In this document: positions 1 to 64,000 of the stretch, piece after piece
Position numbering within the stretch: the stretch's first letter is position 1
Layout of the letters: every line of letters begins with the position of its first letter
Source: Corynebacterium casei LMG S-19264
Lineage (GTDB): Bacteria; Actinomycetota; Actinomycetes; Mycobacteriales; Mycobacteriaceae
Reading direction: 5' to 3'
Assembly: GCF_000550785.1 (NCBI RefSeq)
Contig: NZ_CP004350.1
Span: forward strand, 1,902,009 to 1,966,008
DNA length: 64,000 nt
Made by a program: the position numbers and the translations under genes
Notes under the pieces: model-generated
What the model saw: only the letters and a program-made list of their open reading frames with translations
Told to the model about the DNA's origin: nothing
The model's database searches: none

Positions 1-170
1 GGAATACCACATCAAGTTCACCCGGATCTCCTAAACCGAACGCTATCCCCTAGCATTTCGTGCGAGTGGCAAACTCAGGCTTTTGGTTATATTCACAAAT
101 CAAACATCGTGTTATGATTGTGCAGACTTTAGGCTTAATTTAAGAGGTTAAGAGAGGCATCCTTCCCCCT

Positions 171-944
171 ATGGACGCAGTATTTGCAGCACCGCCTTCA
201 ACCACTCGCTTATTCCCCGAATCACTCAGTCTCTCCGCTAAACAGCGTGAGGTTCTTGACACCCTCAACGGTTACCCCAATGGCACTGGCGCTGCCGAAA
301 TCTCCACTGTCTTGGGCGTGCATGTCAATACCGTGCGCGGACACTTGGAAGAACTCGAGGAACAAGGTTTGGTCCGCGTTTCTTCCGCTCCCAGCGGTGG
401 ACGCGGCCGCCCCACCCTGGTCTTCCAAGTTCGTATGCCTGATGTAGTCGGCGTCGCACAAGAGTATCTATGCCTCATCAAGATCCTGGTCGAAGCCATG
501 GAGCCGGAAGGCGAAATAACTCGAGAGGACCATGCGCGTGCCCGTGATATCGGGCGCCGCTGGGCACAGGAAGTACCTTCCCAGTTGGGTGATACTGATG
601 GCCATGACAATGCCATCGCCTCCCTGCTCATGCTCTTTCGGCAGATGGGGCCTGATCCGCTCAAGCAGCGTGCCCCGCACCCGGTAGAGGAATCCACCGC
701 AGGCACGGTCATTCAGCTCAATGCCTGCCCTCTGGTCAAAGCAGGCTCACAGCCTTCGCAGTTTATTTGCGCTGTGCACGAGGCTTACCTGCGTGAGACT
801 CTAGATGAGCAGCTCAAGGGCAAGATCCGTTTGACGCTGTTTCCGCGCAGCGCCCGCGCATCCTGCGATATTGTCGCGATACCCTGCTCTGCTCACCAGT
901 GCTCCACAGGGGTATCTACTAGCGCGCCATCTGCTAGCGCGTAG
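171..944 (+). CDS. Winged-helix transcriptional regulator with C-terminal cysteine cluster
   Basis: A 257-aa protein with a winged helix-turn-helix at about residues 21-88 (LSAKQREVLDTL, then a recognition helix around VHVNTVRGHLEEL and a wing rich in Gly/Arg). The C-terminal half has cysteines at 186, 200, 232, 239 and 244. Such spaced cysteines after an ArsR/DeoR-like winged helix recall the SufR-type iron-sulfur regulators, so Fe-S or metal sensing is plausible but is inference. The gene converges on the dehydrogenase at 934-3825 and overlaps its 3' end by 11 bp, so the two are not an operon. A purine-rich GAGAGG stands about 16 nt upstream of the ATG, a loose ribosome site; a later start is possible but would cut into the protein before the HTH. 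The target is unknown. Confidence 0.8.
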   Translation: MDAVFAAPPSTTRLFPESLSLSAKQREVLDTLNGYPNGTGAAEISTVLGVHVNTVRGHLEELEEQGLVRVSSAPSGGRGRPTLVFQVRMPDVVGVAQEYLCLIKILVEAMEPEGEITREDHARARDIGRRWAQEVPSQLGDTDGHDNAIASLLMLFRQMGPDPLKQRAPHPVEESTAGTVIQLNACPLVKAGSQPSQFICAVHEAYLRETLDEQLKGKIRLTLFPRSARASCDIVAIPCSAHQCSTGVSTSAPSASA

Positions 945-3825
945 CTAGCTCCAAAACCTCCAACACGTGGCGGTAAGGTTTGCCGGTGGCACGGGTCATT
1001 CCCAGCTCACAGGTGCGGTTGGTTGACACGTGGTGCTCACCGTCAATTCCTTTGACCTCTGAAGCCTCGCGCGCGGTAGCGCTCGCGGTAAGTTCCGGGT
1101 GCAGCATGCCGCGGTCTCCCGCATAGCCACAGCAACCCCAACTAAGTGGAATGTCCACGTCCTTAGCAGCCGCATTCGCTACTGCTTCAATCGCCGGCAT
1201 CAAACCCAAGTGCTGTGCTGAACAGGTCGGGTGAATAGTCACCGAATCCTGTTGCTTAGTCACCTGCAAATTGCCCACCAGGTGCTCCGCTGTGAAAGCA
1301 ATGGAATCCACCACGGTGATACCAGTGTCTTTCAGCATCGCAATAAAGCCCTCCGTACAGCTCGACGCATCCACGATGACGGGCAGTGTGCCGCCCTGGG
1401 TGGAATCGGCAAGCACTGTGCGCACTCTTTCCTGCATCACCTCATGGCCTTTTGCCATGCCCTTGGATGTCCATGGCGTGCCGCAGCACAGCGAATCAAT
1501 GCCCTCTGGCACGGAAAGAGCCACCCCGGCGCGCTCGGCAAGGCGGATAAAGGACTCGGTGACACCGATGCCACCCTTTTGCGCGCCGAACATGGCATTA
1601 ACACACGCCGGCACGTACACTGCTTGGACCTCGGCGGTCTTATCCCCGACTATACTGCCTAGTTTCGAGCGCCGACTGCCACCACTAGGCAATTCGGGTT
1701 GATACTGTGGCAAGGTTTCTGTGCCAACTAGCTTGCGGCCAACATCTGTGACTGCTTTGACCAGGCTAGTGGGTAGGCGGTGCGCGCCGCTAAGTGCAAC
1801 GGAGGCACCCAAGTTGACCGTGGACCAGCCTTGGGCAGCAGTCTTCCAAACGCTTTGTTCAACCGTGTTGGAATCCTCGCGGCGCAGGCGTTTGATGAAT
1901 TTACCGGTGTCAATGCCCACCGGGCAGGCGCGCAGGCACATCGAATCCACGGCACAAGTCTGTTTGCCCATGTACTCGTAGTCCTTATCCAATTCGGCGA
2001 CTGTGGCATAGTCGCCTTGCCCCTCAGCTTTAGCGCGCGCCCGGCGCACCACGATGCGCTGGCGTGGGGTCAGCGTTAGATCCTTGGAAGGACAGACCGG
2101 TTCGCAGTAGCCGCATTCGACGCAGGTATCAATCTCTTCTTCCACCGTGGGGTTGAGCTTCACATTGCTAATGTGCGCGGTGGGGTCTTCATCTAGGATG
2201 ACTCCGGGGTTTAGGATCCCGCGCGGGTCAATAGCTTGTTTGAGCTCCTGCATCACTTCATAGAGTTCATCGCCGTATTGACGGCGCACAAAGGGTGCCA
2301 TCGCACGTCCCGTGCCGTGCTCAGCTTTGAGATTTCCTTCTGCGGACAATATGAGGTCCACCATGTCATCGGTGAAGCTGTTGTAGCGTTTGAGATTGTC
2401 TTCGCCTTCGAAACGGTCGGTGAGGAGGAAGTGGATATTGCCGTCTTTAGCGTGGCCGAAGATGACGGCTTCTTCATAGCCATTGGAGTCGAAAAGCTCT
2501 TGCAATCCTGCACACGTATTGGCCAGGCGTTCTACTGGAACGGCGACATCTTCCAACAATGCTGTGGTACCTGACGGGCGGGCTTTGGCCACCTTGGCAT
2601 ACAGGCCTTTGCGAAACTGCCATGCGCTGTTGCGGTCGGCAGTCTGGGTGGAAAATGCCGAGGGCTTAAACAATTCCAAGTCCCCCAGTAGCTTTTGTCC
2701 AATGTGCTCACGCTCAGCCAGCTCATCTGCTGTTTGGGCATGGTATTCAATGAGCAACGCTGCTTGTTTATCCACATCAAAACCCAGAATGGACTGCGGC
2801 GCATCATCAAAGCTCTGCCCGACCTTGATGGATGCTGCATCCATGAGTTCCAACGTAGCAGCGCCCGTGCCCACCAAGTCCGGCAATGCCGAGGTCGCGC
2901 CGTGCAGGTCGGCGAATACCGCCACCGTTGTGGTGGCAAGCTTTGCCACTGGGATGGTTTCAAAGATGGCTTCCGCCACAAACGCCAAGGTGCCTTCGGA
3001 GCCCACCACGAGGTGCTCCAAGATCTTGGCCGGGCCTTCGAAATCGAGGAAGGAATTCAAGCCATAGCCCATGGTGTTTTTGATGGCGAAGTGCCGCTGA
3101 ATAATCTCTACCGACTCTGGGTTGTCTTTAACTCTGCGCTGCAACTGCAGCAGCTTTTCGGCCAGCTTCGGCTCAAGCGCATAAAGCTTGGCATCTGCAT
3201 CATCCGCACTGGTGTCAATGATGGTGCCCGATGGCAGGACTAAAGTTAGCCCGCGCAAGGTTTGATAGGTATTGAATTCCGTACCGCACGCCATGCCAGA
3301 AGAATTATTATTGACCACCCCGCCGATGGTCGCGGCCGACTCACTCGCTGGGTCCGGGCCAAGCTTGCGGTTATACAACGCCAAACGCGCATTGACCTGC
3401 GCCACGGTCATCCCCGGCTGCACCCGAATGATGCGACCATTATCTTGCACGCTCATATTTCTAAACCCGCGTCGCACATCCACCAACAACCCATCGCCGG
3501 AAGCCTGACCCGACAACGATGTGCCACCAGAACGCAACGTCACCGACAAATCATGATCCGCAGCCACCTTGAAGGCATGGGCGACTTCCGTGATATCGGT
3601 TGCCACAATGACAGCTTTGGGCACGTTGTAATAGTGCGAGGCGTCGCTGGCATAAGCCACCCGGTCAATTAGGCGCGTGCGCACATCATCATCCGCGATG
3701 ACAGCACGCAGACTTTCCAGAACTTGGGATTCCAGGGCGCTGTGCACCCCAGTGCCATGGGTGTGCTCGTGATGGTCGTGATGGTCAGGCTGAGAATGTG
3801 AAGCATCTGGGGACGCAGTAGTCAT
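934..3825 (-). CDS. FAD-linked and 4Fe-4S 2-hydroxyacid dehydrogenase (GlcD/YdiJ type)
   Basis: A 963-aa fused flavoprotein. It has a PCMH-type FAD-binding domain at about 65-240 (RSGGTSLSGQ, then a Gly/Asn-rich loop near 165), an FAD-oxidase C domain at about 295-540 (FGHAKDGNIHF, AEHGTGR) and a ferredoxin part with C568, C571, C574, C578 and a second cluster at C624, C630, C634. A C-terminal CCG half follows (HPTCSAQHLGL, WGCCGYAGDRG). This order matches E. coli YdiJ-like enzymes that oxidise D-2-hydroxyacids such as D-lactate or D-2-hydroxyglutarate and pass electrons to a membrane acceptor; the exact substrate cannot be read. The frame opens at 3960, but the ATG at 3825 with AAGGTCC upstream is the better start. 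Residues 10-28 are strikingly His-rich. It overlaps the convergent regulator gene by 11 bp. Confidence 0.85.
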   Translation of the reverse strand: MTTASPDASHSQPDHHDHHEHTHGTGVHSALESQVLESLRAVIADDDVRTRLIDRVAYASDASHYYNVPKAVIVATDITEVAHAFKVAADHDLSVTLRSGGTSLSGQASGDGLLVDVRRGFRNMSVQDNGRIIRVQPGMTVAQVNARLALYNRKLGPDPASESAATIGGVVNNNSSGMACGTEFNTYQTLRGLTLVLPSGTIIDTSADDADAKLYALEPKLAEKLLQLQRRVKDNPESVEIIQRHFAIKNTMGYGLNSFLDFEGPAKILEHLVVGSEGTLAFVAEAIFETIPVAKLATTTVAVFADLHGATSALPDLVGTGAATLELMDAASIKVGQSFDDAPQSILGFDVDKQAALLIEYHAQTADELAEREHIGQKLLGDLELFKPSAFSTQTADRNSAWQFRKGLYAKVAKARPSGTTALLEDVAVPVERLANTCAGLQELFDSNGYEEAVIFGHAKDGNIHFLLTDRFEGEDNLKRYNSFTDDMVDLILSAEGNLKAEHGTGRAMAPFVRRQYGDELYEVMQELKQAIDPRGILNPGVILDEDPTAHISNVKLNPTVEEEIDTCVECGYCEPVCPSKDLTLTPRQRIVVRRARAKAEGQGDYATVAELDKDYEYMGKQTCAVDSMCLRACPVGIDTGKFIKRLRREDSNTVEQSVWKTAAQGWSTVNLGASVALSGAHRLPTSLVKAVTDVGRKLVGTETLPQYQPELPSGGSRRSKLGSIVGDKTAEVQAVYVPACVNAMFGAQKGGIGVTESFIRLAERAGVALSVPEGIDSLCCGTPWTSKGMAKGHEVMQERVRTVLADSTQGGTLPVIVDASSCTEGFIAMLKDTGITVVDSIAFTAEHLVGNLQVTKQQDSVTIHPTCSAQHLGLMPAIEAVANAAAKDVDIPLSWGCCGYAGDRGMLHPELTASATAREASEVKGIDGEHHVSTNRTCELGMTRATGKPYRHVLEVLELATR

Positions 3826-4079
3826 GGGAAGGACCTTCTTCGATTGTCTAGCTTGAGTGAATTCACCTGTTGTTCGACCAAGCCCATTGGATGCGCAGCC
3901 CGAGCCTGGTGAGATACGAGTGATTTTACTCACCAGCATGGTGGCAGCAATCATGGCCAACCTTAGTTTGAACCAACTCCACCCTCTAAATACCTGCTAA
4001 GCCCGGACTTACGATCCGTGCGGGTGTTAACCTTAATTTGTACTTAAACACGTAAATTGCCGTTTAATTTGGAGAAAAC

Positions 4080-4847
4080 ATGAGGACCCGAGTCCTTCCA
4101 GCTTTGGCCATCGTTGCAGTTGCGACTGCACTGACTGCCTGCTCAGATTCCGCAGATTCCGCGGAAGCACCAGCGGAAAAGGTCGAGCTCAACCTCCTGG
4201 CAGCATCTTCCACCCGAGTTTTCAATGAAGAACTCGAAGCGCAGGCCGCAGAGCTTGATCCATCAGTCTCCTTGCTCATCAACAACGCCGGATCATCAAC
4301 TCTGGTGCAGCAGCTTGTCGATGGCGCGCCGGGCGATGTTCTGATCACTGCGGATAAAAAGAACATGACGGATGCGCAGGATGCCGACGTGGTCAATGAT
4401 CCAGTGCAGCTGGCCTCTAATGTGATGGTCATGGTTGTTCCAGCAGGAAACCCAGCGGGTCTAGAATCCGTTGAGGACATCACGGAAGACACCACCTTCG
4501 TGCTGTGTGACCCACAGGTTCCTTGTGGCACCGTATCTGAGTCCATCATTGAAGCTAAGGGCCTGGATGTCACCGCTGATTCCCTGGAGCACCAGGTAGC
4601 AGACGTGCTGGGCAAGGTCACCTCTGGTGAAGCTGACGCCGGCTGGGTATATGCCACCGATGCTGCCGCTGCCGGAGATGCAGTAGAGGTCATCGAAATC
4701 GAAGGCGCTGAAGAATTTACCAACAGCATCTTCGGCGCAGTGGTTGCTGAGTCTGAAAATCCGGAGTCCGCACAACAGCTGCTGGATCTGCTGGCTGATG
4801 ACTTTGATTCGGTCTGGACCGACTACGATTTTACCCCAGAAGACTAA
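4080..4847 (+). CDS. modA: Molybdate ABC transporter substrate-binding lipoprotein
   Basis: A 255-aa periplasmic-type binding protein. The N-terminus is a lipoprotein signal peptide ending in the lipobox LTAC, with the lipidated cysteine at residue 21. The mature part has typical ModA features: LLAASSTRVFNEE near the start, then INNAGSSTLVQQL, APGDVLITADKKNM and a late GEADAGWVYATDA stretch. These form the oxyanion pocket for molybdate or tungstate. It lies 23 bp ahead of the fused permease/ATPase gene, so one transcript is expected. GGAG stands 6 nt before the ATG. The 254-bp gap to the divergent dehydrogenase start should carry both promoters; no ModE-type operator was recognised with confidence. 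Confidence 0.93.
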   Translation: MRTRVLPALAIVAVATALTACSDSADSAEAPAEKVELNLLAASSTRVFNEELEAQAAELDPSVSLLINNAGSSTLVQQLVDGAPGDVLITADKKNMTDAQDADVVNDPVQLASNVMVMVVPAGNPAGLESVEDITEDTTFVLCDPQVPCGTVSESIIEAKGLDVTADSLEHQVADVLGKVTSGEADAGWVYATDAAAAGDAVEVIEIEGAEEFTNSIFGAVVAESENPESAQQLLDLLADDFDSVWTDYDFTPED

Positions 4848-4870
4848 TTTTCTAATGACTCTGGTGCACA

Positions 4871-6808
4871 ATGAATTCCTCCCCTGCTAACACCGCAGCG
4901 AGTGGCACTGCCATGGCTTCGCAGCTCAAGACAGTCACGCATAAAGTACCGGTGCTATTTGTAGCAATCGGCATCATTGCGATTGCCTACATTGCTTTTC
5001 CGGTCATCGCGCTCGCGCTGCGTGTGCCTTGGGGAGATTTCTCTGAGATAGCCTCCGTGCCAGAGACAATAGAGCTGCTCAAGACCACATTGTCAGCAGC
5101 AGCACTGTCCACCATCATTGCCACGGTGTTGGGCATTGGCTTGGCGCTGTGGTTATCACAACTGCGTCGCGGGGCATCTGCCGTCCGGCTTTTAGTGTAT
5201 TTGCCGCTGGCCATGCCGCCGGTGGTATCTGGCCTGGCACTGACCGCGTTTGTGGGCCGCCGCGGTTTGCTTGCCCCCGTGCTTGATTTCTTCGGTTGGC
5301 AATTAGCCTTCGCCTTTCCCGGCGTTGTGGCAGCCCACGTGTTTGTCACACTCCCCTTCGTTGTGGTGGCGGTTGATTCCGCGCTGCGGCAGATAGATTC
5401 TGAGATCACCGCCTCCGCGCGCGGTGTCGGCATTGGCCAATGGATGATTCTAGGCCGCATCACGCTGCCCACTATCGCCCCGGCAATCTTGACGGGCTTG
5501 GGACTAGCTTTTGCGCGCTCCCTCGGCGAATTTGGCACCACCGTCACCTTTGCTGGTTCCATGCCTGGTGTTACCCGCACCCTGCCGCTGGGAATCTATC
5601 TTGAGCGTGAGATCAGTGCGGAAAATGCCTACGCGTTATCTGCCATCCTGATCGGCATTGCGGTGCTCAGCCTCATCGTGGCTGGCCTGCCCATGCTATT
5701 TTCGCGCCAGGCAACACAAAAGGCGCAGGTTCTCGGGTTCATGGATGTGGAAAAACTCAGAGAGCTCACAAAGCCGGACGTGACAGGTCCTGACATTAAA
5801 GTGACCTCCAACGGGCAAACCACACACTTTCCATCCGGTGAGACCACCACCGTGATTGGCATGAATGGCTCCGGCAAGACCACCCTGATGAGCCTGATTG
5901 CTGGGCGTTTAACCTCCGCCAATTTCACCTTGCACGATAATCCGAAGGTAGTCCTGCTCACGCAGAACCCCGGTCTGCCCAAGAACGCGAGCGTCAACCA
6001 GGCCATCACCATGGTAACTAGGAGTTCAGCACGGACAGCAGAGCTTCTTGCTGCTGCCGGACTCTCGGCGCTGAGTGATGTTCGTGTCTCTACGCTTTCT
6101 GGTGGTCAGGCTGCGCAAGTCGCGCTCGTGCGCGCACTCGCAGCGCGCCCGCAAGCACTCATTTTGGACGAGCCACTCGCCGCGATTGATGTGTCTTCTG
6201 CTGCTCGCTGGCGCCGTTTCCTACACGCAACTGCCACTGACCGCACCACCCTGTTGGTCACGCATAATGCGTTGGATGTTGCCGGGCTGTCTCACAACAT
6301 CGCCGTAATGGAAGCAGGACGCGTCGTGGCATTTGGCCCCACGAATGAGATTCTCAGCGTTCCGCCCACCTCTTTCGTAGCAGACATTGCCGGGCTAAAC
6401 CGCTTGACTGGCACCATCCAGTCGATCGACGCAGACGGCCAGACCGTCATCAATTCCCACAACCAGGACATCCATGGCGTACTAGAGATTCGAACCAGCC
6501 CACCGGAATCCGTTCTATCAGAAGTGTCTCCATCGAAGGGTGAAAAAGCCACTGTGGTCTTCTCCCCTTATGACGTGCAGCTGCACTTAGAACCTTTGGG
6601 CAAGACCCCCGGCGCCACTACTATTCGCGGCACGGTGCACTCTGTCACCGCTGACAGCTTGTCCCAGTTAAGCGTGAGCGTGCGAGTGGGCAGTGAACTC
6701 ATCACCGTACCGGTGGACGCCTCACACGCACTTAATGCCTCAATCAACTCCGTCGATGAAGTTGATTGCACCATCGACATTTCTAAAGTTCGCGTCTACC
6801 AGCACTAG
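4871..6808 (+). CDS. Fused molybdate ABC transporter permease-ATPase (ModB-ModC)
   Basis: A 645-aa protein joining two normally separate subunits. Residues about 25-280 are a BPD-type permease with several membrane helices and the coupling loop ASARGVGIGQWMILGRITLP (181-200). Residues about 290-500 form a short ABC ATPase: Walker A GMNGSGKT (330-337), signature LSGGQ (409-413), Walker B ALILDEP (429-435), switch His at about 465. The last about 140 residues resemble paired TOBE/MOP oxyanion-binding domains. With modA just upstream this makes a complete importer. The frame is open through the junction at about 280-300, so this is a true fusion, not two overlapping genes. No strong ribosome site precedes the ATG; M15 is an alternative start. 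Confidence 0.9.
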   Translation: MNSSPANTAASGTAMASQLKTVTHKVPVLFVAIGIIAIAYIAFPVIALALRVPWGDFSEIASVPETIELLKTTLSAAALSTIIATVLGIGLALWLSQLRRGASAVRLLVYLPLAMPPVVSGLALTAFVGRRGLLAPVLDFFGWQLAFAFPGVVAAHVFVTLPFVVVAVDSALRQIDSEITASARGVGIGQWMILGRITLPTIAPAILTGLGLAFARSLGEFGTTVTFAGSMPGVTRTLPLGIYLEREISAENAYALSAILIGIAVLSLIVAGLPMLFSRQATQKAQVLGFMDVEKLRELTKPDVTGPDIKVTSNGQTTHFPSGETTTVIGMNGSGKTTLMSLIAGRLTSANFTLHDNPKVVLLTQNPGLPKNASVNQAITMVTRSSARTAELLAAAGLSALSDVRVSTLSGGQAAQVALVRALAARPQALILDEPLAAIDVSSAARWRRFLHATATDRTTLLVTHNALDVAGLSHNIAVMEAGRVVAFGPTNEILSVPPTSFVADIAGLNRLTGTIQSIDADGQTVINSHNQDIHGVLEIRTSPPESVLSEVSPSKGEKATVVFSPYDVQLHLEPLGKTPGATTIRGTVHSVTADSLSQLSVSVRVGSELITVPVDASHALNASINSVDEVDCTIDISKVRVYQH

Positions 6809-6856
6809 TTCCGTTCCATGGCGTTGCTGGAATAGACCACGGGTGATGCGCACAAG

Positions 6857-6904
6857 AAAGCTCCATGCCGAATGCTGTTTTTAAATCAGCGGCATGGAGC
6901 TTTT
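6857..6904 (+). terminator. Intrinsic terminator after modBC
   Basis: A 14-bp stem (arms 6857-6870 and 6890-6903, core GCTCCATGCCG) with a 19-nt loop, followed by a short T run on the plus strand. It lies between the convergent ends of modBC and thrB. The left side is A-rich, so it may also stop transcripts coming from thrB. Confidence 0.8.
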
Positions 6905-6965
6905 CCATTTTGAGGCGTTCAAACCTAAATTTTTTGGCGTGAACGCTAAGCTTCGGCTTTGAAGC

Positions 6966-7895
6966 TTAAGCCTGGGTGACCTCGACGGTGACAGGACCTG
7001 CGACTTCGAGTTCGATAACGCGCAGTTCCTGGGAGCGTGCGTCCTCGAGTATTTCTTCATCGATAGGTTCGGTGTGCAACACCATCACGGTTGGGCCAGC
7101 ACCTGACAGGTAGGCGGCGTAGCCACGGTTGCGTAGACGATTAACCCACTCTGCAGTAACCGGCAAAACATCTGAACGGTAAGGCTGGTGCAAGCGGTCA
7201 CGCGTGCCCTCCCACAGCAGCTCTGGGTAGCTTTGCAGCGCTGCAACCTGAACCGCGGTTCGGGAGACGTTGAATGCTGCGTCGCCGTGCGTGACGTGTG
7301 AAGGAAGCACTCGGCGCACCGCCTGCGTGGAGGCGTGGAAGTTAGGAACCAGCGCGGTGGCGCGAATGTCCTTGTGCACCTTGATCTGTGCTGCCTTGTA
7401 CTGCGGTTGGGAACGGCCATCCACCGGGATGGTCGTCCACGACACCACAGCCTGGCCTAGTACGGAAGCTGCAGCATTATCAGGGTGGCCCTCAAACGCC
7501 GAGGACAGCTGCACAATCTGCGCATCATCCAAAGGGAAACCCGCCAACGCATTGGCCGCAACCACACCGGCCACTGCAGCCGAAGCCGAAGAACCCAAGC
7601 CGCGAGACTGCGGAATGTTGTTGGTCGAAACAATGCGCAGGCCAGGCGCCTCAACATCGGCAGCCTTCAAGCCAGAGCGAATGGCCTTGACCACCAGGTG
7701 CGAACCATCACGCGGAAGGTCCTCTTCGCCTTCGCCGAAGATCTCCACCTTCAAACCGGATGGGATGATTTCAACTTCGACGGTGTCATAAATGGACACT
7801 GCCATGCCCAACGTGTCATAGCCTGGGCCTAAGTTCGCGGAAGAACCGGGAACAGAGACTACAACCTTGGTGCCAACTTCTAATTCAGTACTCAT
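6966..7895 (-). CDS. thrB: Homoserine kinase
   Basis: A 309-aa GHMP-family kinase that phosphorylates homoserine with ATP in threonine synthesis. The GHMP phosphate loop is visible at about 95-110 ([16 protein letters not shown]), and the N-terminal [18 protein letters not shown] is typical of ThrB. The length equals the corynebacterial enzyme. It follows hom with a 30-bp gap, the classical hom-thrB operon of Corynebacterium, and ends facing modBC across a terminator at 6857-6904. Confidence 0.96.
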
Positions 7896-7925
7896 AATTG
7901 GACTATCTTAGCCGTGATCAGCGCA

Positions 7926-9260
7926 CTAGCTATCAAGACGGAGGACAGACTTTACTTCCTTAACCACATCGAGGTTAGTCAGGGTCTCCACGATGTTGCG
8001 CAGAACTGCCTCACGCGCGGTGTGGGTAACCACGATCAAGCGTGCGTCGTCTTCGGAGCCTTCCTGACGGACGGTGCGCAAGGAAACGCCGTTGGCTGCG
8101 AACTCAGAAGAGATGGCTGCCAAAACTCCGGTGCGCTCATCCACCTGCATATCAATGTGGTAGCAGGTCAATGCCTCACCAGCATCAGCAATTGGCAGAT
8201 TAGCGTAGGTGTTGTCCTCTGGCGCACGACCACCGTGAACAATGTTGCGGCTTGCGCCAACAATGTCACCAACAACAGCAGATGCGGTTGGGTAGCCACC
8301 AGCGCCGTTACCGTAGAACATCAAAGAACCGGCTGCTTCTGCTTCGACAAAGATTGCATTGTATGACTCAGAAACAGTAGCCAATGGGTGTTCCTTCGGT
8401 ACCAAAGTTGGGTGAACTCGAGCATTAACTGCCTCGGTACCATCTTCACGGGTCACGCGCTCACAGATAGCAAGAAGCTTGATGGTGTAGCCAGCTTGGT
8501 TAGCTGCGGCGATATCTTCGGAGGTGACATTTGAGATGCCTTCGCAGTACACGTCTTCAAAGTTCACGCGGGTGTAAAAACCAAGCGATGCCATAATTGC
8601 TGCCTTAGACGCAGCATCATGACCTTCAACGTCAGCGGTTGGATCTGCTTCGGCGTATCCCAGGCGGGTTGCCTCAGCCAGTGCATCATCATAGGTGGCA
8701 CCGGTGGTTTCCATGGCATCCAAGATGAAGTTGGTGGTGCCGTTGACAATGCCGGAGATGCGCTGCACATGGTCACCTGCCAGGGAGCGGCGCAGCATGC
8801 CGACAACTGGGATTGCTGCGGCAACTGCAGCCTCAAAGTAGAGGTCAACACCAGCGGCATCGGCAGCCGCGGCAAGCTCATCAGCGTGCGCTGCCACGAG
8901 GGCCTTGTTTGCGGTTACTACGGACTTGCCCGCGTTAAGCGCTGCCAACACCAGTTCGCGTGGGTAATCAATACCGCCGATAACCTCAACCACCAAGTCG
9001 ACGTCATCGCGAGCAATCAGCCCACGAGCATCATCAGTGATCAGCTCATCCGGCACACCCGGACGCTTCTTAGCCAGGTCAGAGACCGCAATACCGCGAA
9101 CCTCAACTGGGCCGCCAATGCGCTGCGTGTAGTCATTCGCATAGTCGGTCAGAAGACGAAAGACTTCTGCGCCAACGGTGCCGAAGCCCAAAAGCGCAAT
9201 CCCTACTGGCTGACCTTCACCCTTGCCGGTGCGGTTGAGATCTTGGACGTTCGAAGACAT
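7926..9260 (-). CDS. hom: Homoserine dehydrogenase
   Basis: A 444-aa enzyme that reduces aspartate semialdehyde to homoserine. It has a Rossmann NAD(P)-binding motif GFGTVG (25-30), the catalytic region with AEADPTADVEGHDAASK, and GRAPEDNTYANLP before the C-terminal ACT domain. That domain (about 367-440, DERTGVLAAISSEFAANG) is where threonine acts as feedback inhibitor in C. glutamicum. First gene of hom-thrB. The 244 bp between its start and the lysA terminator should hold the promoter; I saw no leader peptide rich in threonine or isoleucine. Confidence 0.97.
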   Translation of the reverse strand: MSSNVQDLNRTGKGEGQPVGIALLGFGTVGAEVFRLLTDYANDYTQRIGGPVEVRGIAVSDLAKKRPGVPDELITDDARGLIARDDVDLVVEVIGGIDYPRELVLAALNAGKSVVTANKALVAAHADELAAAADAAGVDLYFEAAVAAAIPVVGMLRRSLAGDHVQRISGIVNGTTNFILDAMETTGATYDDALAEATRLGYAEADPTADVEGHDAASKAAIMASLGFYTRVNFEDVYCEGISNVTSEDIAAANQAGYTIKLLAICERVTREDGTEAVNARVHPTLVPKEHPLATVSESYNAIFVEAEAAGSLMFYGNGAGGYPTASAVVGDIVGASRNIVHGGRAPEDNTYANLPIADAGEALTCYHIDMQVDERTGVLAAISSEFAANGVSLRTVRQEGSEDDARLIVVTHTAREAVLRNIVETLTNLDVVKEVKSVLRLDS

Positions 9261-9598
9261 GCGTACTCCCCAAATTTACGTGTTGTGAGATGTGAATTTC
9301 ATTCCATGGCCATCATACAGAACAAGCGGTCTATTTCAGCCTCTGGGCTTGGATTTAGTGGCATACGAAGACGGTAGAAAAGTGCGCCAATGCCTAATAC
9401 CAGTACCGATGACGGGCAAGCTTGCCACAATTAAGAGAATATAAGTTTTCCTAACCCTGCTTCAGACTTACTTAACACGAGGTTTATGTGTCAAAACTGA
9501 ATAAAATACGCCGGAACAGTAGTGATGCTCCGGCGTATTCGTGGTGCTGCTGGGCTGCGTTACGCCTAGCTGATGGTGTGTGTTTTGGTTGTGCGCAT
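9261..9598. other. lysA-hom spacer (338 bp)
   Basis: Between the hom start and the lysA stop, both on the minus strand. The lysA-proximal part has an intrinsic terminator (9505-9539). The remaining about 240 bp should hold the hom promoter. No further gene or clear operator was seen. Confidence 0.6.
9501..9539 (-). terminator. Intrinsic terminator after lysA
   Basis: Perfect 11-bp stem AATACGCCGGA (9505-9515) with TCCGGCGTATT (9529-9539) and a 13-nt loop. Read on the minus strand the stem runs into TTTTATT. It lies 60 bp beyond the lysA stop. Confidence 0.88.
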
Positions 9599-10936
9599 TT
9601 AGTCCACTTCGAGCGACAACAGGTCGTCGAGGGTCTCGCGGCGCAACATTGGCTTAATCATGCCGGCACGAACTGCAACTACCGCTGGGCGGAATGCGGC
9701 GTTGTAGCGTGAGCTCATCGAATAGCTATAAGCGCCCGTTGCTGCCGTGGCCAGGAAGTCCCCTGCTGCGACGTCGTTGGGCAGGCTGATGTTTTCAATG
9801 AGGATATCGCCGGATTCACAGTGCGAACCAACCACGCGGGATGGAATTTCCTCGCCATCGGTATAGCGATTGATCACGCGTGCGTCGTACTCCGCTCCAT
9901 ATAGAGCGGGGCGAATGTTATCACTCATGCCTCCATCGACAGCCACGTAGCGACGCTGCGGCGTTGCCGAATCACCAGTGGTGACGTCCTTGATCACGCC
10001 AACTTCGTAAACGGTCACAGCGGATGCGCCGACCAACGCACGGCCTGGTTCCACCAAAACGGTTGGTGGTTCGATGCCGAGTTCATCGGCAGTGTGTGCA
10101 ACTGCTGCCAGCAAGTCCTTGGACACTGCCTTGATGTCCAATGGAGATTCATGCGCGGTGTATGGAATGCCGTAGCCGCCGCCCAAATCAATCTCTTTGA
10201 GCGCGTAGCCCAGTTCATTGTGGATCTGGCTGTATAGGGCCATGATGCGCTCTGCTGCAAGCTTAAAGCCTTCGGCATCAAAGACCTGGGAACCAACATG
10301 GCAGTGCAGACCAACCAAGGTGAGGTTTTCCGCGCGCAGGCACGCCTGCGCTGCAGCGAAGGCTTCACCGGTAGCCAAGGAGATGCCGAATTTCTGGTCT
10401 TCATGGCTGGTAGCAATGAACTCATGGGTGTGTGCATCCACACCTGGGGTCACGCGGATCAGAACCGGCTGGACACGCTGTGCCTTCGCTGCGATCAGAT
10501 CCAGCAGTTCCAGTTCCTGCGCGGAGTCTATGACCACATGTCCAACCTGTGCCTCAACGCAGGCGCGCAAGAAGTTCGCTGACTTGTTGTTTCCATGCAC
10601 AGTAATGCGCTCAGCCGGAAAATCCGCTGCTAGCGCGATACGCAGCTCACCCAAGGAAGCAACGTCCATCGCAAGACCTTCTTCGTTGACCCAGCGCGCG
10701 ATGCGCTTGGACAGGAAAGCTTTCGACGCATAGTGCACGCGCTCCGGTGCGCCGAAGGCCTCTGCCATATCACGGCAGCGGGAACGGAAATCATCTTCAT
10801 CAAAGACCATGACCGGGGTGCCGTATTCTTCTGCAATTTCAGAAAGCGGCACGCCACCAATAGTTACTTCGCCATCTTCCTGGCGCTGGGCATTGCGTGG
10901 CCACACCTGGGCCGGTAGTTCATTGAAATCAGCCAT
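9599..10936 (-). CDS. lysA: Diaminopimelate decarboxylase
   Basis: A 445-aa PLP enzyme, the same length as C. glutamicum LysA, that decarboxylates meso-diaminopimelate to lysine in the last step of lysine synthesis. The PLP lysine is K72 in [10 protein letters not shown]. Other family marks are the GGGYGIPY glycine loop, [11 protein letters not shown], and [12 protein letters not shown] near the C-terminus. The frame stays open to 11209, but the extra sequence is antisense-like read-through of argS; the ATG at 10936 begins [10 protein letters not shown] as expected. It starts 4 bp after the argS stop, so argS-lysA are translationally close and cotranscribed, as in other corynebacteria. Confidence 0.97.
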
Positions 10937-10940
10937 AAAA

Positions 10941-12593
10941 TTACATCTTCTCCGGTGCTGAAACGCCGACCATGCCCAGGGCATTGGCCAGGACCTGACG
11001 GGTTGCCTGAGCCAGCGCAAGACGAGCACCATGAATTGGCTCCGCCTCTTCCCCAGCCTTGGGCAAGATCTGGCACTGGTCATAGAACTTGTGGAAGACC
11101 GATGCGAGCTCCTCCGCGTAGCGCGCAACACGGTGAGGTTCACGCAGTTCAGCTGCTTCTGCCACCACTGCTGGGAACTCGCCCAAGGTGCGGATGAGGT
11201 CGCCCTCACGCTCGTGGGTTAACAGCGCCAAGTCCGCGGAATCGGAATTCACGCCGACTTCTTCAGCCTTGCGCTGGATGGAGCACAGACGCGCATGGCC
11301 GTATTGCACGTAGTACACCGGGTTATCGGAGGACTGTGCAGCCCACAGCGCCAGGTCAATGTCGATGGACTGATCAACGGAAGAACGCACCAGGGAGTAA
11401 CGCGCTGCGTCCACACCGATTGCCTCAACCAAGTCATTCATGGTGATGACGGTGCCAGCACGCTTGGACATCTTCACCGCCTGGCCGTTGCGCAACAGGT
11501 TCACCATCTGGCCAATGAGAACCTCAACAGCATCCGCGTCATAGCCCAATGCAGCTGCCGCTGCCTTCAGACGTGGCACATAACCGTGGTGGTCAGCGCC
11601 CAGCATGTAGATGTTCAGGTTGTGGCCGCGGTCAAACTTGTCCGCAACATACGCGATATCACCAGCAATGTATGCAGCATTGCCATCAGACTTGATAACT
11701 ACGCGGTCCTTGGAATCGCCGTAATCGGTGGATTTTAGCCACCACGCGCCCTCACCCTGATACATCTGACCAGAGTTCTTGAGCTGCTCAATCGCCTTAT
11801 CAACAGCGCCGGATTCGAACAGAGAATTCTCATGGAAGTAGACATCAAAGTCCACACCGAATTCGCGCAGGTCCGACTTGATCTGCTCAAACATCATCTC
11901 CACACCCAAGGAACGGAAGTTCTCCTGTACCTCTTCAACAGACCCTTCCAGGGCATCCGCTTTCTGCGCGATGACATCGGCAGCAATGTCGTGGATGTAC
12001 TGTCCGCCGTAACCATCTTCAGGGGTGGGTTCGCCCTTGGCCGCAGCAACCAGGGAGCGAGCGAAACGGTCGATTTGGCCACCGTGATCATTGAAGTAGT
12101 ACTCACGGGTCACAACCGCGCCGGCTGCTTCAAAGATACGACCCAAAGAGTCACCCACAGCTGCCCAGCGGGTACCGCCCAAGTGGATTGGGCCAGTTGG
12201 GTTCGCAGAGACGAACTCAAGGTTGACTTTAACGTCGGCCATGGCCTCGCCGTGGCCATATTGTTCACCAGCGGCAGCAATCTTGGCAACAATCTCACCC
12301 TGTGCGGCCGCAGCGAGACGAATATTCAAAAAGCCTGGACCAGCAATCTCTGCAACATCAATCGCGTCTGATTCAGCCAAAGCTTCAGCCAACCACGTCG
12401 CCAGTTCGCGTGGGTTTACGCCAGCCTTCTTCGCAACCTGCAACGCAACATTGGTGGCGTAATCGCCGTGCTCTGGGTTGCGTGGTCGCTCTACCGTGAC
12501 AGTGTCAGGCAAAACAGATGCGTCTAGATCATGGCGTTCAAAGACCGTCGAAGCGGACTCTTTGATCAATTGGGCTAAATCAGCTGGAGTCAT
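10941..12593 (-). CDS. argS: Arginyl-tRNA synthetase
   Basis: A 550-aa class I synthetase that charges tRNA-Arg in the cytoplasm. The HIGH-type signature is in [12 protein letters not shown] (129-140), the KMSKS-type motif is VKMSKRAGT near residue 375, and the C-terminal anticodon-binding DALR domain ends the protein. First gene of the argS-lysA operon. In C. glutamicum this operon responds to arginine and lysine; the region upstream (12594-12972) is shared with the divergent lldP gene. A tRNA-Arg gene, one substrate, is at 19671. Confidence 0.97.
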
Positions 12594-12972
12594 AGCACAG
12601 TAGTTTAACGCACTGGTGTTGTAACTACTGAAGAGAGTTCCTCAGGCGCCTCTCAGGGTGGACACACAGCGGGCGCGCAGTGCCGACCCACTCTTTTGGG
12701 TGCGCCGTTTTCAGACCCTTTCAAGCAGACATTTCGCGGTCAAATTTCTTCAAAAAAGTGGATTTATCCGGAAATACCCTCAACGAAGCGGGTAGATGGG
12801 GGTGGATTGCTTGAAACTTATTGTTACTTCTGTCACAATTGCAGAAATGTCTAGCGAGATCAAACAAATATTTGGAAGTATTGCTAACGATCTACAGTTG
12901 GAGTGAGGGTACTCACACATGATTATCCATCATAAATTCCACCATCCATCCCCGTGATTTAAGGAAACCACC
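12594..12972. promoter_or_regulatory. Divergent argS / lldP control region (379 bp)
   Basis: No gene fits here. It must hold the argS promoter (minus) and the lldP promoter (plus). A 20-bp imperfect palindrome at 12820-12839 (ATTGTTAC, 4 nt, GTCACAAT) lies about 130 bp upstream of the lldP start and is the best operator candidate. Confidence 0.55.
12820..12839. promoter_or_regulatory. Palindromic operator candidate upstream of lldP
   Basis: ATTGTTACttctGTCACAAT: the two arms match at 7 of 8 positions around a 4-nt centre. Size and symmetry suit a GntR/FadR-type dimer such as the lactate regulator LldR, but no such regulator gene is in the window, so the link is inference. Confidence 0.4.
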
Positions 12973-14643
12973 TTGGAGAGATTTACTATTGATACAGTCG
13001 CCATCGGCGGTAGTTTGGGATTAACCGCGCTGGTATCCACAATTCCCCTGCTGACGTTCTTCGTAATGCTGTTGGGCGTCAAGGCTCGTGCCCATACTTC
13101 GGGTGCTGTGGCACTGATTGTTTCTATTCTTGTAGCGCTGTTCGGCATGGGAATGCCCGTTGACTTGGCGCTGTCATCCGCAGGACGCGGTGCACTCTTT
13201 GGTCTGCTGCCAATCGTGTTCGTGATTGTCATGGCAATTTGGTTCTATGAAATCACGGTTGCATCGGGTCGCTTTGAGGACTTGCGTCGGACTTTTGACA
13301 TCCTCGGTGGGGGCGATATCCGAATTCAGGCGATCTTGATTGCTTTCTGTTTCGGTGGTCTTTTGGAAGCCCTGGCTGGTTTCGGCGCACCGGTTGCTAT
13401 TACCGCGACCATGATTTTGGCGCTGGGGGTTCCGCCACTGCGCGCGGCAACAGTCGTACTTATTGCAAACACGGCACCGGTGGCATTCGGTGCGGTTGCA
13501 ATTCCAATCACCACCGCCGGTGAAGTTGGTGGACGTACCCTAGAACAGACGGAAAACATTGCGGCCATCGTCGGCCACCAGGCACCATTTCTGGCTTTCA
13601 TCGTGCCTTTCATCATCTTGTTCGTCCTCGACGGCTTCCGCGGCGTGAAGGAAGCAGCCCCAGCTGCATTTGTCATTGGCCTGTCTTTCGCAATCGCACA
13701 GTGGGCGGCATCGAACTTCTTCGCGTACCAGCTCACCGACGTTGTGGCTTGTATCGTCTCACTGGGCGCAGCCTTCGCGTTCTTGCGCGTATGGGATCCA
13801 AAGGGCGTGCCAGAGCTGCGTGAGCGCCTCAACGTTGGGCCACATGAGACCGATATTGATCTTCCAGGCCGCCGTATCTGGATGGCATTGATGCCTTATG
13901 CCGTTGTGACCCTTATCTTCGGCCTTGCCAACCTTGGTTCCTGGCTGCCAGGTCTTTTGTCCCAGGTCACCGTTTCCTTCAACTGGCCGCTGCTCACGGG
14001 CACTCTTGCGGACGCCAACGGTGCCGAGGTTAACACCGCCTACTCCATCGCGGTACTCAGCAACCCTGGTTCCTTGCTGCTCATCTCCGGCATCATCGTC
14101 GCGGTCTTCTACAGCATTTTCAACGACAACGGAAAGTACCCACTGAAGGCCGGCCAGGTCTGGGGTGCTTTTACTGACACCGCATTCCGCATGCGCTGGG
14201 CAGCACTGACCATCGTGCTGGTGCTGGCGCTTGCCTATGTCATGAACTACTCCGGCCAGACCGTGGCCATGGGCGAATACCTGGCAGCCCTCGGCGGCAT
14301 CTTCGCCTTCCTCGCACCGGTTCTGGGTTGGATTGGTACCGCAGTCACCGGCTCTGACACTTCTGCCAATGCACTATTTAGTAAGTTGCAGGTCACCGCC
14401 GCAAACAACATTGGCATTAACCCAGACCTCCTACTGGCAGCTAACACCGTAGGTGGCGTGACCGGCAAGATGATCTCCCCGCAGTCGCTGGCCATCGCTG
14501 CAACCGCCGTGCAGATGGAAGGCGAAGAGTCCAAGATCTTCAAGGCAGTTATTGGTTATTCCACCTTCTTCCTAATCCTGCTGTGTATCTTGGTCTTCCT
14601 GCAAACCAACGTTTTGAGCTTCATGGCACCGGTAGTCGGCTAG
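12973..14643 (+). CDS. lldP: L-lactate permease family transporter
   Basis: A 556-aa membrane protein of the LctP/LldP family with about a dozen hydrophobic helices over its whole length. Family landmarks are CFGGLLEALAGFGAPVAI, IANTAPVAFGAVAIP, and near the end GSDTSANALFSKLQ and GGVTGKMISPQSLAIAA. It should import lactate or glycolate with protons. The start is TTG at 12973: AAGGA at 12961-12965 is 7 nt upstream, and the next in-frame starts would delete the first helix. The lutABC genes for lactate oxidation follow 237 bp downstream, so the four genes form a lactate-use locus, although a hairpin in the gap suggests separate transcription. Confidence 0.93.
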   Translation: MERFTIDTVAIGGSLGLTALVSTIPLLTFFVMLLGVKARAHTSGAVALIVSILVALFGMGMPVDLALSSAGRGALFGLLPIVFVIVMAIWFYEITVASGRFEDLRRTFDILGGGDIRIQAILIAFCFGGLLEALAGFGAPVAITATMILALGVPPLRAATVVLIANTAPVAFGAVAIPITTAGEVGGRTLEQTENIAAIVGHQAPFLAFIVPFIILFVLDGFRGVKEAAPAAFVIGLSFAIAQWAASNFFAYQLTDVVACIVSLGAAFAFLRVWDPKGVPELRERLNVGPHETDIDLPGRRIWMALMPYAVVTLIFGLANLGSWLPGLLSQVTVSFNWPLLTGTLADANGAEVNTAYSIAVLSNPGSLLLISGIIVAVFYSIFNDNGKYPLKAGQVWGAFTDTAFRMRWAALTIVLVLALAYVMNYSGQTVAMGEYLAALGGIFAFLAPVLGWIGTAVTGSDTSANALFSKLQVTAANNIGINPDLLLAANTVGGVTGKMISPQSLAIAATAVQMEGEESKIFKAVIGYSTFFLILLCILVFLQTNVLSFMAPVVG

Positions 14644-14690
14644 TTCAATTTCCGAAAAGCTCGAACGCGCAATGGACCATCAACCGCAGC

Positions 14691-14716
14691 TTTCCGCAAT
14701 ACTAGTGTTGCGGAAA
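14691..14716. terminator. Hairpin between lldP and lutA
   Basis: Perfect 9-bp inverted repeat TTTCCGCAA / TTGCGGAAA with an 8-nt loop, 50 bp after the lldP stop. There is no clear T run, so it may be a weak terminator, an mRNA-stabilising hairpin or an operator for lutABC. Confidence 0.45.
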
Positions 14717-14880
14717 TAGCCGCTGGCCATCGCTAATTTCAATTCACTGAAATGCGCCCGTTTTCAGGCTTTCGCGGGTAGCATGAAGTGTACAAACCCT
14801 TCGAATACAGCTCGTTGACTTTATGTGCGTGCCCACCCCCATGACGCGCACACGAGTGAGGGACGAAAAGGAGCAGAATT

Positions 14881-15666
14881 TTGCGTATCGCATTATTTTC
14901 AACATGCATTGGAGACTCTCTGTTTCCTGATGCACACAAAGCAACCGCCATCATTTTGGCCCGCCTAGGCCACGAGGTGGTCTTCCCCGAGGAACAAACC
15001 TGCTGCGGGCAGATGCACATCAACACCGGCTACCAAAAGCAGGCCTTGGGCATGATCCGCACTTATAACGACGCTTTCGCGGATCCTTCCATTGACTATG
15101 TTGTGGCCGCGTCTGGTTCCTGTGTTGGCGCGGTGCGCGAGCAGCACGTCCGCCTAGCAGACCGCTTCGGTTCTTCCGCAGACGTGGATGGCTCCAAGCA
15201 GGCCTCCCAGAAAACCTTGGACCTGCCGGAGTTCTTGGTTGATATCGCCGGAGTCACCAATGTCGGCGCATTCTTCCCACACAAGGTCACCTACCATTCT
15301 TCCTGCCACGGACTGCGCTTTCTCAAACTGGCAGACCGGCCCTATCAGCTTCTGCGGGAAGTTGAGGGAATCGATCTTGTTGAGCTTGCCAATGCCGAAG
15401 AGTGCTGCGGTTTCGGCGGCACCTTCGCCATTAAAAACGCTGAGACTTCCCAGGCGATGGTCTCTGACAAGGTTCGCCACATCAAAGAGACCGGCGCAGA
15501 ATACGTCACCGGCGGTGACTCCTCCTGCCTGATGAACATCGGTGGTTCTCTATCGCGCCAGCAAACCGGTGTCCGCGCAGTCCACATGGCAGAGATTTTG
15601 GCTTCCACAAAGGAGCACCCGTGGACGCCCACCACCGCCGTCTACTCCAGGGAGAAGATGCTCTAA
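14881..15666 (+). CDS. lutA: Lactate utilization protein A (CCG-domain Fe-S protein)
   Basis: A 261-aa protein with two cysteine-rich CCG domains: CC at 41-42 (EEQTCCGQMH) and a second set in the C-terminal half (HSSCHGLRFL, AEECCGFGGTF). In the LutABC complex it acts with LutB and LutC in flavin-independent oxidation of L-lactate to pyruvate. The start is TTG at 14881, with AAAGGAG about 8 nt upstream. The stop codon overlaps the lutB start (TAATG), so the two are translationally coupled. Confidence 0.95.
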   Translation: MRIALFSTCIGDSLFPDAHKATAIILARLGHEVVFPEEQTCCGQMHINTGYQKQALGMIRTYNDAFADPSIDYVVAASGSCVGAVREQHVRLADRFGSSADVDGSKQASQKTLDLPEFLVDIAGVTNVGAFFPHKVTYHSSCHGLRFLKLADRPYQLLREVEGIDLVELANAEECCGFGGTFAIKNAETSQAMVSDKVRHIKETGAEYVTGGDSSCLMNIGGSLSRQQTGVRAVHMAEILASTKEHPWTPTTAVYSREKML

Positions 15667-17198
15667 TGGCTACCTTTCTAGACACCACTCCACCGCGAGC
15701 GCCGGAGGACTACGGCAATCTGCGTGGTGAGCGCGGGTTTGTTCCCGCCGCCCACGATGGCCTGAACAATGCCACCCAGCGCCGCAATTTGCTGCACGCC
15801 ACCACCACTATTCGCAACAAGCGCCAGCATGCAGTCGATGAGATTGATGATTGGCAGGATCTGCGTGATGCCGGTTCCGGCATCAAAGAAGACGTGGCAG
15901 CACGCTTGCCGGAGTTGCTTGAGCAGTTTGAGAAGTCCGTGACCGCCCGCGGCGGCATTGTGCACTGGGCGCGGGATGCCAAAGAGGCCAATGACATCAT
16001 CACGGATCTCATTCGTGAGACCGGTGAGACTGAGGTGGTCAAGGTCAAGTCCATGGCCACCCAGGAAACGGGGCTCAATGAGCACTTGGAAGAAGTCGGC
16101 ATCCACGCCCAGGAAACCGACCTCGCGGAGCTCATCGTGCAGCTTGGCGATGACAAACCATCGCACATCTTGGTCCCCGCCATCCACCGCAACCGCGCGG
16201 AAATTCGGGACATCTTTGTTAATAAGATGCCCAATACGGATGACTCGCTGTCCACCAACCCGCCGGAGCTCGCGGAAGCAGCGCGACTGTTTCTGCGCGA
16301 GAAGTTCATGAAGGCCAAGGTTGCAATCTCTGGCGCAAACTTCGGTATCGCAGAAACTGGCAATGTCTGCGTCGTAGAATCCGAAGGCAATGGCCGCATG
16401 TGCCTGACCATGCCAGAGACGCTGATTACCCTGATGGGTATCGAAAAGCTGCTGCCCACTTTCCAAGACCTGGAAGTGTTCATGCAGCTGCTCCCCCGCT
16501 CTTCTACCGCTGAGCGCATGAATCCTTATACCTCTTTGTGGTCGGGTGTGACAGACGAAGACGGGCCCAAGAACTTCCACATTGTCCTCCTGGATAATGG
16601 CCGCACCGCTGCATTATCCAGTGAGATTGGTTCCAAGGCACTCAAGTGCATTCGCTGTTCCGCGTGTCTAAATGTGTGCCCGGTTTATGAGCGCGCCGGC
16701 GGGCACGCCTACGGTTCTGTGTATCCCGGCCCCATCGGAATCGCGCTCACCCCGCAGCTGACAGGCATGAAGGATCATCATGATCCATCGGCAAGCTTGC
16801 CTTATGCCTGCTCACTGTGCGGGCGCTGCGATGAGGTCTGCCCCGTGAAGATCCCGCTGTCTGATGTCATCTTGGAAAACCGCTACCAAAAGGTCACCCA
16901 TGCCACCCCGCCGGTGGAATCCAAGCTGTTCAAAGTTGTGGAAATGGCGTGGAAGAACCCATTTTTGTGGAACCAGATCACGCGCATGGTCTTTGCCGGC
17001 CGCGTGCTGGGTGGGTTCAACGGCGTAATTGAATCCCTGCCGCTGTTTATGTCTGGCTGGTCTGATGGCCGCAATACCGCGGTGCCTCCGAAGAAATCTT
17101 TCCGCCAGTGGTTTGATTCCGATGATGCGCAAGCGTTGCTCGCTGCCGCACGCGCCGAGGGTATTCCGCAAAACAACCTGCAGAAAGAGGAGAAATAG
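15666..17198 (+). CDS. lutB: Lactate utilization protein B (LUD and 4Fe-4S)
   Basis: A 510-aa iron-sulfur protein with an N-terminal LUD domain (about 65-300) and two 4Fe-4S motifs, CIRCSACLNVCPVY at about 328 and CSLCGRCDEVCPVK at about 381, followed by a DUF3390-like tail. It carries electrons in the LutABC lactate oxidation complex. The open frame extends 45 bp further upstream, but the ATG at 15666 overlaps the lutA stop and begins MATFLDTTPP, the expected arrangement. It ends 3 bp before lutC. Confidence 0.95.
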   Translation: MATFLDTTPPRAPEDYGNLRGERGFVPAAHDGLNNATQRRNLLHATTTIRNKRQHAVDEIDDWQDLRDAGSGIKEDVAARLPELLEQFEKSVTARGGIVHWARDAKEANDIITDLIRETGETEVVKVKSMATQETGLNEHLEEVGIHAQETDLAELIVQLGDDKPSHILVPAIHRNRAEIRDIFVNKMPNTDDSLSTNPPELAEAARLFLREKFMKAKVAISGANFGIAETGNVCVVESEGNGRMCLTMPETLITLMGIEKLLPTFQDLEVFMQLLPRSSTAERMNPYTSLWSGVTDEDGPKNFHIVLLDNGRTAALSSEIGSKALKCIRCSACLNVCPVYERAGGHAYGSVYPGPIGIALTPQLTGMKDHHDPSASLPYACSLCGRCDEVCPVKIPLSDVILENRYQKVTHATPPVESKLFKVVEMAWKNPFLWNQITRMVFAGRVLGGFNGVIESLPLFMSGWSDGRNTAVPPKKSFRQWFDSDDAQALLAAARAEGIPQNNLQKEEK

Positions 17199-17201
17199 AT
17201 T

Positions 17202-17831
17202 ATGGCTTCTGCAAAATCTGAGATCCTCGCGCGCATTCGCACCGCGCAAAAATCCGCCAAGTTGCCGGAATTTGTTAATGCCCCGCGCAACTATGTGGTT
17301 TCTGGCACCACGGATGCTGAGCAGCTGCGTGAGCTGCTTATTGATCGCCTCGAGGACTACAAAGCCGACGTGCATGTGTGCGCAGAAGCTGACCTGGCAT
17401 CCACCGTGGTGGGCATTTTGGAGCAGCGCCAGTGCCGCACGGTTCGCTTTGCTCCAGGCATGGATGCACAGCTTTTCGATGCCTTCGCGGGCGACGCCGC
17501 CGCCGACGACGCATCGGTCGACCCACGTGAGCTGGACTCAGTCGACGCGGTGATTACCGAGTCCACGGTGTCTTGTGCGCAGACCGGAACCATTGTGTTG
17601 GAATCAGGTGAGACCAACGGCCGCCGCGCGCTAACCTTGGTCCCCGACCGCCACGTGTGTATTGTGCGCAGTTCAGACATTGTTTTCGGCGTGCCAGAGA
17701 TGGTTGCTCGAATCAATCCGGAACGCCCGGCAGCGCTGGTGTCCGGCCCTTCGGCGACCTCCGATATTGAGCTCTCCCGTGTCGAGGGCGTGCATGGGCC
17801 GCGTGACCTGATTGTGGTCATTGTGAAATAG
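17202..17831 (+). CDS. lutC: Lactate utilization protein C (LUD domain)
   Basis: A 209-aa LUD-domain protein, third subunit of the LutABC lactate oxidation system. It shows the family pattern ITESTVSCAQTGTIVLES followed by LVPDRHVCIV and a C-terminal SGPSATSDIELSRVEGVHGP motif. It starts 3 bp after lutB with AGAGGAG close upstream, and ends before a terminator at 17851-17899. Confidence 0.95.
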   Translation: MASAKSEILARIRTAQKSAKLPEFVNAPRNYVVSGTTDAEQLRELLIDRLEDYKADVHVCAEADLASTVVGILEQRQCRTVRFAPGMDAQLFDAFAGDAAADDASVDPRELDSVDAVITESTVSCAQTGTIVLESGETNGRRALTLVPDRHVCIVRSSDIVFGVPEMVARINPERPAALVSGPSATSDIELSRVEGVHGPRDLIVVIVK

Positions 17832-17850
17832 CAAGAGCTTCGGCGCAAAG

Positions 17851-17899
17851 GGGCGCTGCGGGGATGGATCTCCAAGGGATTTTCTCGCAGCGCCTTTTT
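17851..17899 (+). terminator. Intrinsic terminator after lutC
   Basis: GGGCGCTGCG (17851-17860) pairs with CGCAGCGCC (17886-17894) and is followed by TTTTT. It closes the lutABC operon. Confidence 0.85.
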
Positions 17900-18026
17900 G
17901 TTATCTAATTTTCATTTCCCGTTCGGGGTTATACGCCCTTCATCGTGGCCATGAAACTGCTAGGGTTTGCTAAGGAACATTTGAACTTAGTGATAATTCC
18001 ACAGACTATTTTTCAGGAGACAGCGC

Positions 18027-19592
18027 GTGAAAGCCCAACGTCTAGTTGTTGCTGCGGTCGCAGCACTCACAGCAATGTTAGCGCCGCCAGTCGCGGCACA
18101 GGCCCAAGAATCTTCCCCTGCAATTACCTGGGAAGAATGCCCACCGCAGGTCAACCACTCAGGCGCTGAGTGCGGACGAATCGATGTCCCGACCTACTAC
18201 TCTGATCCTTCCAAGGGATCCATCAGCGTTGGTTTCGTCCGCGTCAAGGCACTGGACCAATCCGCCAAACGTGGCGTGCTCTTTGGCAACCCAGGTGGCC
18301 CGGGCGGTGACGCCTACTCCTACGTGGCGAATGACGCCATGGTGTGGCCAGAAGAAATCCGTCAGGAATGGGACTTCGTTGGCGTGCAGCCACGTGGTTT
18401 GCCTGGATCCACCCCAGTAGACTGCACCGCCCCTGGCGGCGATGACATGGATGCCATGCTGAACATGGGTGCCTACATTCGCACCTCCTGTGAGAAGGCA
18501 ACCCCGGGCTATACCAACTCACTAACCACTGAGAACACCGCTCGCGATTGGGAGATGGTGCGCCAAGCTCTCGGTGAGGAAAAGCTGTCCGTGATGGGTC
18601 TTAGCTACGGCACTTTCCTCGGCTCCACCTATGCAACCTTGTACCCACAGCACACCGACCGCGTAGTGCTGGATTCCGCGATGAAGCCATCTGCTGCATG
18701 GAACGGCATCTTGGCTTCCCAGGAAGCTGGCTACAACAACGCGCTCAATGATTTTTTCACCTGGATGGCAGACAATGACGCCACCTACAAGGCGGGTAAT
18801 ACTCCGCTGAAGGTCTATGAGCGCTGGTCCCGCGTGATTGCCCGCGAGGCAGGCGCACGCCCAACGGCTCTTCCTCCAGGAGCGGAGCTTGGTGACTTGC
18901 CACCAGGGCTCGAATTCGCTGGCCAGCCAGGCGCGGACATCATGACCGCCACCGGCCCGCTGCGTGTCCAAGGTGAGAACCTGCGTGACGCAGCCCTTAA
19001 CCCGGGCGCAAACCAGGCCTACTCCGTGACGTTGAGCCTGACCCGTGGTCTGGTTCCTCTCGCTGCTGAGTGGGATACCTTGGCAAAGCACATCAACGGC
19101 ACCGCACGCATCGATCAGGGCTACAGCGGCATGAGCGCTGAGGAAATCGAATTGCAGCAGGCACAGCTGATTCAGGGACAGTCATTCCAAAACCTCATCA
19201 TCTGTAATGAGAACACCGTTCCGGCGGACTACGCTGCCATTCCAAGCTTTGTGTGGAACAACTACGTCGTGGGTGATATCTTCGCAGCTCCACCCGCAAT
19301 GTTCGCGTCCGGCGCGGCCTGCAACGGCCGTGGCGAGGTGACCAAGAACCCAACCTTGAACGGATCCAAGCTGGAGGTTCGCCCGCTGCAGATTAACGCG
19401 ACCGGTGACCCACAGACGCCTTACCGCTACCACGGTGAGATGGCGCGTCAGATGAACTCTCACGTCGTGACTGTTCACGGTCCTGGCCACGGCCACGTCG
19501 CTGCCGGCAACGAGGTTGTTGATGACATTGTGGTGGAATACCTGCGCACCGGAAACGCAACTGTTTCCAACGCACCGGGCCTGCATTCCTAG
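18027..19592 (+). CDS. Secreted alpha/beta hydrolase (tripeptidyl aminopeptidase-like)
   Basis: A 521-aa exported hydrolase. Residues 1 to about 27 are a signal peptide (basic start, hydrophobic AVAALTAMLAPPVAA, Ala-X-Ala site). The nucleophile elbow GLSYGTF places the catalytic serine at about 193, the acid is expected near DPQTPYRYH and the histidine in GPGHGHVA. An oxyanion segment NPGGPGGD is at about 90. The C-terminal TAP-like domain is typical of actinobacterial secreted aminopeptidases of the SlpD/E and Tap type. Family members cleave short peptides or esters; the true substrate is unknown. The start is GTG at 18027, with AGGAGA 6 nt upstream. A terminator hairpin follows the gene directly before the tRNA. 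Confidence 0.9.
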   Translation: MKAQRLVVAAVAALTAMLAPPVAAQAQESSPAITWEECPPQVNHSGAECGRIDVPTYYSDPSKGSISVGFVRVKALDQSAKRGVLFGNPGGPGGDAYSYVANDAMVWPEEIRQEWDFVGVQPRGLPGSTPVDCTAPGGDDMDAMLNMGAYIRTSCEKATPGYTNSLTTENTARDWEMVRQALGEEKLSVMGLSYGTFLGSTYATLYPQHTDRVVLDSAMKPSAAWNGILASQEAGYNNALNDFFTWMADNDATYKAGNTPLKVYERWSRVIAREAGARPTALPPGAELGDLPPGLEFAGQPGADIMTATGPLRVQGENLRDAALNPGANQAYSVTLSLTRGLVPLAAEWDTLAKHINGTARIDQGYSGMSAEEIELQQAQLIQGQSFQNLIICNENTVPADYAAIPSFVWNNYVVGDIFAAPPAMFASGAACNGRGEVTKNPTLNGSKLEVRPLQINATGDPQTPYRYHGEMARQMNSHVVTVHGPGHGHVAAGNEVVDDIVVEYLRTGNATVSNAPGLHS

Positions 19593-19632
19593 TGTGAGGG
19601 TCGGTTTCATAGCCACGAAGTTCATAGGCTAG

Positions 19633-19669
19633 AATTACACCGTTGCTTGAATCAAGCAGCGGTGTAATT
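19633..19669 (+). terminator. Strong hairpin between hydrolase gene and tRNA-Arg
   Basis: An 18-bp nearly perfect inverted repeat (arms 19633-19650 and 19652-19669, one G-T pair) with almost no loop, A-rich on the left and followed by TTT. It fits a rho-independent terminator for the hydrolase gene. It ends only 1 bp before the first base of the mature tRNA, so it also covers the tRNA promoter or leader. Confidence 0.7.
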
Positions 19670-19670
19670 T

Positions 19671-19744
19671 GTCTCCGTAGCTCAGCGGATTAGAGCATCG
19701 GTTTCCGGTACCGAAGGTCGCAGGTTCGATCCCTGTCGGGGACA
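19671..19744 (+). tRNA. tRNA-Arg (anticodon CCG)
   Basis: Full cloverleaf read by eye. Acceptor GTCTCCG pairs with CGGGGAC (one G-T), the D arm is GCTC/GAGC, the anticodon stem TCGGT/ACCGA encloses loop TTCCGGT with anticodon CCG (reads CGG), and the T arm GCAGG-TTCGATC-CCTGT follows. The discriminator base is A at 19744. CCA is not encoded (ACAAA follows). Confidence 0.96.
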
Positions 19745-19758
19745 CAAATTATTTTAAT

Positions 19759-19802
19759 CACCTAACTATTCAGCATTTCTCGTGCAGGTAGTTAGGTGTT
19801 TT
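19759..19802 (+). terminator. Intrinsic terminator after tRNA-Arg
   Basis: CACCTAACTA (19759-19768) pairs with TAGTTAGGTG (19789-19798) and is followed by TTTT. It lies 14 bp beyond the tRNA end. Confidence 0.85.
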
Positions 19803-19832
19803 CATTTGTGCAGGCTGGCCTGTCTGCAGATC

Positions 19833-19871
19833 AAAATATCCCAGCGCATGTGCAATGCGCTGGGATATTTT
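19833..19871 (-). terminator. Perfect 17-bp hairpin after the 57-aa gene
   Basis: AAAATATCCCAGCGCAT (19833-19849) and its exact complement (19855-19871) around a 5-nt loop. A and T ends on both sides allow termination in both directions; the likely client is the small minus-strand gene at 19891-20064. Confidence 0.82.
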
Positions 19872-19890
19872 AAAAGCTTAAGGAACTAAA

Positions 19891-20064
19891 TTAGACCTGA
19901 GCTGCTACGTCAATCATCCACATGCCGTAGAGCAGAGCGCCCAGACCAATGGTCATGGCAGCTGCTGCTGGAATCCACGCGAGAAACTCACGAACGATAC
20001 CGTCTTCGGCGTCACGAGCTTCTGCCTCGTGTACATCACTTTCATGACGTGTTAATTCAGACAT
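19891..20064 (-). CDS. 57-aa single-pass membrane protein
   Basis: A short gene translated by hand from the minus strand. The product begins MSELTRHESDVHEAEARDA, continues with a charged stretch to about residue 26, then one hydrophobic helix at about 28-53 (FLAWIPAAAAMTIGLGALLY and on), ending IDVAAQV. GGAGG stands 6 nt before the ATG, which is a strong ribosome site, and a perfect terminator follows the stop at 19833-19871. The ribosome site, sensible composition and terminator together support a real gene. The function is unknown; it could be a small subunit or regulator of a membrane complex. Confidence 0.75.
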   Translation of the reverse strand: MSELTRHESDVHEAEARDAEDGIVREFLAWIPAAAAMTIGLGALLYGMWMIDVAAQV

Positions 20065-20181
20065 TCTTAATCCTCCGACTCACCTGAGCGCTATTAAACT
20101 TTCCTCATCATAACAGGAATTTTTCAATTCTAAACCTTTAATAAATGGGCGCCTACCCCATTCACGTGTAGGTCAAAATGA

Positions 20182-20493
20182 CTAGTCGGATTCCGTTACG
20201 CGTGCCGAGCCATCATCAGACTCCAGGGCATCCACGAATACGTCGCGGTCAGCAAACATAGCTTCCAGGTTGTCTTCCTCGCCAACAATCCACAGGCCAG
20301 TGGTTTCATCAAAAGTTAGCGCGGCTTCTGGATGAGAATCCAAGATGGACTCCATCGCTGCTTCCTGTTCTTCGCTTGGTTCCGCGGTCTCAAAGACGGC
20401 CGGATCCCCGATGATTTTAGACTGCTCTGGAAAGGCAGTGATTGAATATTTTTGGTATTGCTTCTCAGGACGCTCAAATAGCTCTTGGCTCAT
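20182..20493 (-). CDS. Conserved acidic hypothetical protein (103 aa)
   Basis: A small, strongly acidic soluble protein beginning MSQELFERPEKQYQKYSITAF. I recognise no domain. The second half is rich in Glu and Asp (ESILDSHPEAALTFDETTGLW, then EEDNLEAMFADRDVF). Two adjacent ATG codons (20496 and 20493) can start it; the second is better spaced from an upstream AGG. It lies alone between the 57-aa membrane protein gene and the pspC-like gene, all on the minus strand, separated from the latter by a terminator. Confidence 0.7.
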   Translation of the reverse strand: MSQELFERPEKQYQKYSITAFPEQSKIIGDPAVFETAEPSEEQEAAMESILDSHPEAALTFDETTGLWIVGEEDNLEAMFADRDVFVDALESDDGSARVTESD

Positions 20494-20550
20494 CATGCGC
20501 CTGATTCTACCCCGCACCTATCCCCTGTCATTCGCTGGGCAAAATACAAA

Positions 20551-20586
20551 CCGCACTCGGGATGCCAGTGACATCACCGAGTGCGG
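20551..20586 (-). terminator. Intrinsic terminator after pspC-like gene
   Basis: CCGCACTCGG (20551-20560) pairs with CCGAGTGCGG (20577-20586). On the minus strand it is followed by TTTGTATTTTG. It lies 59 bp beyond the stop of the gene at 20645. Confidence 0.8.
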
Positions 20587-20644
20587 TACGCGGAGGGTCT
20601 GAAGGTGTCTACTAGCTTGAATGAGCCTCCACCGGTTGCTGCTA

Positions 20645-20869
20645 TTAGTCACCCGCTGGGATAACTACCCACAGAACCAAGTACAGCAGCAGCTGTGGTC
20701 CTGGAAGCAGGAAGGACAGCAAGAACAGAACGCGGACTAGCGTTGCGTCAATGTTGTAGGTTTCTGCAATTCCGCCGAGAACACCAGCAACGTACTTGTT
20801 GGTGGCTGAACGGCGAAGGCTACGACGGTGGACTGGCTGCTCGTTGTACTGACCGTATTGGTTAGACAT
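20645..20869 (-). CDS. PspC-domain membrane protein
   Basis: A 74-aa protein. Residues about 15-74 form a PspC domain: a basic segment RRSLRRSATNKYVAGVLGGIAE, YNIDATLVRVLF and a hydrophobic helix LLSFLLPGPQLLLYLVLWVV ending IPAGD. PspC proteins sit in the cytoplasmic membrane and take part in envelope stress responses; stand-alone short forms are common in actinobacteria. GAGGAG is 12 nt upstream of the ATG. The leader upstream has nested inverted repeats (20888-20935). Confidence 0.85.
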   Translation of the reverse strand: MSNQYGQYNEQPVHRRSLRRSATNKYVAGVLGGIAETYNIDATLVRVLFLLSFLLPGPQLLLYLVLWVVIPAGD

Positions 20870-20887
20870 AATGTCTCACTTCTCCTC

Positions 20888-20935
20888 ATGGGTGTATGTG
20901 CCAACCTGGCACTAACTGTTTTTCGCTACACCCAT
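20888..20935. promoter_or_regulatory. Nested inverted repeats in the pspC-like leader
   Basis: Outer arms ATGGGTGTA (20888-20896) and TACACCCAT (20927-20935) enclose inner arms GTGCCA (20898-20903) and TGGCAC (20907-20912). They start 19 bp upstream of the start codon. This may be a folded 5' leader or overlapping operators. Confidence 0.4.
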
Positions 20936-21054
20936 AATTAAACGCATCTGAGATGCTTCGCGCATCGGGGATCCACCCTGAGTTTTCACTGATATTGTTC
21001 AGCAACCTACCCTTAGGACTTTCCGCGGAGAGTCCGACCTGCGTTAGAAGCTAA

Positions 21055-21531
21055 CTAGCATTCCCCGTAACCAGGAACGTTGTTGACATCCAAGATGCCC
21101 TTGAGGAAACGCTGCAAGGATGGGACATCTTCTGGCTTCAAATGGTCAAAGACCAAGCGGCGCACTGATTCCACATGGTCTGGTGCCGAAGATTCCAGGC
21201 GGCGTGCGCCCTCATCGGTCAAGCAGACCATTACGCCACGAGCATCGCCCTCACTCTTGCACTTATTGACAAAGCCACGGCGTTCCATTCGCGTGACCTG
21301 GTGAGAAGTTCGGGAACGGTCCCATTCCAGGAAGTTGCACAGCTCTCGAAGACGCATTTGATGATTTTCTGCGTCGGACAAAGTCGCCAATACCGCAAAT
21401 TCCGGCATGGAGAGTTCCCCACCAGCTTGCAAGGTATTTTCCATACCCCGATCTAGTTTTCGTGTAGCGGCAAGAATTAGCTGCCACAGTTCTTGCTCTT
21501 CGTCGCTTAACCACCGCGGCTGTTCAATCAT
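21055..21531 (-). CDS. MarR-family transcriptional regulator
   Basis: A 158-aa winged-helix protein of MarR type. It has N-terminal helices (EEQELWQLILAATRKLDRGMEN), the DNA-binding core with MRLRELCNFLEWDRSRTSHQVTRMERRGFV (about 72-101), the wing EGDARGVMVCLTDEGARRLE and C-terminal dimer helices. Such proteins repress drug-efflux or stress genes and respond to small phenolic ligands. It is monocistronic, with no clear ribosome site before the ATG, so a leaderless transcript is possible. Its target is not evident; the neighbours are the pspC-like gene and the DNA-repair operon. Confidence 0.9.
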   Translation of the reverse strand: MIEQPRWLSDEEQELWQLILAATRKLDRGMENTLQAGGELSMPEFAVLATLSDAENHQMRLRELCNFLEWDRSRTSHQVTRMERRGFVNKCKSEGDARGVMVCLTDEGARRLESSAPDHVESVRRLVFDHLKPEDVPSLQRFLKGILDVNNVPGYGEC

Positions 21532-21702
21532 AGGAGATAATTTACCCTAATTTTTTAGAAAGGTTTATAGGTGTGACTATTTGGAGTCCCGAATCATATT
21601 GAATAAGACTCCCGGTCACAATAAGATTAGCAATAGTTTGCGATAAGAAATCGCGCCACGGTAACTATGTTCTAATAAGAATTTCTTGAACCGGGCTAAA
21701 GC

Positions 21703-24357
21703 CTATCCTATTGGTGCTGCGGACTTGAGCTGATCGATGTCCAGGAAGGTGCTATCCGGCACCCTGTCATAGCGTGCAGGCTCGCAGGTAAACACAATGA
21801 CCTGGGACTTCTCCCCCACATCGGCAAACAGCGTTGCCATCAGTTGGATACGACTGGCATCGGTACTTCCCAATGCATCATCGACGACAACCGGAGCACC
21901 TTGTTCACCGCTTGTAGAGAGCAATTCAGCAATAGCAAAGCGGGTTAGAATCGCCATTTGTTCCCTTGCTCCGCCGGAGAGATCTTGCATGCCGACAGTA
22001 ACCCCATCTAGGGTACGTTTTTCTACAACCAGATCATCACTGAGGTGGAATTGCACCTCGCCGTTGAACACACGCCCGGCGAGCTGACCTAGTTTCTGAG
22101 CAAATGGTGCCGCATAGCGTTCCCGTGCCTCACGTTGATGACCTAGAAGAACCTCACGCAAACGCTTGACGGCCAAAGCACGTTGCTCAACTGCCTGCAG
22201 AATATTGCGAGCTAATTCTTCAGCCGCTTCTGCTTTCTCCACGCGCTCAGCCACACCAGATTGCATCTGGATGTGCCCCGTCATAGAAATCTGCTCATTC
22301 TCAGCATTGCGGTGTTTGGCCTGAAGGTTGTCTAACTGTGCCCGCGCACCGCGAGCAAGGCTCTGCGCCAAGTCTGGTTTAGCTGCCTCAAGCTTTTCGC
22401 GTGCTTGAGCTACGTCCTCATTGACCTTCCCCAGAGCTGTTTCGGCATCCAGTGCTTGCTGCTCAAGCGCTTCGTCAGAGGTAGTTTCCTTAAGCACCTT
22501 GAGTTCGTGATCCAGGCGTTCTATTTGCTTGTTCGCTTGCTCAGCTTCAGATTGAATCTTGATCAAAGCATTGCGCGCAGGACGCTCCGCCCACGGCTTC
22601 AGCTTTGCCTCAGCCTTCTCCACCGCATTATTAGCGTTCTCTTCTGCTTCTTCAGCCTCCGAGATCTCCAATTCAGCCTTCTCAATTGCCGCTGAATCAG
22701 GGACTTCATCGATTTCTTCAACCGCTGCAGCCCGCGCGCGCAACTCCTCAAGGTCTTCGCCATCCAAAATCCGCTTGAGCTCAGCTTCATGCTGTTCGCG
22801 CTGTTGGAGTAGTTCTCGATATTTATCACGCTTGGCACGAACCGCGTCTACATCAGTGCAGTCCAGCTTTTCTAGTTCAAGCTCTAGCTCTTCAGTGGTT
22901 GCGGTAATCTTGCGGTCCAGCTCTTGGGCTGAGTCAGCGCCCGTGCCTGGTTCATATCGCGCGGTAACGTCCCCAATGTTCAGTGTTAGCCCTGGTGTCA
23001 GTTCCACGTTCTGGCCAGAAGCGCCAACGTCCAGCTCCTCACCGTTGACGCTTATCTGCTGCGAAGTCGCTGAAGTCAGAACCAATTTGGCCACCGCAGC
23101 TTCACGCAGGCGGCGATTAAGCTCTAGCTCTTGCTCAAGCTTTTCCACGCGTTGAAGATCCCTATCAACCACCGCGGGTCCAAACTTCTCAACCTCGGAA
23201 CGGACCGCAGAAAGCTTCTCAGCGTGTTCCTCAACCTGAGCAGACTTGGAAATTAGTTCATGAGCCTGGCGCTTCTTCTGAAGCTCCGCCAGTGAAATTC
23301 GCGCCTGCTTCGAGCGCTCTCGTGCCTGGGTATAGAGCTTCTTCGCAGACTCGACCTCGGCGTTGAGCCCCGCGACTTCTTGTTCTTCTTCCTTAGCTTT
23401 CGTTTCCGCAGACTCGACTGCCTCGTTGATCTTTTTCGACTCTTTGACTGCCGCATCAAGTGATTCACGCAGCTTTGCGCGTTCATCACGTCGGGACTGC
23501 GCAAGTTCCAAGCCCTGCCGCGCAACTTCTTGGTCTTTGAGTAGGCCATTTACAGTGGACTGCAGTCCCTCAATCTCTTTGAGCTGCTGTTCTGCCTCTT
23601 CAACTTCCTTGCGCGCACCTGGAATCTTTTCATCGGCAGTGCGCTGCTGCTCCTGAGCCTTTTCGAAGCGTTCCACATATTCGGCTAGAGCTGCGAGAGC
23701 TTCGGACGCTGACTCAAGTTCATCGGAAGCTGCACTGTGCTCTGCACGTGCTGCCTTGAGTTCCTTGGCCTCAATACCGGTCTTTAGCGAGTAATAGCGC
23801 TCATAAGTCGCATCAACCTGCTTCATCAGTTTCGTGGCAGCCTCAGCATCCTCGCCAAGAACTGCTTCTTCCCCAGTCTGATTGCTCAGAACACCAGCAA
23901 CGCTAGAAATGCCCGCTGCTTTGATGCCCTCATGCAGGTCATCTTGGTTCAAGAACATGGCATCAAAGAGGTTGCGGTCGAGATGCCTGCTCAAAAACTC
24001 ATTGAGCTGGGTCTCTGCCTCTTCACCTTTGTACATATTGTGGCTCGGTTCGAGTACTTCCAACAGCGCGGAAGCCTGCTTGATCCACTGCTTAGAAAGC
24101 TTGAGACGGTACGGTCCGACGCTAAATTCCATGGCGGCCTGTGGGCTGACATCGGCGTTTACCGTCTGCAGCGCTTTAACAGCTGTCGCTTTACTGCTGA
24201 ACTTATAGTTGAACAGCGCATCGATACCTTTAAGAATGGTTGTCTTACCGGCCTCATTGCGCCCATGGATGATGGTGACACCAGTATCCGGAATGTCATT
24301 GACTTTGAGATGATTAACACCGCGGAAGTCGGTGAGCTCGATGGAATGGATTTTCAT
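21703..24357 (-). CDS. Rad50/SbcC-like ATPase (YhaN type)
   Basis: An 884-aa SMC-like ATPase. The N-terminal Walker A is GRNEAGKTT near residue 35, and the C-terminal signature LSGGAREQMAILTRFAIAELL and Walker B PVVVDDALGSTD lie near 790-840. The middle is long coiled coil (about 190-430 and 480-750, Glu/Lys/Ala-rich) split by a compact segment at about 430-475. No CxxC zinc hook is present, so dimerisation at the coil tip must differ from classical Rad50/SbcC. It works with the metallophosphoesterase encoded just upstream as a nuclease complex for DNA ends. The frame opens at 24369, but the ATG at 24357 is 1 bp past the nuclease stop and begins MKIHSIELTDFRG. Confidence 0.87.
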   Translation of the reverse strand: MKIHSIELTDFRGVNHLKVNDIPDTGVTIIHGRNEAGKTTILKGIDALFNYKFSSKATAVKALQTVNADVSPQAAMEFSVGPYRLKLSKQWIKQASALLEVLEPSHNMYKGEEAETQLNEFLSRHLDRNLFDAMFLNQDDLHEGIKAAGISSVAGVLSNQTGEEAVLGEDAEAATKLMKQVDATYERYYSLKTGIEAKELKAARAEHSAASDELESASEALAALAEYVERFEKAQEQQRTADEKIPGARKEVEEAEQQLKEIEGLQSTVNGLLKDQEVARQGLELAQSRRDERAKLRESLDAAVKESKKINEAVESAETKAKEEEQEVAGLNAEVESAKKLYTQARERSKQARISLAELQKKRQAHELISKSAQVEEHAEKLSAVRSEVEKFGPAVVDRDLQRVEKLEQELELNRRLREAAVAKLVLTSATSQQISVNGEELDVGASGQNVELTPGLTLNIGDVTARYEPGTGADSAQELDRKITATTEELELELEKLDCTDVDAVRAKRDKYRELLQQREQHEAELKRILDGEDLEELRARAAAVEEIDEVPDSAAIEKAELEISEAEEAEENANNAVEKAEAKLKPWAERPARNALIKIQSEAEQANKQIERLDHELKVLKETTSDEALEQQALDAETALGKVNEDVAQAREKLEAAKPDLAQSLARGARAQLDNLQAKHRNAENEQISMTGHIQMQSGVAERVEKAEAAEELARNILQAVEQRALAVKRLREVLLGHQREARERYAAPFAQKLGQLAGRVFNGEVQFHLSDDLVVEKRTLDGVTVGMQDLSGGAREQMAILTRFAIAELLSTSGEQGAPVVVDDALGSTDASRIQLMATLFADVGEKSQVIVFTCEPARYDRVPDSTFLDIDQLKSAAPIG

Positions 24358-24358
24358 C

Positions 24359-25522
24359 TTAAGAAGCATCCTTTCGAGTCAGACGAAACAACAAGTTCGC
24401 AGCATCACGAGAAATAGAGTCAGGATCATTGTGGATATCCGCCATCAGCTCATCCAAGGCGCTGGCGGCAAAGCCAGTCAAAGACAAGTTGGCAAGCTCA
24501 TCTTCTTCCGGTGCCAGGTATAAGTCCATGACCCGCTGACGAGGTTTCAGTGATGCGAAAACTGGCTCCAATTGTTCAATCGCGGCATCAAGCCGGGTTT
24601 GCGCAGCGAGGTTAATAGTTCCACGCAGGCCATACTTGATCACCGTGCGGTGTTTATCCGGATAATCATTGAGCTGCTGGATGAAGCGCTCGACGTCATC
24701 TTCGCTGTTGACATCCATGTCTATGGATTCGAAGATCCACTGCCCAATGGCTTCTTTCTCCACGGTGACCTGGGCTTGCGCGGCTGAGTCCTTTTCAATG
24801 GTGATTACCAAAGCGTTTCCGGAATCAGACTCCCCGCCGCCCGCGGGAAGATGCCTGAAATCTGTGGTCTCAGGCGAACCGGAAAACCACACGGCGCCAG
24901 TGCTGCCCAGCTCCATGGTTGAGTGGGTGTCCCCCAGCGCCAGGTAATCAATGACGCCGTCCCGAACCTTAGACTCGACATTGCCCAAATCAATGGAGTC
25001 CAGCTTGTCTGCATCACCCCAGCCGTGAATCTGGCCGTGGCCAATTGCGACGCGGATTCCAGCAGTCGGCTCCAGTGTCCCCAGCATCTCAGCCACCAAG
25101 TCGTGGGTTGCGGTGCGTGCCTTATAGGGCGCGCCCACAATTTCTACGCCCTCGCGCAAGACATAGGGCTCATAATCAGCAATAACGTGAACATCCGGCG
25201 CGGTCTCTTTATTGACCGCGGTGAAAAACACCGAGTCCGCAATGAGCGGATCGTGGTTGCCAGGCAGCAAGAACACCGGCACGGGAAGCTTTTCTAGTGC
25301 CTCCCGGGCGCGGCCAGTGACTTGGCTGCTCAAAGAATTGCGTTCAAATACATCACCCGCAACGACGATAAATTCAGCGCCGGTGCGCTCGGCCAACTCC
25401 CCTAGCCGCTTAATTGATTCCAGCCGGGCATCATCAAAGCGGGCTTGGGCCTCGCCGGAGAGAAACCAGCGCTGCATCCCCAGCTGAAAATCTGAGGTAT
25501 GAATAAACGTCGTTTTGTTCAT
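24359..25522 (-). CDS. Mre11/SbcD-like metallophosphoesterase (YhaO type)
   Basis: A 387-aa calcineurin-like nuclease. Metal-site motifs are in order: HTSDFQLGMQ (residue 8 on), VVAGDVFERN, LPGNHDPL, IGHGQIHGWGD and YLALGDTHST. The first motif has DFQ where classical Mre11 has DxH, a change I believe is common in actinobacterial members. It forms the nuclease half of a complex with the ATPase encoded immediately downstream; stop and start are 1 bp apart. It belongs to the DNA repair exonuclease group that processes double-strand ends or hairpins. Confidence 0.88.
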   Translation of the reverse strand: MNKTTFIHTSDFQLGMQRWFLSGEAQARFDDARLESIKRLGELAERTGAEFIVVAGDVFERNSLSSQVTGRAREALEKLPVPVFLLPGNHDPLIADSVFFTAVNKETAPDVHVIADYEPYVLREGVEIVGAPYKARTATHDLVAEMLGTLEPTAGIRVAIGHGQIHGWGDADKLDSIDLGNVESKVRDGVIDYLALGDTHSTMELGSTGAVWFSGSPETTDFRHLPAGGGESDSGNALVITIEKDSAAQAQVTVEKEAIGQWIFESIDMDVNSEDDVERFIQQLNDYPDKHRTVIKYGLRGTINLAAQTRLDAAIEQLEPVFASLKPRQRVMDLYLAPEEDELANLSLTGFAASALDELMADIHNDPDSISRDAANLLFRLTRKDAS

Positions 25523-25569
25523 GTCACCGTTCTAGCATGCCTTTCGGACATCCGCCGTGAGCAGCAATT

Positions 25570-26682
25570 TTAGGAGTTTTTATCCGTCATAAAGTGGTAG
25601 AGATCTTCAATGTCGCTCACCGCGCGCAGCAAATCCACATTGGTGTGCGACACTGCGCGCATTGCTTTGCGCAGCAGGTCCGGGTCCGAGTCATCGAGCG
25701 CCGGAGCAACCTTCGGCTCCGGCATATCCGGCAAGTCACGGCCATTCCAGAACAAGTCATTGTTGACCGAACGGGCCTTGCTCGGATTATTCGCCGCAGC
25801 CCCCTGTGCTGTACCTGATCCGCTAGCGGCATTCGAGGTGACGCTGTCGGGCATGTCCGCGCTGTCTTCATCGCTTGCCTCGGCAGCTGATTCATCCGCG
25901 ACCTTTTGCGCGGCATCCATCACCATGGTTTCCAGGGCCTGGATATTTATTCCGCGCAGGGCAAACAGCTGCAGCGGGTCAGCATCAATACGCGCCGCCA
26001 AGCGGTCGGCAACAGCCACGATGTGCTTGCACACATGGCCGTAGTCAGGACAGTCACAATCCATCCGCACGTCATCGGCAGTCGGCGCGAGCAGCAGGTC
26101 AAGGACCTCCGAGTGCAGGTCACCGCGCATGGCGGCGCGAATAGAGTTGGCACTTCGCGCCAACATGCCAGTGAGCTTTTCGATGTCTTCTTTGTCCCGA
26201 TACGGCAACTGAATCAACACAGAAAATGGTTGATTCTGCGAGCCGGCAACCTGGCCGTGGACTGCACTCACACGCAAATCCAGATCCACCACATGGCCGC
26301 TGCGTGCATACTGGCGTCCGCGTGCCAGCCGGCCTGAATCCGTCGTAGTGGTCACGAACTTCATGATTCGCTCAGCAGCCGGATTGAAGATGCTATCGCG
26401 TGGTTTATCGGACGTAATCCGCTTCGACCAGCGCGGCTGCTGCCGATTATGAAACTCAACTGCGGCTTCTTCAATCGACTCCCGGGTCAGCGCCCTTTCC
26501 GGCTGCTTCTTTTCGGGCTGGGCTTTCTCAGTCTGGGCTTTCTCAGGCAGGGTCTCTTCGGCGGATTCCACCTTGCGGCGCTTGCCAAAGTTCACATAGG
26601 TGACATTGTCTTCATCACCACGGCCCGGCACACCTTTTGCGCGGCCCTTCTTATTGTTATCAGGAGTATCTCGAGGTGACAT
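25570..26682 (-). CDS. SWIM zinc-finger protein
   Basis: A 370-aa protein with a SWIM zinc finger at residues 209-220 (CDCPDYGHVCKH: C209, C211, C218, H220). The N-terminal 70 residues are charged and repetitive (EKAQ/EKKQ runs) and probably disordered, with the same in the Ala/Ser/Asp-rich stretch around 255-310. SWIM proteins bind DNA or partner proteins and are regularly encoded next to a SNF2 helicase in actinobacteria. Here the helicase ends 3 bp before this start, so the two are one operon and probably one complex. Confidence 0.85.
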   Translation of the reverse strand: MSPRDTPDNNKKGRAKGVPGRGDEDNVTYVNFGKRRKVESAEETLPEKAQTEKAQPEKKQPERALTRESIEEAAVEFHNRQQPRWSKRITSDKPRDSIFNPAAERIMKFVTTTTDSGRLARGRQYARSGHVVDLDLRVSAVHGQVAGSQNQPFSVLIQLPYRDKEDIEKLTGMLARSANSIRAAMRGDLHSEVLDLLLAPTADDVRMDCDCPDYGHVCKHIVAVADRLAARIDADPLQLFALRGINIQALETMVMDAAQKVADESAAEASDEDSADMPDSVTSNAASGSGTAQGAAANNPSKARSVNNDLFWNGRDLPDMPEPKVAPALDDSDPDLLRKAMRAVSHTNVDLLRAVSDIEDLYHFMTDKNS

Positions 26683-26685
26683 TGC

Positions 26686-29600
26686 CTAACTCTCCCTCTC
26701 TCGATAACTCATCAATTGCGCCAGCTGCTCCGGATTCAGCTCCGTGATCCAGCCTTCGCCTTCCCCAACCACGGCACCAGCAAGTTGTGTCTTGCCGTCT
26801 AGAATATCCTGAATGGATTCTTCCAGCGTACCGGCAGTAATCATCTTGTACACCTGCACGTTCTTGCTCTGGCCGATGCGGAAAGCGCGGTCCGTCGCCT
26901 GGTTTTCCACCGCGGGGTTCCACCAGCGGTCCATATGGACTACCACGTTTGCCGCGGTCAGGTTCAAACCAGTACCGCCGGCTTTCAGCGACAGGATCAT
27001 CGCCGGTGGGCCATCGGCAGCCTGAAACTCCGTGACCATGTCATCTCGTCGATTCTTTGGCACACCACCGTGCAAGAAAGGAATCTTCGCGCCCAACTGA
27101 GCAGTCAGATAAGGCTGCAAAATATCGCCAAAAGCCTTGTACTGCGTGAAAATCAGAACTCGTTCATCGTGGGTAACCGCAGAGTCCAAAATCTCCATCA
27201 GCTTTTCCACCTTGCCCGAACGGTGCCGGCCCTTGGACGTCACCGGAGAACCATCACCCAAGTAGTGCGAAGGGTGGTTACAAATCTGCTTGATGCGCGT
27301 CAGCGAGGACAACACCAGTCCGCGCAGCGCCATGCCCTTCGGCGCGTTTTGCATGCGCAGCTGGATGTCCTCCACCAACGCCGTGTACAACGCGGCCTGC
27401 TCAGAGGTCATGGTGACCGTCAAAATCTCTTCTGACTTCTCCGGCAAGTCATCAATGATCGCCGAGTCAGTCTTGAGCCTGCGCATGATAAACGGCGCTG
27501 TCAGCTGACGCAGACGATCGGTCATGTCCTCGTCTTGGTACTTCTCAATGGCGGAAGCAAAATGGTTGCGGAAAAACGACGCTGATCCCAGCACACCAGG
27601 ATTACAGAAGTCCAAGATGGAACGCATTTCGGACAGGCGGTTTTCCACTGGCGTACCAGTCAGCGCTATTCGATGCCGCGAAGGCAGACTTCGCACTGCT
27701 TTCGATGAACGAGTCGAAGAGTTCTTAATCGCCTGCGCCTCATCCAGCACCACGCGATCCCATGCCACCATGCCAAGGACTTTGAAGTCACGGCTGATGG
27801 TTCCATAGCTGGTCACTACCAAATCATGCTCGGCGGCAGAAGTCAGAAGTTCCTGGTCTTTCGCACGAGTTGAGCCGTGGTGGACCATAACCTTTAAATC
27901 CGGCACGAACTTGTGCGCCTCACGCACCCAGTTTCCCACCACCGAAGTTGGTGCCACAACCAATGTCGGCCCGGTGGATTCTCCTCGGTCTTTTTCGACC
28001 GCGAGCAAAGTAAGAAGCTGCAGGGTTTTGCCCAGGCCCATGTCATCGGCAAGCACTGCGCCCACGTTGTTGCGCGACATCCAATACAACCAATCCACGC
28101 CGCGATGCTGATAATCACGCAACTCCGCATGCACGGAATCTGGGATTTTCACGCGCGTCGGCGCTGGCGTTTCCATGCCACCCAACATGGAGGAATGCCA
28201 CTGCGAGCCCGCAAACTCAATCGGCTCCTTAGCCATAGCTTCCAGCGCGAGCTCTCGTAGCTCAGCCATTGTGGCCACGCCGAAGTCCGCGTCTTCTTCC
28301 TTCAGCTGCAGGTTAAACTCTTCGAGCTTGCGCTCAACCTCGGCAACCTTGTCCTGCCAACCTGGTTCTTCCAGCATGCGCATGCGTTCGGCCTCGCGGG
28401 CCAAAGCGTCCAGCTCCTTGCGCATGCGCGTCTTGGAATTGGACGCCAGCTGGTCCATGTACTCGGTGATTTTGCCCAGCGCGGTGCGGTCCGCCATGAC
28501 CCACTCGCCGCGCAGACGAATCAGTCCGGTCTTGGAGTTGACCAGCTGTTGCATCTCTTCATCCGACAACTCCATATCGCCAACCGAGAGCTTCCAGTCA
28601 TATTCGACCAGCTGGTCCATGCCAAGCTTCTTCTGCAGCGGCGAATCCCCGCTAAGTTCCTTGGTTACCAACTTGGCTGAGGCCGCCATCTGTGTCCACG
28701 CCTTTGGCAACATGACCGTATAGCCTGCTGCTTTCAGTGCCGATGCATCGTCACTGACAAACTCCACCAATGCTGAAGTGTCCAGGTAGACGTCCCAGTC
28801 GCCGGCACCTTCATCGAAATAGTTCGGGGTCTTCGAAGCCTGCGGATCCACCCGCGGGCTAATACTTATCGCACGACGACGCGATTCTTTCAGCTTTTCC
28901 AAGCTACTGCGGTCCAAGCGACCCTCATGAATTGGCCGCGGGGAATCTGCACCCGAGCGAACGCACACGCGCACTGGCCACAACGCGCTTTCCGATGTCT
29001 TCGGTGCGGACGGTGAGTCATCTACTTCAGACTCTGTCTCAAACGGTTCTTCAACAATGAACACCACACCCAGATCGACTGCAGTGATGGAATCTTTCCA
29101 CTCATTAAGCCCGCGCAGCAGCTGCGCGCGACCACGCGCGATTGGAGTGGTCTGCAGCAACGCCTTGGCAAAATCGTGCCATGGATAAGGACGCGGATGG
29201 CTGGTCAGATCTGCCAACTGCGTGTAGACAATCCAGTGCGTTAAATCATCCGCCATGTCCTCTGACAAGGAACGGTTATTGATAGTCAAAATCCCCGGTG
29301 CAGCCGCCACCATCTCTGCCAGCCAGCCGCGCTCCCCCAGACCATTAGCCAGCTGCCACATTGGATACCACTCGCCGGCCTGATAGCTCAGGCGGATGGT
29401 CACACGTCCTGCCCGCGCGAAGCGGGTCAGTCCGCGGTAAGCGCGAATAATCCACTGCAGGTCCGGGGCGATGGCCGCGCGCTGCTCTGCGGGAATGACT
29501 CCGCGTTGTTCTTCGTCATCTAGATACGCCAATTGAGATAGCGCCACGACGGCATCGGCAGGCCCAAAGCGTGCCATCGGAGCCATCAACTCAACGTTCT

Positions 29601-29796
29601 TGCCCTTCGGCGTACGCAAATACACACGCGAGCGAGTGCGGAAAGACTTCTTCTCCAACATCTTGCCAATGCCTGGCGGGAAAGTCCCCTCTGGCACTGC
29701 TTGTGGAGTAACAATCTTGTGCCCATCTACCTGCTCAATCCACAAACTCAAGCCTGAAACGGGCAGCCAGAGTCCGTGAATAAGGTAAGAAGCCAT
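26686..29796 (-). CDS. SNF2-family DEAD/DEAH-box helicase
   Basis: A 1036-aa SWI2/SNF2 ATPase. The N-terminal about 450 residues are the bacterial SNF2-associated region. The helicase core follows: Walker A [9 protein letters not shown], DEAQ box [25 protein letters not shown], and the second RecA lobe ending in [22 protein letters not shown] and [11 protein letters not shown]. It should translocate on double-stranded DNA and remodel protein-DNA complexes. The frame stays open to 29895; the ATG at 29796 begins [15 protein letters not shown], the usual start of this family. It lies 3 bp upstream of the SWIM gene. The divergent neighbour is putP. Confidence 0.9.
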   Translation of the reverse strand: [1036 protein letters not shown]

Positions 29797-30197
29797 AAGC
29801 GCCAGTATATCGCAGTCTTCGATATTGCTCAGCCTTAGATTCTGCTTACATAGCTTTTCAGGCACCATTTGCCCCGCTAATGCGGTTTTGCCCAATCCAC
29901 TGTGGTTAATTTGTGCTACACATCACTAATGAATGTGTTTCCGAGTGAAGTTACTAAAATTCGTCCACACACAGGCAATCGTTATCGCACCGTTATAACG
30001 CCAGTAAGTCATGCCGTTCTGACCACACATAACTGGGTTTTGACTGTGAAATGACGTGTAAAAAGTTGGGTGGAGCACATCCTCTCGTTAAAGTAACTCT
30101 GTTCCGCAAACCGCATTCTGCGGCGACCTGCGGATTTGATCAAATTTTTGAATTACTGGCTTAACCAACACATTTCGACAGGTCTAAGGAGACCATT
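29797..30197. promoter_or_regulatory. Divergent SNF2 / putP control region (401 bp)
   Basis: No gene is evident. The spacer must carry both promoters. CGTTAT (29980-29985) and ATAACG (29995-30000) form an inverted repeat with a 9-nt spacer, a possible operator. AAGGAG precedes putP. Confidence 0.5.
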
Positions 30198-31754
30198 ATG
30201 AGTCAATCAACGTGGTACGTGATTGCCATTGTCATTTATCTGGCAGTCATGCTTGCCATCGGCTTTTGGAGCTACAAGAGAACCGATAAGTATGACGACT
30301 ACGTCCTAGGTGGACGTGGCTTGCACCCATTCGTCGCAGCTATGTCGGCGGGCGCATCAGATATGTCCGGCTGGCTGCTCATGGGTCTGCCTGGTGCACT
30401 GTTCCTCACCGGTATGTCTGAATTGTGGATTGCCATTGGCCTGACCGTAGGTGCTTGGGCGAACTGGAAGTGGGTTGCGCCGCGACTGCGCTCCTACTCA
30501 GAGATTGCCGGCAACTCGATTACGGTTCCATCCTTCTTTGAGAACCGCCTTCGCGATAACTCCCGTGCACTACGCGTTATCGCCGCAATCATCATTATTT
30601 TCTTCTTCACCTTCTATGTCTCCTCCGGCATGGTGGCAGGCGGCCGCTACTTTGAGGCCACGTTCAATGGTGACTACTTGACCGGCTTGCTCATTGTCTC
30701 CGCTGTCACCCTCATCTACACCTTAGTAGGCGGCTTCTTGGCAGTGTCCTACACCGACACTGTTCAGGGCGTGATGATGTTCGCTGCCCTGATCATCGTT
30801 CCAATCATGGCGCTGGTTTCTTTGGATAACCCATCAGAAATCTTCTCCTTCGCCGCTGAGAATCCTTATGGCACCACCGGAATTGAGAACCCGAACTACT
30901 TCAACATGATCGCCGGTGTTTCGGCTGCAGCCATCATCGGTAACGCTGCATGGGGCTTGGGCTACTTTGGCCAGCCACACATCATCGTCCGCTTCATGGC
31001 GATGCGTAAGGCTTCCGATGCCAAGGCCGGCCGCGCATACGGCATCTCCTGGATGATCCTCTCCGTCACAGGTGCGGTATTTACCGCCATCATCGGTACG
31101 GTCTTCTTTACCCAGAACGACTACTCCATCACTGACCAAGAGTCCTTCGAAACCATCTTCTTGGACATGGCTCAGGTTATGTTCCACCCACTTGTTGCTG
31201 GCCTGGTTCTGACCGCTGTTCTGGCAGCAATCATGTCCACCATGTCTTCTCAGCTGCTGATCGTTTCCTCCTCCCTCATTGAGGACCTGTGGAAGATGGT
31301 CACCAACAAGGAGCTCGGCGAGAAGACTCTGATCAACCTGTCCCGTGGCGCAGTTCTTGTCATCGCCGTTATCGGTGGTGTCCTTGCGATTAACCCATCC
31401 GACTCCATCCTGGGTCTGGTTGGCTTCGCTTGGGCAGGTTTCGGCTCCGCCTTCGGCCCACTGGTTCTGTTGGCTCTGTACTGGAAGCGTCTCAACTCCA
31501 AGGGTGCTATCGCCGGTATGGTCACCGGTGCTGTGGTTTCCATGGTCTGGGGCATGGTCCCAGCGACTTCCTCCCTGATCTACGAAATCGTTCCAGGCTT
31601 CATCGCCCACTTGGTTGTCGCAGTTGTTGTCACCCTGTTGACCAAGGAACCTTCCGAAGAAGTTCGCGAAGAGTTCGACCGCGCAGCCAAGCTTGCACAC
31701 ATGGCTGCTGAAGACGAAGACCTCGACTTCCAGGAAGCAGCCGACAAGATCTAA
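30198..31754 (+). CDS. putP: Sodium/proline symporter
   Basis: A 518-aa member of the sodium:solute symporter family with about 13 membrane helices. Typical PutP motifs are YDDYVLGGRGLHPFVAAMSAGASDMSGWLLMG split across the first helices (sodium and proline site), GLGYFGQPHIIVRFMA in the middle and GFAWAGFGSAFGPLVLLALYWKR later. It imports proline with Na+ as nutrient or compatible solute. The ATG has AAGGAG 7 nt upstream. A terminator follows at 31780-31821. The C-terminus is acidic and cytoplasmic. Confidence 0.95.
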   Translation: MSQSTWYVIAIVIYLAVMLAIGFWSYKRTDKYDDYVLGGRGLHPFVAAMSAGASDMSGWLLMGLPGALFLTGMSELWIAIGLTVGAWANWKWVAPRLRSYSEIAGNSITVPSFFENRLRDNSRALRVIAAIIIIFFFTFYVSSGMVAGGRYFEATFNGDYLTGLLIVSAVTLIYTLVGGFLAVSYTDTVQGVMMFAALIIVPIMALVSLDNPSEIFSFAAENPYGTTGIENPNYFNMIAGVSAAAIIGNAAWGLGYFGQPHIIVRFMAMRKASDAKAGRAYGISWMILSVTGAVFTAIIGTVFFTQNDYSITDQESFETIFLDMAQVMFHPLVAGLVLTAVLAAIMSTMSSQLLIVSSSLIEDLWKMVTNKELGEKTLINLSRGAVLVIAVIGGVLAINPSDSILGLVGFAWAGFGSAFGPLVLLALYWKRLNSKGAIAGMVTGAVVSMVWGMVPATSSLIYEIVPGFIAHLVVAVVVTLLTKEPSEEVREEFDRAAKLAHMAAEDEDLDFQEAADKI

Positions 31755-31779
31755 TCCCTTAGACATCCGGCACTTCCCC

Positions 31780-31825
31780 GAAGCCTTCCGATGCACCCTC
31801 GCCGGTGCGCCGGAAGGCTTCTTCC
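31780..31825 (+). terminator. Terminator after putP
   Basis: GAAGCCTTCCG (31780-31790) pairs with CGGAAGGCTTC (31811-31821), with a further GC-rich pairing inside the loop and a loose T-rich tail. It begins 25 bp after the putP stop. Confidence 0.75.
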
Positions 31826-31880
31826 AGTTTTCTGCCCCACTACGCTTTACCTCGCATTGCCCGTCTCCCCACCGCCCCGC

Positions 31881-31948
31881 GTACTCTTCGGGCTCACTGG
31901 GGAGCATCGAAAAGCAACTTGCTCTTCCCCCGTGAGCGCGAAGGGTAC
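31881..31948. repeat. 68-bp inverted-repeat element, copy 1
   Basis: Left arm GTACTCTTCGGGCTCAC (31881-31897), 34-nt spacer, right arm GTGAGCGCGAAGGGTAC (31932-31948). The arms are complementary except for two positions. Same design as four other copies in this window. Confidence 0.85.
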
Positions 31949-31993
31949 GCCACCTAGTTTTGTTGCGGCGCCCCCACGACTCGAGCCGTCCCC

Positions 31994-32061
31994 GTGCGCT
32001 TCGTGCTCACCGTATTTACGCCGCTGGCAAGTTGGGCTGCGGTGGTGAGCGCGAAAGGTAC
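31994..32061. repeat. 68-bp inverted-repeat element, copy 2
   Basis: Left arm GTGCGCTTCGTGCTCAC (31994-32010), 34-nt spacer, right arm GTGAGCGCGAAAGGTAC (32045-32061). It begins 45 bp after copy 1 and ends 48 bp before the HNH gene start, so it may lie in that gene's leader or promoter. Confidence 0.85.
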
Positions 32062-32109
32062 ATCCGGCGTGAAGGGAACCTCTTCGGCGCAATCTGGGTC
32101 TAAGCAGTT

Positions 32110-32913
32110 ATGGGAAAACCTGGGAACACTCCGCACCGCACGCGACCGTCCACCCCATCCCAGCCCTATCACGTCACGGTATTTACCACTCCCACCAGCC
32201 GGGCGCGAAAATTTACAACCTCAGATACGCCAAGCACCTTCGAAGACGCCGCTGAGCTGGCGCGAAAAGCAGCTCTAGTGGCGCGCATTAGAAATGCGTT
32301 CCTCATTATTCTCACCATCGCCACCGCACTATTCGCTTTGTCGATGCTCTCACCTCGGCTTCATCCGTACAGCCAGGAAGGACTGCCCAACCTCAAGACT
32401 TCCCTACAGAACATCGACACCATTCCCGCGCGACACAAGATACTGGGATACAAGCGTGAAGTGTTCGGCGCCGACTGGGCTATTGCGCCAGGAAGTTCCT
32501 GCGATACCAGGCAGGTAGTAATTTCCAGTCAGTCGCCCAGTGTCTCCGACTGCACTACCGAAAGCACGGAACTATTTGATCCGTACAGCCAGAGCCTCAT
32601 TCCTAACGCCAATATCGAAGTTGACCACATCTTTCCGCTCTCTGCCGCGTGGGACCATGGTGCATATGCGTGGGACGACGACACCCGCAAACACTTTGCC
32701 AACGACCCGCTCAATCTCGTGGCCACGTCACGTACCTTGAACCAATCCAAGTCTGACAGCCTGCCCGGTGAGTGGATACCACCCAACCCTGCTGCCCACT
32801 GTTGGTATGCCGAACGCGTTGCTGGGGTTGCTGCCGCATACTCATTAACGCTGGCTGAAACAGACATCACCACCATGAAACGTCGATGTCAGTTGGGCAT
32901 TCCATTCATGTGA
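32110..32913 (+). CDS. Membrane-anchored HNH-type nuclease (DUF1524-like)
   Basis: A 267-aa protein. A basic N-terminal segment is followed by one membrane helix at about 62-80 (NAFLIILTIATALFALSML), placing the rest probably outside the cytoplasm. The C-terminal half holds the HNH pattern VDHIFPLSAAW (D172, H173), then NDPLNLVATSRTLNQSK (198-214), as in the DUF1524/GmrSD C-terminal nuclease group. Cysteines at 131, 148, 231 and 264 could form disulfides. Related actinobacterial proteins are secreted or surface nucleases, probably for DNA scavenging; a defence role is less likely because of the anchor. The start is uncertain, since ATG 32110 has no strong ribosome site. Confidence 0.8.
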   Translation: MGKPGNTPHRTRPSTPSQPYHVTVFTTPTSRARKFTTSDTPSTFEDAAELARKAALVARIRNAFLIILTIATALFALSMLSPRLHPYSQEGLPNLKTSLQNIDTIPARHKILGYKREVFGADWAIAPGSSCDTRQVVISSQSPSVSDCTTESTELFDPYSQSLIPNANIEVDHIFPLSAAWDHGAYAWDDDTRKHFANDPLNLVATSRTLNQSKSDSLPGEWIPPNPAAHCWYAERVAGVAAAYSLTLAETDITTMKRRCQLGIPFM

Positions 32914-32989
32914 TGACTAGGCTGTTTTACTGAGCGCGGCCGAAGTGGGCGGCGTACATAAAACAATAGAAAGGCAGCGAAGTTCCCCC

Positions 32990-33436
32990 ATGACTTCACT
33001 TCTTATCGCAATTCACGTTTTGGCTGCGGTCCTGTTGATGGGCCCAGTAATGATCACCGTGTCGGCATACCAGGGTCAAATGATGAAGGCGAAGGATGGC
33101 GATACTAAGGCCCTCGGCGCTGCAACCACCTTGCATCGTCTGACCAGCCAGTATGGCCCACTGTCCGCAATCGTTCCTGTTGCAGGTATCGCAGTCTTCC
33201 TCACCAATTTGAGCGCATTTGGTTCCGAGGGACGCTTCCACATTTCCATCTTGCTGGCAGTCATCGCGTGGGTAATCCTCATCGCTGTAATCATCCCACG
33301 TCAGAAGAAGACCCTCGCAGCCCTTGAAGGCGGCGACCAGGTTGTTGACTTCGCCAAGGAAAAGAAGCAGCTGTCCATGTTCAGCGGCATCTTCAACCTT
33401 CTGTGGATCATCACCGCACTGCTGATGTTCGTCTAA
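32990..33436 (+). CDS. Small integral membrane protein, four helices (DUF2269-like)
   Basis: A 148-aa hydrophobic protein with four predicted membrane helices: about 3-26, 57-77, 85-104 and 130-148. The first helix begins LLIAIHVLAAVLLMGPV, with a His and Gly-Pro placed as in small DUF2269-type membrane proteins. The function is unknown. The frame opens at 32945, but the ATG at 32990 starts directly with the first helix and has AAAGG about 16 nt upstream. A terminator follows at 33457-33490. Confidence 0.8.
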   Translation: MTSLLIAIHVLAAVLLMGPVMITVSAYQGQMMKAKDGDTKALGAATTLHRLTSQYGPLSAIVPVAGIAVFLTNLSAFGSEGRFHISILLAVIAWVILIAVIIPRQKKTLAALEGGDQVVDFAKEKKQLSMFSGIFNLLWIITALLMFV

Positions 33437-33456
33437 TCTCCAACATCGCACTGCTT

Positions 33457-33490
33457 GCTCCTCCAGCCATGTGGCTGAGAGGAGCTTTTT
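33457..33490 (+). terminator. Terminator after the four-helix membrane protein gene
   Basis: GCTCCTC-CAGCCA pairs with TGGCTG-A-GAGGAGC, one bulged A, followed by TTTTT. It begins 20 bp after the stop. Confidence 0.82.
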
Positions 33491-33526
33491 GATCCTCGTG
33501 CCCCAGCCAGTCGCTGAGGCGCACAT

Positions 33527-33594
33527 GTCCCTTTGGCGCTCACTAGCGCAAGCGCTCTGGTGAGCAGCCGTCCTTCGGTGATCGCGAAGGGCAC
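33527..33594. repeat. 68-bp inverted-repeat element, copy 3
   Basis: Left arm GTCCCTTTGGCGCTCAC (33527-33543), 34-nt spacer, right arm GTGATCGCGAAGGGCAC (33578-33594). The most diverged copy, but the arm and spacer lengths are kept exactly. Confidence 0.78.
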
Positions 33595-33709
33595 GCGGCC
33601 AGAATCAAAGGCGCCGACGGTCTCGAGGACGACGGCGAGTACTGAGGAGCTGCGGAGAGCCGGAAGCGAGGGCGCACTGCCCAGGACTGCGCGCGTAGTT
33701 AGTGCTCGT

Positions 33710-33776
33710 GTACCTTTCGCGCTCACACCTGATGGTCTTCTAGCGAGGAGCGCTGTTCTGGTGAGCGCGAGGGTAC
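33710..33776. repeat. 68-bp inverted-repeat element, copy 4
   Basis: Left arm GTACCTTTCGCGCTCAC (33710-33726), 34-nt spacer (33727-33760), right arm GTGAGCGCGAGGGTAC (33761-33776), which lacks one A. The spacer shares CTAGCGAGGAGC with copy 5. Confidence 0.85.
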
Positions 33777-33856
33777 GCGGGAGATAGACAGTCAGCGGCC
33801 CGTGGGAATGGCGGGTTGAATCCGCAGGATGAAAGAAATGCTGTAAAGAGAAAAGA

Positions 33857-33904
33857 CAAAAAGAAGAGCTTCCCTCCAGTTCCATTGAACTGGAGGGAAG
33901 CTCT
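33857..33904 (-). terminator. Intrinsic terminator after the RNA helicase gene
   Basis: Perfect 18-bp stem (33865-33882 with 33887-33904) and a 4-nt loop. On the minus strand it is followed by TCTTTTTGTC. It lies 32 bp beyond the helicase stop. Confidence 0.9.
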
Positions 33905-33936
33905 CGGTTTAGCTATTTAAAAGCTAGGCTGCGGAA

Positions 33937-35976
33937 TTAATCGCGCCAGCGTCCGCGTCCACCGCGATCGCCGCCGCGGTCACCACGACCACCACGGTCA
34001 CGGTCGCCACCACGGAAGTCACGTCCGCCACGGCCGCCGCGTCCACCACGGTCACCGCCGCGGTCACCACGACCACCACGGTCATCGAAGTCGCGGTCGC
34101 GAGGTGGTCGACCAGTATCCTTCTGGATATTGATCAACTGACCCGAGATGCGGGTGTCGCGCAGACGATCCAGAACGGAAGGATCCATCTTCTTTGGCAA
34201 GTCAACCAAGGTGTGGCCAACCGAAATGGTGATGCGTCCGAAGTCCTTAGCGGACAGGCCGCCCTCGTTCGCGATAGCGCCAACAATGGCACCTGGGCGA
34301 ACGTTCTGACGCTTGCCCACGTCCAGACGGTAGGTCTGGAAGTCGCCGTCGGAACGACGCTCGCCGCGTCCACCGCGATCGTCGCGGTCGAAACGGTCAC
34401 GGCCACGGCCACCGCGGTCACGGTCGCGTCCACGTCCGCCGCGATCATCACGATCGAAACGGTCACGTTCACGACGGTCACGCTTAGGAGCAGGCATGTC
34501 CTTGACCAGGAACTCAGAGCCGCCCTGCAGCTTGACCGCAAGCGCTGCAGCAATGTCATCCATCGCTACATTGTTGGTCTCGGAGTACTTGCGAACTAGG
34601 CCACGGAAGAGTTCCATCTGGCCATCGCCAAGAACTTCAGTGATCTGAGAAGCGAAGTTTTCCTTGCGCTTTGCGTTGACCTCATCAACGGTAGGCAGTT
34701 CCATCTCTTCGAGACGGGCGTTGGTTACGCGCTCGATGGAACGCAGCATGCGACGCTCACGAGGAGTAACGAACAAGATTGCCTCGCCGGTACGACCCGC
34801 GCGGCCGGTACGGCCAATGCGGTGAACGTAAGACTCAGTATCGTTCGGGATATCGAAGTTGACCACGTGAGTGATGCGGTCAACGTCCAAGCCACGAGCT
34901 GCAACGTCAGTTGCAACCAGGATGTCCAAACGGCCATCCTTCAGCTGGTCAACGGTGCGCTCACGCTGGTTCTGCGCGATGTCGCCATTGATGGCGGCAG
35001 CGTTATAACCTGCATCGCGAAGCTTTTCTGCAACTTCTTCAGTCTCATGCTTGGTGCGGCAGAATACGATCATTGCGTCGTAGTCCGTGACTTCCAAGAT
35101 GCGGGTGAAGGCATCCAGCTTTGCGCGGTGTGCGGTCAGAAGGAAGCGCTGCTTAATGTTGTCATTCGTGCGCTGCTGCGACTTGACGGTGACCTCAGCA
35201 GGATTGTTCAAATACTGCTTGGACAGGCGACGAATACCGTTCGGCATGGTTGCCGAGAACAGTGCGACCTGCTTTTCTTCCGGAGTGTCAGCAAGGATTC
35301 GCTCAACATCTTCCTGGAAGCCCATGTTCAACATCTCATCTGCTTCATCCAGGACGAGGAAACGCAGCTGGGAAATATCCAGCGAGCCCTTTTCCAGGTG
35401 GTCAATGACACGGCCTGGAGTACCCACGATGATCTGTGCGCCACGACGCAGGCCAGACAGCTGAATGCCGTATGCCTGTCCACCGTAAATTGGCAGCACC
35501 TCAATGCGTCCCAAGTGATCTGCAAATGACTGGAATGAATCTGCGACCTGCAGCGCGAGCTCACGAGTTGGAGCCAGCACCAATGCCTGCGGATGGCGGG
35601 CATTGATATCGATTTGGGACAAGACAGGCAGCGCGAATGCTGCAGTCTTACCTGTACCAGTTTGTGCCAGGCCGACGACGTCGCGGCCTTCCATCAAAAT
35701 TGGGATGGTTTCGGACTGAATTGGTGAAGGGGTTGTGTAACCAACCTTGGCTACGGCGTCCTGAACGTTGTCAGGAAGGCCCAAATTGGCGAACCCCTGG
35801 GGATTATCGTTGGCTGAGTTCTTATCCTCAGCGCCGGTGTCCTCAGAAGTATCCGCAGCCCCGGTGACCTGTGCAGTATCTACTGCGTCACCTTGCGTTT
35901 TATCCTGAGATTCCGACTGGTTGAAATTATCTTCCGGCTCCATTGCGCCGCCGGTGGCGTTATCGGTAATGCTCAT
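33937..35976 (-). CDS. DEAD-box ATP-dependent RNA helicase with RGG tail
   Basis: A 679-aa CsdA/DeaD-type RNA helicase. After an acidic 65-residue N-terminus come the motifs AQTGTGKT, PTRELALQ, TPGRVIDHLEKG, DEADEML, SAT and HRIGRTGRAGRTG. A DbpA/CsdA-type RNA-binding domain lies around 550-630 (YRLDVGKRQNVRPGAIVGAIAN). The protein has two Arg/Gly/Asp-rich segments, about 490-545 and the last about 50 residues, ending GGRGRWRD. Such helicases unwind rRNA and mRNA in ribosome assembly and cold adaptation. The ATG at 35976 has AAGG 10 nt upstream; an in-frame GTG at 35985 is less likely. Confidence 0.92.
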   Translation of the reverse strand: MSITDNATGGAMEPEDNFNQSESQDKTQGDAVDTAQVTGAADTSEDTGAEDKNSANDNPQGFANLGLPDNVQDAVAKVGYTTPSPIQSETIPILMEGRDVVGLAQTGTGKTAAFALPVLSQIDINARHPQALVLAPTRELALQVADSFQSFADHLGRIEVLPIYGGQAYGIQLSGLRRGAQIIVGTPGRVIDHLEKGSLDISQLRFLVLDEADEMLNMGFQEDVERILADTPEEKQVALFSATMPNGIRRLSKQYLNNPAEVTVKSQQRTNDNIKQRFLLTAHRAKLDAFTRILEVTDYDAMIVFCRTKHETEEVAEKLRDAGYNAAAINGDIAQNQRERTVDQLKDGRLDILVATDVAARGLDVDRITHVVNFDIPNDTESYVHRIGRTGRAGRTGEAILFVTPRERRMLRSIERVTNARLEEMELPTVDEVNAKRKENFASQITEVLGDGQMELFRGLVRKYSETNNVAMDDIAAALAVKLQGGSEFLVKDMPAPKRDRRERDRFDRDDRGGRGRDRDRGGRGRDRFDRDDRGGRGERRSDGDFQTYRLDVGKRQNVRPGAIVGAIANEGGLSAKDFGRITISVGHTLVDLPKKMDPSVLDRLRDTRISGQLINIQKDTGRPPRDRDFDDRGGRGDRGGDRGGRGGRGGRDFRGGDRDRGGRGDRGGDRGGRGRWRD

Positions 35977-36380
35977 TGCTCGCACAACCTTACGCTAGGT
36001 GCGAGGGAAATACTATTAATAGCTACTTAAAATTGTCGATGGTGTCGGTAAACACAGCGCCCGACTTTCTGCCCCGCCCTCACCATTAGCAATCCTCACC
36101 TAACAAAGGCAGTGCTTAAAACTGCAGTTCAGCAGCAATAAAGCAACATTAAGAAGTTCTAATAATTGGCTCATCGCTATTTCACTGTGGCTTTTCATAC
36201 TTGTAAGTGTTCAACCAACAAAAGGTAATGAAAAGGAGTCCTCAACTCGCCATTCCCATCGACTGAGCCCCATCATTCTGCGATTTCAGACAGCCACCAC
36301 CGCCATTTCTAATTACCCCACCGAAAGTAGTTCAAACGTGCTACTTTTTGACCCAGAACTTTTGAAAGAAGGTTTTCATC
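35977..36380. promoter_or_regulatory. Divergent helicase / Asp-Trp protein control region (404 bp)
   Basis: No gene longer than a few codons is supported. AAAAGGAG at about 36231 precedes only a 12-codon ORF, a possible leader peptide of the helicase-unrelated plus strand. A terminator-like hairpin at 36324-36349 stands just before the next gene. It should carry two promoters. Confidence 0.45.
36324..36349 (+). promoter_or_regulatory. Terminator-like hairpin in the leader of the Asp/Trp-rich gene
   Basis: AAAGTAG (36324-36330) pairs with CTACTTT (36341-36347), followed by TTG, with a 10-nt loop. It ends about 15 bp before the ribosome site GAAAGAAGG (36364-36372). Position and shape would suit attenuation, but the stem is short and AT-rich. 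Confidence 0.35.
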
Positions 36381-36917
36381 ATGCCCGAGGCTCCACACAC
36401 CCCGAACACCTCCGCTTTTCAGCCCGAAGACGAAGCCAAAGCTTCTCCTGTCAGGCGCTTCGCTCCCCTTGCTGGCGTCGTTGCGCTGATGGGCACCATC
36501 GTTGTTGCCGGCACCGCCCTGGCGAATACCCGCACGGCGCCGGAAATCGATCCTTCTGCCGTCACCGTTGAAGCATCCGTAAGCGCCGAGGAAACACCCG
36601 AGCGCCCAACCTCGACTTCCGCAACCACCACATCACGTGCGCACCACGATGATGATCGCTATGACGACGATTGGGATGACCGTGACGACCGCGATGATCT
36701 CGATGACCGGCCATCCGATATCAGCGACCAGCAGGCTCCTGCCTACATCACTCCACAGGTCCCACTGACTTACCAGGATTGGGACGATGACGATGATGAC
36801 TGGGATGATGACCACGATGACGATTGGGACGACGATGACTGGGATGATGACCACGATGACGATTGGGACGACGATGATTGGGATGATGACTGGGACGACG
36901 ATGATGATGACGACTAA
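36381..36917 (+). CDS. Asp/Trp/His-repeat single-pass membrane protein
   Basis: A 178-aa protein. The cytoplasmic N-terminus (1-25) is followed by one membrane helix (26-48, LAGVVALMGTIVVAGTALA), a Ser/Thr/Pro-rich spacer (50-86), a His/Asp/Arg stretch (88-112), and a tail (134-178) made almost only of Asp with regular Trp and some His (units such as DWDDDHDDDWDDD). The tail is coded by an in-phase 39-bp repeat. Dozens of carboxylates outside the membrane suggest binding of Ca2+, Mg2+ or other cations, or of basic polymers; this is inference. The ribosome site GAAAGAAGG is 8 nt before the ATG. The sensor kinase gene starts 45 bp downstream on the same strand, so a functional link is likely. 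No family name is known to me. Confidence 0.8.
   Translation: MPEAPHTPNTSAFQPEDEAKASPVRRFAPLAGVVALMGTIVVAGTALANTRTAPEIDPSAVTVEASVSAEETPERPTSTSATTTSRAHHDDDRYDDDWDDRDDRDDLDDRPSDISDQQAPAYITPQVPLTYQDWDDDDDDWDDDHDDDWDDDDWDDDHDDDWDDDDWDDDWDDDDDDD
36793..36905 (+). repeat. 39-bp coding tandem repeat (Asp/Trp/His codons)
   Basis: Two identical 39-bp units (13 codons, reading DWDDDHDDDWDDD) and a shortened third unit lie back to back in the 3' end of the gene. Units are exact multiples of three, so copy-number change would keep the frame. Confidence 0.75.
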
Positions 36918-36962
36918 GTCGGCATAAGTCGGCACAGAGTATCCAACATTCACTGACACCCT

Positions 36963-38384
36963 ATGAATAGTTTCTTTGTTTCCCTGCGCTTTTCCATCTT
37001 GGCGTGGATTATCGTCGTCGTCTTCGCGGCGCTGGCATCGATGATTTATTTCACCGATTCCTTGCGCCGCGCTGACGTGCACGATTTAGCTAATGAAGCC
37101 GTAGAGAAAACAGCGGTCGAAGTGGAGGCGCATTCGCGTCTACCGGGCGGGCATTCCTCAAGCGCAGAACTTATTGAGACCTATCTCAGCCACGAAGTCC
37201 CAGAGGCTAATGAGGTGTTGGTCGGGGTCATTGATGATCGCCTGGTGTTTCAGCAGCTAGATTCGCTAACGCGTCCCGATGTGGATGCCCGGGCGTTTAG
37301 CCCGATGGTTCGCTCGATCGTGATTAGTGAGCCGGCCTCGGGCATCACGGATGGAATTCACTGGGGCAAGATTACGGTGCCGTCCGCAGAGGGCTTGGAC
37401 TACGTTGTGGTCCTGGTATCCACTGAGCAAGTCTATGCCGACCTGAACCGGCAGACTCTTATCTTTGCTGGTCTGGGGCTTATTAGCTTAGCGATGGCGG
37501 CGGCGATTGCGTGGGTTATCTCTTCTCGCATTATTGCCCCGGTGCGTGAAGTCGCCCATGTGGCAGAGCGCATTTCCCAATCGAATCTGACCACACGTGT
37601 GCCAGTACATGGGGATGATGAAGTCGCGCAATTAGCGCGCACCTTTAATCACATGTTGGACCGCATTGATGAGGCATATCGTTCCCAGCGGCAGTTTATT
37701 GATGATGCCGGACATGAGCTGCGCACGCCGATTACGATTGTGCGCGGCAATCTGGAGCTGCTGGATACTGCGACACCGGCTGAGCGGGAGCGTTCCATCG
37801 AGCTGTGTATCTCTGAGCTTGACCGCATGACGCGCATGGTCAATGACTTGTTGACACTGGCTATCGCCGAGTCGGCGGATTCAGACTTCCTGAATATCGA
37901 GCAGGTGGATTTGTCGCAGCTGACCATTGATATTGATGACAAGGCGCACATGCTTACCGATGGCCGCTCCGAGGTCGTCGGCATCGGCGAGGGGCAGGTT
38001 TCTTGTGATTCAGCACGAATTACTGAAGCCGTACTGGAGTTTGTGCGCAATGCTGCCAAGTACAGCCCGGCGGGTTCCCCCATCCACATCGCGACCACTG
38101 TCGAAGAAGGAAGAGCGCGTTTTACTGTCACGGACTTCGGCGCGGGCGTCGACCCGGCGCAGCAAGAGGCACTTTTCCAGCGCTTCCACCGTGGTTCTTT
38201 AGATAATAAGGACGAGCAAGAACGCACGAGCAGTAAGGGCGCAGGCCTTGGATTGTCCATTGTGCAGGCCATCGCGCTGGCACATGGCGGGCACGCATTT
38301 GTAGCGTCACCTGAGAACAGCAAGCAGGCGCCGCAGGGCGCAACCTTTGGTATTGAAATCCCTATCGAAAGCACAATGACATGA
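36963..38384 (+). CDS. Two-component sensor histidine kinase
   Basis: A 473-aa membrane kinase. Helix 1 (about 8-30) and helix 2 (about 165-187) enclose an extracytoplasmic sensor domain of about 130 residues. HAMP follows at about 188-240, then the HisKA box DDAGHELRTPI with phospho-accepting His at 251. The catalytic domain has the N box EFVRNAAKYSP, G1 DFGAGVD, the F box FQRFHRG and G2 KGAGLGLSI. It phosphorylates the response regulator encoded 10 bp downstream. The preceding gene codes for an Asp/Trp-rich membrane protein that may be its target or accessory sensor. The signal is unknown. Confidence 0.92.
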   Translation: MNSFFVSLRFSILAWIIVVVFAALASMIYFTDSLRRADVHDLANEAVEKTAVEVEAHSRLPGGHSSSAELIETYLSHEVPEANEVLVGVIDDRLVFQQLDSLTRPDVDARAFSPMVRSIVISEPASGITDGIHWGKITVPSAEGLDYVVVLVSTEQVYADLNRQTLIFAGLGLISLAMAAAIAWVISSRIIAPVREVAHVAERISQSNLTTRVPVHGDDEVAQLARTFNHMLDRIDEAYRSQRQFIDDAGHELRTPITIVRGNLELLDTATPAERERSIELCISELDRMTRMVNDLLTLAIAESADSDFLNIEQVDLSQLTIDIDDKAHMLTDGRSEVVGIGEGQVSCDSARITEAVLEFVRNAAKYSPAGSPIHIATTVEEGRARFTVTDFGAGVDPAQQEALFQRFHRGSLDNKDEQERTSSKGAGLGLSIVQAIALAHGGHAFVASPENSKQAPQGATFGIEIPIESTMT

Positions 38385-38394
38385 CGAGGACACG

Positions 38395-39081
38395 ATGAGC
38401 CGCATTTTAATTGTTGAAGATGACCAAGATATCGCAAGCTTTATCAAGCGCGGACTCGAAGCAGAAGGTTATGTCTGCGATATCGCTGATAATGGCGCGC
38501 TCGCTTTGGGTTTGGCGCAGTCAAATACGTATCAGCTCGTGGTGCTGGACTTGTCGCTTCCGCTTCTTGATGGCACTGATGTACTCACCAAATTACGCGG
38601 CGCCGGCGTGGATGTCCCGGTCATCGTGCTCACGGCCCGCACCGCTTTGAAAGACCGCGTCCGCGCGCTAGAAGGCGGCGCGAATGACTACATGCCAAAG
38701 CCTTTCCAGTTCGCGGAACTATTGGCGCGCGTGCGGCTGCGCCTGCATGATTCCACGCCGGCAGCCGATGCGGAAACTACCGCCTCAGCACGGGAGTACG
38801 GCACTTTAAATCACGGTGAGCTCACCTTGGACATGCGCCAGCACCGGGTAAAAGTCGACGGCAAGTGGAAAGATCTCTCCCGGCGCGAGCTGGGACTTTT
38901 GGAAACTTTCATGCGACACCCTCGGATGGTTTTATCCCGCGCGCAGTTGCTGAGCCACGTGTGGGGTCTGGACTTTGATCCCGGATCGAATGTGGTGGAT
39001 GTGTATATTGCGACGCTGCGCAAAAAGATTGGTGCGCAGCGCCTCGAAACCGTCCGCGGCGCAGGCTATCGCCTGCTTTAG
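38395..39081 (+). CDS. OmpR/PhoB-family response regulator
   Basis: A 228-aa regulator. The receiver domain (1-118) has acidic residues E8, D9, D10, the phospho-acceptor D52 in VVLDLSLP and the conserved Lys in PKPF. The C-terminal winged helix (about 135-228) has RRELGLLETFMRHP, SHVWGLDFDPGSNVVDVYI and LRKKIG. It is the partner of the kinase encoded upstream, with GAGGA before its ATG. Its 3' end overlaps the convergent hutI gene by 4 bp. Confidence 0.93.
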   Translation: MSRILIVEDDQDIASFIKRGLEAEGYVCDIADNGALALGLAQSNTYQLVVLDLSLPLLDGTDVLTKLRGAGVDVPVIVLTARTALKDRVRALEGGANDYMPKPFQFAELLARVRLRLHDSTPAADAETTASAREYGTLNHGELTLDMRQHRVKVDGKWKDLSRRELGLLETFMRHPRMVLSRAQLLSHVWGLDFDPGSNVVDVYIATLRKKIGAQRLETVRGAGYRLL

Positions 39082-40280
39082 CCGAAGACCTTCTCCCCTG
39101 CTTTCCAGGTTTGATAGGTTACGGGCATGCCCGGGCGGTAAGCCAGGTTGATGGCGTTTACTGCATCCAAAATGTGCAGGTCACACGCCGCGCCAACAAT
39201 TAACTGACCTTTCGCCGGGCGACCCTGCGCATCAAGGCCACGCGCATCACCATCGTGAGCAACCGCTTGGCGGCGCAGCGCCTTCGCACCGCCCAAGGTC
39301 GCTGCCTCAATGGCCTCGTCCAAGCTCATGTACTGCTGCAGCACCGCGGTGGTCACGCAGTAGTTCATCGATGAAGTGTAGCTGGTGCCCGGGTTGAGGT
39401 TGGAGGCGATGGCGACGGTGACCCCGGCATCGATAAGCCGGCGGGCTTCTACCAGCGGCTGCCGAGTAGATAGGTCACATGCAGGAAGCATGGTTGCCAC
39501 GGTCTCCGATCCCGCGAGCGCCGAAACATCCGCGTCGGTCAGGTAGTTGACGTGGTCAACGGAGGCGGCGCCGAGCTCTACGGCAAGCTGGACCCCGGGG
39601 CCATCGCCAAGCTGATTGCCATGCACGCGCAACCTCAGCCCCGCCGCACGGCCTGCCTCCAGCACCCGGCGCGACTGGGTTTCATTAAACGCGCCGCGCT
39701 CACAAAAGACGTCAATCCAGCCCACGTGTGGGGCAACCTGCTCAAGCATGGGGCCGACTACTTCGGTGACATATTCTTCGGCATCTGCTCCTGGCGGGAC
39801 CAGATGGGCGCCCAAGAAGGTCACGTCTTCAACGTGAGCGGCGGCAACTTGCGCGGCTTCGAGCTCGGACTCGGTGTTTAGCCCGTAGCCGGTCTTGGTT
39901 TCAAAGGTGGTGGTGCCCCCGGCGTGGCCTGCCTGGATGCGCTCAACCAGAAGTCGCTCTAGGCGCTGCGCGCCGGCGGAACGCGTGGCTTCCATCGTGA
40001 CGGCAATGCCACCGGCGGCGTAGTCGGAGCCGGCCATTCGTGCTTCGAATTCTTCAGCACGGTTGCCGTCAAAAATCATGTGGGTGTGCGAATCCACCCA
40101 GCCGGGCAGCACGGCGCGGTTGCCGCAGTCGATGTGCTCAGCCGCAGCGTAGTCGGCGGGAACCTCGCTGGCAGGGCCGACCCACACGATAACCCCGCCG
40201 TCTTCCACGAGTGCTGCGTCCTTGATGGTTCCGGCATCGGACACGGTACGAAGTTCAGAGATGTTTGTAAACAGCTTCAT
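39078..40280 (-). CDS. hutI: Imidazolonepropionase
   Basis: A 400-aa amidohydrolase for step 3 of histidine breakdown, opening the imidazolone ring to N-formimino-glutamate. The metal site is in PGWVDSHTHMIFDGNR (about residue 60), with later metal and substrate motifs TKTGYGLNTESEL, LRVHGNQLGDGPG and ASNLNPGTSYTSSM. The ATG at 40280 has AAGGA 7 nt upstream. It follows hutU in the same direction, but a hairpin lies between them. The 3' end overlaps the response regulator gene by 4 bp. Confidence 0.95.
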   Translation of the reverse strand: MKLFTNISELRTVSDAGTIKDAALVEDGGVIVWVGPASEVPADYAAAEHIDCGNRAVLPGWVDSHTHMIFDGNRAEEFEARMAGSDYAAGGIAVTMEATRSAGAQRLERLLVERIQAGHAGGTTTFETKTGYGLNTESELEAAQVAAAHVEDVTFLGAHLVPPGADAEEYVTEVVGPMLEQVAPHVGWIDVFCERGAFNETQSRRVLEAGRAAGLRLRVHGNQLGDGPGVQLAVELGAASVDHVNYLTDADVSALAGSETVATMLPACDLSTRQPLVEARRLIDAGVTVAIASNLNPGTSYTSSMNYCVTTAVLQQYMSLDEAIEAATLGGAKALRRQAVAHDGDARGLDAQGRPAKGQLIVGAACDLHILDAVNAINLAYRPGMPVTYQTWKAGEKVFG

Positions 40281-40300
40281 GTCATTGTCCTTGTTTCTTA

Positions 40301-40330
40301 TTTCAAAGTCTCATTTTTCAAAGTCTCATT
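40301..40330. repeat. 15-bp exact tandem duplication in the hutI leader
   Basis: TTTCAAAGTCTCATT occurs twice without a gap (40301-40315 and 40316-40330), directly upstream of the hutI ribosome site. A recent slip duplication or a paired binding site. Confidence 0.85.
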
Positions 40331-40334
40331 GCCA

Positions 40335-40375
40335 AAGCAGCCTTAGTAGATAAGGGTATCTATCTAAGGCTGCTT
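40335..40375 (-). terminator. Hairpin after hutU
   Basis: AAGCAGCCTTAG pairs with CTAAGGCTGCTT, with an inner TAGATA/TATCTA extension. It lies 12 bp beyond the hutU stop; the minus-strand tail is only TTTGG, so read-through into hutI is likely. Confidence 0.65.
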
Positions 40376-40386
40376 AAAGTGTGTGT

Positions 40387-42066
40387 TTAGTCTTCGCGGG
40401 AATGGAACTGCATCGGGATGCGTACGCCGCGCTCATCAGCAACTTCCTTGGCACGGTTGTAACCGGCGTCAACGTGGCGGATAACGCCCATGCCTGGGTC
40501 ATTGGTTAGAACGGCGCGCAGCTTCGCTGCGGCCAATTCGGTGCCGTCGGCCACAGATACCTGGCCGGCGTGGATGGAGCGACCCATGCCCACGCCACCA
40601 CCGTGGTGGATGGACACCCAGGTCGCGCCGGAAGACACGGCGGTCATGGCGTTGAGCAGTGGCCAGTCAGCCACGGCATCGGTGCCATCGAGCATGGCTT
40701 CGGTCTCACGGTATGGGGATGCCACGGAGCCGGAGTCAAGGTGGTCGCGGCCGATGGCGATTGGTGCAGAAACCTTGCCGTCACGCACGAGCTCGTTGAA
40801 CAACAGGCCGGCCTTGTGACGCTCGTCGTAGCCGAGCCAGCAGATACGTGCTGGCAGGCCTTCGAATTCGACGTATTCTGCGGCGGCGTCGAGCCAGTTG
40901 TGCAGGTGCTCGTTTTCTGGGAAGAGCTCCTTGAGCGCGGCGTCGGTGACTTTGATGTCTTCTGGGTCGCCTGACAGTGCTGCCCAGCGGAATGGGCCAA
41001 GGCCCTCGCAGAACAGCGGGCGGATGTAGGCAGGAACGAATCCTGGGAATTCGAAGGCACGGGTGTAGCCAGCGTGGCGAGCCTCATCACGGATGGAGTT
41101 GCCGTAGTCAAAGACTTCCGCGCCGGCGTCCTGGAATTCCACCATTGCTTGGACCTGCGCGGCCATGGATTCGCGGGCCTTCTTGGTGAAGGTTTCAGGA
41201 TCAGCCTCGGCTTCTGTGTGCCAGTTCTCCATGCTGATTTCCGTTGGCAGGTAGCTGAGCGGATCGTGCGCGGAGGTTTGGTCCGTAACAATGTCCACAG
41301 TGAATTCGCCGGCCTTGTGGCGGCGCAGGATTTCTGGGAAGACCTCGGCAGCATTGCCAACTAGGCCGACGGACAGGGCGCGCTTTTCTTCCTTCGCGTC
41401 GAGCACCAGCTTGAGGGCTTCATCGATATTGGAAGTGACTTCATCCAGGTAGCGCTTGGACTGGCGGCGCTTGAGGCGGGTTTCATCCACATCCACAATC
41501 AGCACGGCGCCACCGTTGAGGGTGACGGCCAGTGGCTGTGCACCACCCATGCCGCCGCAGCCACCGGTAAGGGTGAAGGTGCCGGCCAAGGTGTCGTTGA
41601 AACGCTTGCGGGCGATAGCACCGAAGGTTTCATAGGTTCCCTGCAGGATGCCCTGGGTTGCGATGTAAATCCAGGAACCAGCGGTCATCTGGCCGTACAT
41701 CATCAGGCCTTCATCTTCGAGCTTGCGGAAGTGCTCCCAGTTCGCCCAGTCGCCGACCAGGTTGGAGTTAGCCAGCAGCACGCGCGGTGCCCATTCGTTG
41801 GTCTTCCACACGCCGACTGGTTTGCCGGACTGCACCAGCAAGGTCTCATCGGATTCGAGGTCCTTGAGGGTTTCCACGATTGCATCGAAAGCTTCCCAGT
41901 TTCGGGCTGCTTTGCCGGTGCCGCCATAAACCACTAGGTCTTCAGGGCGTTCAGCAACCTCAGGGTCTAGGTTGTTCATCAGCATGCGCAAAGGCGCTTC
42001 GGTCTGCCAGCTCTTGGCGTTGAGTTCGGTGCCGCGCGGGGCGCGGACTTCGCGAGGTTGAGACAC
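40387..42066 (-). CDS. hutU: Urocanate hydratase
   Basis: A 559-aa enzyme that hydrates urocanate to imidazolone propionate (step 2 of the hut pathway), using tightly bound NAD+. The NAD-binding glycine-rich stretch [17 protein letters not shown] is near 175, and the conserved active site [20 protein letters not shown] and [19 protein letters not shown] are present. The start is GTG at 42066 with AAAGGA 6 nt upstream. An operator-like sequence at 42211-42238 lies upstream and is shared with hutH. Confidence 0.97.
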
Positions 42067-42210
42067 TGTTTTTCCTTTCGGAGCAAGGGTGTGAAGCGTT
42101 GACTGGTTTACGCGGTGTGGGGCCGGTTTCCCGGGGCTGTCCCCCTCCTTGTGCGTTCACTTACTTAACTTAAAGTGAAATAGTCGTGTGCAACAGGCCA
42201 CAAGAGGGCT

Positions 42211-42238
42211 AGGTGTCCGAAATACCAGACTTTGCACT
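42211..42238. promoter_or_regulatory. Putative HutR operator upstream of hutU
   Basis: Core TCCGAAATACCAGA (42216-42229) within a 28-nt stretch that matches the one upstream of hutH at 22 positions. From memory, C. resistens HutR (IclR type) binds a motif of form TCTGwwATwCCAGA; this core differs from it at one base. It lies about 150 bp upstream of hutU. Confidence 0.6.
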
Positions 42239-42269
42239 ACGTTTGCTATTTTTGCGGTCTTCAAGCATG

Positions 42270-42318
42270 CAAAAAGCCGCTCTACTCACCCAGGCAGATA
42301 GGGGCGTAGAGCGGCTTA
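42270..42318 (-). terminator. Intrinsic terminator after hutH
   Basis: AAGCCGCTCTAC (42274-42285) pairs with GTAGAGCGGCTT (42306-42317). On the minus strand it is followed by TTTGC after a T run. It separates hutH from the hutU transcript. Confidence 0.85.
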
Positions 42319-42340
42319 CGGTGATTCAGGTCTTAGGGTT

Positions 42341-43894
42341 TTACGCCAGCTTGCCGATGCTTTCCTCGACAGCCTCAACCAGCTTTCCAGATTGGACGAG
42401 TTGGACGGCTTCCTCGATTTCTGGCGCGAGGAATCGGTCAGGTCCTGGCCCTGGGGTCACCGCACGCAGTGCTGCGATGGCAGAGGCGGTGCCTGGGGCA
42501 GGCTTCGCGTTGCGCTGGTCGATGGCACGCGCAGCCGTGAGCACCTCGATAGCGAGGACGCGCTGAAGACCATCGACAGACTTGCGCAGCTTGCGCCCTG
42601 CCGCCCAGCCCATGGAAACGTGATCTTCTTGCATCGCCGATGATGGAATGGAGTCGGCGGACGCTGGCGTTGCTAGACGCTTGAGCTCAGATACGATGCC
42701 AGCCTGGGTGTACTGGGCAATCATGTGGCCTGAGTCCACTCCTGGATCATCAGCGAGGAAGGCGTTGAGGCCACGGCTGCGCGCAACATCGAGGAAGCGA
42801 TCGGAGCGACGCTCAGAAATAGATGCCAAATCAGCGGTGACCACGGCGAGAAAGTCCAGCGCATACGCGACCGGCGCGCCATGGAAGTTGCCGTTGGAGG
42901 TCACGCGCCCATCAAGGGCCACCACCGGATTATCCACTGCCGCTGCTAGCTCACGGCCAGCGACCAGTGCGGTGTGGTCCAGCGTGTCACGGAATCCGCC
43001 GGCGACCTGCGGCGCGCAGCGCACCGAGTATGCATCCTGGACCTGGGTCTTTTTGAAGTCCTCGAAGGCCTGCTCCAAAATCGGGGAATCGGCAGCGACG
43101 GTGCGGATATTGCGCGCCGACGCAGCTTGACCTGGGTGCGGGCGCAGTTGCTGCAAGTCATCGGCAAACACGGCCAGGGTGCCAAGCAAACCTTCCACTG
43201 TCATGGCGGTGGCAATATCAGCGACCTTGGCGGCATCGCGCAAGTCAGTAATGGCCAAACACAGCATGCCCAACATGCCGTCAGTGCCGTTGATCAGCGC
43301 CAGGCCTTCCTTTTCCCGCAGCACGAGCGGTTCAATACCCGCTGCCGCGAGCGCATCACCGGCGTCTTGCACATCGCCATCGTCTACCCGAACTGGGCCT
43401 TCACCCAATAGCGCCAGCGCGCAGTGCGCCAGCGGAGCCAAGTCACCGGAGCAACCCAAAGAGCCATACTCATGCACAACTGGGTGAATCTTTGCGTTCA
43501 ATGCTGCCGCATAGGTCTGCGCCACAACGGGGCGAACACCGGTACGTCCCGTGCACAAAGTGGACAGGCGCAGCAGCATCAACGCGCGGATGACTTCGGT
43601 CTCTACCTCAGGGCCAGACCCGGCAGCGTGTGAACGCACCAAAGACAGCTGCAGTTGGGCACGCATTTCCTCCGGGATATGCCGACGCGCCAACGCGCCG
43701 AAACCCGTGGAGATGCCGTATACAGGTGTTGGATCCTTAGCTAGCTCTTCAATGCGATCGCGGGTTGCACCAATTTCTGCAAGCGATTCCTCAGAAATCT
43801 CAACCTGTGCGCCAAGCCTAGCTACTGCAACAACTTGTTCAATAGACAGCGCACCGATTCCAACGGTGACAGTCTCTGGGTAGTGACGCGACAT
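42341..43894 (-). CDS. hutH: Histidine ammonia-lyase
   Basis: A 517-aa lyase that deaminates histidine to urocanate, first step of histidine use. The MIO cofactor-forming Ala-Ser-Gly equivalent is in GSLGCSGDLAPLAH, where the usual ASG triad reads CSG near residue 143-145. Other marks are YGISTGFGALA, INGTDGMLG and QEDHVSMGW. AAGGAG is 5 nt before the ATG. It has its own terminator and its own operator-like site, so it is transcribed separately from hutU. Cys instead of Ala in the MIO triad is seen in some bacterial HALs. Confidence 0.96.
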   Translation of the reverse strand: MSRHYPETVTVGIGALSIEQVVAVARLGAQVEISEESLAEIGATRDRIEELAKDPTPVYGISTGFGALARRHIPEEMRAQLQLSLVRSHAAGSGPEVETEVIRALMLLRLSTLCTGRTGVRPVVAQTYAAALNAKIHPVVHEYGSLGCSGDLAPLAHCALALLGEGPVRVDDGDVQDAGDALAAAGIEPLVLREKEGLALINGTDGMLGMLCLAITDLRDAAKVADIATAMTVEGLLGTLAVFADDLQQLRPHPGQAASARNIRTVAADSPILEQAFEDFKKTQVQDAYSVRCAPQVAGGFRDTLDHTALVAGRELAAAVDNPVVALDGRVTSNGNFHGAPVAYALDFLAVVTADLASISERRSDRFLDVARSRGLNAFLADDPGVDSGHMIAQYTQAGIVSELKRLATPASADSIPSSAMQEDHVSMGWAAGRKLRKSVDGLQRVLAIEVLTAARAIDQRNAKPAPGTASAIAALRAVTPGPGPDRFLAPEIEEAVQLVQSGKLVEAVEESIGKLA

Positions 43895-44019
43895 GCAAAC
43901 TCCTTAAAGTTAATCTCAGGCATTTTGTGGGCGGCGGGAGTCGAGTTTTTCAATGCTCGCGCTCGATTGAGATTAAACCTACAGAGTCAATGTGGTGTGG
44001 TACACACAATCACACACCG

Positions 44020-44047
44020 GGGTGTCTCAGATACCAGCCCTTGCAGT
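44020..44047. promoter_or_regulatory. Putative HutR operator upstream of hutH
   Basis: Core TCTCAGATACCAGC (44025-44038) in a 28-nt stretch sharing 22 positions with the site before hutU, including GGTGTC, ATACCAG and TTGCA. It lies about 130 bp upstream of the hutH start. Confidence 0.55.
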
Positions 44048-44080
44048 TCAAAAGTAGTATCTGCCCCCGGCGCACTTAGC

Positions 44081-44752
44081 TTAGTTCCGCCTGAATTCCG
44101 CCTGGATTCCATCCTCAGCACGCTGAAGTGAGACCAACAGAGCATCCAGAGTCATCTGCTCATCCTTCGCGGTGGCGCCGGCAACGAACTGCGTGGCTTC
44201 ATCGACAAGCAATGCAACATTGTCTTTTTCAAAAATATCCTTGACGCCTACCATCTTGTAATAGCGCGAACGCGCCCACAAAGTGCGAATAAACCCCATC
44301 AAAGTACTGTTACCCGAAAGCTCAAACACGCAGCTCAGCAGCGCTTCTTCCGCATCCAAAAACCCTGCGGAGTCCTTGGCCTCCAGCGCGGTGCGAATGT
44401 GCTGCAGCTGCACATTTAGCGCCTCAACGCACTGTTCATCAACATGCGCGATACCCGCTTTGACGGCCTCAGATTCCAAAACGGTGCGCACCGAGTAAAT
44501 CTCCAACAGCTCATCCTGGGTAAAAGTCTTGACTACCGCACCCCGATACGGCGAGGTCTCCACCAGGCCGAATTCTTCCAAACGGTTCAAAGCTTCACGC
44601 ACCGGCATCATCGACGTACCCAAAGATTCCGCAAGTTCACGGACTTGCAGGCGCCGTCCAGCTTCTAAATCCCCCTGCATAATCGCCATGTACAGCGCTT
44701 CGAATGCGCGATCACTCACGCGCGTTTGCCCACCGAGTTTTCCTAAAGCCAT
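44081..44752 (-). CDS. GntR-family regulator (FCD type)
   Basis: A 223-aa protein. The N-terminal winged helix (about 10-78) shows LYMAIMQGDLEAGRRLQVRELAESLGTSMMPVREALNRLEEFG with the typical GntR pattern, and the all-helical FCD ligand domain covers about 85-215. FCD regulators sense organic or amino acids. It starts 5 bp after the IclR regulator stop, so the two regulators are cotranscribed. A role in histidine or glutamate catabolism is inferred from position only. Confidence 0.9.
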   Translation of the reverse strand: MALGKLGGQTRVSDRAFEALYMAIMQGDLEAGRRLQVRELAESLGTSMMPVREALNRLEEFGLVETSPYRGAVVKTFTQDELLEIYSVRTVLESEAVKAGIAHVDEQCVEALNVQLQHIRTALEAKDSAGFLDAEEALLSCVFELSGNSTLMGFIRTLWARSRYYKMVGVKDIFEKDNVALLVDEATQFVAGATAKDEQMTLDALLVSLQRAEDGIQAEFRRN

Positions 44753-44757
44753 ACCCG

Positions 44758-45540
44758 CTATCCTAGTCGCTCCGACTCATACTGAGCATCGACCTTCGTG
44801 CCGTACATGCGCTTAGAGATGGACTTGGCGGACTTCATCAACACCGCGATTGCTACATCCACCGCCTCATCACTATCAGCCAAATCCGCACGGTAGGTCA
44901 CCGCCAGCGACGCCGCCGGGCGCTGCAAGTGATCCACAATCGCCACAGCAACCGAGCGTTGCCCGCGCGAGACCTCTTCGATTTCCTCGGCCCAACCGCG
45001 GCGCCGAAACAGCTCCAACCGTTCCTTGATCTCACGCCAGGACTTCTCCAGACCGCTAGAACTTAGCGCCGCCTTGGCCTCCGCCTGCGGCAGATGCGCC
45101 AACATGATCCGGCCTGAGGCGGTGCGCGCCGCGGACAAACGCACGCCCACCTCGGTGATCAAACTAACGGCCTGTTCCGAGCGCACCTCGCTCAGGTACA
45201 AAGTCTCCGAGCCGGACAAACGCGCGAGGTGCCCCGATCCATCGACAAGCGAAGCTGCCTCCACCAATGGCTTTTGGGCCATGCGCACCAAAGGCTGCTG
45301 GGTGGTATACGCCGAAGCCATCGAATACGCAGCCAACCCCAAACCATAGGTTTGATTCTCTGGAAGGTGCACCACAAACCCGGAAGTCTCCAGCTCAGCG
45401 AGCAAATGGTAGGTGGTGGAGCGCGGCAAATCTAACTCCGTACGAATGCGCGCAGCAGATATCGGCACATCAATACTCGATAGCAATGCCAAAATGCGCA
45501 ATGTGTTGCGCGCCGCAGGAACCTGAATTTTGCTCACCAT
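44758..45540 (-). CDS. IclR-family regulator, probable HutR
   Basis: A 260-aa protein with an N-terminal winged helix (about 8-70, NTLRILALLSSIDVPISAARIRTELDLPRSTTYHLLAELETSGFV) and a C-terminal IclR effector domain. In C. resistens the hut genes are controlled by an IclR-type activator named HutR (recalled, not checked), and the position here, divergent from hutG and beside hutH and hutU, fits. The frame opens at 45687, but ATG 45540 gives the usual IclR N-terminus. The hutG start is only 49 bp away, so the promoters overlap strongly. Confidence 0.85.
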   Translation of the reverse strand: MVSKIQVPAARNTLRILALLSSIDVPISAARIRTELDLPRSTTYHLLAELETSGFVVHLPENQTYGLGLAAYSMASAYTTQQPLVRMAQKPLVEAASLVDGSGHLARLSGSETLYLSEVRSEQAVSLITEVGVRLSAARTASGRIMLAHLPQAEAKAALSSSGLEKSWREIKERLELFRRRGWAEEIEEVSRGQRSVAVAIVDHLQRPAASLAVTYRADLADSDEAVDVAIAVLMKSAKSISKRMYGTKVDAQYESERLG

Positions 45541-45589
45541 TTCACCATAGAACACGAACCGGACAATTAGCTGGTTTATCATCGGGTAC

Positions 45590-46540
45590 ATGAACACTGA
45601 GACCGCTCCCCTGTACGCCCCAGCCCCCACGTGGTCTGGCCGCAATGACGGCCCCGGCCCTGAACATGCCCGCTGGCACAGCACCATTCGCCCTATTCAG
45701 CAAGATTCTCCTGCCGGAGTTGCTCTCTTAGGTTTCGCATCGGATGAAGGCGTGGAACGCAACGGCGGGCGCCAGGGCGCGGCGGCAGGCTCGGCAGCAT
45801 TGCGCCAAGCGTTGGGTGGTTTGGCGGTGCATGAGCCGCTTTCGCTTTTCGATGCCGGCACAATCACCACCCAAGGCACCGACCTCGAGGGCGCACACGC
45901 CGAACTTTCAACGCGTGTGCAGCAGCTCATCGATGCCGGTCACCTCACCATCATCTTGGGCGGCGGACACGAAACCGCTTTCGGCTCCCACCTCGGGTTG
46001 TTTAATGCCCAGGGACCAGCACAAATTATCAATTTGGATGCGCACTTTGACTTACGCTCCGAATCCCGCCCGACGTCCGGAACGCCATTTCTGCAGATTT
46101 CCGAACTAGTCGGCGCTGAATCATTCGACTACTCAGTCTTGGGTATTTCCGTGCCCAACAACACCACCACGCTTTTCGCAACGGCAGATAAACTCGGCGT
46201 GCACATCACCGTCGACGAGGAGCTTGCGGAAATGAGCGTCAAAGAATCCGCGCAACTAGCACGCGACTTGGTCAACAACTCGCCGCACGAACGCATTCAT
46301 CTCTCCATTGACATGGACGTTTTGCCTGCCGACCAGGCGCCGGGTGTGTCTGCTCCAGCGGCGTTGGGCGTGAGCTTTGATCGCATCCGTGCCATCGCAG
46401 TGGCTATTGCTTCAACCGGAAAGCTGGCTTTAGTTGATGTTGTGGAGATTAACCCGCGCTTTGATCAAGACAACCGCACAGCCAAGTTGGGTGCGCGGTT
46501 GATCAATGACATTGCTGTGGCCCACTACCTCACAAAATGA
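45590..46540 (+). CDS. hutG: Formimidoylglutamase
   Basis: A 316-aa member of the ureohydrolase (arginase) family, converting N-formimino-glutamate to glutamate and formamide, the last hut step. Metal-site motifs are GGGHETAFGSH, NLDAHFDLR and SIDMDVLPADQAPGVSAP. It is divergent from the IclR regulator with a 49-bp gap, and no ribosome site is obvious before the ATG, so a leaderless transcript is possible. The 3' end overlaps the YjiH-like gene by 11 bp. Confidence 0.95.
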   Translation: MNTETAPLYAPAPTWSGRNDGPGPEHARWHSTIRPIQQDSPAGVALLGFASDEGVERNGGRQGAAAGSAALRQALGGLAVHEPLSLFDAGTITTQGTDLEGAHAELSTRVQQLIDAGHLTIILGGGHETAFGSHLGLFNAQGPAQIINLDAHFDLRSESRPTSGTPFLQISELVGAESFDYSVLGISVPNNTTTLFATADKLGVHITVDEELAEMSVKESAQLARDLVNNSPHERIHLSIDMDVLPADQAPGVSAPAALGVSFDRIRAIAVAIASTGKLALVDVVEINPRFDQDNRTAKLGARLINDIAVAHYLTK

Positions 46541-47891
46541 GGTGAGCAATTGGTGTAGCGATGACGATGGTCAGCGCTACACGCTCAAACCAGATGAGCA
46601 GCATCTGCGGGATAGAAACTGGAATTCGTGTGGCCATGATGCAGGGCACCAACGCGGAAAAGAAGATAATCGCGGAGATTGACACCACACCGATAACAAA
46701 CTTCAGCACCAGGTCATCGCTACCGGCAACCGCAGTTGCAGGCAGGAACATCTCCGCGATGCCCAGCGCTGCTGCTTCACCGGCCTGCTGTGGCTCTGGC
46801 AGGCGCACCAGCCACGCGAATGGGTAAAAGAGGTATCCGATCCACTCAAAGATTGGGGTGAAACGCTGCATCAGCAGCCCGATGAGACCAACCGACATGA
46901 TCGATGGAACAATCGCACCTGCAAGCCGCAGGCCATCACGGAAGTTGATCCAAATCGACATGGCTAGGCTCGGCGCTTGATCCAATGTCATCAGGCCCTC
47001 GCGTACAGCAGCTTTAAAGCGGTTGCTTTTCACCATCTGCTCTGGCGAGGGAGTCGAGCCTTCAAAGTAGTCATCCGGGATGGTGCGCAGCGGCGGAATG
47101 TGCACGGTAATCGCGGTCACCGCGAAAGTAATCACCAAGGTAGTGAAGAAGAACGTGGTCCACATGTGCATCAAGTCCAATGACTTCGCCACAATCACCA
47201 TGAATGCCGCGGACACCGTGGAAAAGCCTGTTGCCACAATCGCTGCTTCCCGCCCGGTGTAACCACCTTGCTGGTAGACGCGGTCCGTGATCAAAATACC
47301 CAGGGAGTACGAGCCCACGAAGGAAGCCACCGCGTCAATCGCGCTGCGGCCAGGAGTTTTGAACAACGGGCGCATAATCGGCTGCATGAACACGCCGACG
47401 AATTCCAACAGGCCATAGCCGATGAGCAGGCCCAAGAATGCGCCACCGATGGGCACAATCAGGCCCACTGGAATAGCGATGGAGTTCCACAGGAATGGAA
47501 CCAAGTCATCTTCGCCCAGTACCCACGGTAATTGGCCGATGACGTGCAGGAAGGAAACGGTGAGACCAACAAAATTGAGTACTGCGAACAAGCCGTGCAC
47601 CCAACCGCGCTCCCACGACTTGGTGGCGATACCGCGGTAAGTACCAAACGCTGCCAGGGCTAGAATCAGCCACGGCACGACGCCGGGGATTGCTTCCCTG
47701 ACAATAGTGACCATGTGGTCCAAGGGAATAGAGTTCTTTCCCTGGTAATCCATGGGAAAGAAGAATACGAATGCGCCAATCGCGCTGTAGACAAGCAGAC
47801 GCCATTTACCTTTGACATCTGGGATTGAGGTGTCTTGATTATCAAGTGAATTATTATCACTCGGATTCACGACGGATTCGGGCGTCGTCAT
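46530..47891 (-). CDS. YjiH-family membrane protein (nucleoside-recognition/Gate domain)
   Basis: A 453-aa polytopic protein with about 10 hydrophobic segments. It shows the YjiH pattern: GAFVFFFPMDYQGKNSIPLDHMV at the first helix, then two Gate-like repeats with SYSLGILITDRVYQQGGYTGREAAIVATGFSTVS and, in the second half, ALGIAEMFLPATAVAG. AGGAG stands 6 nt before the ATG. YjiH proteins are putative transporters of unknown substrate. Position next to hutG suggests uptake of histidine, urocanate or a related compound; this is inference. Confidence 0.88.
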   Translation of the reverse strand: MTTPESVVNPSDNNSLDNQDTSIPDVKGKWRLLVYSAIGAFVFFFPMDYQGKNSIPLDHMVTIVREAIPGVVPWLILALAAFGTYRGIATKSWERGWVHGLFAVLNFVGLTVSFLHVIGQLPWVLGEDDLVPFLWNSIAIPVGLIVPIGGAFLGLLIGYGLLEFVGVFMQPIMRPLFKTPGRSAIDAVASFVGSYSLGILITDRVYQQGGYTGREAAIVATGFSTVSAAFMVIVAKSLDLMHMWTTFFFTTLVITFAVTAITVHIPPLRTIPDDYFEGSTPSPEQMVKSNRFKAAVREGLMTLDQAPSLAMSIWINFRDGLRLAGAIVPSIMSVGLIGLLMQRFTPIFEWIGYLFYPFAWLVRLPEPQQAGEAAALGIAEMFLPATAVAGSDDLVLKFVIGVVSISAIIFFSALVPCIMATRIPVSIPQMLLIWFERVALTIVIATPIAHLIL

Positions 47892-48121
47892 GACTGACTC
47901 CTGACTGTGGGCTTAACATTTACCACTTGCCACGGAGGTCACAAGCATGCGCAAAAAGGGCATGCTTTTCAACGTGTGGCAACACAGTAAATGATGTTGC
48001 GAGTTAAGAACATGCCCGCGCGACAGCCTGACGCGAGTTAGAAACATAATAAGTGTCCTGCGCAACAAAGTCACTAGTTTTTCGCGTGAGATTACACCCA
48101 CTACCCCCCGAAGGTGCGCAT

Positions 48122-49375
48122 TTATTTCTTTGGCAAACGCCGCATCCGCGGCTTCGGATTCTCCAGTGATTCACGCGCAAAAATCCAGGCAACAACGCCA
48201 ATAAGCGACAGCACGCCACAGACCGCGAAGGCAATCTTGAAGCCAAAAACATCTGCCAGGAAGCCAACAATAATCGGCCCACCAATAGAGCCTAAGTCCA
48301 TCGCCATCTGGAACGAGGATAATACTTGACCACCGGAGCGCTCATTGCCAATAACATCTGCAATTACTGCCTGCTGCGCTGGATTGGTAAAGCCACCCGC
48401 TGCACCCGCCAGCGCCGAGAGAATAATTAGAACCGGCGCGGATTCCGCAAAGCCGAAGATACCAACGAAGATTGCCGTGCCCGTAAGTCCTGCAATGATC
48501 AGCGGACGCCTGCCGATACTATCGGCCATCCGTCCTGAAACCTGCAGTACCACGGCGGTTCCAAAAGCATAAGCAGCCAGTGCGAATCCAGCCACCGCCG
48601 CACCGTTGTTAAACATTGCCGCGGCAAACAGCGGCACTACAGAAACACGCACGCCCATATTCGCCCAGCCATGGGCAAAGTTCGAGGTTAGCGCCGCACG
48701 AAATGCTGTGTCTCCCCATGCTTCTTTCAGCTTCATTGGCGGTTTCGTGGTGGTCGCCTCTGTGACCTTGTCCACCTTCGGCATCATGATCCACACAACG
48801 AGTGCCGCGAGTGCAACACCGATGCCATAGATCAAGAAAGGCCACCTAAATCCCAAGAAGGACAGTGCAGCGCCCATGATTGGACCAATGACGTTGCCAA
48901 TCAGAAATGACGTGCCATAGATTGCCGAACACTTGCCGCGAATAGTCGGCGGCGCCATCTTCACAATCAAGCCCATGGCCGAGACCGTGAACATGGTGGA
49001 ACCAATGCCGGCCAGTGCGCGCAGCACAACAATGTGCCAATATTCCATGGCACCGGCCACTAAACCGGTGGTCACAGCAACAATGAGTAGGCCAGTAATG
49101 TACACCGCGCGCGTACCCAGCTTATCCACCAGCACACCAGCACCAGGCGCCATGACCAGGCGCGAGACCGAGAAAATTGAAACTACCAAGCCCGCGGCGG
49201 CCATGGAGACATCAAAAGAAACAATGAACTGCGGCAAAAGCGGCGCGATCAGTCCATAGCCCAAAGCAATGATAAATGCCGCGACGACCAGAACCCAGAT
49301 TTCGCGCGGGACTTTCGGCTGGTCCTTCTCCGCAACCAGTTCCGCATCCGGGGAGGTAGATTCAATATTTTTCAT
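48122..49375 (-). CDS. MFS multidrug-type efflux transporter
   Basis: A 417-aa major facilitator with 12 predicted helices, beginning at PREIWVLVVAAFIIALGYGLIAPLLPQF. The loop 2-3 motif is read as GAGVLVDKLGTRAVYITG, and the equivalent in the second half is SGRMADSIGRRPLIIAG. Family members export drugs or metabolites. The frame opens at 49429 with GTG, inside the palindromic region; ATG 49375 gives the normal N-terminus, although neither start has a strong ribosome site. The divergent gene at about 49510 shares the control region. Confidence 0.88.
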   Translation of the reverse strand: MKNIESTSPDAELVAEKDQPKVPREIWVLVVAAFIIALGYGLIAPLLPQFIVSFDVSMAAAGLVVSIFSVSRLVMAPGAGVLVDKLGTRAVYITGLLIVAVTTGLVAGAMEYWHIVVLRALAGIGSTMFTVSAMGLIVKMAPPTIRGKCSAIYGTSFLIGNVIGPIMGAALSFLGFRWPFLIYGIGVALAALVVWIMMPKVDKVTEATTTKPPMKLKEAWGDTAFRAALTSNFAHGWANMGVRVSVVPLFAAAMFNNGAAVAGFALAAYAFGTAVVLQVSGRMADSIGRRPLIIAGLTGTAIFVGIFGFAESAPVLIILSALAGAAGGFTNPAQQAVIADVIGNERSGGQVLSSFQMAMDLGSIGGPIIVGFLADVFGFKIAFAVCGVLSLIGVVAWIFARESLENPKPRMRRLPKK

Positions 49376-49430
49376 AGCTTGCTTAACTCTAGCCCTTATC
49401 AACAATAAAGTCTTTTCGCTCGAAACCACC

Positions 49431-49485
49431 GAACATTTTAGAACGAATGTTCTATAAACATTCGAGGGCTTTAGAACGGATGTCC
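49431..49485. promoter_or_regulatory. Overlapping palindromes between MFS gene and divergent small gene
   Basis: TAGAAC-GAAT-GTTCTA (49439-49454) is a perfect 6-bp inverted repeat. CGAATGTT (49444-49451) pairs with AACATTCG (49457-49464) around 5 nt. GAACATT (49431-49437) pairs with AATGTTC (49446-49452). A second related sequence, TTTAGAACGGATGTCC, is at 49470-49485, 33 bp after TTTAGAACGAATGTTC. This looks like a cooperative two-site operator. Confidence 0.65.
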
Positions 49486-49509
49486 GAAGATGGTCCTAAT
49501 GTGTCAAAC

Positions 49510-50061
49510 ATGAAAAAGCACAAGAACATTCCAGCAACCATCCACCCACGGTCCATTTCCCAGTCTCGTTCGCAGTCGCATGCGCCTCGCATTCCGCTCG
49601 CCGATGCCGCCACGGTGGCCACAGAGGTCATGTTCGCCCATTCGGACACCATTGAAGCCCTGCAGTCGATAATGCGTCACCCGCGCTCCCTCAACCGAGA
49701 CATAGCCAATTGGCGCCCGCCAATAAAGCAGCTCCCCAGGGTCATCGATCATGGCGAGCTGACCGCGAGCATCTCCCGCTTCCGTGTCGGTCCCCGCGCG
49801 ATGTCGCGCATCCACGGCTACGGCGAGCGCCGCAAGCCCGCCTACCTTATTCGACTGCGTCTCACTGACCCCACCGGCTTCGAGGTCCGCCCCGAAATTG
49901 CAGAAGGTTGGGTTCGCGCACTCATCCCACCGCACGCAGCGACTGCGGTCCATGAGATTCCTTCCGGCCAAGCCATCACGTTTGTATGGATGGTTGACCG
50001 CGAATACCAACCCCTGCGCTCCCCGAGTTCCATGTTCGCAGGCCTTGACCGCGCAGCCTAG
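49510..50061 (+). CDS. Hypothetical basic protein (Rv3235-like size and form)
   Basis: A protein of about 183 aa from ATG 49510 (GTG at 49501 and the frame opening at 49447 are alternatives). The N-terminus is basic and Ser/Arg-rich (ISQSRSQSHAPRIPLAD). The C-terminal about 100 residues alternate charged and hydrophobic residues (AYLIRLRLTDPTGFEV, AITFVWMVDREYQPL) and look like a small alpha/beta fold, reminiscent of Rv3235-type proteins, but I am not certain. The opposite strand also has an open frame, so annotation is less secure than for neighbours. The gene faces the YbjN-like gene at its end. Confidence 0.6.
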   Translation: MKKHKNIPATIHPRSISQSRSQSHAPRIPLADAATVATEVMFAHSDTIEALQSIMRHPRSLNRDIANWRPPIKQLPRVIDHGELTASISRFRVGPRAMSRIHGYGERRKPAYLIRLRLTDPTGFEVRPEIAEGWVRALIPPHAATAVHEIPSGQAITFVWMVDREYQPLRSPSSMFAGLDRAA

Positions 50062-50071
50062 ACAGCACAAA

Positions 50072-50112
50072 GCCCGCAGCCGTACTCGAGAATTTCGAGC
50101 ACTACCGCGGGC
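50072..50112. terminator. Possible terminator between convergent genes
   Basis: GCCCGC (50072-50077) pairs with GCGGGC (50107-50112) around an inner CTCGA/TTCGAG pairing. Read on the minus strand it is followed by TTTGTG. Confidence 0.4.
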
Positions 50113-50144
50113 ATGAAACTAGCTCTCAAGAGCTGGTGTGGTGC

Positions 50145-51083
50145 CTAGTTCTTACCTCCAGAATCTTCGCCGGCATCATCGCCACGAGAGCCGGATAGTT
50201 CGTGGATTTCGAGGTCGTCGTCATCATCGTCCTCGTCGTAACCTTCGAGTTCGCTCTCGAGCTCTTCATCAAGGGTGTCCTCACCATAGATGTCATACAC
50301 ATCTGGCTCATCAAACTCTTCAGCATCGAAAGGAACCAGCTGTGACTCCCAGTCCAATGCGCGCTCAACAACGAGACCGAGGACATCGAAGAGACGGTCA
50401 AAGTCAATGTAGGTGCCCAACTCAAGGGTCTCTGCAGGGATTTCGATAATGGGCTCAGTGCCATCAAACATCGAAGACTCCAACAGCAACTGGTATTCGT
50501 CGTCGCTCAATGGCTCTTCGGAAGCAACGCCCTGCTCAGAATCCACATCCCACAGTTCTTGAATAGTTGCATCATCGTAGTCATCAACCTCTGATGTGTC
50601 CTCAATTCCTTCGAGGTCATCTTCGGTGTACGCGAATGACAAGAAGCGCACGATAGCCGAAGGAACACCATCCACGGTTTCGACCAACACGCGAAGCTCC
50701 GAGTCATTGGCAACCTCTGCCACGACTAGGTTCGGGTTGAATTCATCTTGCATGAACTCCAGTTCAGCGATGCGCTCATCAGTGCCTTCCAGCAAGTCAC
50801 GCAACACAGTGACAACCTGGTCAGTGGCAATGTGGCGTGCCACTGCTTCTACTGCATCTTCAACGGAAAAAGCCACAGACACTAGTACTGCTTCAAAGTC
50901 CTCATCGTCTTCATCAACATCAGCTGCTGCGATGTAGACATTGGCTGCTGGCAGCAATGGATCGATTTCAACGAATTGGATTTCCAAGTCCGAAGTAATC
51001 GGCACAAACATAATGTCGTCATTGACGCGAGACTCAATACCCTCGGCATCCAAGGCCGCTGCAATGTTCTCGAAAAAGCTCAT
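50145..51083 (-). CDS. Strongly acidic YbjN-like protein
   Basis: A 312-aa soluble protein with a very high Asp/Glu content. Residues about 1-110 resemble a YbjN or type III chaperone-like fold (MSFFENIAAALDAEGIESRV, then DIMFVPITSDLEIQFVEIDP). The middle has EEPLSDDEYQLLLESSMFDG, and the tail is a long acidic stretch (EELESELEGYDEDDDDDDLE). The role is unknown; YbjN-type proteins are stress-related chaperone-like factors. The frame opens at 51131, but ATG 51083 gives a clean start. Confidence 0.75.
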   Translation of the reverse strand: MSFFENIAAALDAEGIESRVNDDIMFVPITSDLEIQFVEIDPLLPAANVYIAAADVDEDDEDFEAVLVSVAFSVEDAVEAVARHIATDQVVTVLRDLLEGTDERIAELEFMQDEFNPNLVVAEVANDSELRVLVETVDGVPSAIVRFLSFAYTEDDLEGIEDTSEVDDYDDATIQELWDVDSEQGVASEEPLSDDEYQLLLESSMFDGTEPIIEIPAETLELGTYIDFDRLFDVLGLVVERALDWESQLVPFDAEEFDEPDVYDIYGEDTLDEELESELEGYDEDDDDDDLEIHELSGSRGDDAGEDSGGKN

Positions 51084-51257
51084 ATCTGGCAATCCGTCCT
51101 TGTTGATAAAAAAGCGTGGGCCGTGCGACAACGGGTGTGTTCGCTGCCGTCGCCCAAGCCTACCGCGATCCTACAAACTTGGGCAGCCAATCTGGGCAGT
51201 TTTTCACAACTTCCCAACCTCCCTTATGCCAGCACACAGCATGAAAGAAGGCCGACA

Positions 51258-53057
51258 CTATGGGCTTAATCCTTCGATTAAGAACTCGATTTTTGCCAAG
51301 ATATCTGGTCGGCCAAGTCCCCACTCCAACATGTTGTAGTCATTCCATGCCTTCCGGCGCTCTCCCCGCGGGTCATAAACCACCGTGTGCGGCACATCAA
51401 AGACCATGGTGGCCCGGTGCACCGGCGGCTTTCCTTGCAACGCCAGGCCATGGCGCTCAGCATCCGGTGCCGGGTGCTTGTTTTCTTTTGCATCCGATGC
51501 CGAGGTCGTATAAATCGGCCAGTCATCACCAGGGCGGCCGAAGTGGATGAAGTTCGCCCAATGACGCTGCATCACCACGGTCAGTTCTTCCATTTCTTCC
51601 GAGCTGCCCATCTTCAGCAACAACGACGCCCGGGAGGCACTCAAGTCACCAAATACATTCGACAGCTCCATCGAGTGCATCGCCCCCAGGCCCAACGCAC
51701 GCAACGCCTTCGACGCATAGGAGAAGCGATACATCCACGTCGAGTTCTTCAAAGCATGGGACTGCGCAACCCGAATCGACGGCGCCCAGAAGAGGGCATC
51801 GGCAAGCAACTCTGCAAACTCGGAACGGTTTGCTGCACCACCGTAAGCTTCCACCACCCCGGGCGCATTGTCTTCATCATAAGAAGCCAACAGCCGCAGG
51901 GCCGCGCGCTGGCGAATGTGCTCGCGCTGAAAGACGAACTTGGAAAAGCTGGCCTCATCACTATTGGTGCCAATCAGCAGCGGAATATCCATCTGCTCGC
52001 CGCGTGCAAAGACCTCCAGAGGGTGGTCCGGAATCAAATCTCCATCAACCGTTGGCGAATAGGAGGAGTTCAAATGCAAAATCTCACCATTGCGCCACAT
52101 CATGGACTGCCCAGCGCGCACAATGTCCGCGCCCTCAGCCTCCCGCAATGCATCAACGGTCGAGCCACGCGGCAAGGCCATGCGCTTGACCAGCTCCCTA
52201 GCCCACCACGTCGACTGAGTCCGCGAATGGATCATGCCCACCGGCGAAGACTGCGCGATGGCGCGATGGAACAGGCCCTTCGCCGCTGGACTTGCCATCA
52301 ACGTCAAAACCGCAGCGCCACCCGCCGACTCGCCCATCGCGGTCACGCTATTCGGATCGCCGCCGAAGGCTGAGATATTGTCCTGGACCCACTGCAACGC
52401 CAAAAGCTGATCCATGACTGCTGGATTGGCCACGCAGTCATCGGAAAGAGATCGCAAATCCAGATAACCTAAAGCGCCAAGACGGAAATTAATCGACACA
52501 TAAACCACATTCATGGCCTCAGCCAGCTGAAACCCGCGAAGCATCAACATGTGAGAGGAACCAACAATGAATGACCCGCCATGGAAATAGACCACAACCG
52601 GTAGCTCCTCATCCGTATCGGGGCGCACCACGTCCAAGTGCAGGCAATCTTCACTGCCGATGATCCGGTCATGCCAAGAATAAGTCGGCTGCGGCGCTAC
52701 GGGACCAAACTCGTTGCAATATCGAATCCCCTCCCACGGCTCGACCGGTTGAGGAGCACGAAAGCGATTGGGGCCGGAGGTGTCAGCGCCGAAAGGAATG
52801 CCGCGCCAGGAGCGTATGAATTTTCCGTCAACGTCCTCGAGGCGGCCATGTACCCAACCACTGTTGGTTTTAATGGTGAGCTTTTCACCGCGCGACTGCT
52901 CGGCAGCAGCGGCAATTGCCTCTTTCGCACGCCGACGAGCGGCTTCGGCTGCGGCCTTAGCAGCGGTTACGGAAATTTCGCGTTCAACTTGGTCAGAGAA
53001 ATAATCACCGTTTGGCTGTGGCTGGTCGCCTGACAAGTTGCGTTCATCATTACTCAT
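51258..53057 (-). CDS. Type B carboxylesterase
   Basis: A 599-aa cholinesterase/carboxylesterase-family hydrolase. The core has the oxyanion segment VVYFHGGSFIVGSS, SEDCLHLDVVRP, the nucleophile elbow GESAGG (Ser at about 242) and a later Glu in IGTNSDEASF. The His of the triad is expected near HWANFIHFGRP. About 60 charged N-terminal residues without a signal peptide suggest a cytoplasmic enzyme. It cleaves esters of unknown nature, possibly in detoxification or prodrug-like substrates. No strong ribosome site precedes the ATG at 53057. Confidence 0.88.
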   Translation of the reverse strand: MSNDERNLSGDQPQPNGDYFSDQVEREISVTAAKAAAEAARRRAKEAIAAAAEQSRGEKLTIKTNSGWVHGRLEDVDGKFIRSWRGIPFGADTSGPNRFRAPQPVEPWEGIRYCNEFGPVAPQPTYSWHDRIIGSEDCLHLDVVRPDTDEELPVVVYFHGGSFIVGSSHMLMLRGFQLAEAMNVVYVSINFRLGALGYLDLRSLSDDCVANPAVMDQLLALQWVQDNISAFGGDPNSVTAMGESAGGAAVLTLMASPAAKGLFHRAIAQSSPVGMIHSRTQSTWWARELVKRMALPRGSTVDALREAEGADIVRAGQSMMWRNGEILHLNSSYSPTVDGDLIPDHPLEVFARGEQMDIPLLIGTNSDEASFSKFVFQREHIRQRAALRLLASYDEDNAPGVVEAYGGAANRSEFAELLADALFWAPSIRVAQSHALKNSTWMYRFSYASKALRALGLGAMHSMELSNVFGDLSASRASLLLKMGSSEEMEELTVVMQRHWANFIHFGRPGDDWPIYTTSASDAKENKHPAPDAERHGLALQGKPPVHRATMVFDVPHTVVYDPRGERRKAWNDYNMLEWGLGRPDILAKIEFLIEGLSP

Positions 53058-53252
53058 GTCGTCAGACCATTTCTTCGACGAAGGAGCGAATAAGAACTCA
53101 TATTCATAACAATAACCACGTTCCGGGAATGGTGCCGCTATTCCGGATGGTTGAAACCAGTGAATGCACGTGCGAGCAGCCCGGCCAGGGCTGTATCCTC
53201 GTGCTATCGCATTGATAAGTGCCTCTATTAAATAAGAGTTAGGAATTTAGGT

Positions 53253-54041
53253 ATGAAACTCCCACAGATTATTAATAGGAAAAACACTCGCGTTATTAAT
53301 AGGAAAAACACTCGCGAAGACGATGAGATTCTAGAAGGCGAGATCGTTGATGACGCGCATGGCGCCCAGGCGAAGGAACTGATCAACAATGACGATAAGT
53401 TCGGGTCTATGATCATGACCGGCCTGCAAAAGGCTGTCGAAGTGCAGTCCTCAACTGTAGAGAAATACGTCAACTCTATTCGCAAGCGCAATCCTGAAGC
53501 TTCGCATGAAGAAATTCAGGACATCTTGGATAAGCACTTCATGCGCTTAGTACAGGGCACCGGTGCGGGCGCAGGTGCTGCCTCAGCAATACCGGGCGTT
53601 GGCCTTGTCACTGGCGTGGCAGCTATCGGCGCTGAGTCTTTGGTCTTTGTGGAAGCTGCTTCCTGGTACTTCCTAGCCTCCGCACACAATCGTGGAATTG
53701 ATCTGAGCACCAAGGAACGCCGTATGGCTGTAGTTTTGCTCGTCCTCAACGGCGCGAAGGGCTCCGCGCTCGTTGATACCTTGGTCCAGGATGTCGGCAA
53801 GGGCAAGGGTCTGCCAACAGCCACCGCCTTGACGCGCTTTTCCGCGCCTTCCCTGTCTGGCCTTAACGGTCGTTTGCTCAATATGTTTATTAAGAACATG
53901 AGCAAGAGGATGCGGTGGATGTGGGTGTCCAAGCTGGTTCCGTTTGGTATCGGTGCGGCGCTTGGCGCAATTGCTAACCGCAAGCTTGGCCAGCAGATGG
54001 TCAAACACACTCGCACCCAGATTCCGGCGTTATTGGAGTGA
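53253..54041 (+). CDS. EcsC-like conserved protein
   Basis: A 262-aa protein. After an N-terminal duplicated octapeptide (INRKNTRV-type) and an acidic linker comes an EcsC-like region: GTGAGAGAASAIPGVGLVTG (about 105-124), a hydrophobic helix around AESLVFVEAASWYFL, and the C-terminal KLVPFGIGAALGAIANRKLG. EcsC-like proteins are membrane-associated and of unknown function. AGGAATTTAGGT lies before the ATG. It is encoded on the same strand ahead of odhA with a 219-bp gap. Confidence 0.8.
   Translation: MKLPQIINRKNTRVINRKNTREDDEILEGEIVDDAHGAQAKELINNDDKFGSMIMTGLQKAVEVQSSTVEKYVNSIRKRNPEASHEEIQDILDKHFMRLVQGTGAGAGAASAIPGVGLVTGVAAIGAESLVFVEAASWYFLASAHNRGIDLSTKERRMAVVLLVLNGAKGSALVDTLVQDVGKGKGLPTATALTRFSAPSLSGLNGRLLNMFIKNMSKRMRWMWVSKLVPFGIGAALGAIANRKLGQQMVKHTRTQIPALLE
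53269..53316 (+). repeat. 24-bp exact tandem duplication at the start of the EcsC-like gene
   Basis: Two identical 24-bp units (53269-53292 and 53293-53316) lie back to back and add eight residues in frame, giving INRKNTRV INRKNTRE. Perfect identity implies a recent event. Confidence 0.95.
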
Positions 54042-54260
54042 CCCGCAACTACCCCTCACTAAGGGTATGTTTATGCAGGTAACTCTGAGGGTTTACCGCC
54101 AAATAGGCGGGTGCTTATGGTTGAAATAACATTCAGCCGTATCATTAGGGACGAGCTGTCTACAGTTCTTAGCGGCGTATAGTGGCTAAGCGCTGGAAGC
54201 ACAACTAAAGTCGACAAAAGACCCATACATAAACCCAAGGAAATGAGGCGAGCACCTGCC

Positions 54261-57200
54261 GTGAGCAACTCGAGCATTTATGGCCCCAATGCGTGGCTGA
54301 TTGACGAACAGTTCCAGCAGTATTCCAAGGATCCCAACTCCGTAGATAAGGAGTGGAAAGAGTTCTTTGAGAAGAACGGTGCACCGAAGCAGCAGGGTGA
54401 ATCTGCGGCAGCCGCACCGAAGGCCGCAGCACCAAAGGCAGCCGCGCCTAAGTCAGATGCCAAGGCAACAGAAGGCAAGCCAACTTCAACTAAGCAAGCT
54501 GCTCGCAAGACCGAGGTAGATTCCAGCGTTGAGCAGGCCAAGAAGGCACAGAAGGCGCCTGCTCCAGTCGCACCGGCACCAAAGAAGGGTCCGCAGTCTC
54601 CTCTGGATCGCATTGAGCCTTACCCAGAATTTTCTGAGAAGCCTCTTAAGGGCATGTTCAAGGCAATTGCTAAGAACATGGATCAGTCCCTAGAGATCCC
54701 AACCGCAACCACCGTGCGCGATATGCCGGTTAAGTTGATGTGGGAAAACCGTTCCATGATCAATGACCACCTCAAGCGCACCCGTGGTGGCAAGATCTCC
54801 TTTACCCATATTCTTGGCTGGGCCATCGTTAAGGCTGTTCAGATCCACCCAGATATGAACATCCGCTACGAGGTTCAGGACGGCAAGCCGACCGCCGTTC
54901 AGCCAGAGCACATCAACCTGGGTCTTGCTATTGACTTGCCTCAGAAGGATGGCTCCCGCGCGCTTGTTGTTGCAGCCATCAAGGAGTGCGAGAACAAGTC
55001 CTTTAATGAGTTCATCGACGCTTATGAAGATATTGTTGCTCGTTCCCGCAAGAACAAGCTAACGATGGATGACTTCTCCGGCGTTTCCATTAACCTCACC
55101 AACCCAGGTGGTATTGGTACCCGTCACTCCATTGCTCGTTTGACCAAGGGTTCCGGTTCCATCATTGGTGTCGGTTCTATGGATTACCCCGCAGAGTTCG
55201 CTGGTGCTTCCGCAGACCGCATGGCAGACCTCGGCGTTGGCCGTCTGGTTACCTTGACCTCCACCTATGACCACCGTGTCATCCAGGGTGCAGAGTCCGG
55301 CGAGTTCCTGCGCACCATCTCTCAGCTGATTATTGATAACAAATTCTGGGATGAGCTCTTCACCGCTTTGGGCGTTCCTTACCAGCCATTCCGCTGGGCA
55401 CAGGACATGCCAAACAAGGGCATCGATAAGAACACCCGCGTTATGTCGCTGATCGAGGCATACCGTTCCCGCGGTCACTTGCTTGCCGATGTCAACCCAA
55501 TCGGCTGGACCCAGCCAGGCCTTCCAATCCCAGATCACCGCGACTTGGACATGGAAACCCACGGCCTGACCATCTGGGATCTGGACCGTACGTTCAACGT
55601 CGGCGGCTTCGGCGACAAGGAATCCATGCAGCTGCGTGAGGTTCTCTCCCGCCTGCGTTCCGCATACACCCTCAAGGTTGGTACCGAGTACCAGCACATC
55701 CTCGACCGCGATGAGCGCGAGTGGCTGCGCGACCGCCTCGAGGCAGGTATGCCAAAGCCAACCAACGCTGAGCAGAAGTACATCCTGCAGAAGGTTAACG
55801 CGGCTGAAGCATTCGAGAACTTCCTGCAGACCAAATACGTCGGCCAGAAGCGTTTCTCCCTCGAGGGCGCTGAAGCACTGATTCCTTTGATGGACTCCGT
55901 TATCGACACCGCTGCTGGCCAGGGCCTGGATGAGGTTGTCATCGGCATGCCTCACCGTGGTCGTTTGAATGTGCTGTTCAACATCGTCGGCAAGCCACTT
56001 GCTCAGCTGTTCGCAGAGTTCGATGGCAACTTCAAGGGCGGCCAGGCTGGCGGCTCCGGTGACGTGAAGTACCACCTCGGCGCTGAAGGCGAGCACCTGC
56101 AGATGTTCGGCGATGGCGAAATCAAGGTCACCTTGACCGCCAACCCATCCCACCTGGAAGCTGTTGACCCAGTTCTGGTTGGTATGGCTCGCGCTAAGCA
56201 GGACATCCTGGACAAGGGCGAAGAGGGCTACTCCGTTGTCCCTCTGATGCTGCACGGCGATGCATCCTTCGCAGGCCTCGGCATCATTCAGGAGACCATC
56301 AACATCTCCCAGCTGCGTGGCTACACCGCCGGCGGTACCGTTCACGTTGTTGTGAACAACCAGATTGGTTTCACCACCACCCCAGATTCCTCGCGCTCCA
56401 CCTACTACTCCACTGACTTGGCTAAGGGCTTCGATTGTCCTGTCTTCCACGTCAATGGTGATGACCCAGAGGCAGTTGTTTGGGTTGGCCAGCTCGCAAC
56501 CGAGTACCGTCGTCGCTTCGGCAAGGACGTCTTCATTGACCTCATTTGCTACCGCCTGCGCGGTCACAACGAGGCTGATGATCCTTCCATGACCCAGCCG
56601 GTTCTCTACGGCAAGATCAACGACCACCGCGGTGTTCGTGAGTCTTACACCGACGACCTTATCGGTCGTGGCGACCTGTCCCCGGAGGACGCAGAGGCAG
56701 CAGCACGAGACTTCCACGACCAGATGGAATCTGTCTTCGCTGAGGTCAAGGAAGCTGAGAAGATGGGCCCACAGGAGCAAGAGGGCATCACCTCGTCCCA
56801 GGCTCTGACCCGCGGCCTGGACACCTCCATCACCGCTGATGAGCTACGTGCTCTTGGCCAGTCCTACCTGGATACCCCAGAAGGCTTTGAGTTCCACAAG
56901 CGCGTGGGCAAGGTCGCTCAGGACCGTGCTAAGACCTCCATCGAAGGCGGCATCGACTGGGGCTGGGGCGAGCTCATCGCCTTCGGTTCCCTGGCTAATG
57001 AAGGCAAGCTCGTTCGCCTGGCTGGTGAGGATTCGCGTCGTGGTACCTTCACCCAGCGCCACGCCATCGCTTTCGATCCAAACAGCGGCGAAGAGTTCAA
57101 CCCGCTCAACAACCTCGCTGCAGAGCGCGGCAACGGCGGCAAGTTCCTGCCTTATAACTCGGCTCTGACCGAGTACGCAGGCATGGGCTTCGAGTACGGC

Positions 57201-58016
57201 TACTCCCTGGGCAACCAGGACGCAGTTGTTGTTTGGGAAGCACAGTTCGGCGACTTCGCCAACGGTGCGCAGACCATCATCGATGAGTACGTCTCCTCCG
57301 GCGAAGCCAAGTGGGGCCAGACCTCTTCCCTGATTCTCCTTCTGCCGCACGGCTATGAAGGCCAGGGCCCTGACCACTCTTCCGCTCGCATCGAGCGCTT
57401 CCTGCAGCTGTGTGCTGAGGGTTCCATGACTGTTGCACAGCCAACCACCCCAGCTAACCACTTCCACTTGCTGCGCCGTCAGGCACTTGGTGAGATGAAG
57501 CGTCCACTGGTCGTCTTCTCCCCTAAGTCCATGCTGCGTAACAAGGCTGCATACTCCTCCATCGAAGAGTTCACCGACGTCACCTCGTTCACCTCGGTCA
57601 TCAACGACCCGAACCTGGTTGACCGCGACGGCAACGTCATCGGTGATGCCGACAAGGTTAAGACCATCATGCTGTGTTCCGGCAAGATCTACTACGACTT
57701 GGAGAAGAAGCGCGCCGCTGATGGCCGCGACGACATCGCCATCGTCCGTGTAGAGATGCTGCACCCAATTCCGTTCAACCGTCTGCGTGAAGCGTTTGAG
57801 AAGTTCCCTAACGCTACCCAGGTACGTTTCGTTCAGGATGAGCCAGCAAACCAGGGTTCATGGCCGTTCTACAACGAGCACCTGCGCAACCTCATCCCAG
57901 ATATGCCTGAGATGGTTCGCGTCTCCCGCCGTGCACAGTCTTCGACTGCTACCGGTATTTCTAAGGTTCACCAGCTCGAGCAGAAGAACCTTCTCGACGA
58001 GGCCTTCGACATCTAG
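54261..58016 (+). CDS. odhA: 2-oxoglutarate dehydrogenase, fused E2-E1 (OdhA)
   Basis: A 1251-aa actinobacterial OdhA with three parts. Residues 1-40 (SSIYGPNAWLIDEQFQQYSKD) are a partner-binding start, followed by an Ala/Pro/Lys-rich linker. Residues about 100-340 are a catalytic acyltransferase (E2) domain ending DHRVIQGAESGEFL. The rest is thiamine-diphosphate E1 (HGDASFAGLG, NNQIGFTT, VFHVNGDDPEAV, LPHGYEGQGPDHSSAR). It catalyses the 2-oxoglutarate step of the TCA cycle within the pyruvate dehydrogenase supercomplex; no lipoyl domain is present. In C. glutamicum OdhI inhibits it. GTG 54261 gives the family N-terminus; ATG 54243 would add six residues. Confidence 0.96.
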   Translation: MSNSSIYGPNAWLIDEQFQQYSKDPNSVDKEWKEFFEKNGAPKQQGESAAAAPKAAAPKAAAPKSDAKATEGKPTSTKQAARKTEVDSSVEQAKKAQKAPAPVAPAPKKGPQSPLDRIEPYPEFSEKPLKGMFKAIAKNMDQSLEIPTATTVRDMPVKLMWENRSMINDHLKRTRGGKISFTHILGWAIVKAVQIHPDMNIRYEVQDGKPTAVQPEHINLGLAIDLPQKDGSRALVVAAIKECENKSFNEFIDAYEDIVARSRKNKLTMDDFSGVSINLTNPGGIGTRHSIARLTKGSGSIIGVGSMDYPAEFAGASADRMADLGVGRLVTLTSTYDHRVIQGAESGEFLRTISQLIIDNKFWDELFTALGVPYQPFRWAQDMPNKGIDKNTRVMSLIEAYRSRGHLLADVNPIGWTQPGLPIPDHRDLDMETHGLTIWDLDRTFNVGGFGDKESMQLREVLSRLRSAYTLKVGTEYQHILDRDEREWLRDRLEAGMPKPTNAEQKYILQKVNAAEAFENFLQTKYVGQKRFSLEGAEALIPLMDSVIDTAAGQGLDEVVIGMPHRGRLNVLFNIVGKPLAQLFAEFDGNFKGGQAGGSGDVKYHLGAEGEHLQMFGDGEIKVTLTANPSHLEAVDPVLVGMARAKQDILDKGEEGYSVVPLMLHGDASFAGLGIIQETINISQLRGYTAGGTVHVVVNNQIGFTTTPDSSRSTYYSTDLAKGFDCPVFHVNGDDPEAVVWVGQLATEYRRRFGKDVFIDLICYRLRGHNEADDPSMTQPVLYGKINDHRGVRESYTDDLIGRGDLSPEDAEAAARDFHDQMESVFAEVKEAEKMGPQEQEGITSSQALTRGLDTSITADELRALGQSYLDTPEGFEFHKRVGKVAQDRAKTSIEGGIDWGWGELIAFGSLANEGKLVRLAGEDSRRGTFTQRHAIAFDPNSGEEFNPLNNLAAERGNGGKFLPYNSALTEYAGMGFEYGYSLGNQDAVVVWEAQFGDFANGAQTIIDEYVSSGEAKWGQTSSLILLLPHGYEGQGPDHSSARIERFLQLCAEGSMTVAQPTTPANHFHLLRRQALGEMKRPLVVFSPKSMLRNKAAYSSIEEFTDVTSFTSVINDPNLVDRDGNVIGDADKVKTIMLCSGKIYYDLEKKRAADGRDDIAIVRVEMLHPIPFNRLREAFEKFPNATQVRFVQDEPANQGSWPFYNEHLRNLIPDMPEMVRVSRRAQSSTATGISKVHQLEQKNLLDEAFDI

Positions 58017-58036
58017 TCCAAGCCTTTAAGAGCAAC

Positions 58037-58078
58037 AAGCAGCTCACTCCAGATTGTTGGAGTGAGCTGCTTCTTTTT
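58037..58078 (+). terminator. Intrinsic terminator after odhA
   Basis: Perfect 15-bp stem AAGCAGCTCACTCCA / TGGAGTGAGCTGCTT with a 6-nt loop, followed by CTTTTT. Confidence 0.92.
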
Positions 58079-58120
58079 CTTTGCAGTTGCTTGCCGATGC
58101 CAACCGCATGCCAACCGATG

Positions 58121-59875
58121 CTACTGCCGCGCCCAATCCCCAATCGGGCCCGGCAACGCCGCCGGCGGGTCACCCAGCAGATCCCGACGATTCTTATCCG
58201 CCTCCACCCTCGACGTCACTGCCTTAATCATCCCCGACTTCTTCTTTTCCTGATTTCGCCCCGCGGCACCCGGCGCCATCATCGGCCCAGCAGCGCCACG
58301 ACCATGCGCATTCTGTGCTGCTCCGGCACCAGTACCCGCGCCATGCGCCCCCGCACCTGCCCCGGCTCCCGCACGACTAGCGCTTTCACCAGTTCCGCCC
58401 AGTACGCGCGAGCCGCCCTCGCCTGCCGCCGCACCAAACCCACGACCGCTCAGTCCGCCACCAGCTCCAGCGCCACGCGCACCTCCAAGCCCGGCCCCAG
58501 CAATTCCCCCGCGGATTCCCGAAGCTGCACTGCCATTACCTGCGCCACCAAGTGCACCTGCCCCGCCAAGCGCCCCCAATGGTCCCATGGCCCCGGAACC
58601 AGCGCCCGCCCCCAGGCCTCCGATTCCCGAACCCGCCGACGCCGCAGCACCCGCGCCGCTCTGCCCGAGTCCCGGATTTACACCATTGTTGAAAGCGCCA
58701 CTGCCAATGCCATCAAGACCCGCAGCCGACGTGCCCGTGTTCTCAAGAGTCTGCATTCCCCCGTTAATGAACTCTTGTAGCTTTCCCCCGCCATACAACG
58801 CCTCATTTCGATCTGCCACCGCCTGCCGAACCTGATCCACCAACCCCTGATCAATATTCTCCAGGGCAACCAACTCCCCATCAGCCACCCCGAAAGACCC
58901 CGGTCCAATCTCCCCGCTTTGAATCGCTTCCTGAATCTCCTGCGGCCACACCACCTTATCAGTGTTGTAGCGGACCCCCGTCCCCGCAATCGACTCCAGC
59001 CCAATCTCGACATTATCCCCGCGTCCATTTGACGACGGCGGATCAGTGAGGCTCTGCTGATCCGGAAGTGAACTTGATACCAGCTCCTGCAGCTTCAATT
59101 GCCATTTCGTCAGCATCGCTGCTTCAACTGTCTTTTGAATTATCGGATCAGGAATGGCTTGCACTGCTGTGACATCAGCGGGTAACTCGATATACGCTGT
59201 CGGAGCCTTGCTCATCATATTGAACGCTCGAGAATTCATCAAAGACGCATTAGCAGCAAATTGCTCGCCTGTAGCTGCCATTTCTCGAATTCTAACGGCC
59301 GCATTTCGAGTAAAGTCACTGTCGTGCTCGGACTCCAATTGTGATGCGGCACTATTCAGTTGTTTTACAACTTGGCTAATGTTCGTTGCCAGAGTAAGCC
59401 AGTCCGCAGCAACCTGTCCGAGTTGGTCGAACCTCGTGGTATTGAAATTGTTCGCCAATTGCACCAATGACGCACCTGGTATTACTACGGGTGGCACAAA
59501 TGAGAGTGGATATTTCTGACTACTTGGTTGCGCCGGTAGTGAAACTCCACTAGCCCCAACCCAGCCGCCCTCATCCGCAATCTCGATTCCTTGCGAATTT
59601 GAGGTGTCCTGCTGAGAAATTGAGTCTGCTTCGGCTGCAACGAGGCCGCTTGCCCAACTAACTTGCTCCGCAAACTTCTTCAAAATTTCTTGTGCAGAAG
59701 CAGGGTCTTGCGTTATGGCTCGTCCGTGAATCACACCAGCTTCATTCATTCCCACAATGGATGAGAATTGTCCACCAATGCTGCTCTGCACAGCACCAGC
59801 CGTCATTTCGATTTCCCTTTGAGCTAAGGCAAGCTGCGCCGAAGTAGATTCTAACGCTGCGAGATTAATCTTCAT
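58121..59875 (-). CDS. PPE/ESX-like helical protein with Gly/Ala-rich tail
   Basis: A 584-aa protein. Residues 1 to about 100 are helical and resemble the WXG100/PE type (MKINLAALESTSAQLALAQREIEMTAGAVQ, then GVIHGRAI and a W at about 75). A helical middle region contains a PPE-like block (about 130-250). Residues about 370-540 are low-complexity Gly/Ala. The C-terminus is short, charged and conserved-looking (AVTSRVEADKNRRDLLGDPP, then PGPIGDWARQ), as seen in actinobacterial ESX-associated proteins. No classical signal peptide is present, so type VII export is plausible but no secretion genes are here. The start ATG 59875 overlaps the lipoprotein stop by 11 bp. The exact function is unknown. 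Confidence 0.75.
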   Translation of the reverse strand: MKINLAALESTSAQLALAQREIEMTAGAVQSSIGGQFSSIVGMNEAGVIHGRAITQDPASAQEILKKFAEQVSWASGLVAAEADSISQQDTSNSQGIEIADEGGWVGASGVSLPAQPSSQKYPLSFVPPVVIPGASLVQLANNFNTTRFDQLGQVAADWLTLATNISQVVKQLNSAASQLESEHDSDFTRNAAVRIREMAATGEQFAANASLMNSRAFNMMSKAPTAYIELPADVTAVQAIPDPIIQKTVEAAMLTKWQLKLQELVSSSLPDQQSLTDPPSSNGRGDNVEIGLESIAGTGVRYNTDKVVWPQEIQEAIQSGEIGPGSFGVADGELVALENIDQGLVDQVRQAVADRNEALYGGGKLQEFINGGMQTLENTGTSAAGLDGIGSGAFNNGVNPGLGQSGAGAAASAGSGIGGLGAGAGSGAMGPLGALGGAGALGGAGNGSAASGIRGGIAGAGLGGARGAGAGGGLSGRGFGAAAGEGGSRVLGGTGESASRAGAGAGAGAHGAGTGAGAAQNAHGRGAAGPMMAPGAAGRNQEKKKSGMIKAVTSRVEADKNRRDLLGDPPAALPGPIGDWARQ

Positions 59876-60530
59876 GTTTTCCATCCAGTTCCAAAACGGT
59901 CTTTAGTTTCATTTGTGCTTCATCGCATGGATCAAATGAAAAGTTTTCATTCCCATATTCAAAAGACTGAAAGGACACGCTAAAGGTTCCCCGTTCAGTT
60001 TCAATTGCGGCTTGGCATTCGGAATCCGCAAGGTATTTAGAACGATGCAGTAAAATAGGGTCCCCATTGCTCGTCTGATCCCATGTAACGTCCCCTGAGA
60101 TACCAAGAAATGCATCATGATTATGCCTGCTTCCTTGAAGATTGAAAATTGAAGTACCGTACTCGGGTCCGGCATTGAACGTACATGTCCCGTCGACCTC
60201 GCCAACACCTTCCATCATTTCTTTGCCGTGTAAGCCGGCCTTTTCCAAGAAGTCGTCAGGGATCTCGAGGCAGGGTTTGTATTGGACGTAGTCGGGATCG
60301 CTTCGATCAAATTCTCCGAGGGGCGGAATCACAGGCTCGGCTTCAATGCCATCGCCAGCGGCAGCTACGTCGGTGTTCTCATCGGTTGATTCAATGCTTG
60401 ATTCTGGGACCACTGATTCGGGTGCCGAATCTGTGGACTCACCACCTATATTGATGGTGCAACCAGTCAAAATTGCGCCGGCGGCAAATAAGATTCCAGT
60501 GTGGCGTAGTTTCCTCAACAAATGCATCAA
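59865..60530 (-). CDS. DUF3558-like lipoprotein, paralogue 1
   Basis: A 221-aa lipoprotein. The signal peptide ends in LTGCTINIGG, lipidated Cys at about 24. An acidic Ser/Glu/Asp spacer follows, then a folded domain from about residue 80 (PCLEIPDDFLEKAGLHGKEM, GTCTFNAG, ECQAAIETERGTFSVSF, FDPCDEAQMKLKTVLELDG) with paired cysteines as in DUF3558. Such lipoproteins occur often with ESX or PPE-like genes in actinobacteria; the role is unknown. It is upstream of and overlaps the PPE-like gene, so they are coupled. Two ATGs (60530 and 60527) are possible starts. Confidence 0.82.
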   Translation of the reverse strand: MMHLLRKLRHTGILFAAGAILTGCTINIGGESTDSAPESVVPESSIESTDENTDVAAAGDGIEAEPVIPPLGEFDRSDPDYVQYKPCLEIPDDFLEKAGLHGKEMMEGVGEVDGTCTFNAGPEYGTSIFNLQGSRHNHDAFLGISGDVTWDQTSNGDPILLHRSKYLADSECQAAIETERGTFSVSFQSFEYGNENFSFDPCDEAQMKLKTVLELDGKHED

Positions 60531-60681
60531 GTCCCCTTATAGAATGCAGAATTCGGCACAGCCTTGTGCCAAGACAATAACTATTGGTTCCCCGATCCCC
60601 CAATATTTTTTATCAAGCATGCCCGAACTAGTTGGAAATGTCTACGGTTAATTGCAAAAAGGTGGCATCAGCAAGCACTAC

Positions 60682-61341
60682 TTAACCGTTGTAATTGTCT
60701 TTGCCATCTGCAGTAAGAATGGAACGCAAATAGTGCTCCGATTGAGCACAGGTGTCTCCATCTGCATTTGGGGACTTATGACTCACCAGCAAAGTTCCAC
60801 GTTCAGTACCAACCGTCGCACTGCAGCTCGGAGCGCCACCATACGAATTGTCTATGAGTCCGATCGGGATTCCATCGCTTGTTTCAGACCATCCCATTGC
60901 TTCATCGCCTTCAAGGAATTCCAGTCCGACAAACAATGCTGAAATGGATAACTTTCAATTTCCCTCCATCGTCAAATAACACGCTGGGGTCGATTCATTC
61001 TCAAGGACAGTTTTAAGCTCACTCATGCCCAGGCTTTCGTAAAACTCACTCGGGACTTCCGTGCAGGGATTAAAAACATCAGTCAGATTTCCCACCACAG
61101 CAGATTCTCCGAGTTCCGGCAAGTATCCGCCCTCAAGAAAGCTATCTACCCCGCCATTAGAATCGCCAGTTCCGTCTGCGGCATTTTCAATTGTCTGCGA
61201 TGACGTCGCACCTGTTACCGAGTCGTTGGCTTCAGCTTCAGGACTTCCCCCACCCATGTTTATCGTGCATCCGGTCAATAGCATTGTCGCAGCTGCTGCG
61301 ACAAACCCCACACTGACTGTTCTGTTTTTACGGAAGTTCAT
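60682..61341 (-). pseudogene. DUF3558-like lipoprotein, paralogue 2, split by an in-frame TGA
   Basis: Reading from ATG 61341, a signal peptide ending LTGCTINMGGG (Cys about 25), spacer and first domain half (TEVPSEFYESLGMSELKT, then PACYLTMEGN) reach a TGA at 60955-60957. The same frame continues without shift as KLSISALFVGLEFLEGDEAM and on to LRSILTADGKDNYNG, the expected C-terminus when compared with both neighbours. So one nonsense change splits a gene of 220 codons. An internal TTG at 60936 could restart translation, but the product would lack a signal peptide. It is probably inactive unless read through. The open frame upstream to 61392 is not needed. Confidence 0.8.
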
Positions 61342-61415
61342 TCTTGCCCAACTATTAACTTGAAAGTAAAAGTCCGTGGCCATCTTCGCCAAATACGAGA
61401 TGACGGTGACGCTAA

Positions 61416-62117
61416 CTAACCGTGGTAGTTGTCCCTGCCGTCTGCGGTTAACAATGTCCGAAGCCAGTATTCAGCATCGATACACAAATCCTCGGGTTCG
61501 CTAAATCCAACAGACAGAAATCCCACCGCAAGTGTTGCCCGAGTGGTTTCAATCGTGGCCATACAATTGGATAAAAGTCCGCTTCTTTCACACACCAATA
61601 GGAACGGATCTCTAAAACTTGTCTTTGACCATCTTCCTGGTACTTCGCTAATTCGACGACCAGACAGGCTGTGGGGTGTGCTTCCAAAAGAAACTTCCGA
61701 GAGATCACCCAGCCAAGCATGACTGCAGGTTCCTATTTCTGAATCGGCATGGTATTGAAATTTGAGATCAGTCAAACCAAAACTCTCATAGAAATCTCTT
61801 GGCACATCAAAGCACGGACCAAAGAATTCCACACTCGCCAGCGCCGGATTAAATTCACCAAGCTCAGGGAAGTATCCATCAGAGGCTGCTTCTAGTGTGT
61901 CTCCGACCCCGTCGCCGCCGACCGAACCACCAGAATTGAACGGACTTGCGTCAGTAATTCCATTACCATCTTGAAATCCAGACGACGCTGAGTCTGCGGT
62001 GCCTGTATTTGCACCGCTTGAACGGTCAACCGGCCCGAATTCAGTGGAACAGGACGAGATTGCTAAACCTAAAAATTGCAGCACCATAGTGCACGCAATT
62101 AATCTTTTGTATTTCAA
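61416..62117 (-). CDS. DUF3558-like lipoprotein, paralogue 3
   Basis: A 233-aa lipoprotein. The signal peptide ends ISSC (Cys about 23), and a Gly/Ser/Asp-rich spacer leads to the domain starting near residue 95 (FGPCFDVPRDFYESFGLTDLKF, GTCSHAWLGD, SNCMATIETTRATLAVGF, DLCIDAEYWLRTLLTADGRD). The ending LLTADGRDNYHG matches paralogue 2 (ILTADGKDNYNG), showing tandem duplication. It is the first gene of a minus-strand group: paralogue 3, 2, 1, PPE-like gene. The function is unknown. Confidence 0.82.
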   Translation of the reverse strand: MKYKRLIACTMVLQFLGLAISSCSTEFGPVDRSSGANTGTADSASSGFQDGNGITDASPFNSGGSVGGDGVGDTLEAASDGYFPELGEFNPALASVEFFGPCFDVPRDFYESFGLTDLKFQYHADSEIGTCSHAWLGDLSEVSFGSTPHSLSGRRISEVPGRWSKTSFRDPFLLVCERSGLLSNCMATIETTRATLAVGFLSVGFSEPEDLCIDAEYWLRTLLTADGRDNYHG

Positions 62118-62284
62118 CTTGAAGAGGTCCCCCGACTCTCATCTTCAGATATTGCTATGCGCCAATGGTGCCCCCGAGTTTCGATAGGCTCAATTAAGAC
62201 CTGCACTAAGCATGCCCTAAGTTACCGAGAAATAATAGAAAATGAGAACTAACTCATAGTTTTCATTGCGCTGTATATCGGGAT

Positions 62285-62352
62285 GTACCCTTCGCGCTCA
62301 CAGAAACAGCGGGACTAGCGAGGAGCAGTTCCATGGTGAGCGCGAAGGGTAC
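62285..62352. repeat. 68-bp inverted-repeat element, copy 5
   Basis: Left arm GTACCCTTCGCGCTCAC (62285-62301), 34-nt spacer (62302-62335), right arm GTGAGCGCGAAGGGTAC (62336-62352): a perfect 17-bp inverted repeat. It lies 11 bp beyond the stop of the lipoprotein gene at 62364, about 28.5 kb from copy 4. Confidence 0.92.
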
Positions 62353-62363
62353 GCGGGGAAGGG

Positions 62364-63059
62364 CTAGTTGGTGGTGGAATCGGAGCCCGAGTCGGAATCG
62401 GTGCCGGAGCTGTCGGAGACAGCATCGCCAGTGTCGAGATTGCCGCCGCCAGCGACGGAGGTGAGGATCCACTGCTCAACGACGTCTTCAACGGGGGCGG
62501 TGCGGGAGGCATCGACAAGCTCGTGCAAGTCTGTATTCGTGATGTACTTGGTCACGCTGTTGACTTCATGGCGGTCAACGCGGTTGAGCAAGGTCTTTTT
62601 GTAGATAGGGACGATGTCCATGGGGATGTCGACCTCATCGAAGTCATCACACCAGGTAGCGGCGGATGGATCATTAGTCATCCAGTCCGTTGGCATGGCG
62701 CCCATCATCTCATCGTGGGTGACCACATTGTTATTGCGGCCGTCGAAATCTTCCTCGGCCTCAAATGCCGCTTCAAGCTCTTGCGCGCGGGCGGGATCGT
62801 TCTCCCACAGAATCTGGCCGGTGCAACCAATGCGGAAATTGCCCTCACCGGAGTGAGCAATCTCAACATCGCGGCCCTCAATTTCCAACGTGCCGCGGTA
62901 GATTTCTGCGAGCACCATCTGCTCAGCATCATCTGGCTCCACTACTATTCTCACCGGCTCAGACTGAAGCCCATTTGCTTCCGGGGTCACCTCAGCAAAA
63001 CTGCAGGCAGAAAGCACTGCCGTCGACAAAACTAGACACATCGCACCAAACTTCTTCAC
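62364..63059 (-). CDS. Conserved lipoprotein, function unknown
   Basis: A 231-aa lipoprotein with signal peptide ending LSAC (Cys 19). The mature part contains ILWENDPARAQELEAAFEAE, a pair of cysteines (GCTGQI and TWCDDFDEVD) and NSVTKYITNTDLHELVDAS, then a Ser/Asp/Gly-rich disordered tail (SDSSGTDSDSGSDSTTN). I recognise no named family. It is divergent from mrp with a 65-bp gap. Confidence 0.78.
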   Translation of the reverse strand: MKKFGAMCLVLSTAVLSACSFAEVTPEANGLQSEPVRIVVEPDDAEQMVLAEIYRGTLEIEGRDVEIAHSGEGNFRIGCTGQILWENDPARAQELEAAFEAEEDFDGRNNNVVTHDEMMGAMPTDWMTNDPSAATWCDDFDEVDIPMDIVPIYKKTLLNRVDRHEVNSVTKYITNTDLHELVDASRTAPVEDVVEQWILTSVAGGGNLDTGDAVSDSSGTDSDSGSDSTTN

Positions 63060-63124
63060 CCATAGCAGCCTAGCAGCCTCCGCCTTTCGAATTCGTGCGC
63101 GACGGGTCTAGACTGGAAAGCGCT

Positions 63125-64000
63125 ATGACTACCCCATTAACTGAATCCGCTGTCCGCAGCGCGCTCTCCCGCGTAGAGGATCCTGAGATTGGTAAGCCGA
63201 TTACAGAACTCAACATGGTCAACACCGTCGAGGTGGATGGCCAGGACGTTTCCGTTGAGATTTTGTTGACCATTGCCGGCTGTCCAATGAAAAAAACGAT
63301 CGACACTAACGTCCGTGCCGCAATTGAAGACATTGAAGGCGTCGGCAAAGTTAATGTCACTCTCGGCGCAATGACCGATGAGCAGCGTTTGGAGCTTAAG
63401 AAACAGCTTCGTGGCAGCGCGCAGGATCCGGAGATTCCTTTTGCGAATCCGGATTCTACGACGCGCGTCTTTGCAGTCGCTTCGGGCAAGGGTGGCGTTG
63501 GTAAGTCCTCTATGACCGTGAACTTGGCTGCGGCATTGCACGCGCAGGGTTTCAAGGTTGGCATCGTTGACGCCGATATTTATGGCCACTCCGTGCCTGG
63601 TCAGTTGGGCAGCATCGCTGGTCCGACTGTGTTGGATGATGAAATGTTGCTGCCACCAATTGCGCATGGCATTAAGCACATTTCCATTGGCCAGTTCGTG
63701 CAGGGTAACGCCCCAATCGTGTGGCGTGGACCTATGCTGCACCGTGCGCTGCAGCAGTTCCTCACCGACGTCTTTTGGGGCGATTTAGACTTCCTCTTGC
63801 TGGACTTGCCACCAGGCACCGGTGACGTTGCGTTGTCGGTTGCTCAGCTCATTCCAAACGCAGAGTTGCTGGTTGTCACCACCCCGCAGGCTGCGGCCGC
63901 CGAGGTGGCAGAGCGTGCAGGTTCCATCGCTCAGCAGACCCGCCAGCGCGTGGCAGGTGTTATTGAGAACATGTCCGCAATGGTGCTTCCCGATGGATCG
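63125..64000 (+). CDS. mrp: Mrp/NBP35-family Fe-S carrier ATPase (partial)
   Basis: The first 292 codons of a gene that runs off the window. Residues 1 to about 95 are a MIP18/DUF59 domain (RVEDPEIGKPITEL, TIAGCPMKKTI). The P-loop ATPase follows, with the deviant Walker A GKGGVGKS (121-128), VDADIYGHSVPG, and LLLDLPPGTGDVALS. Mrp proteins bind 4Fe-4S clusters at a C-terminal CxxC (beyond this window) and help deliver them to apoproteins. GGAAAG stands 5 nt before the ATG. Location downstream of odhA agrees with other corynebacteria. Confidence 0.95.
   Translation, partial: MTTPLTESAVRSALSRVEDPEIGKPITELNMVNTVEVDGQDVSVEILLTIAGCPMKKTIDTNVRAAIEDIEGVGKVNVTLGAMTDEQRLELKKQLRGSAQDPEIPFANPDSTTRVFAVASGKGGVGKSSMTVNLAAALHAQGFKVGIVDADIYGHSVPGQLGSIAGPTVLDDEMLLPPIAHGIKHISIGQFVQGNAPIVWRGPMLHRALQQFLTDVFWGDLDFLLLDLPPGTGDVALSVAQLIPNAELLVVTTPQAAAAEVAERAGSIAQQTRQRVAGVIENMSAMVLPDGS

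What the first reader, a model, noticed from the sequence alone, without database searches (positions are those of the whole stretch)
58121..62117. PPE/ESX-like protein in one operon with a tandem DUF3558-like lipoprotein family
Three related lipoproteins (shared ends such as LLTADGRDNY and ILTADGKDNY) precede and overlap a 584-aa helical protein with Gly/Ala-rich tail and PPE-like traits. The coupling by an 11-bp overlap suggests joint function at the envelope. No secretion apparatus is nearby, so either export uses a remote ESX-type system or the fold is something else. This is a candidate for an undescribed surface or contact system.
Basis: partly seen in the sequence, partly recalled or inferred. 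Interest (0 to 1): 0.58.

Follow-up and report, generated by a model that had tools for sequence, protein, structure and literature searches.

The report
Swappable lipoprotein–PPE partner gene pair
In many Corynebacterium species a lipoprotein gene sits beside the gene of a partner protein folded like the tuberculosis bacterium's EspB, and closely related bacteria carry different versions of one matched piece that spans both genes, as if it were an identity tag or a target that keeps being exchanged.

Summary
In detail: a 584-aa protein (58121-59875, minus) follows a DUF3558 lipoprotein (59865-60530) with an 11-bp overlap; two more related lipoproteins lie upstream, one interrupted by an in-frame stop. 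The PPE idea is right in fold: residues 1-350 model as EspB, a single-chain PE-PPE protein (Z 18.0, 234 residues), though Pfam's PPE model does not hit. One ESX-4-like system lies 1.35 Mb away. Homologues occur in 153 of 201 Corynebacterium genomes, with an ORF directly upstream in 128 of 131 genes with a placed start. A locus of another genus (L145) has DUF3558, Esx-like, PPE-like and EspG genes apart; Corynebacterium has Esx-like and PPE parts fused and no EspG above cut-off. The new finding is a ~630-bp block across the gene junction, replaced as a unit: in 26 of 33 comparisons with both flanks ≥85% identical it is below 65% (20 of the 26 from one species group). Its halves co-segregate (r 0.85, 0 of 2000 permutations), with no strongly mixed case in 127 comparisons, and are constrained within types. 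A polymorphic matched pair is likely; binding and function are untested.

The parts
58121..59875 (-). EspB-like single-chain PE-PPE protein, 584 aa (ATG at 59875; an in-frame ATG at 59884 would give 587 aa)
   Evidence: ORF; EspB fold Z 18.0, rmsd 2.9, 234 residues; homologues in 153 of 201 Corynebacterium genomes
59561..59875 (-). N-terminal Esx/PE-like helical domain, about aa 1-105 (helices 5-28, 43-56, 61-102)
   Evidence: AlphaFold2 model; profile match to stand-alone Esx-like proteins of other genera, E 7.9e-5, probability 61
59792..59863 (-). first helix, aa 5-28, inside the most variable part of the protein (aa 1-35)
   Evidence: model; mean identity of about aa 1-35 is 0.43 in 97 comparisons whose middle part is at least 0.9 identical
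59042..59488 (-). PPE-like helical domain, about aa 130-278
   Evidence: model; the EspB match spans model residues 1-278; weak profile match to other genera's PPE, E 6e-4, probability 29
58256..58768 (-). Gly/Ala-rich tail, about aa 370-540
   Evidence: sequence; median G+A fraction of the tail 0.48 over 97 homologues
58124..58180 (-). conserved C-terminal motif LLGDPPAALPGPIGDWARQ
   Evidence: a P...(V/P)IG-type motif in the last 30 residues of 96 of 97 full-length homologues; shared with PPE tails of other genera, profile E 2.1e-8, probability 95 over 20 columns
59865..60530 (-). cognate DUF3558 lipoprotein (start TTG 60530 or ATG 60527; lipobox cysteine codon 60459-60461)
   Evidence: PF12079 E 1.2e-11, 45.3 bits; LTGC lipobox; domain model pLDDT 81
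59636..60265 (-). hypervariable, exchanged cassette across the gene junction (place transferred from relatives: about -390 to +240 from the partner's start codon)
   Evidence: identity profiles; in L003/L004, of the window's nearest relatives, the block runs -360 to +360 and is 58% with flanks at 96% and 94%
60682..61392 (-). extra, unpaired lipoprotein gene interrupted by an in-frame TGA at 60955-60957
61416..62117 (-). extra, unpaired lipoprotein gene (intact frame)
   Evidence: family profile E 8.9e-16; 30% identical to the paired lipoprotein

Best explanation
This is a matched lipoprotein / EspB-like PE-PPE pair whose specificity region is polymorphic and passed on as one cassette. Most likely the DUF3558 domain of the membrane-anchored lipoprotein binds the Esx/PE-like N-terminal helices of its own partner, so the two faces must change together. 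Homologous recombination in the conserved ends (the lipoprotein's VLPPLGEFDP region and the partner's sequence after about residue 80) would replace both faces at once and leave the rest of both proteins intact. The PE-PPE partner is probably exported by the remote ESX-4-like system and acts at the envelope. Many versions are kept in the genus by selection for being different, most plausibly recognition between strains, or escape from phages or bacteriocins. Shown here: the pairing, the fold, replacement of the cassette between similar flanks, linkage of its halves, purifying selection within types, presence of an ESX locus. Inferred: physical binding, recombination route, export route, surface position, and the selective force.
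For: Upstream ORF in 128 of 131 genes with a placed start (duplicates included, 106 unique units). In six same-locus pairs with flanks at 91-100% the block is 47-49% identical and runs from -390/-420 to +240/+270. In 26 of 33 comparisons with both flanks at least 85% identical the block is below 65%, in 3 it is 65-80%, in 4 at least 80%. The identities of the two halves correlate at r 0.849 within backbone clusters (permuted mean 0.283, 0 of 2000); the lipoprotein linker before the block does not follow (r 0.262, 389 of 2000), partner residues about 36-105 follow in part (r 0.478, 0 of 2000). In 0 of 127 comparisons was one half at least 0.75 identical with the other under 0.5. dN/dS within cassette types is 0.07-0.40 for the lipoprotein domain (13 of 13) and 0-0.34 for the helix region (11 of 13 defined). 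Types cross genomes: L067 of G135 with L118/L119 of G026, lipoprotein domain 0.96, helix 0.92-0.95. In G135 the bodies of four copies are 0.99-1.00 identical while their lipoprotein domains are 0.39-0.72. EspB fold; ESX locus.
Against: No complex could be modelled. Sequences in one recombination tract co-segregate without any binding. With a single cut at 0.55, 13 of 127 comparisons are unlike in the two halves (11 with only the lipoprotein similar, 2 with only the helix), mostly intermediate values such as 0.70 with 0.49. The 33 comparisons are not independent: they involve 24 units, 20 of the 26 low ones come from one species group at one locus, and three of the others are copies within one genome. 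Partner residues 36-105 vary much less than 1-35, so the whole block need not be an interface. W.G was absent from residues 1-70 of all 97 full-length homologues and Y...[DE] was found at residues 70-125 in only 5 of 97. At least 4 of 15 genomes without an EccD match have the partner gene. Strains of one species are hardly sampled.
Confidence: 0.58

Rival explanations
1. Competition system with an immunity lipoprotein: the PE-PPE protein is a conserved, possibly ring- or pore-forming antagonist delivered to neighbours through its variable N-terminal face, and the lipoprotein is the matched immunity protein of the producer; the extra lipoproteins are orphan immunity genes.
For: A lipoprotein-type ORF precedes the partner in 128 of 131 genes. 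Unpaired lipoproteins in 8 of 93 loci (window and three other genomes) show no following partner remnant, while the same test finds 40 of 40 paired ones tested. The best weak fold match of the lipoprotein is the T6SS immunity protein Tsi3, Z 6.9. Several versions per genome.
Against: No toxin domain is recognised by Pfam or NCBIfam. The variable part is N-terminal and short, opposite to polymorphic toxins. The Tsi3 match is under the Z 8 that the tool calls common. 85 of 93 loci have no orphan.
Confidence: 0.25
2. Phage or bacteriocin escape: the lipoprotein-partner complex is a receptor or part of an uptake channel in the mycolate envelope, and attackers that use its exposed face favour rare versions; the partner's helix changes because it must still fit.
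For: Versions shared between genomes, with purifying selection within each; mycobacterial PE-PPE proteins are described as channels for iron-bearing molecules in the introduction of PMC12607788 (passage read).
Against: No match to the lipoprotein in the phage records and none to the partner in the viral contigs, so no sign that phages carry the genes; no receptor data exist.
Confidence: 0.25
3. Insulation of paralogues: the lipoprotein is a dedicated chaperone or tether, and the faces diverge only so that several copies in one cell do not cross-react.
For: Multi-copy genomes keep different cassettes on similar bodies.
Against: Genomes with one or two matches differ from their neighbours at the same locus too, and copies with the same cassette in one genome exist (L118/L119).
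Confidence: 0.12
4. Antigenic variation against a host immune system.
For: Some carriers are, from recall, skin or mucosal species; pe/ppe genes of M. tuberculosis are called polymorphic (PMC3319526, start of abstract seen in the listing).
Against: The block also differs in L003/L004 of the window's group, which I take from recall to be near the free-living C. glutamicum (habitat not checked); each version is conserved, not freely variable.
Confidence: 0.08

Closest known systems
EspB of mycobacterial ESX-1 (single-chain PE-PPE protein)
   Same: Whole fold of model residues 1-278: Z 18.0, rmsd 2.9, 234 aligned (4xxx); PE and PPE parts in one chain.
   Different: 10% identity; not beside the ESX locus; coupled to a lipoprotein; hypervariable N-terminal helix; oligomer and processing untested.
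PE-PPE pairs with EspG in ESX-3/ESX-5
   Same: PPE half aligns with PPE15 of PE8-PPE15-EspG5 (Z 8.0, 147 residues), a value that ferritin-like bundles also reach.
   Different: Fused, and no EspG above cut-off in 201 Corynebacterium genomes.
DUF3558 / Esx-like / PPE / EspG clusters of other genera of the family (L145, L146, L148)
   Same: L145: DUF3558, Esx-like, PPE-like, EspG in that order; L148: DUF3558, Esx-like, PPE; L146: Esx-like, DUF3558, PPE-like, EspG. Shared C-terminal motif.
   Different: Esx-like and PPE are separate genes. Variation at the junction is milder: in 9 comparisons with PPE at least 0.8 identical, mean 0.74 for the lipoprotein domain and 0.71 for the Esx-like N-terminus, against 0.49-0.52 and 0.43 in Corynebacterium.
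Polymorphic toxin-immunity systems
   Same: Two adjacent genes that change together, and unpaired copies of the smaller partner.
   Different: The variable part is the N-terminal helical domain and the cassette spans a gene junction with conserved ends on both sides; no toxin domain found.

Membership tests
PPE family (PF00823) | sequence match to the PPE domain model | tested here: not met
   No PF00823 match for the window protein with the limit set at E 10. Of three relatives in other genera one is above cut-off (L148, 32.4 bits against 26) and two are below (L145 20.8, L146 23.9)
PPE family (PF00823) | PPE helical fold | tested here: met
   through the PPE half of EspB (Z 18.0 over model residues 1-278); PPE15 alone gives Z 8.0, not above ferritin-like bundles
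EspB-like single-chain PE-PPE proteins | PE and PPE bundles in one chain | tested here: met
   EspB entries fill ranks 1-11 with Z 15.3-18.0, next unrelated row Z 9.7; Foldseek ranks 1-8 are EspB, only rank 1 counted under E 0.001
EspB-like single-chain PE-PPE proteins | ring-forming oligomer, ESX-dependent secretion, processing | not testable with these tools
   needs experiments
EspB proper (ESX-1) | gene lies in an ESX-1 locus | tested here: not met
   the one EccD match of the genome is at 598 kb, and that locus has no such gene among the proteins tested; the gene is at 1.96 Mb
type VII substrate | WxG plus YxxxD/E signal | tested here: not met
   W.G in residues 1-70: 0 of 97; Y...[DE] in residues 70-125: 5 of 97; other places were not searched
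DUF3558 (PF12079) lipoproteins | Pfam match above cut-off and lipobox | tested here: met
   59865-60530: 45.3 bits against 34.1, LTGC lipobox; the other two window lipoproteins are below cut-off or without a hit
polymorphic toxin-immunity systems | variable C-terminal toxin domain on a conserved carrier | tested here: not met
   the exchanged part is N-terminal; no toxin domain in Pfam or NCBIfam
polymorphic toxin-immunity systems | unpaired copies of the immunity gene | tested here: inconclusive
   unpaired lipoproteins in 8 of 93 loci, 4 genomes; their function is unknown

The most novel reading that the evidence does not exclude
A genus-wide allorecognition system in which the specificity unit is one DNA cassette lying across a gene boundary: it encodes both the receptor face of a lipoprotein and the matching face of an ESX-exported EspB-like protein, so that one recombination event changes a cell's identity to another complete, self-consistent type. 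Unpaired lipoproteins would let a cell tolerate former or neighbouring types.
Probability: 0.3. Interest if true: 0.88.

Novelty: new variant of a known kind. Interest (0 to 1): 0.72.

Why it matters
PE/PPE proteins and DUF3558 lipoproteins are families whose roles are mostly open (recall; DUF3558 is 'of unknown function' in Pfam). A natural collection of matched versions, some in relatives of safe laboratory bacteria, gives a direct way to find what such a PE-PPE protein binds and why it varies. It also offers a simple state (one ESX locus, no EspG, fused PE-PPE) to compare with the PE/PPE expansion of mycobacteria. I found no description of it in the searches, which cover open-licence papers only and of which I saw listings, plus passages of PMC12607788, PMC4572677 and PMC6397837. 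The word DUF3558 occurs in 1 paper of that library, on another subject.

Tried and rejected
Misassembly as the cause of the block: rejected because it recurs at the same place in 26 of 33 comparisons, several of them between single-contig genomes (L025, L026, L029, L080).

Fast point mutation or loss of constraint: rejected because the flanks in those 26 are 85-99% identical, the borders are sharp in the clean pairs, and dN/dS within types is low. Limits: the 13 comparisons were chosen by me; two helix values are undefined (dS 0), several dS exceed 1 (saturated), and the body value of L019/L049 is unusable because L049's gene is split.

Borders are not equally clean everywhere. Of the 24 pairs two show no block, one only a 60-nt one, and in many of the rest one or both borders differ, for example where the upstream region is unlike too, or the end is at +96 to +120, or the block is -360 to +360 (L003/L004).

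Displaced cassette in L057: noted (note 4) and withdrawn (note 6); it is a partner gene with a frameshift after about residue 48. L057 was left out (nearest neighbours).

Ten loci with unpaired lipoproteins became eight: L114 and L048 are pieces of the paired gene (L048 is N-masked).

ESX and partner gene together: 151 genomes with both, 35 EccD only, 2 partner only, 13 neither, Fisher p 1.5e-7 (from the lists). I give this little weight: both searches lose divergent species, and one search found the partner in two more EccD-negative genomes (G017, G157).

Other genera: I first judged that no pair shows a junction dip. On checking, two of the seven (L152/L153 and L156/L160) do show lower identity there, among other dips. 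(20 of 33 units parsed) then gave only a mild effect, strongest for L156 (lipoprotein domain 0.45-0.49 where PPE is 0.78-0.84).

Fold of the lipoprotein: Mog1/PsbP-like rows at Z 5-6.9 only, Foldseek best E 0.078; not used as evidence of relationship. Solved-structure sequence search: one match at E 1, not useful. Plasmids, phages, viral contigs: no confirmed match.

Rows dropped: 106 unique units, 83 with both parts parsed by my patterns (23 dropped), 82 without L057. The upstream ORF was chosen by position and lipobox, not by homology; 15 of 106 lacked my strict lipobox pattern, 7 of these show a looser one and the other 8 are broken, over-long or doubtful frames. One search misses the lipoprotein of L007 because of the start chosen there (it is).


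Full report
What was claimed and what is there. All are present on the minus strand. The 584-aa frame begins at the ATG at 59875 and overlaps the lipoprotein gene 59865-60530 by 11 bp. That lipoprotein has a LTGC lipobox and passes the Pfam DUF3558 cut-off (E 1.2e-11, 45.3 bits). Upstream lie 60682-61392, interrupted by an in-frame TGA, and 61416-62117, which is intact; both belong to the same family by a profile made from the genus. The genome is of the genus Corynebacterium: the genus search and the named relatives agree.

Fold of the 584-aa protein. Pfam and NCBIfam do not recognise it. An AlphaFold2 model of residues 1-350 with 36 sequences has mean pLDDT 78.9; up to residue 280 the blocks of ten are above 80 except at 91-120, and beyond 280 confidence is low. 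EspB, the single-chain PE-PPE protein of ESX-1, fills ranks 1-8 of Foldseek (best E 1.1e-4, TM 0.49 by query length) and ranks 1-11 of VIA-align (best Z 18.0, rmsd 2.9, 234 residues, 10% identity); the next unrelated row is a ferritin-like protein at Z 9.7.

Origin. In a family-wide search with the full profile 31 of 301 genomes match, 24 of them Corynebacterium; the other 7, from 4 genera, match with the C-terminal part only, at E 9e-7 to 4e-4. The three loci I annotated hold DUF3558 genes (E 1.3e-30, 5.9e-20, 3.6e-22), PPE-like genes (one of three above Pfam's cut-off) and, in L145 and L146, EspG; each has an Esx-like gene of about 120-137 aa, between DUF3558 and PPE in L145 and L148, before DUF3558 in L146. 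Profile comparison gives matches in the expected order: Corynebacterium N-terminal domain with the Esx-like proteins (E 7.9e-5, probability 61), its PPE part with their PPE (E 6e-4, probability 29), tail with tail (E 2.1e-8, probability 95, 20 columns); the two crossed comparisons give probabilities of 0.34 and 0.15. With residues 1-300 taken together the same comparisons are weaker (probability 29 and 14). The values are modest; the consistent order makes a fusion of Esx-like and PPE genes the likely origin. EspG has no match above cut-off in 201 Corynebacterium genomes (4 fragmentary ones at E 1e-3 or better).

Secretion system. The own genome has one EccD match in a locus with EccB, a mycosin-like protein (236.5 bits, under its cut-off of 278.75), EccC, an Rv3446c-like protein and two WXG100 proteins. 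I call it ESX-4-like by gene content (recall; it agrees with the single ESX-4-type locus of C. glutamicum in PMC12607788, abstract and passages read). It lies at about 595-605 kb, the pair at 1.96 Mb. That it exports the partner is inference; the classical signal was not found where I looked.

Distribution and pairing. 153 of 201 Corynebacterium genomes have a homologue, some with up to nine matches. In 133 loci (from and the window, some places held twice) I found 141 partner ORFs, 131 with a placed start; 128 of these have an upstream ORF ending within 150 nt of the start. The three without are a frameshifted fragment, a contig end and one locus with its lipoproteins 2 kb away. After removing duplicates 106 units remain.

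The exchanged cassette. Identity profiles of units at the same chromosomal place show near-identity on both sides and unrelated sequence in the middle. In six clean pairs the block runs from -390/-420 to +240/+270 around the partner's start codon, 47-49% identical between flanks of 91-100%: the folded part of the lipoprotein and the first 80-90 residues of the partner. Among 101 units with long enough flanks, 33 comparisons have both flanks at least 85% identical; the block (-390 to +240) is below 65% in 26, 65-80% in 3, at least 80% in 4. They involve 24 units and are not independent: 20 of the 26 come from one group around C. tuberculostearicum at one locus; the other six are L003/L004 (the window's nearest relatives, block 58%), L102/L103, L117/L123 and three comparisons of copies within a genome.

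The halves belong together. For 82 units, 127 comparisons have a partner middle at least 80% identical. Among them the identities of lipoprotein domain and partner residues 1-35 correlate at 0.849; shuffling within clusters gives 0.283 on average and never reaches the observed value in 2000 trials. Partner residues 36-105 follow in part (0.478, 0 of 2000). The lipoprotein linker on the other side does not follow (0.262, 389 of 2000). At strict limits no comparison shares one half without the other: 89 of 127 are under 0.55 in both, 11 high in both, none with one half at least 0.75 and the other under 0.5; the remaining 27 are intermediate, and with a single cut at 0.55 13 are unlike. Of 38 units whose best lipoprotein match is at least 60%, 28 have the same unit as best match for the helix region, but only 13 for the middle of the partner. 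Linkage in one recombination tract would also give this, so it shows exchange as a unit and only suggests binding.

Selection. Within cassette types both halves are constrained: dN/dS 0.07-0.40 for the lipoprotein domain and 0-0.34 for the helix region where defined (13 and 11 of 13 chosen comparisons). In genome G135 the bodies of four copies are 0.99-1.00 identical while their lipoprotein domains are 0.39-0.72 identical. Types cross genomes of different species: L116 of G026 with L123 of G135 (0.91/0.97), L067 of G135 with L118 and L119 of G026 (0.96/0.92-0.95). This is the pattern of versions kept by selection for diversity, with a conserved body.

Other genera. In 20 units of other genera the same parts vary less: in 9 comparisons with PPE at least 0.8 identical, the lipoprotein domain is 0.74, the first half of the Esx-like protein 0.71 and its second half 0.78 on average. 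One unit, L156, shows a lowered lipoprotein domain (0.45-0.49) against four relatives. Exchange at this strength is so far a trait of the fused Corynebacterium form.

Unpaired lipoproteins. Extra lipoproteins like those of the window occur in 8 of 93 loci with at least 3 kb held upstream, in four genomes (G000, G141, G196 and C. phocae). None is followed by a partner remnant (best E 0.13), while 40 of 40 paired controls (of 106) are. In the other three genomes they are about 62-96% like a paired one of the same genome; in the window they are 30% and 38% like the paired one and 42% like each other.

Function. The most economical reading is that lipoprotein domain and N-terminal helices bind each other and must be changed together. 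The force behind the diversity is open: recognition or competition between strains and escape from phages or bacteriocins are the two I rate highest, each about one in four. No toxin domain, phage match or viral match was found. The lipoprotein's fold match is too weak to use.

Novelty. The components are known kinds (EspB-like PE-PPE, DUF3558 lipoprotein). The fused, EspG-free pair with a lipoprotein and the exchanged cassette across the junction are, in the searches named, undescribed. I therefore call it a new variant of a known kind.

Noticed in passing
58124-58180 and C-termini of L145-L175: A C-terminal motif of the type L(L/I)GE-x-P-x3-P-x-VIG is shared by Corynebacterium EspB-like proteins (96 of 97 by a loose pattern) and PPE proteins of other genera; it could be a sorting or processing signal.
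   Followed up: partly
L053, L054, L123, L124 (one genome, G135): Bodies of paralogous partner genes are nearly identical while cassettes differ, which points to gene conversion of the body inside one genome.
   Followed up: partly
L027/L037 and L025/L059: Two genomes both named C. tuberculostearicum carry different cassettes in 99% identical surroundings: variation inside a named species.
   Followed up: partly
L023/L047 and L057: Partner genes interrupted by a stop codon or a frameshift, so the gene may be dispensable in some strains.
   Followed up: no
62364-63059: An unrelated lipoprotein without a Pfam hit; an ORF with a closely similar end lies upstream of the pair in the three closest relatives (L002-L004).
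   Followed up: no
other genera: The stand-alone Esx-like family is widespread outside Corynebacterium (121 of 301 family genomes match, up to 9 matches in one) and two members tested have no Pfam hit above cut-off.
   Followed up: no
L156 against L160, L163, L164, L165: A lowered lipoprotein domain identity (0.45-0.49) with PPE at 0.78-0.84 hints that junction exchange may also occur outside Corynebacterium.
   Followed up: partly
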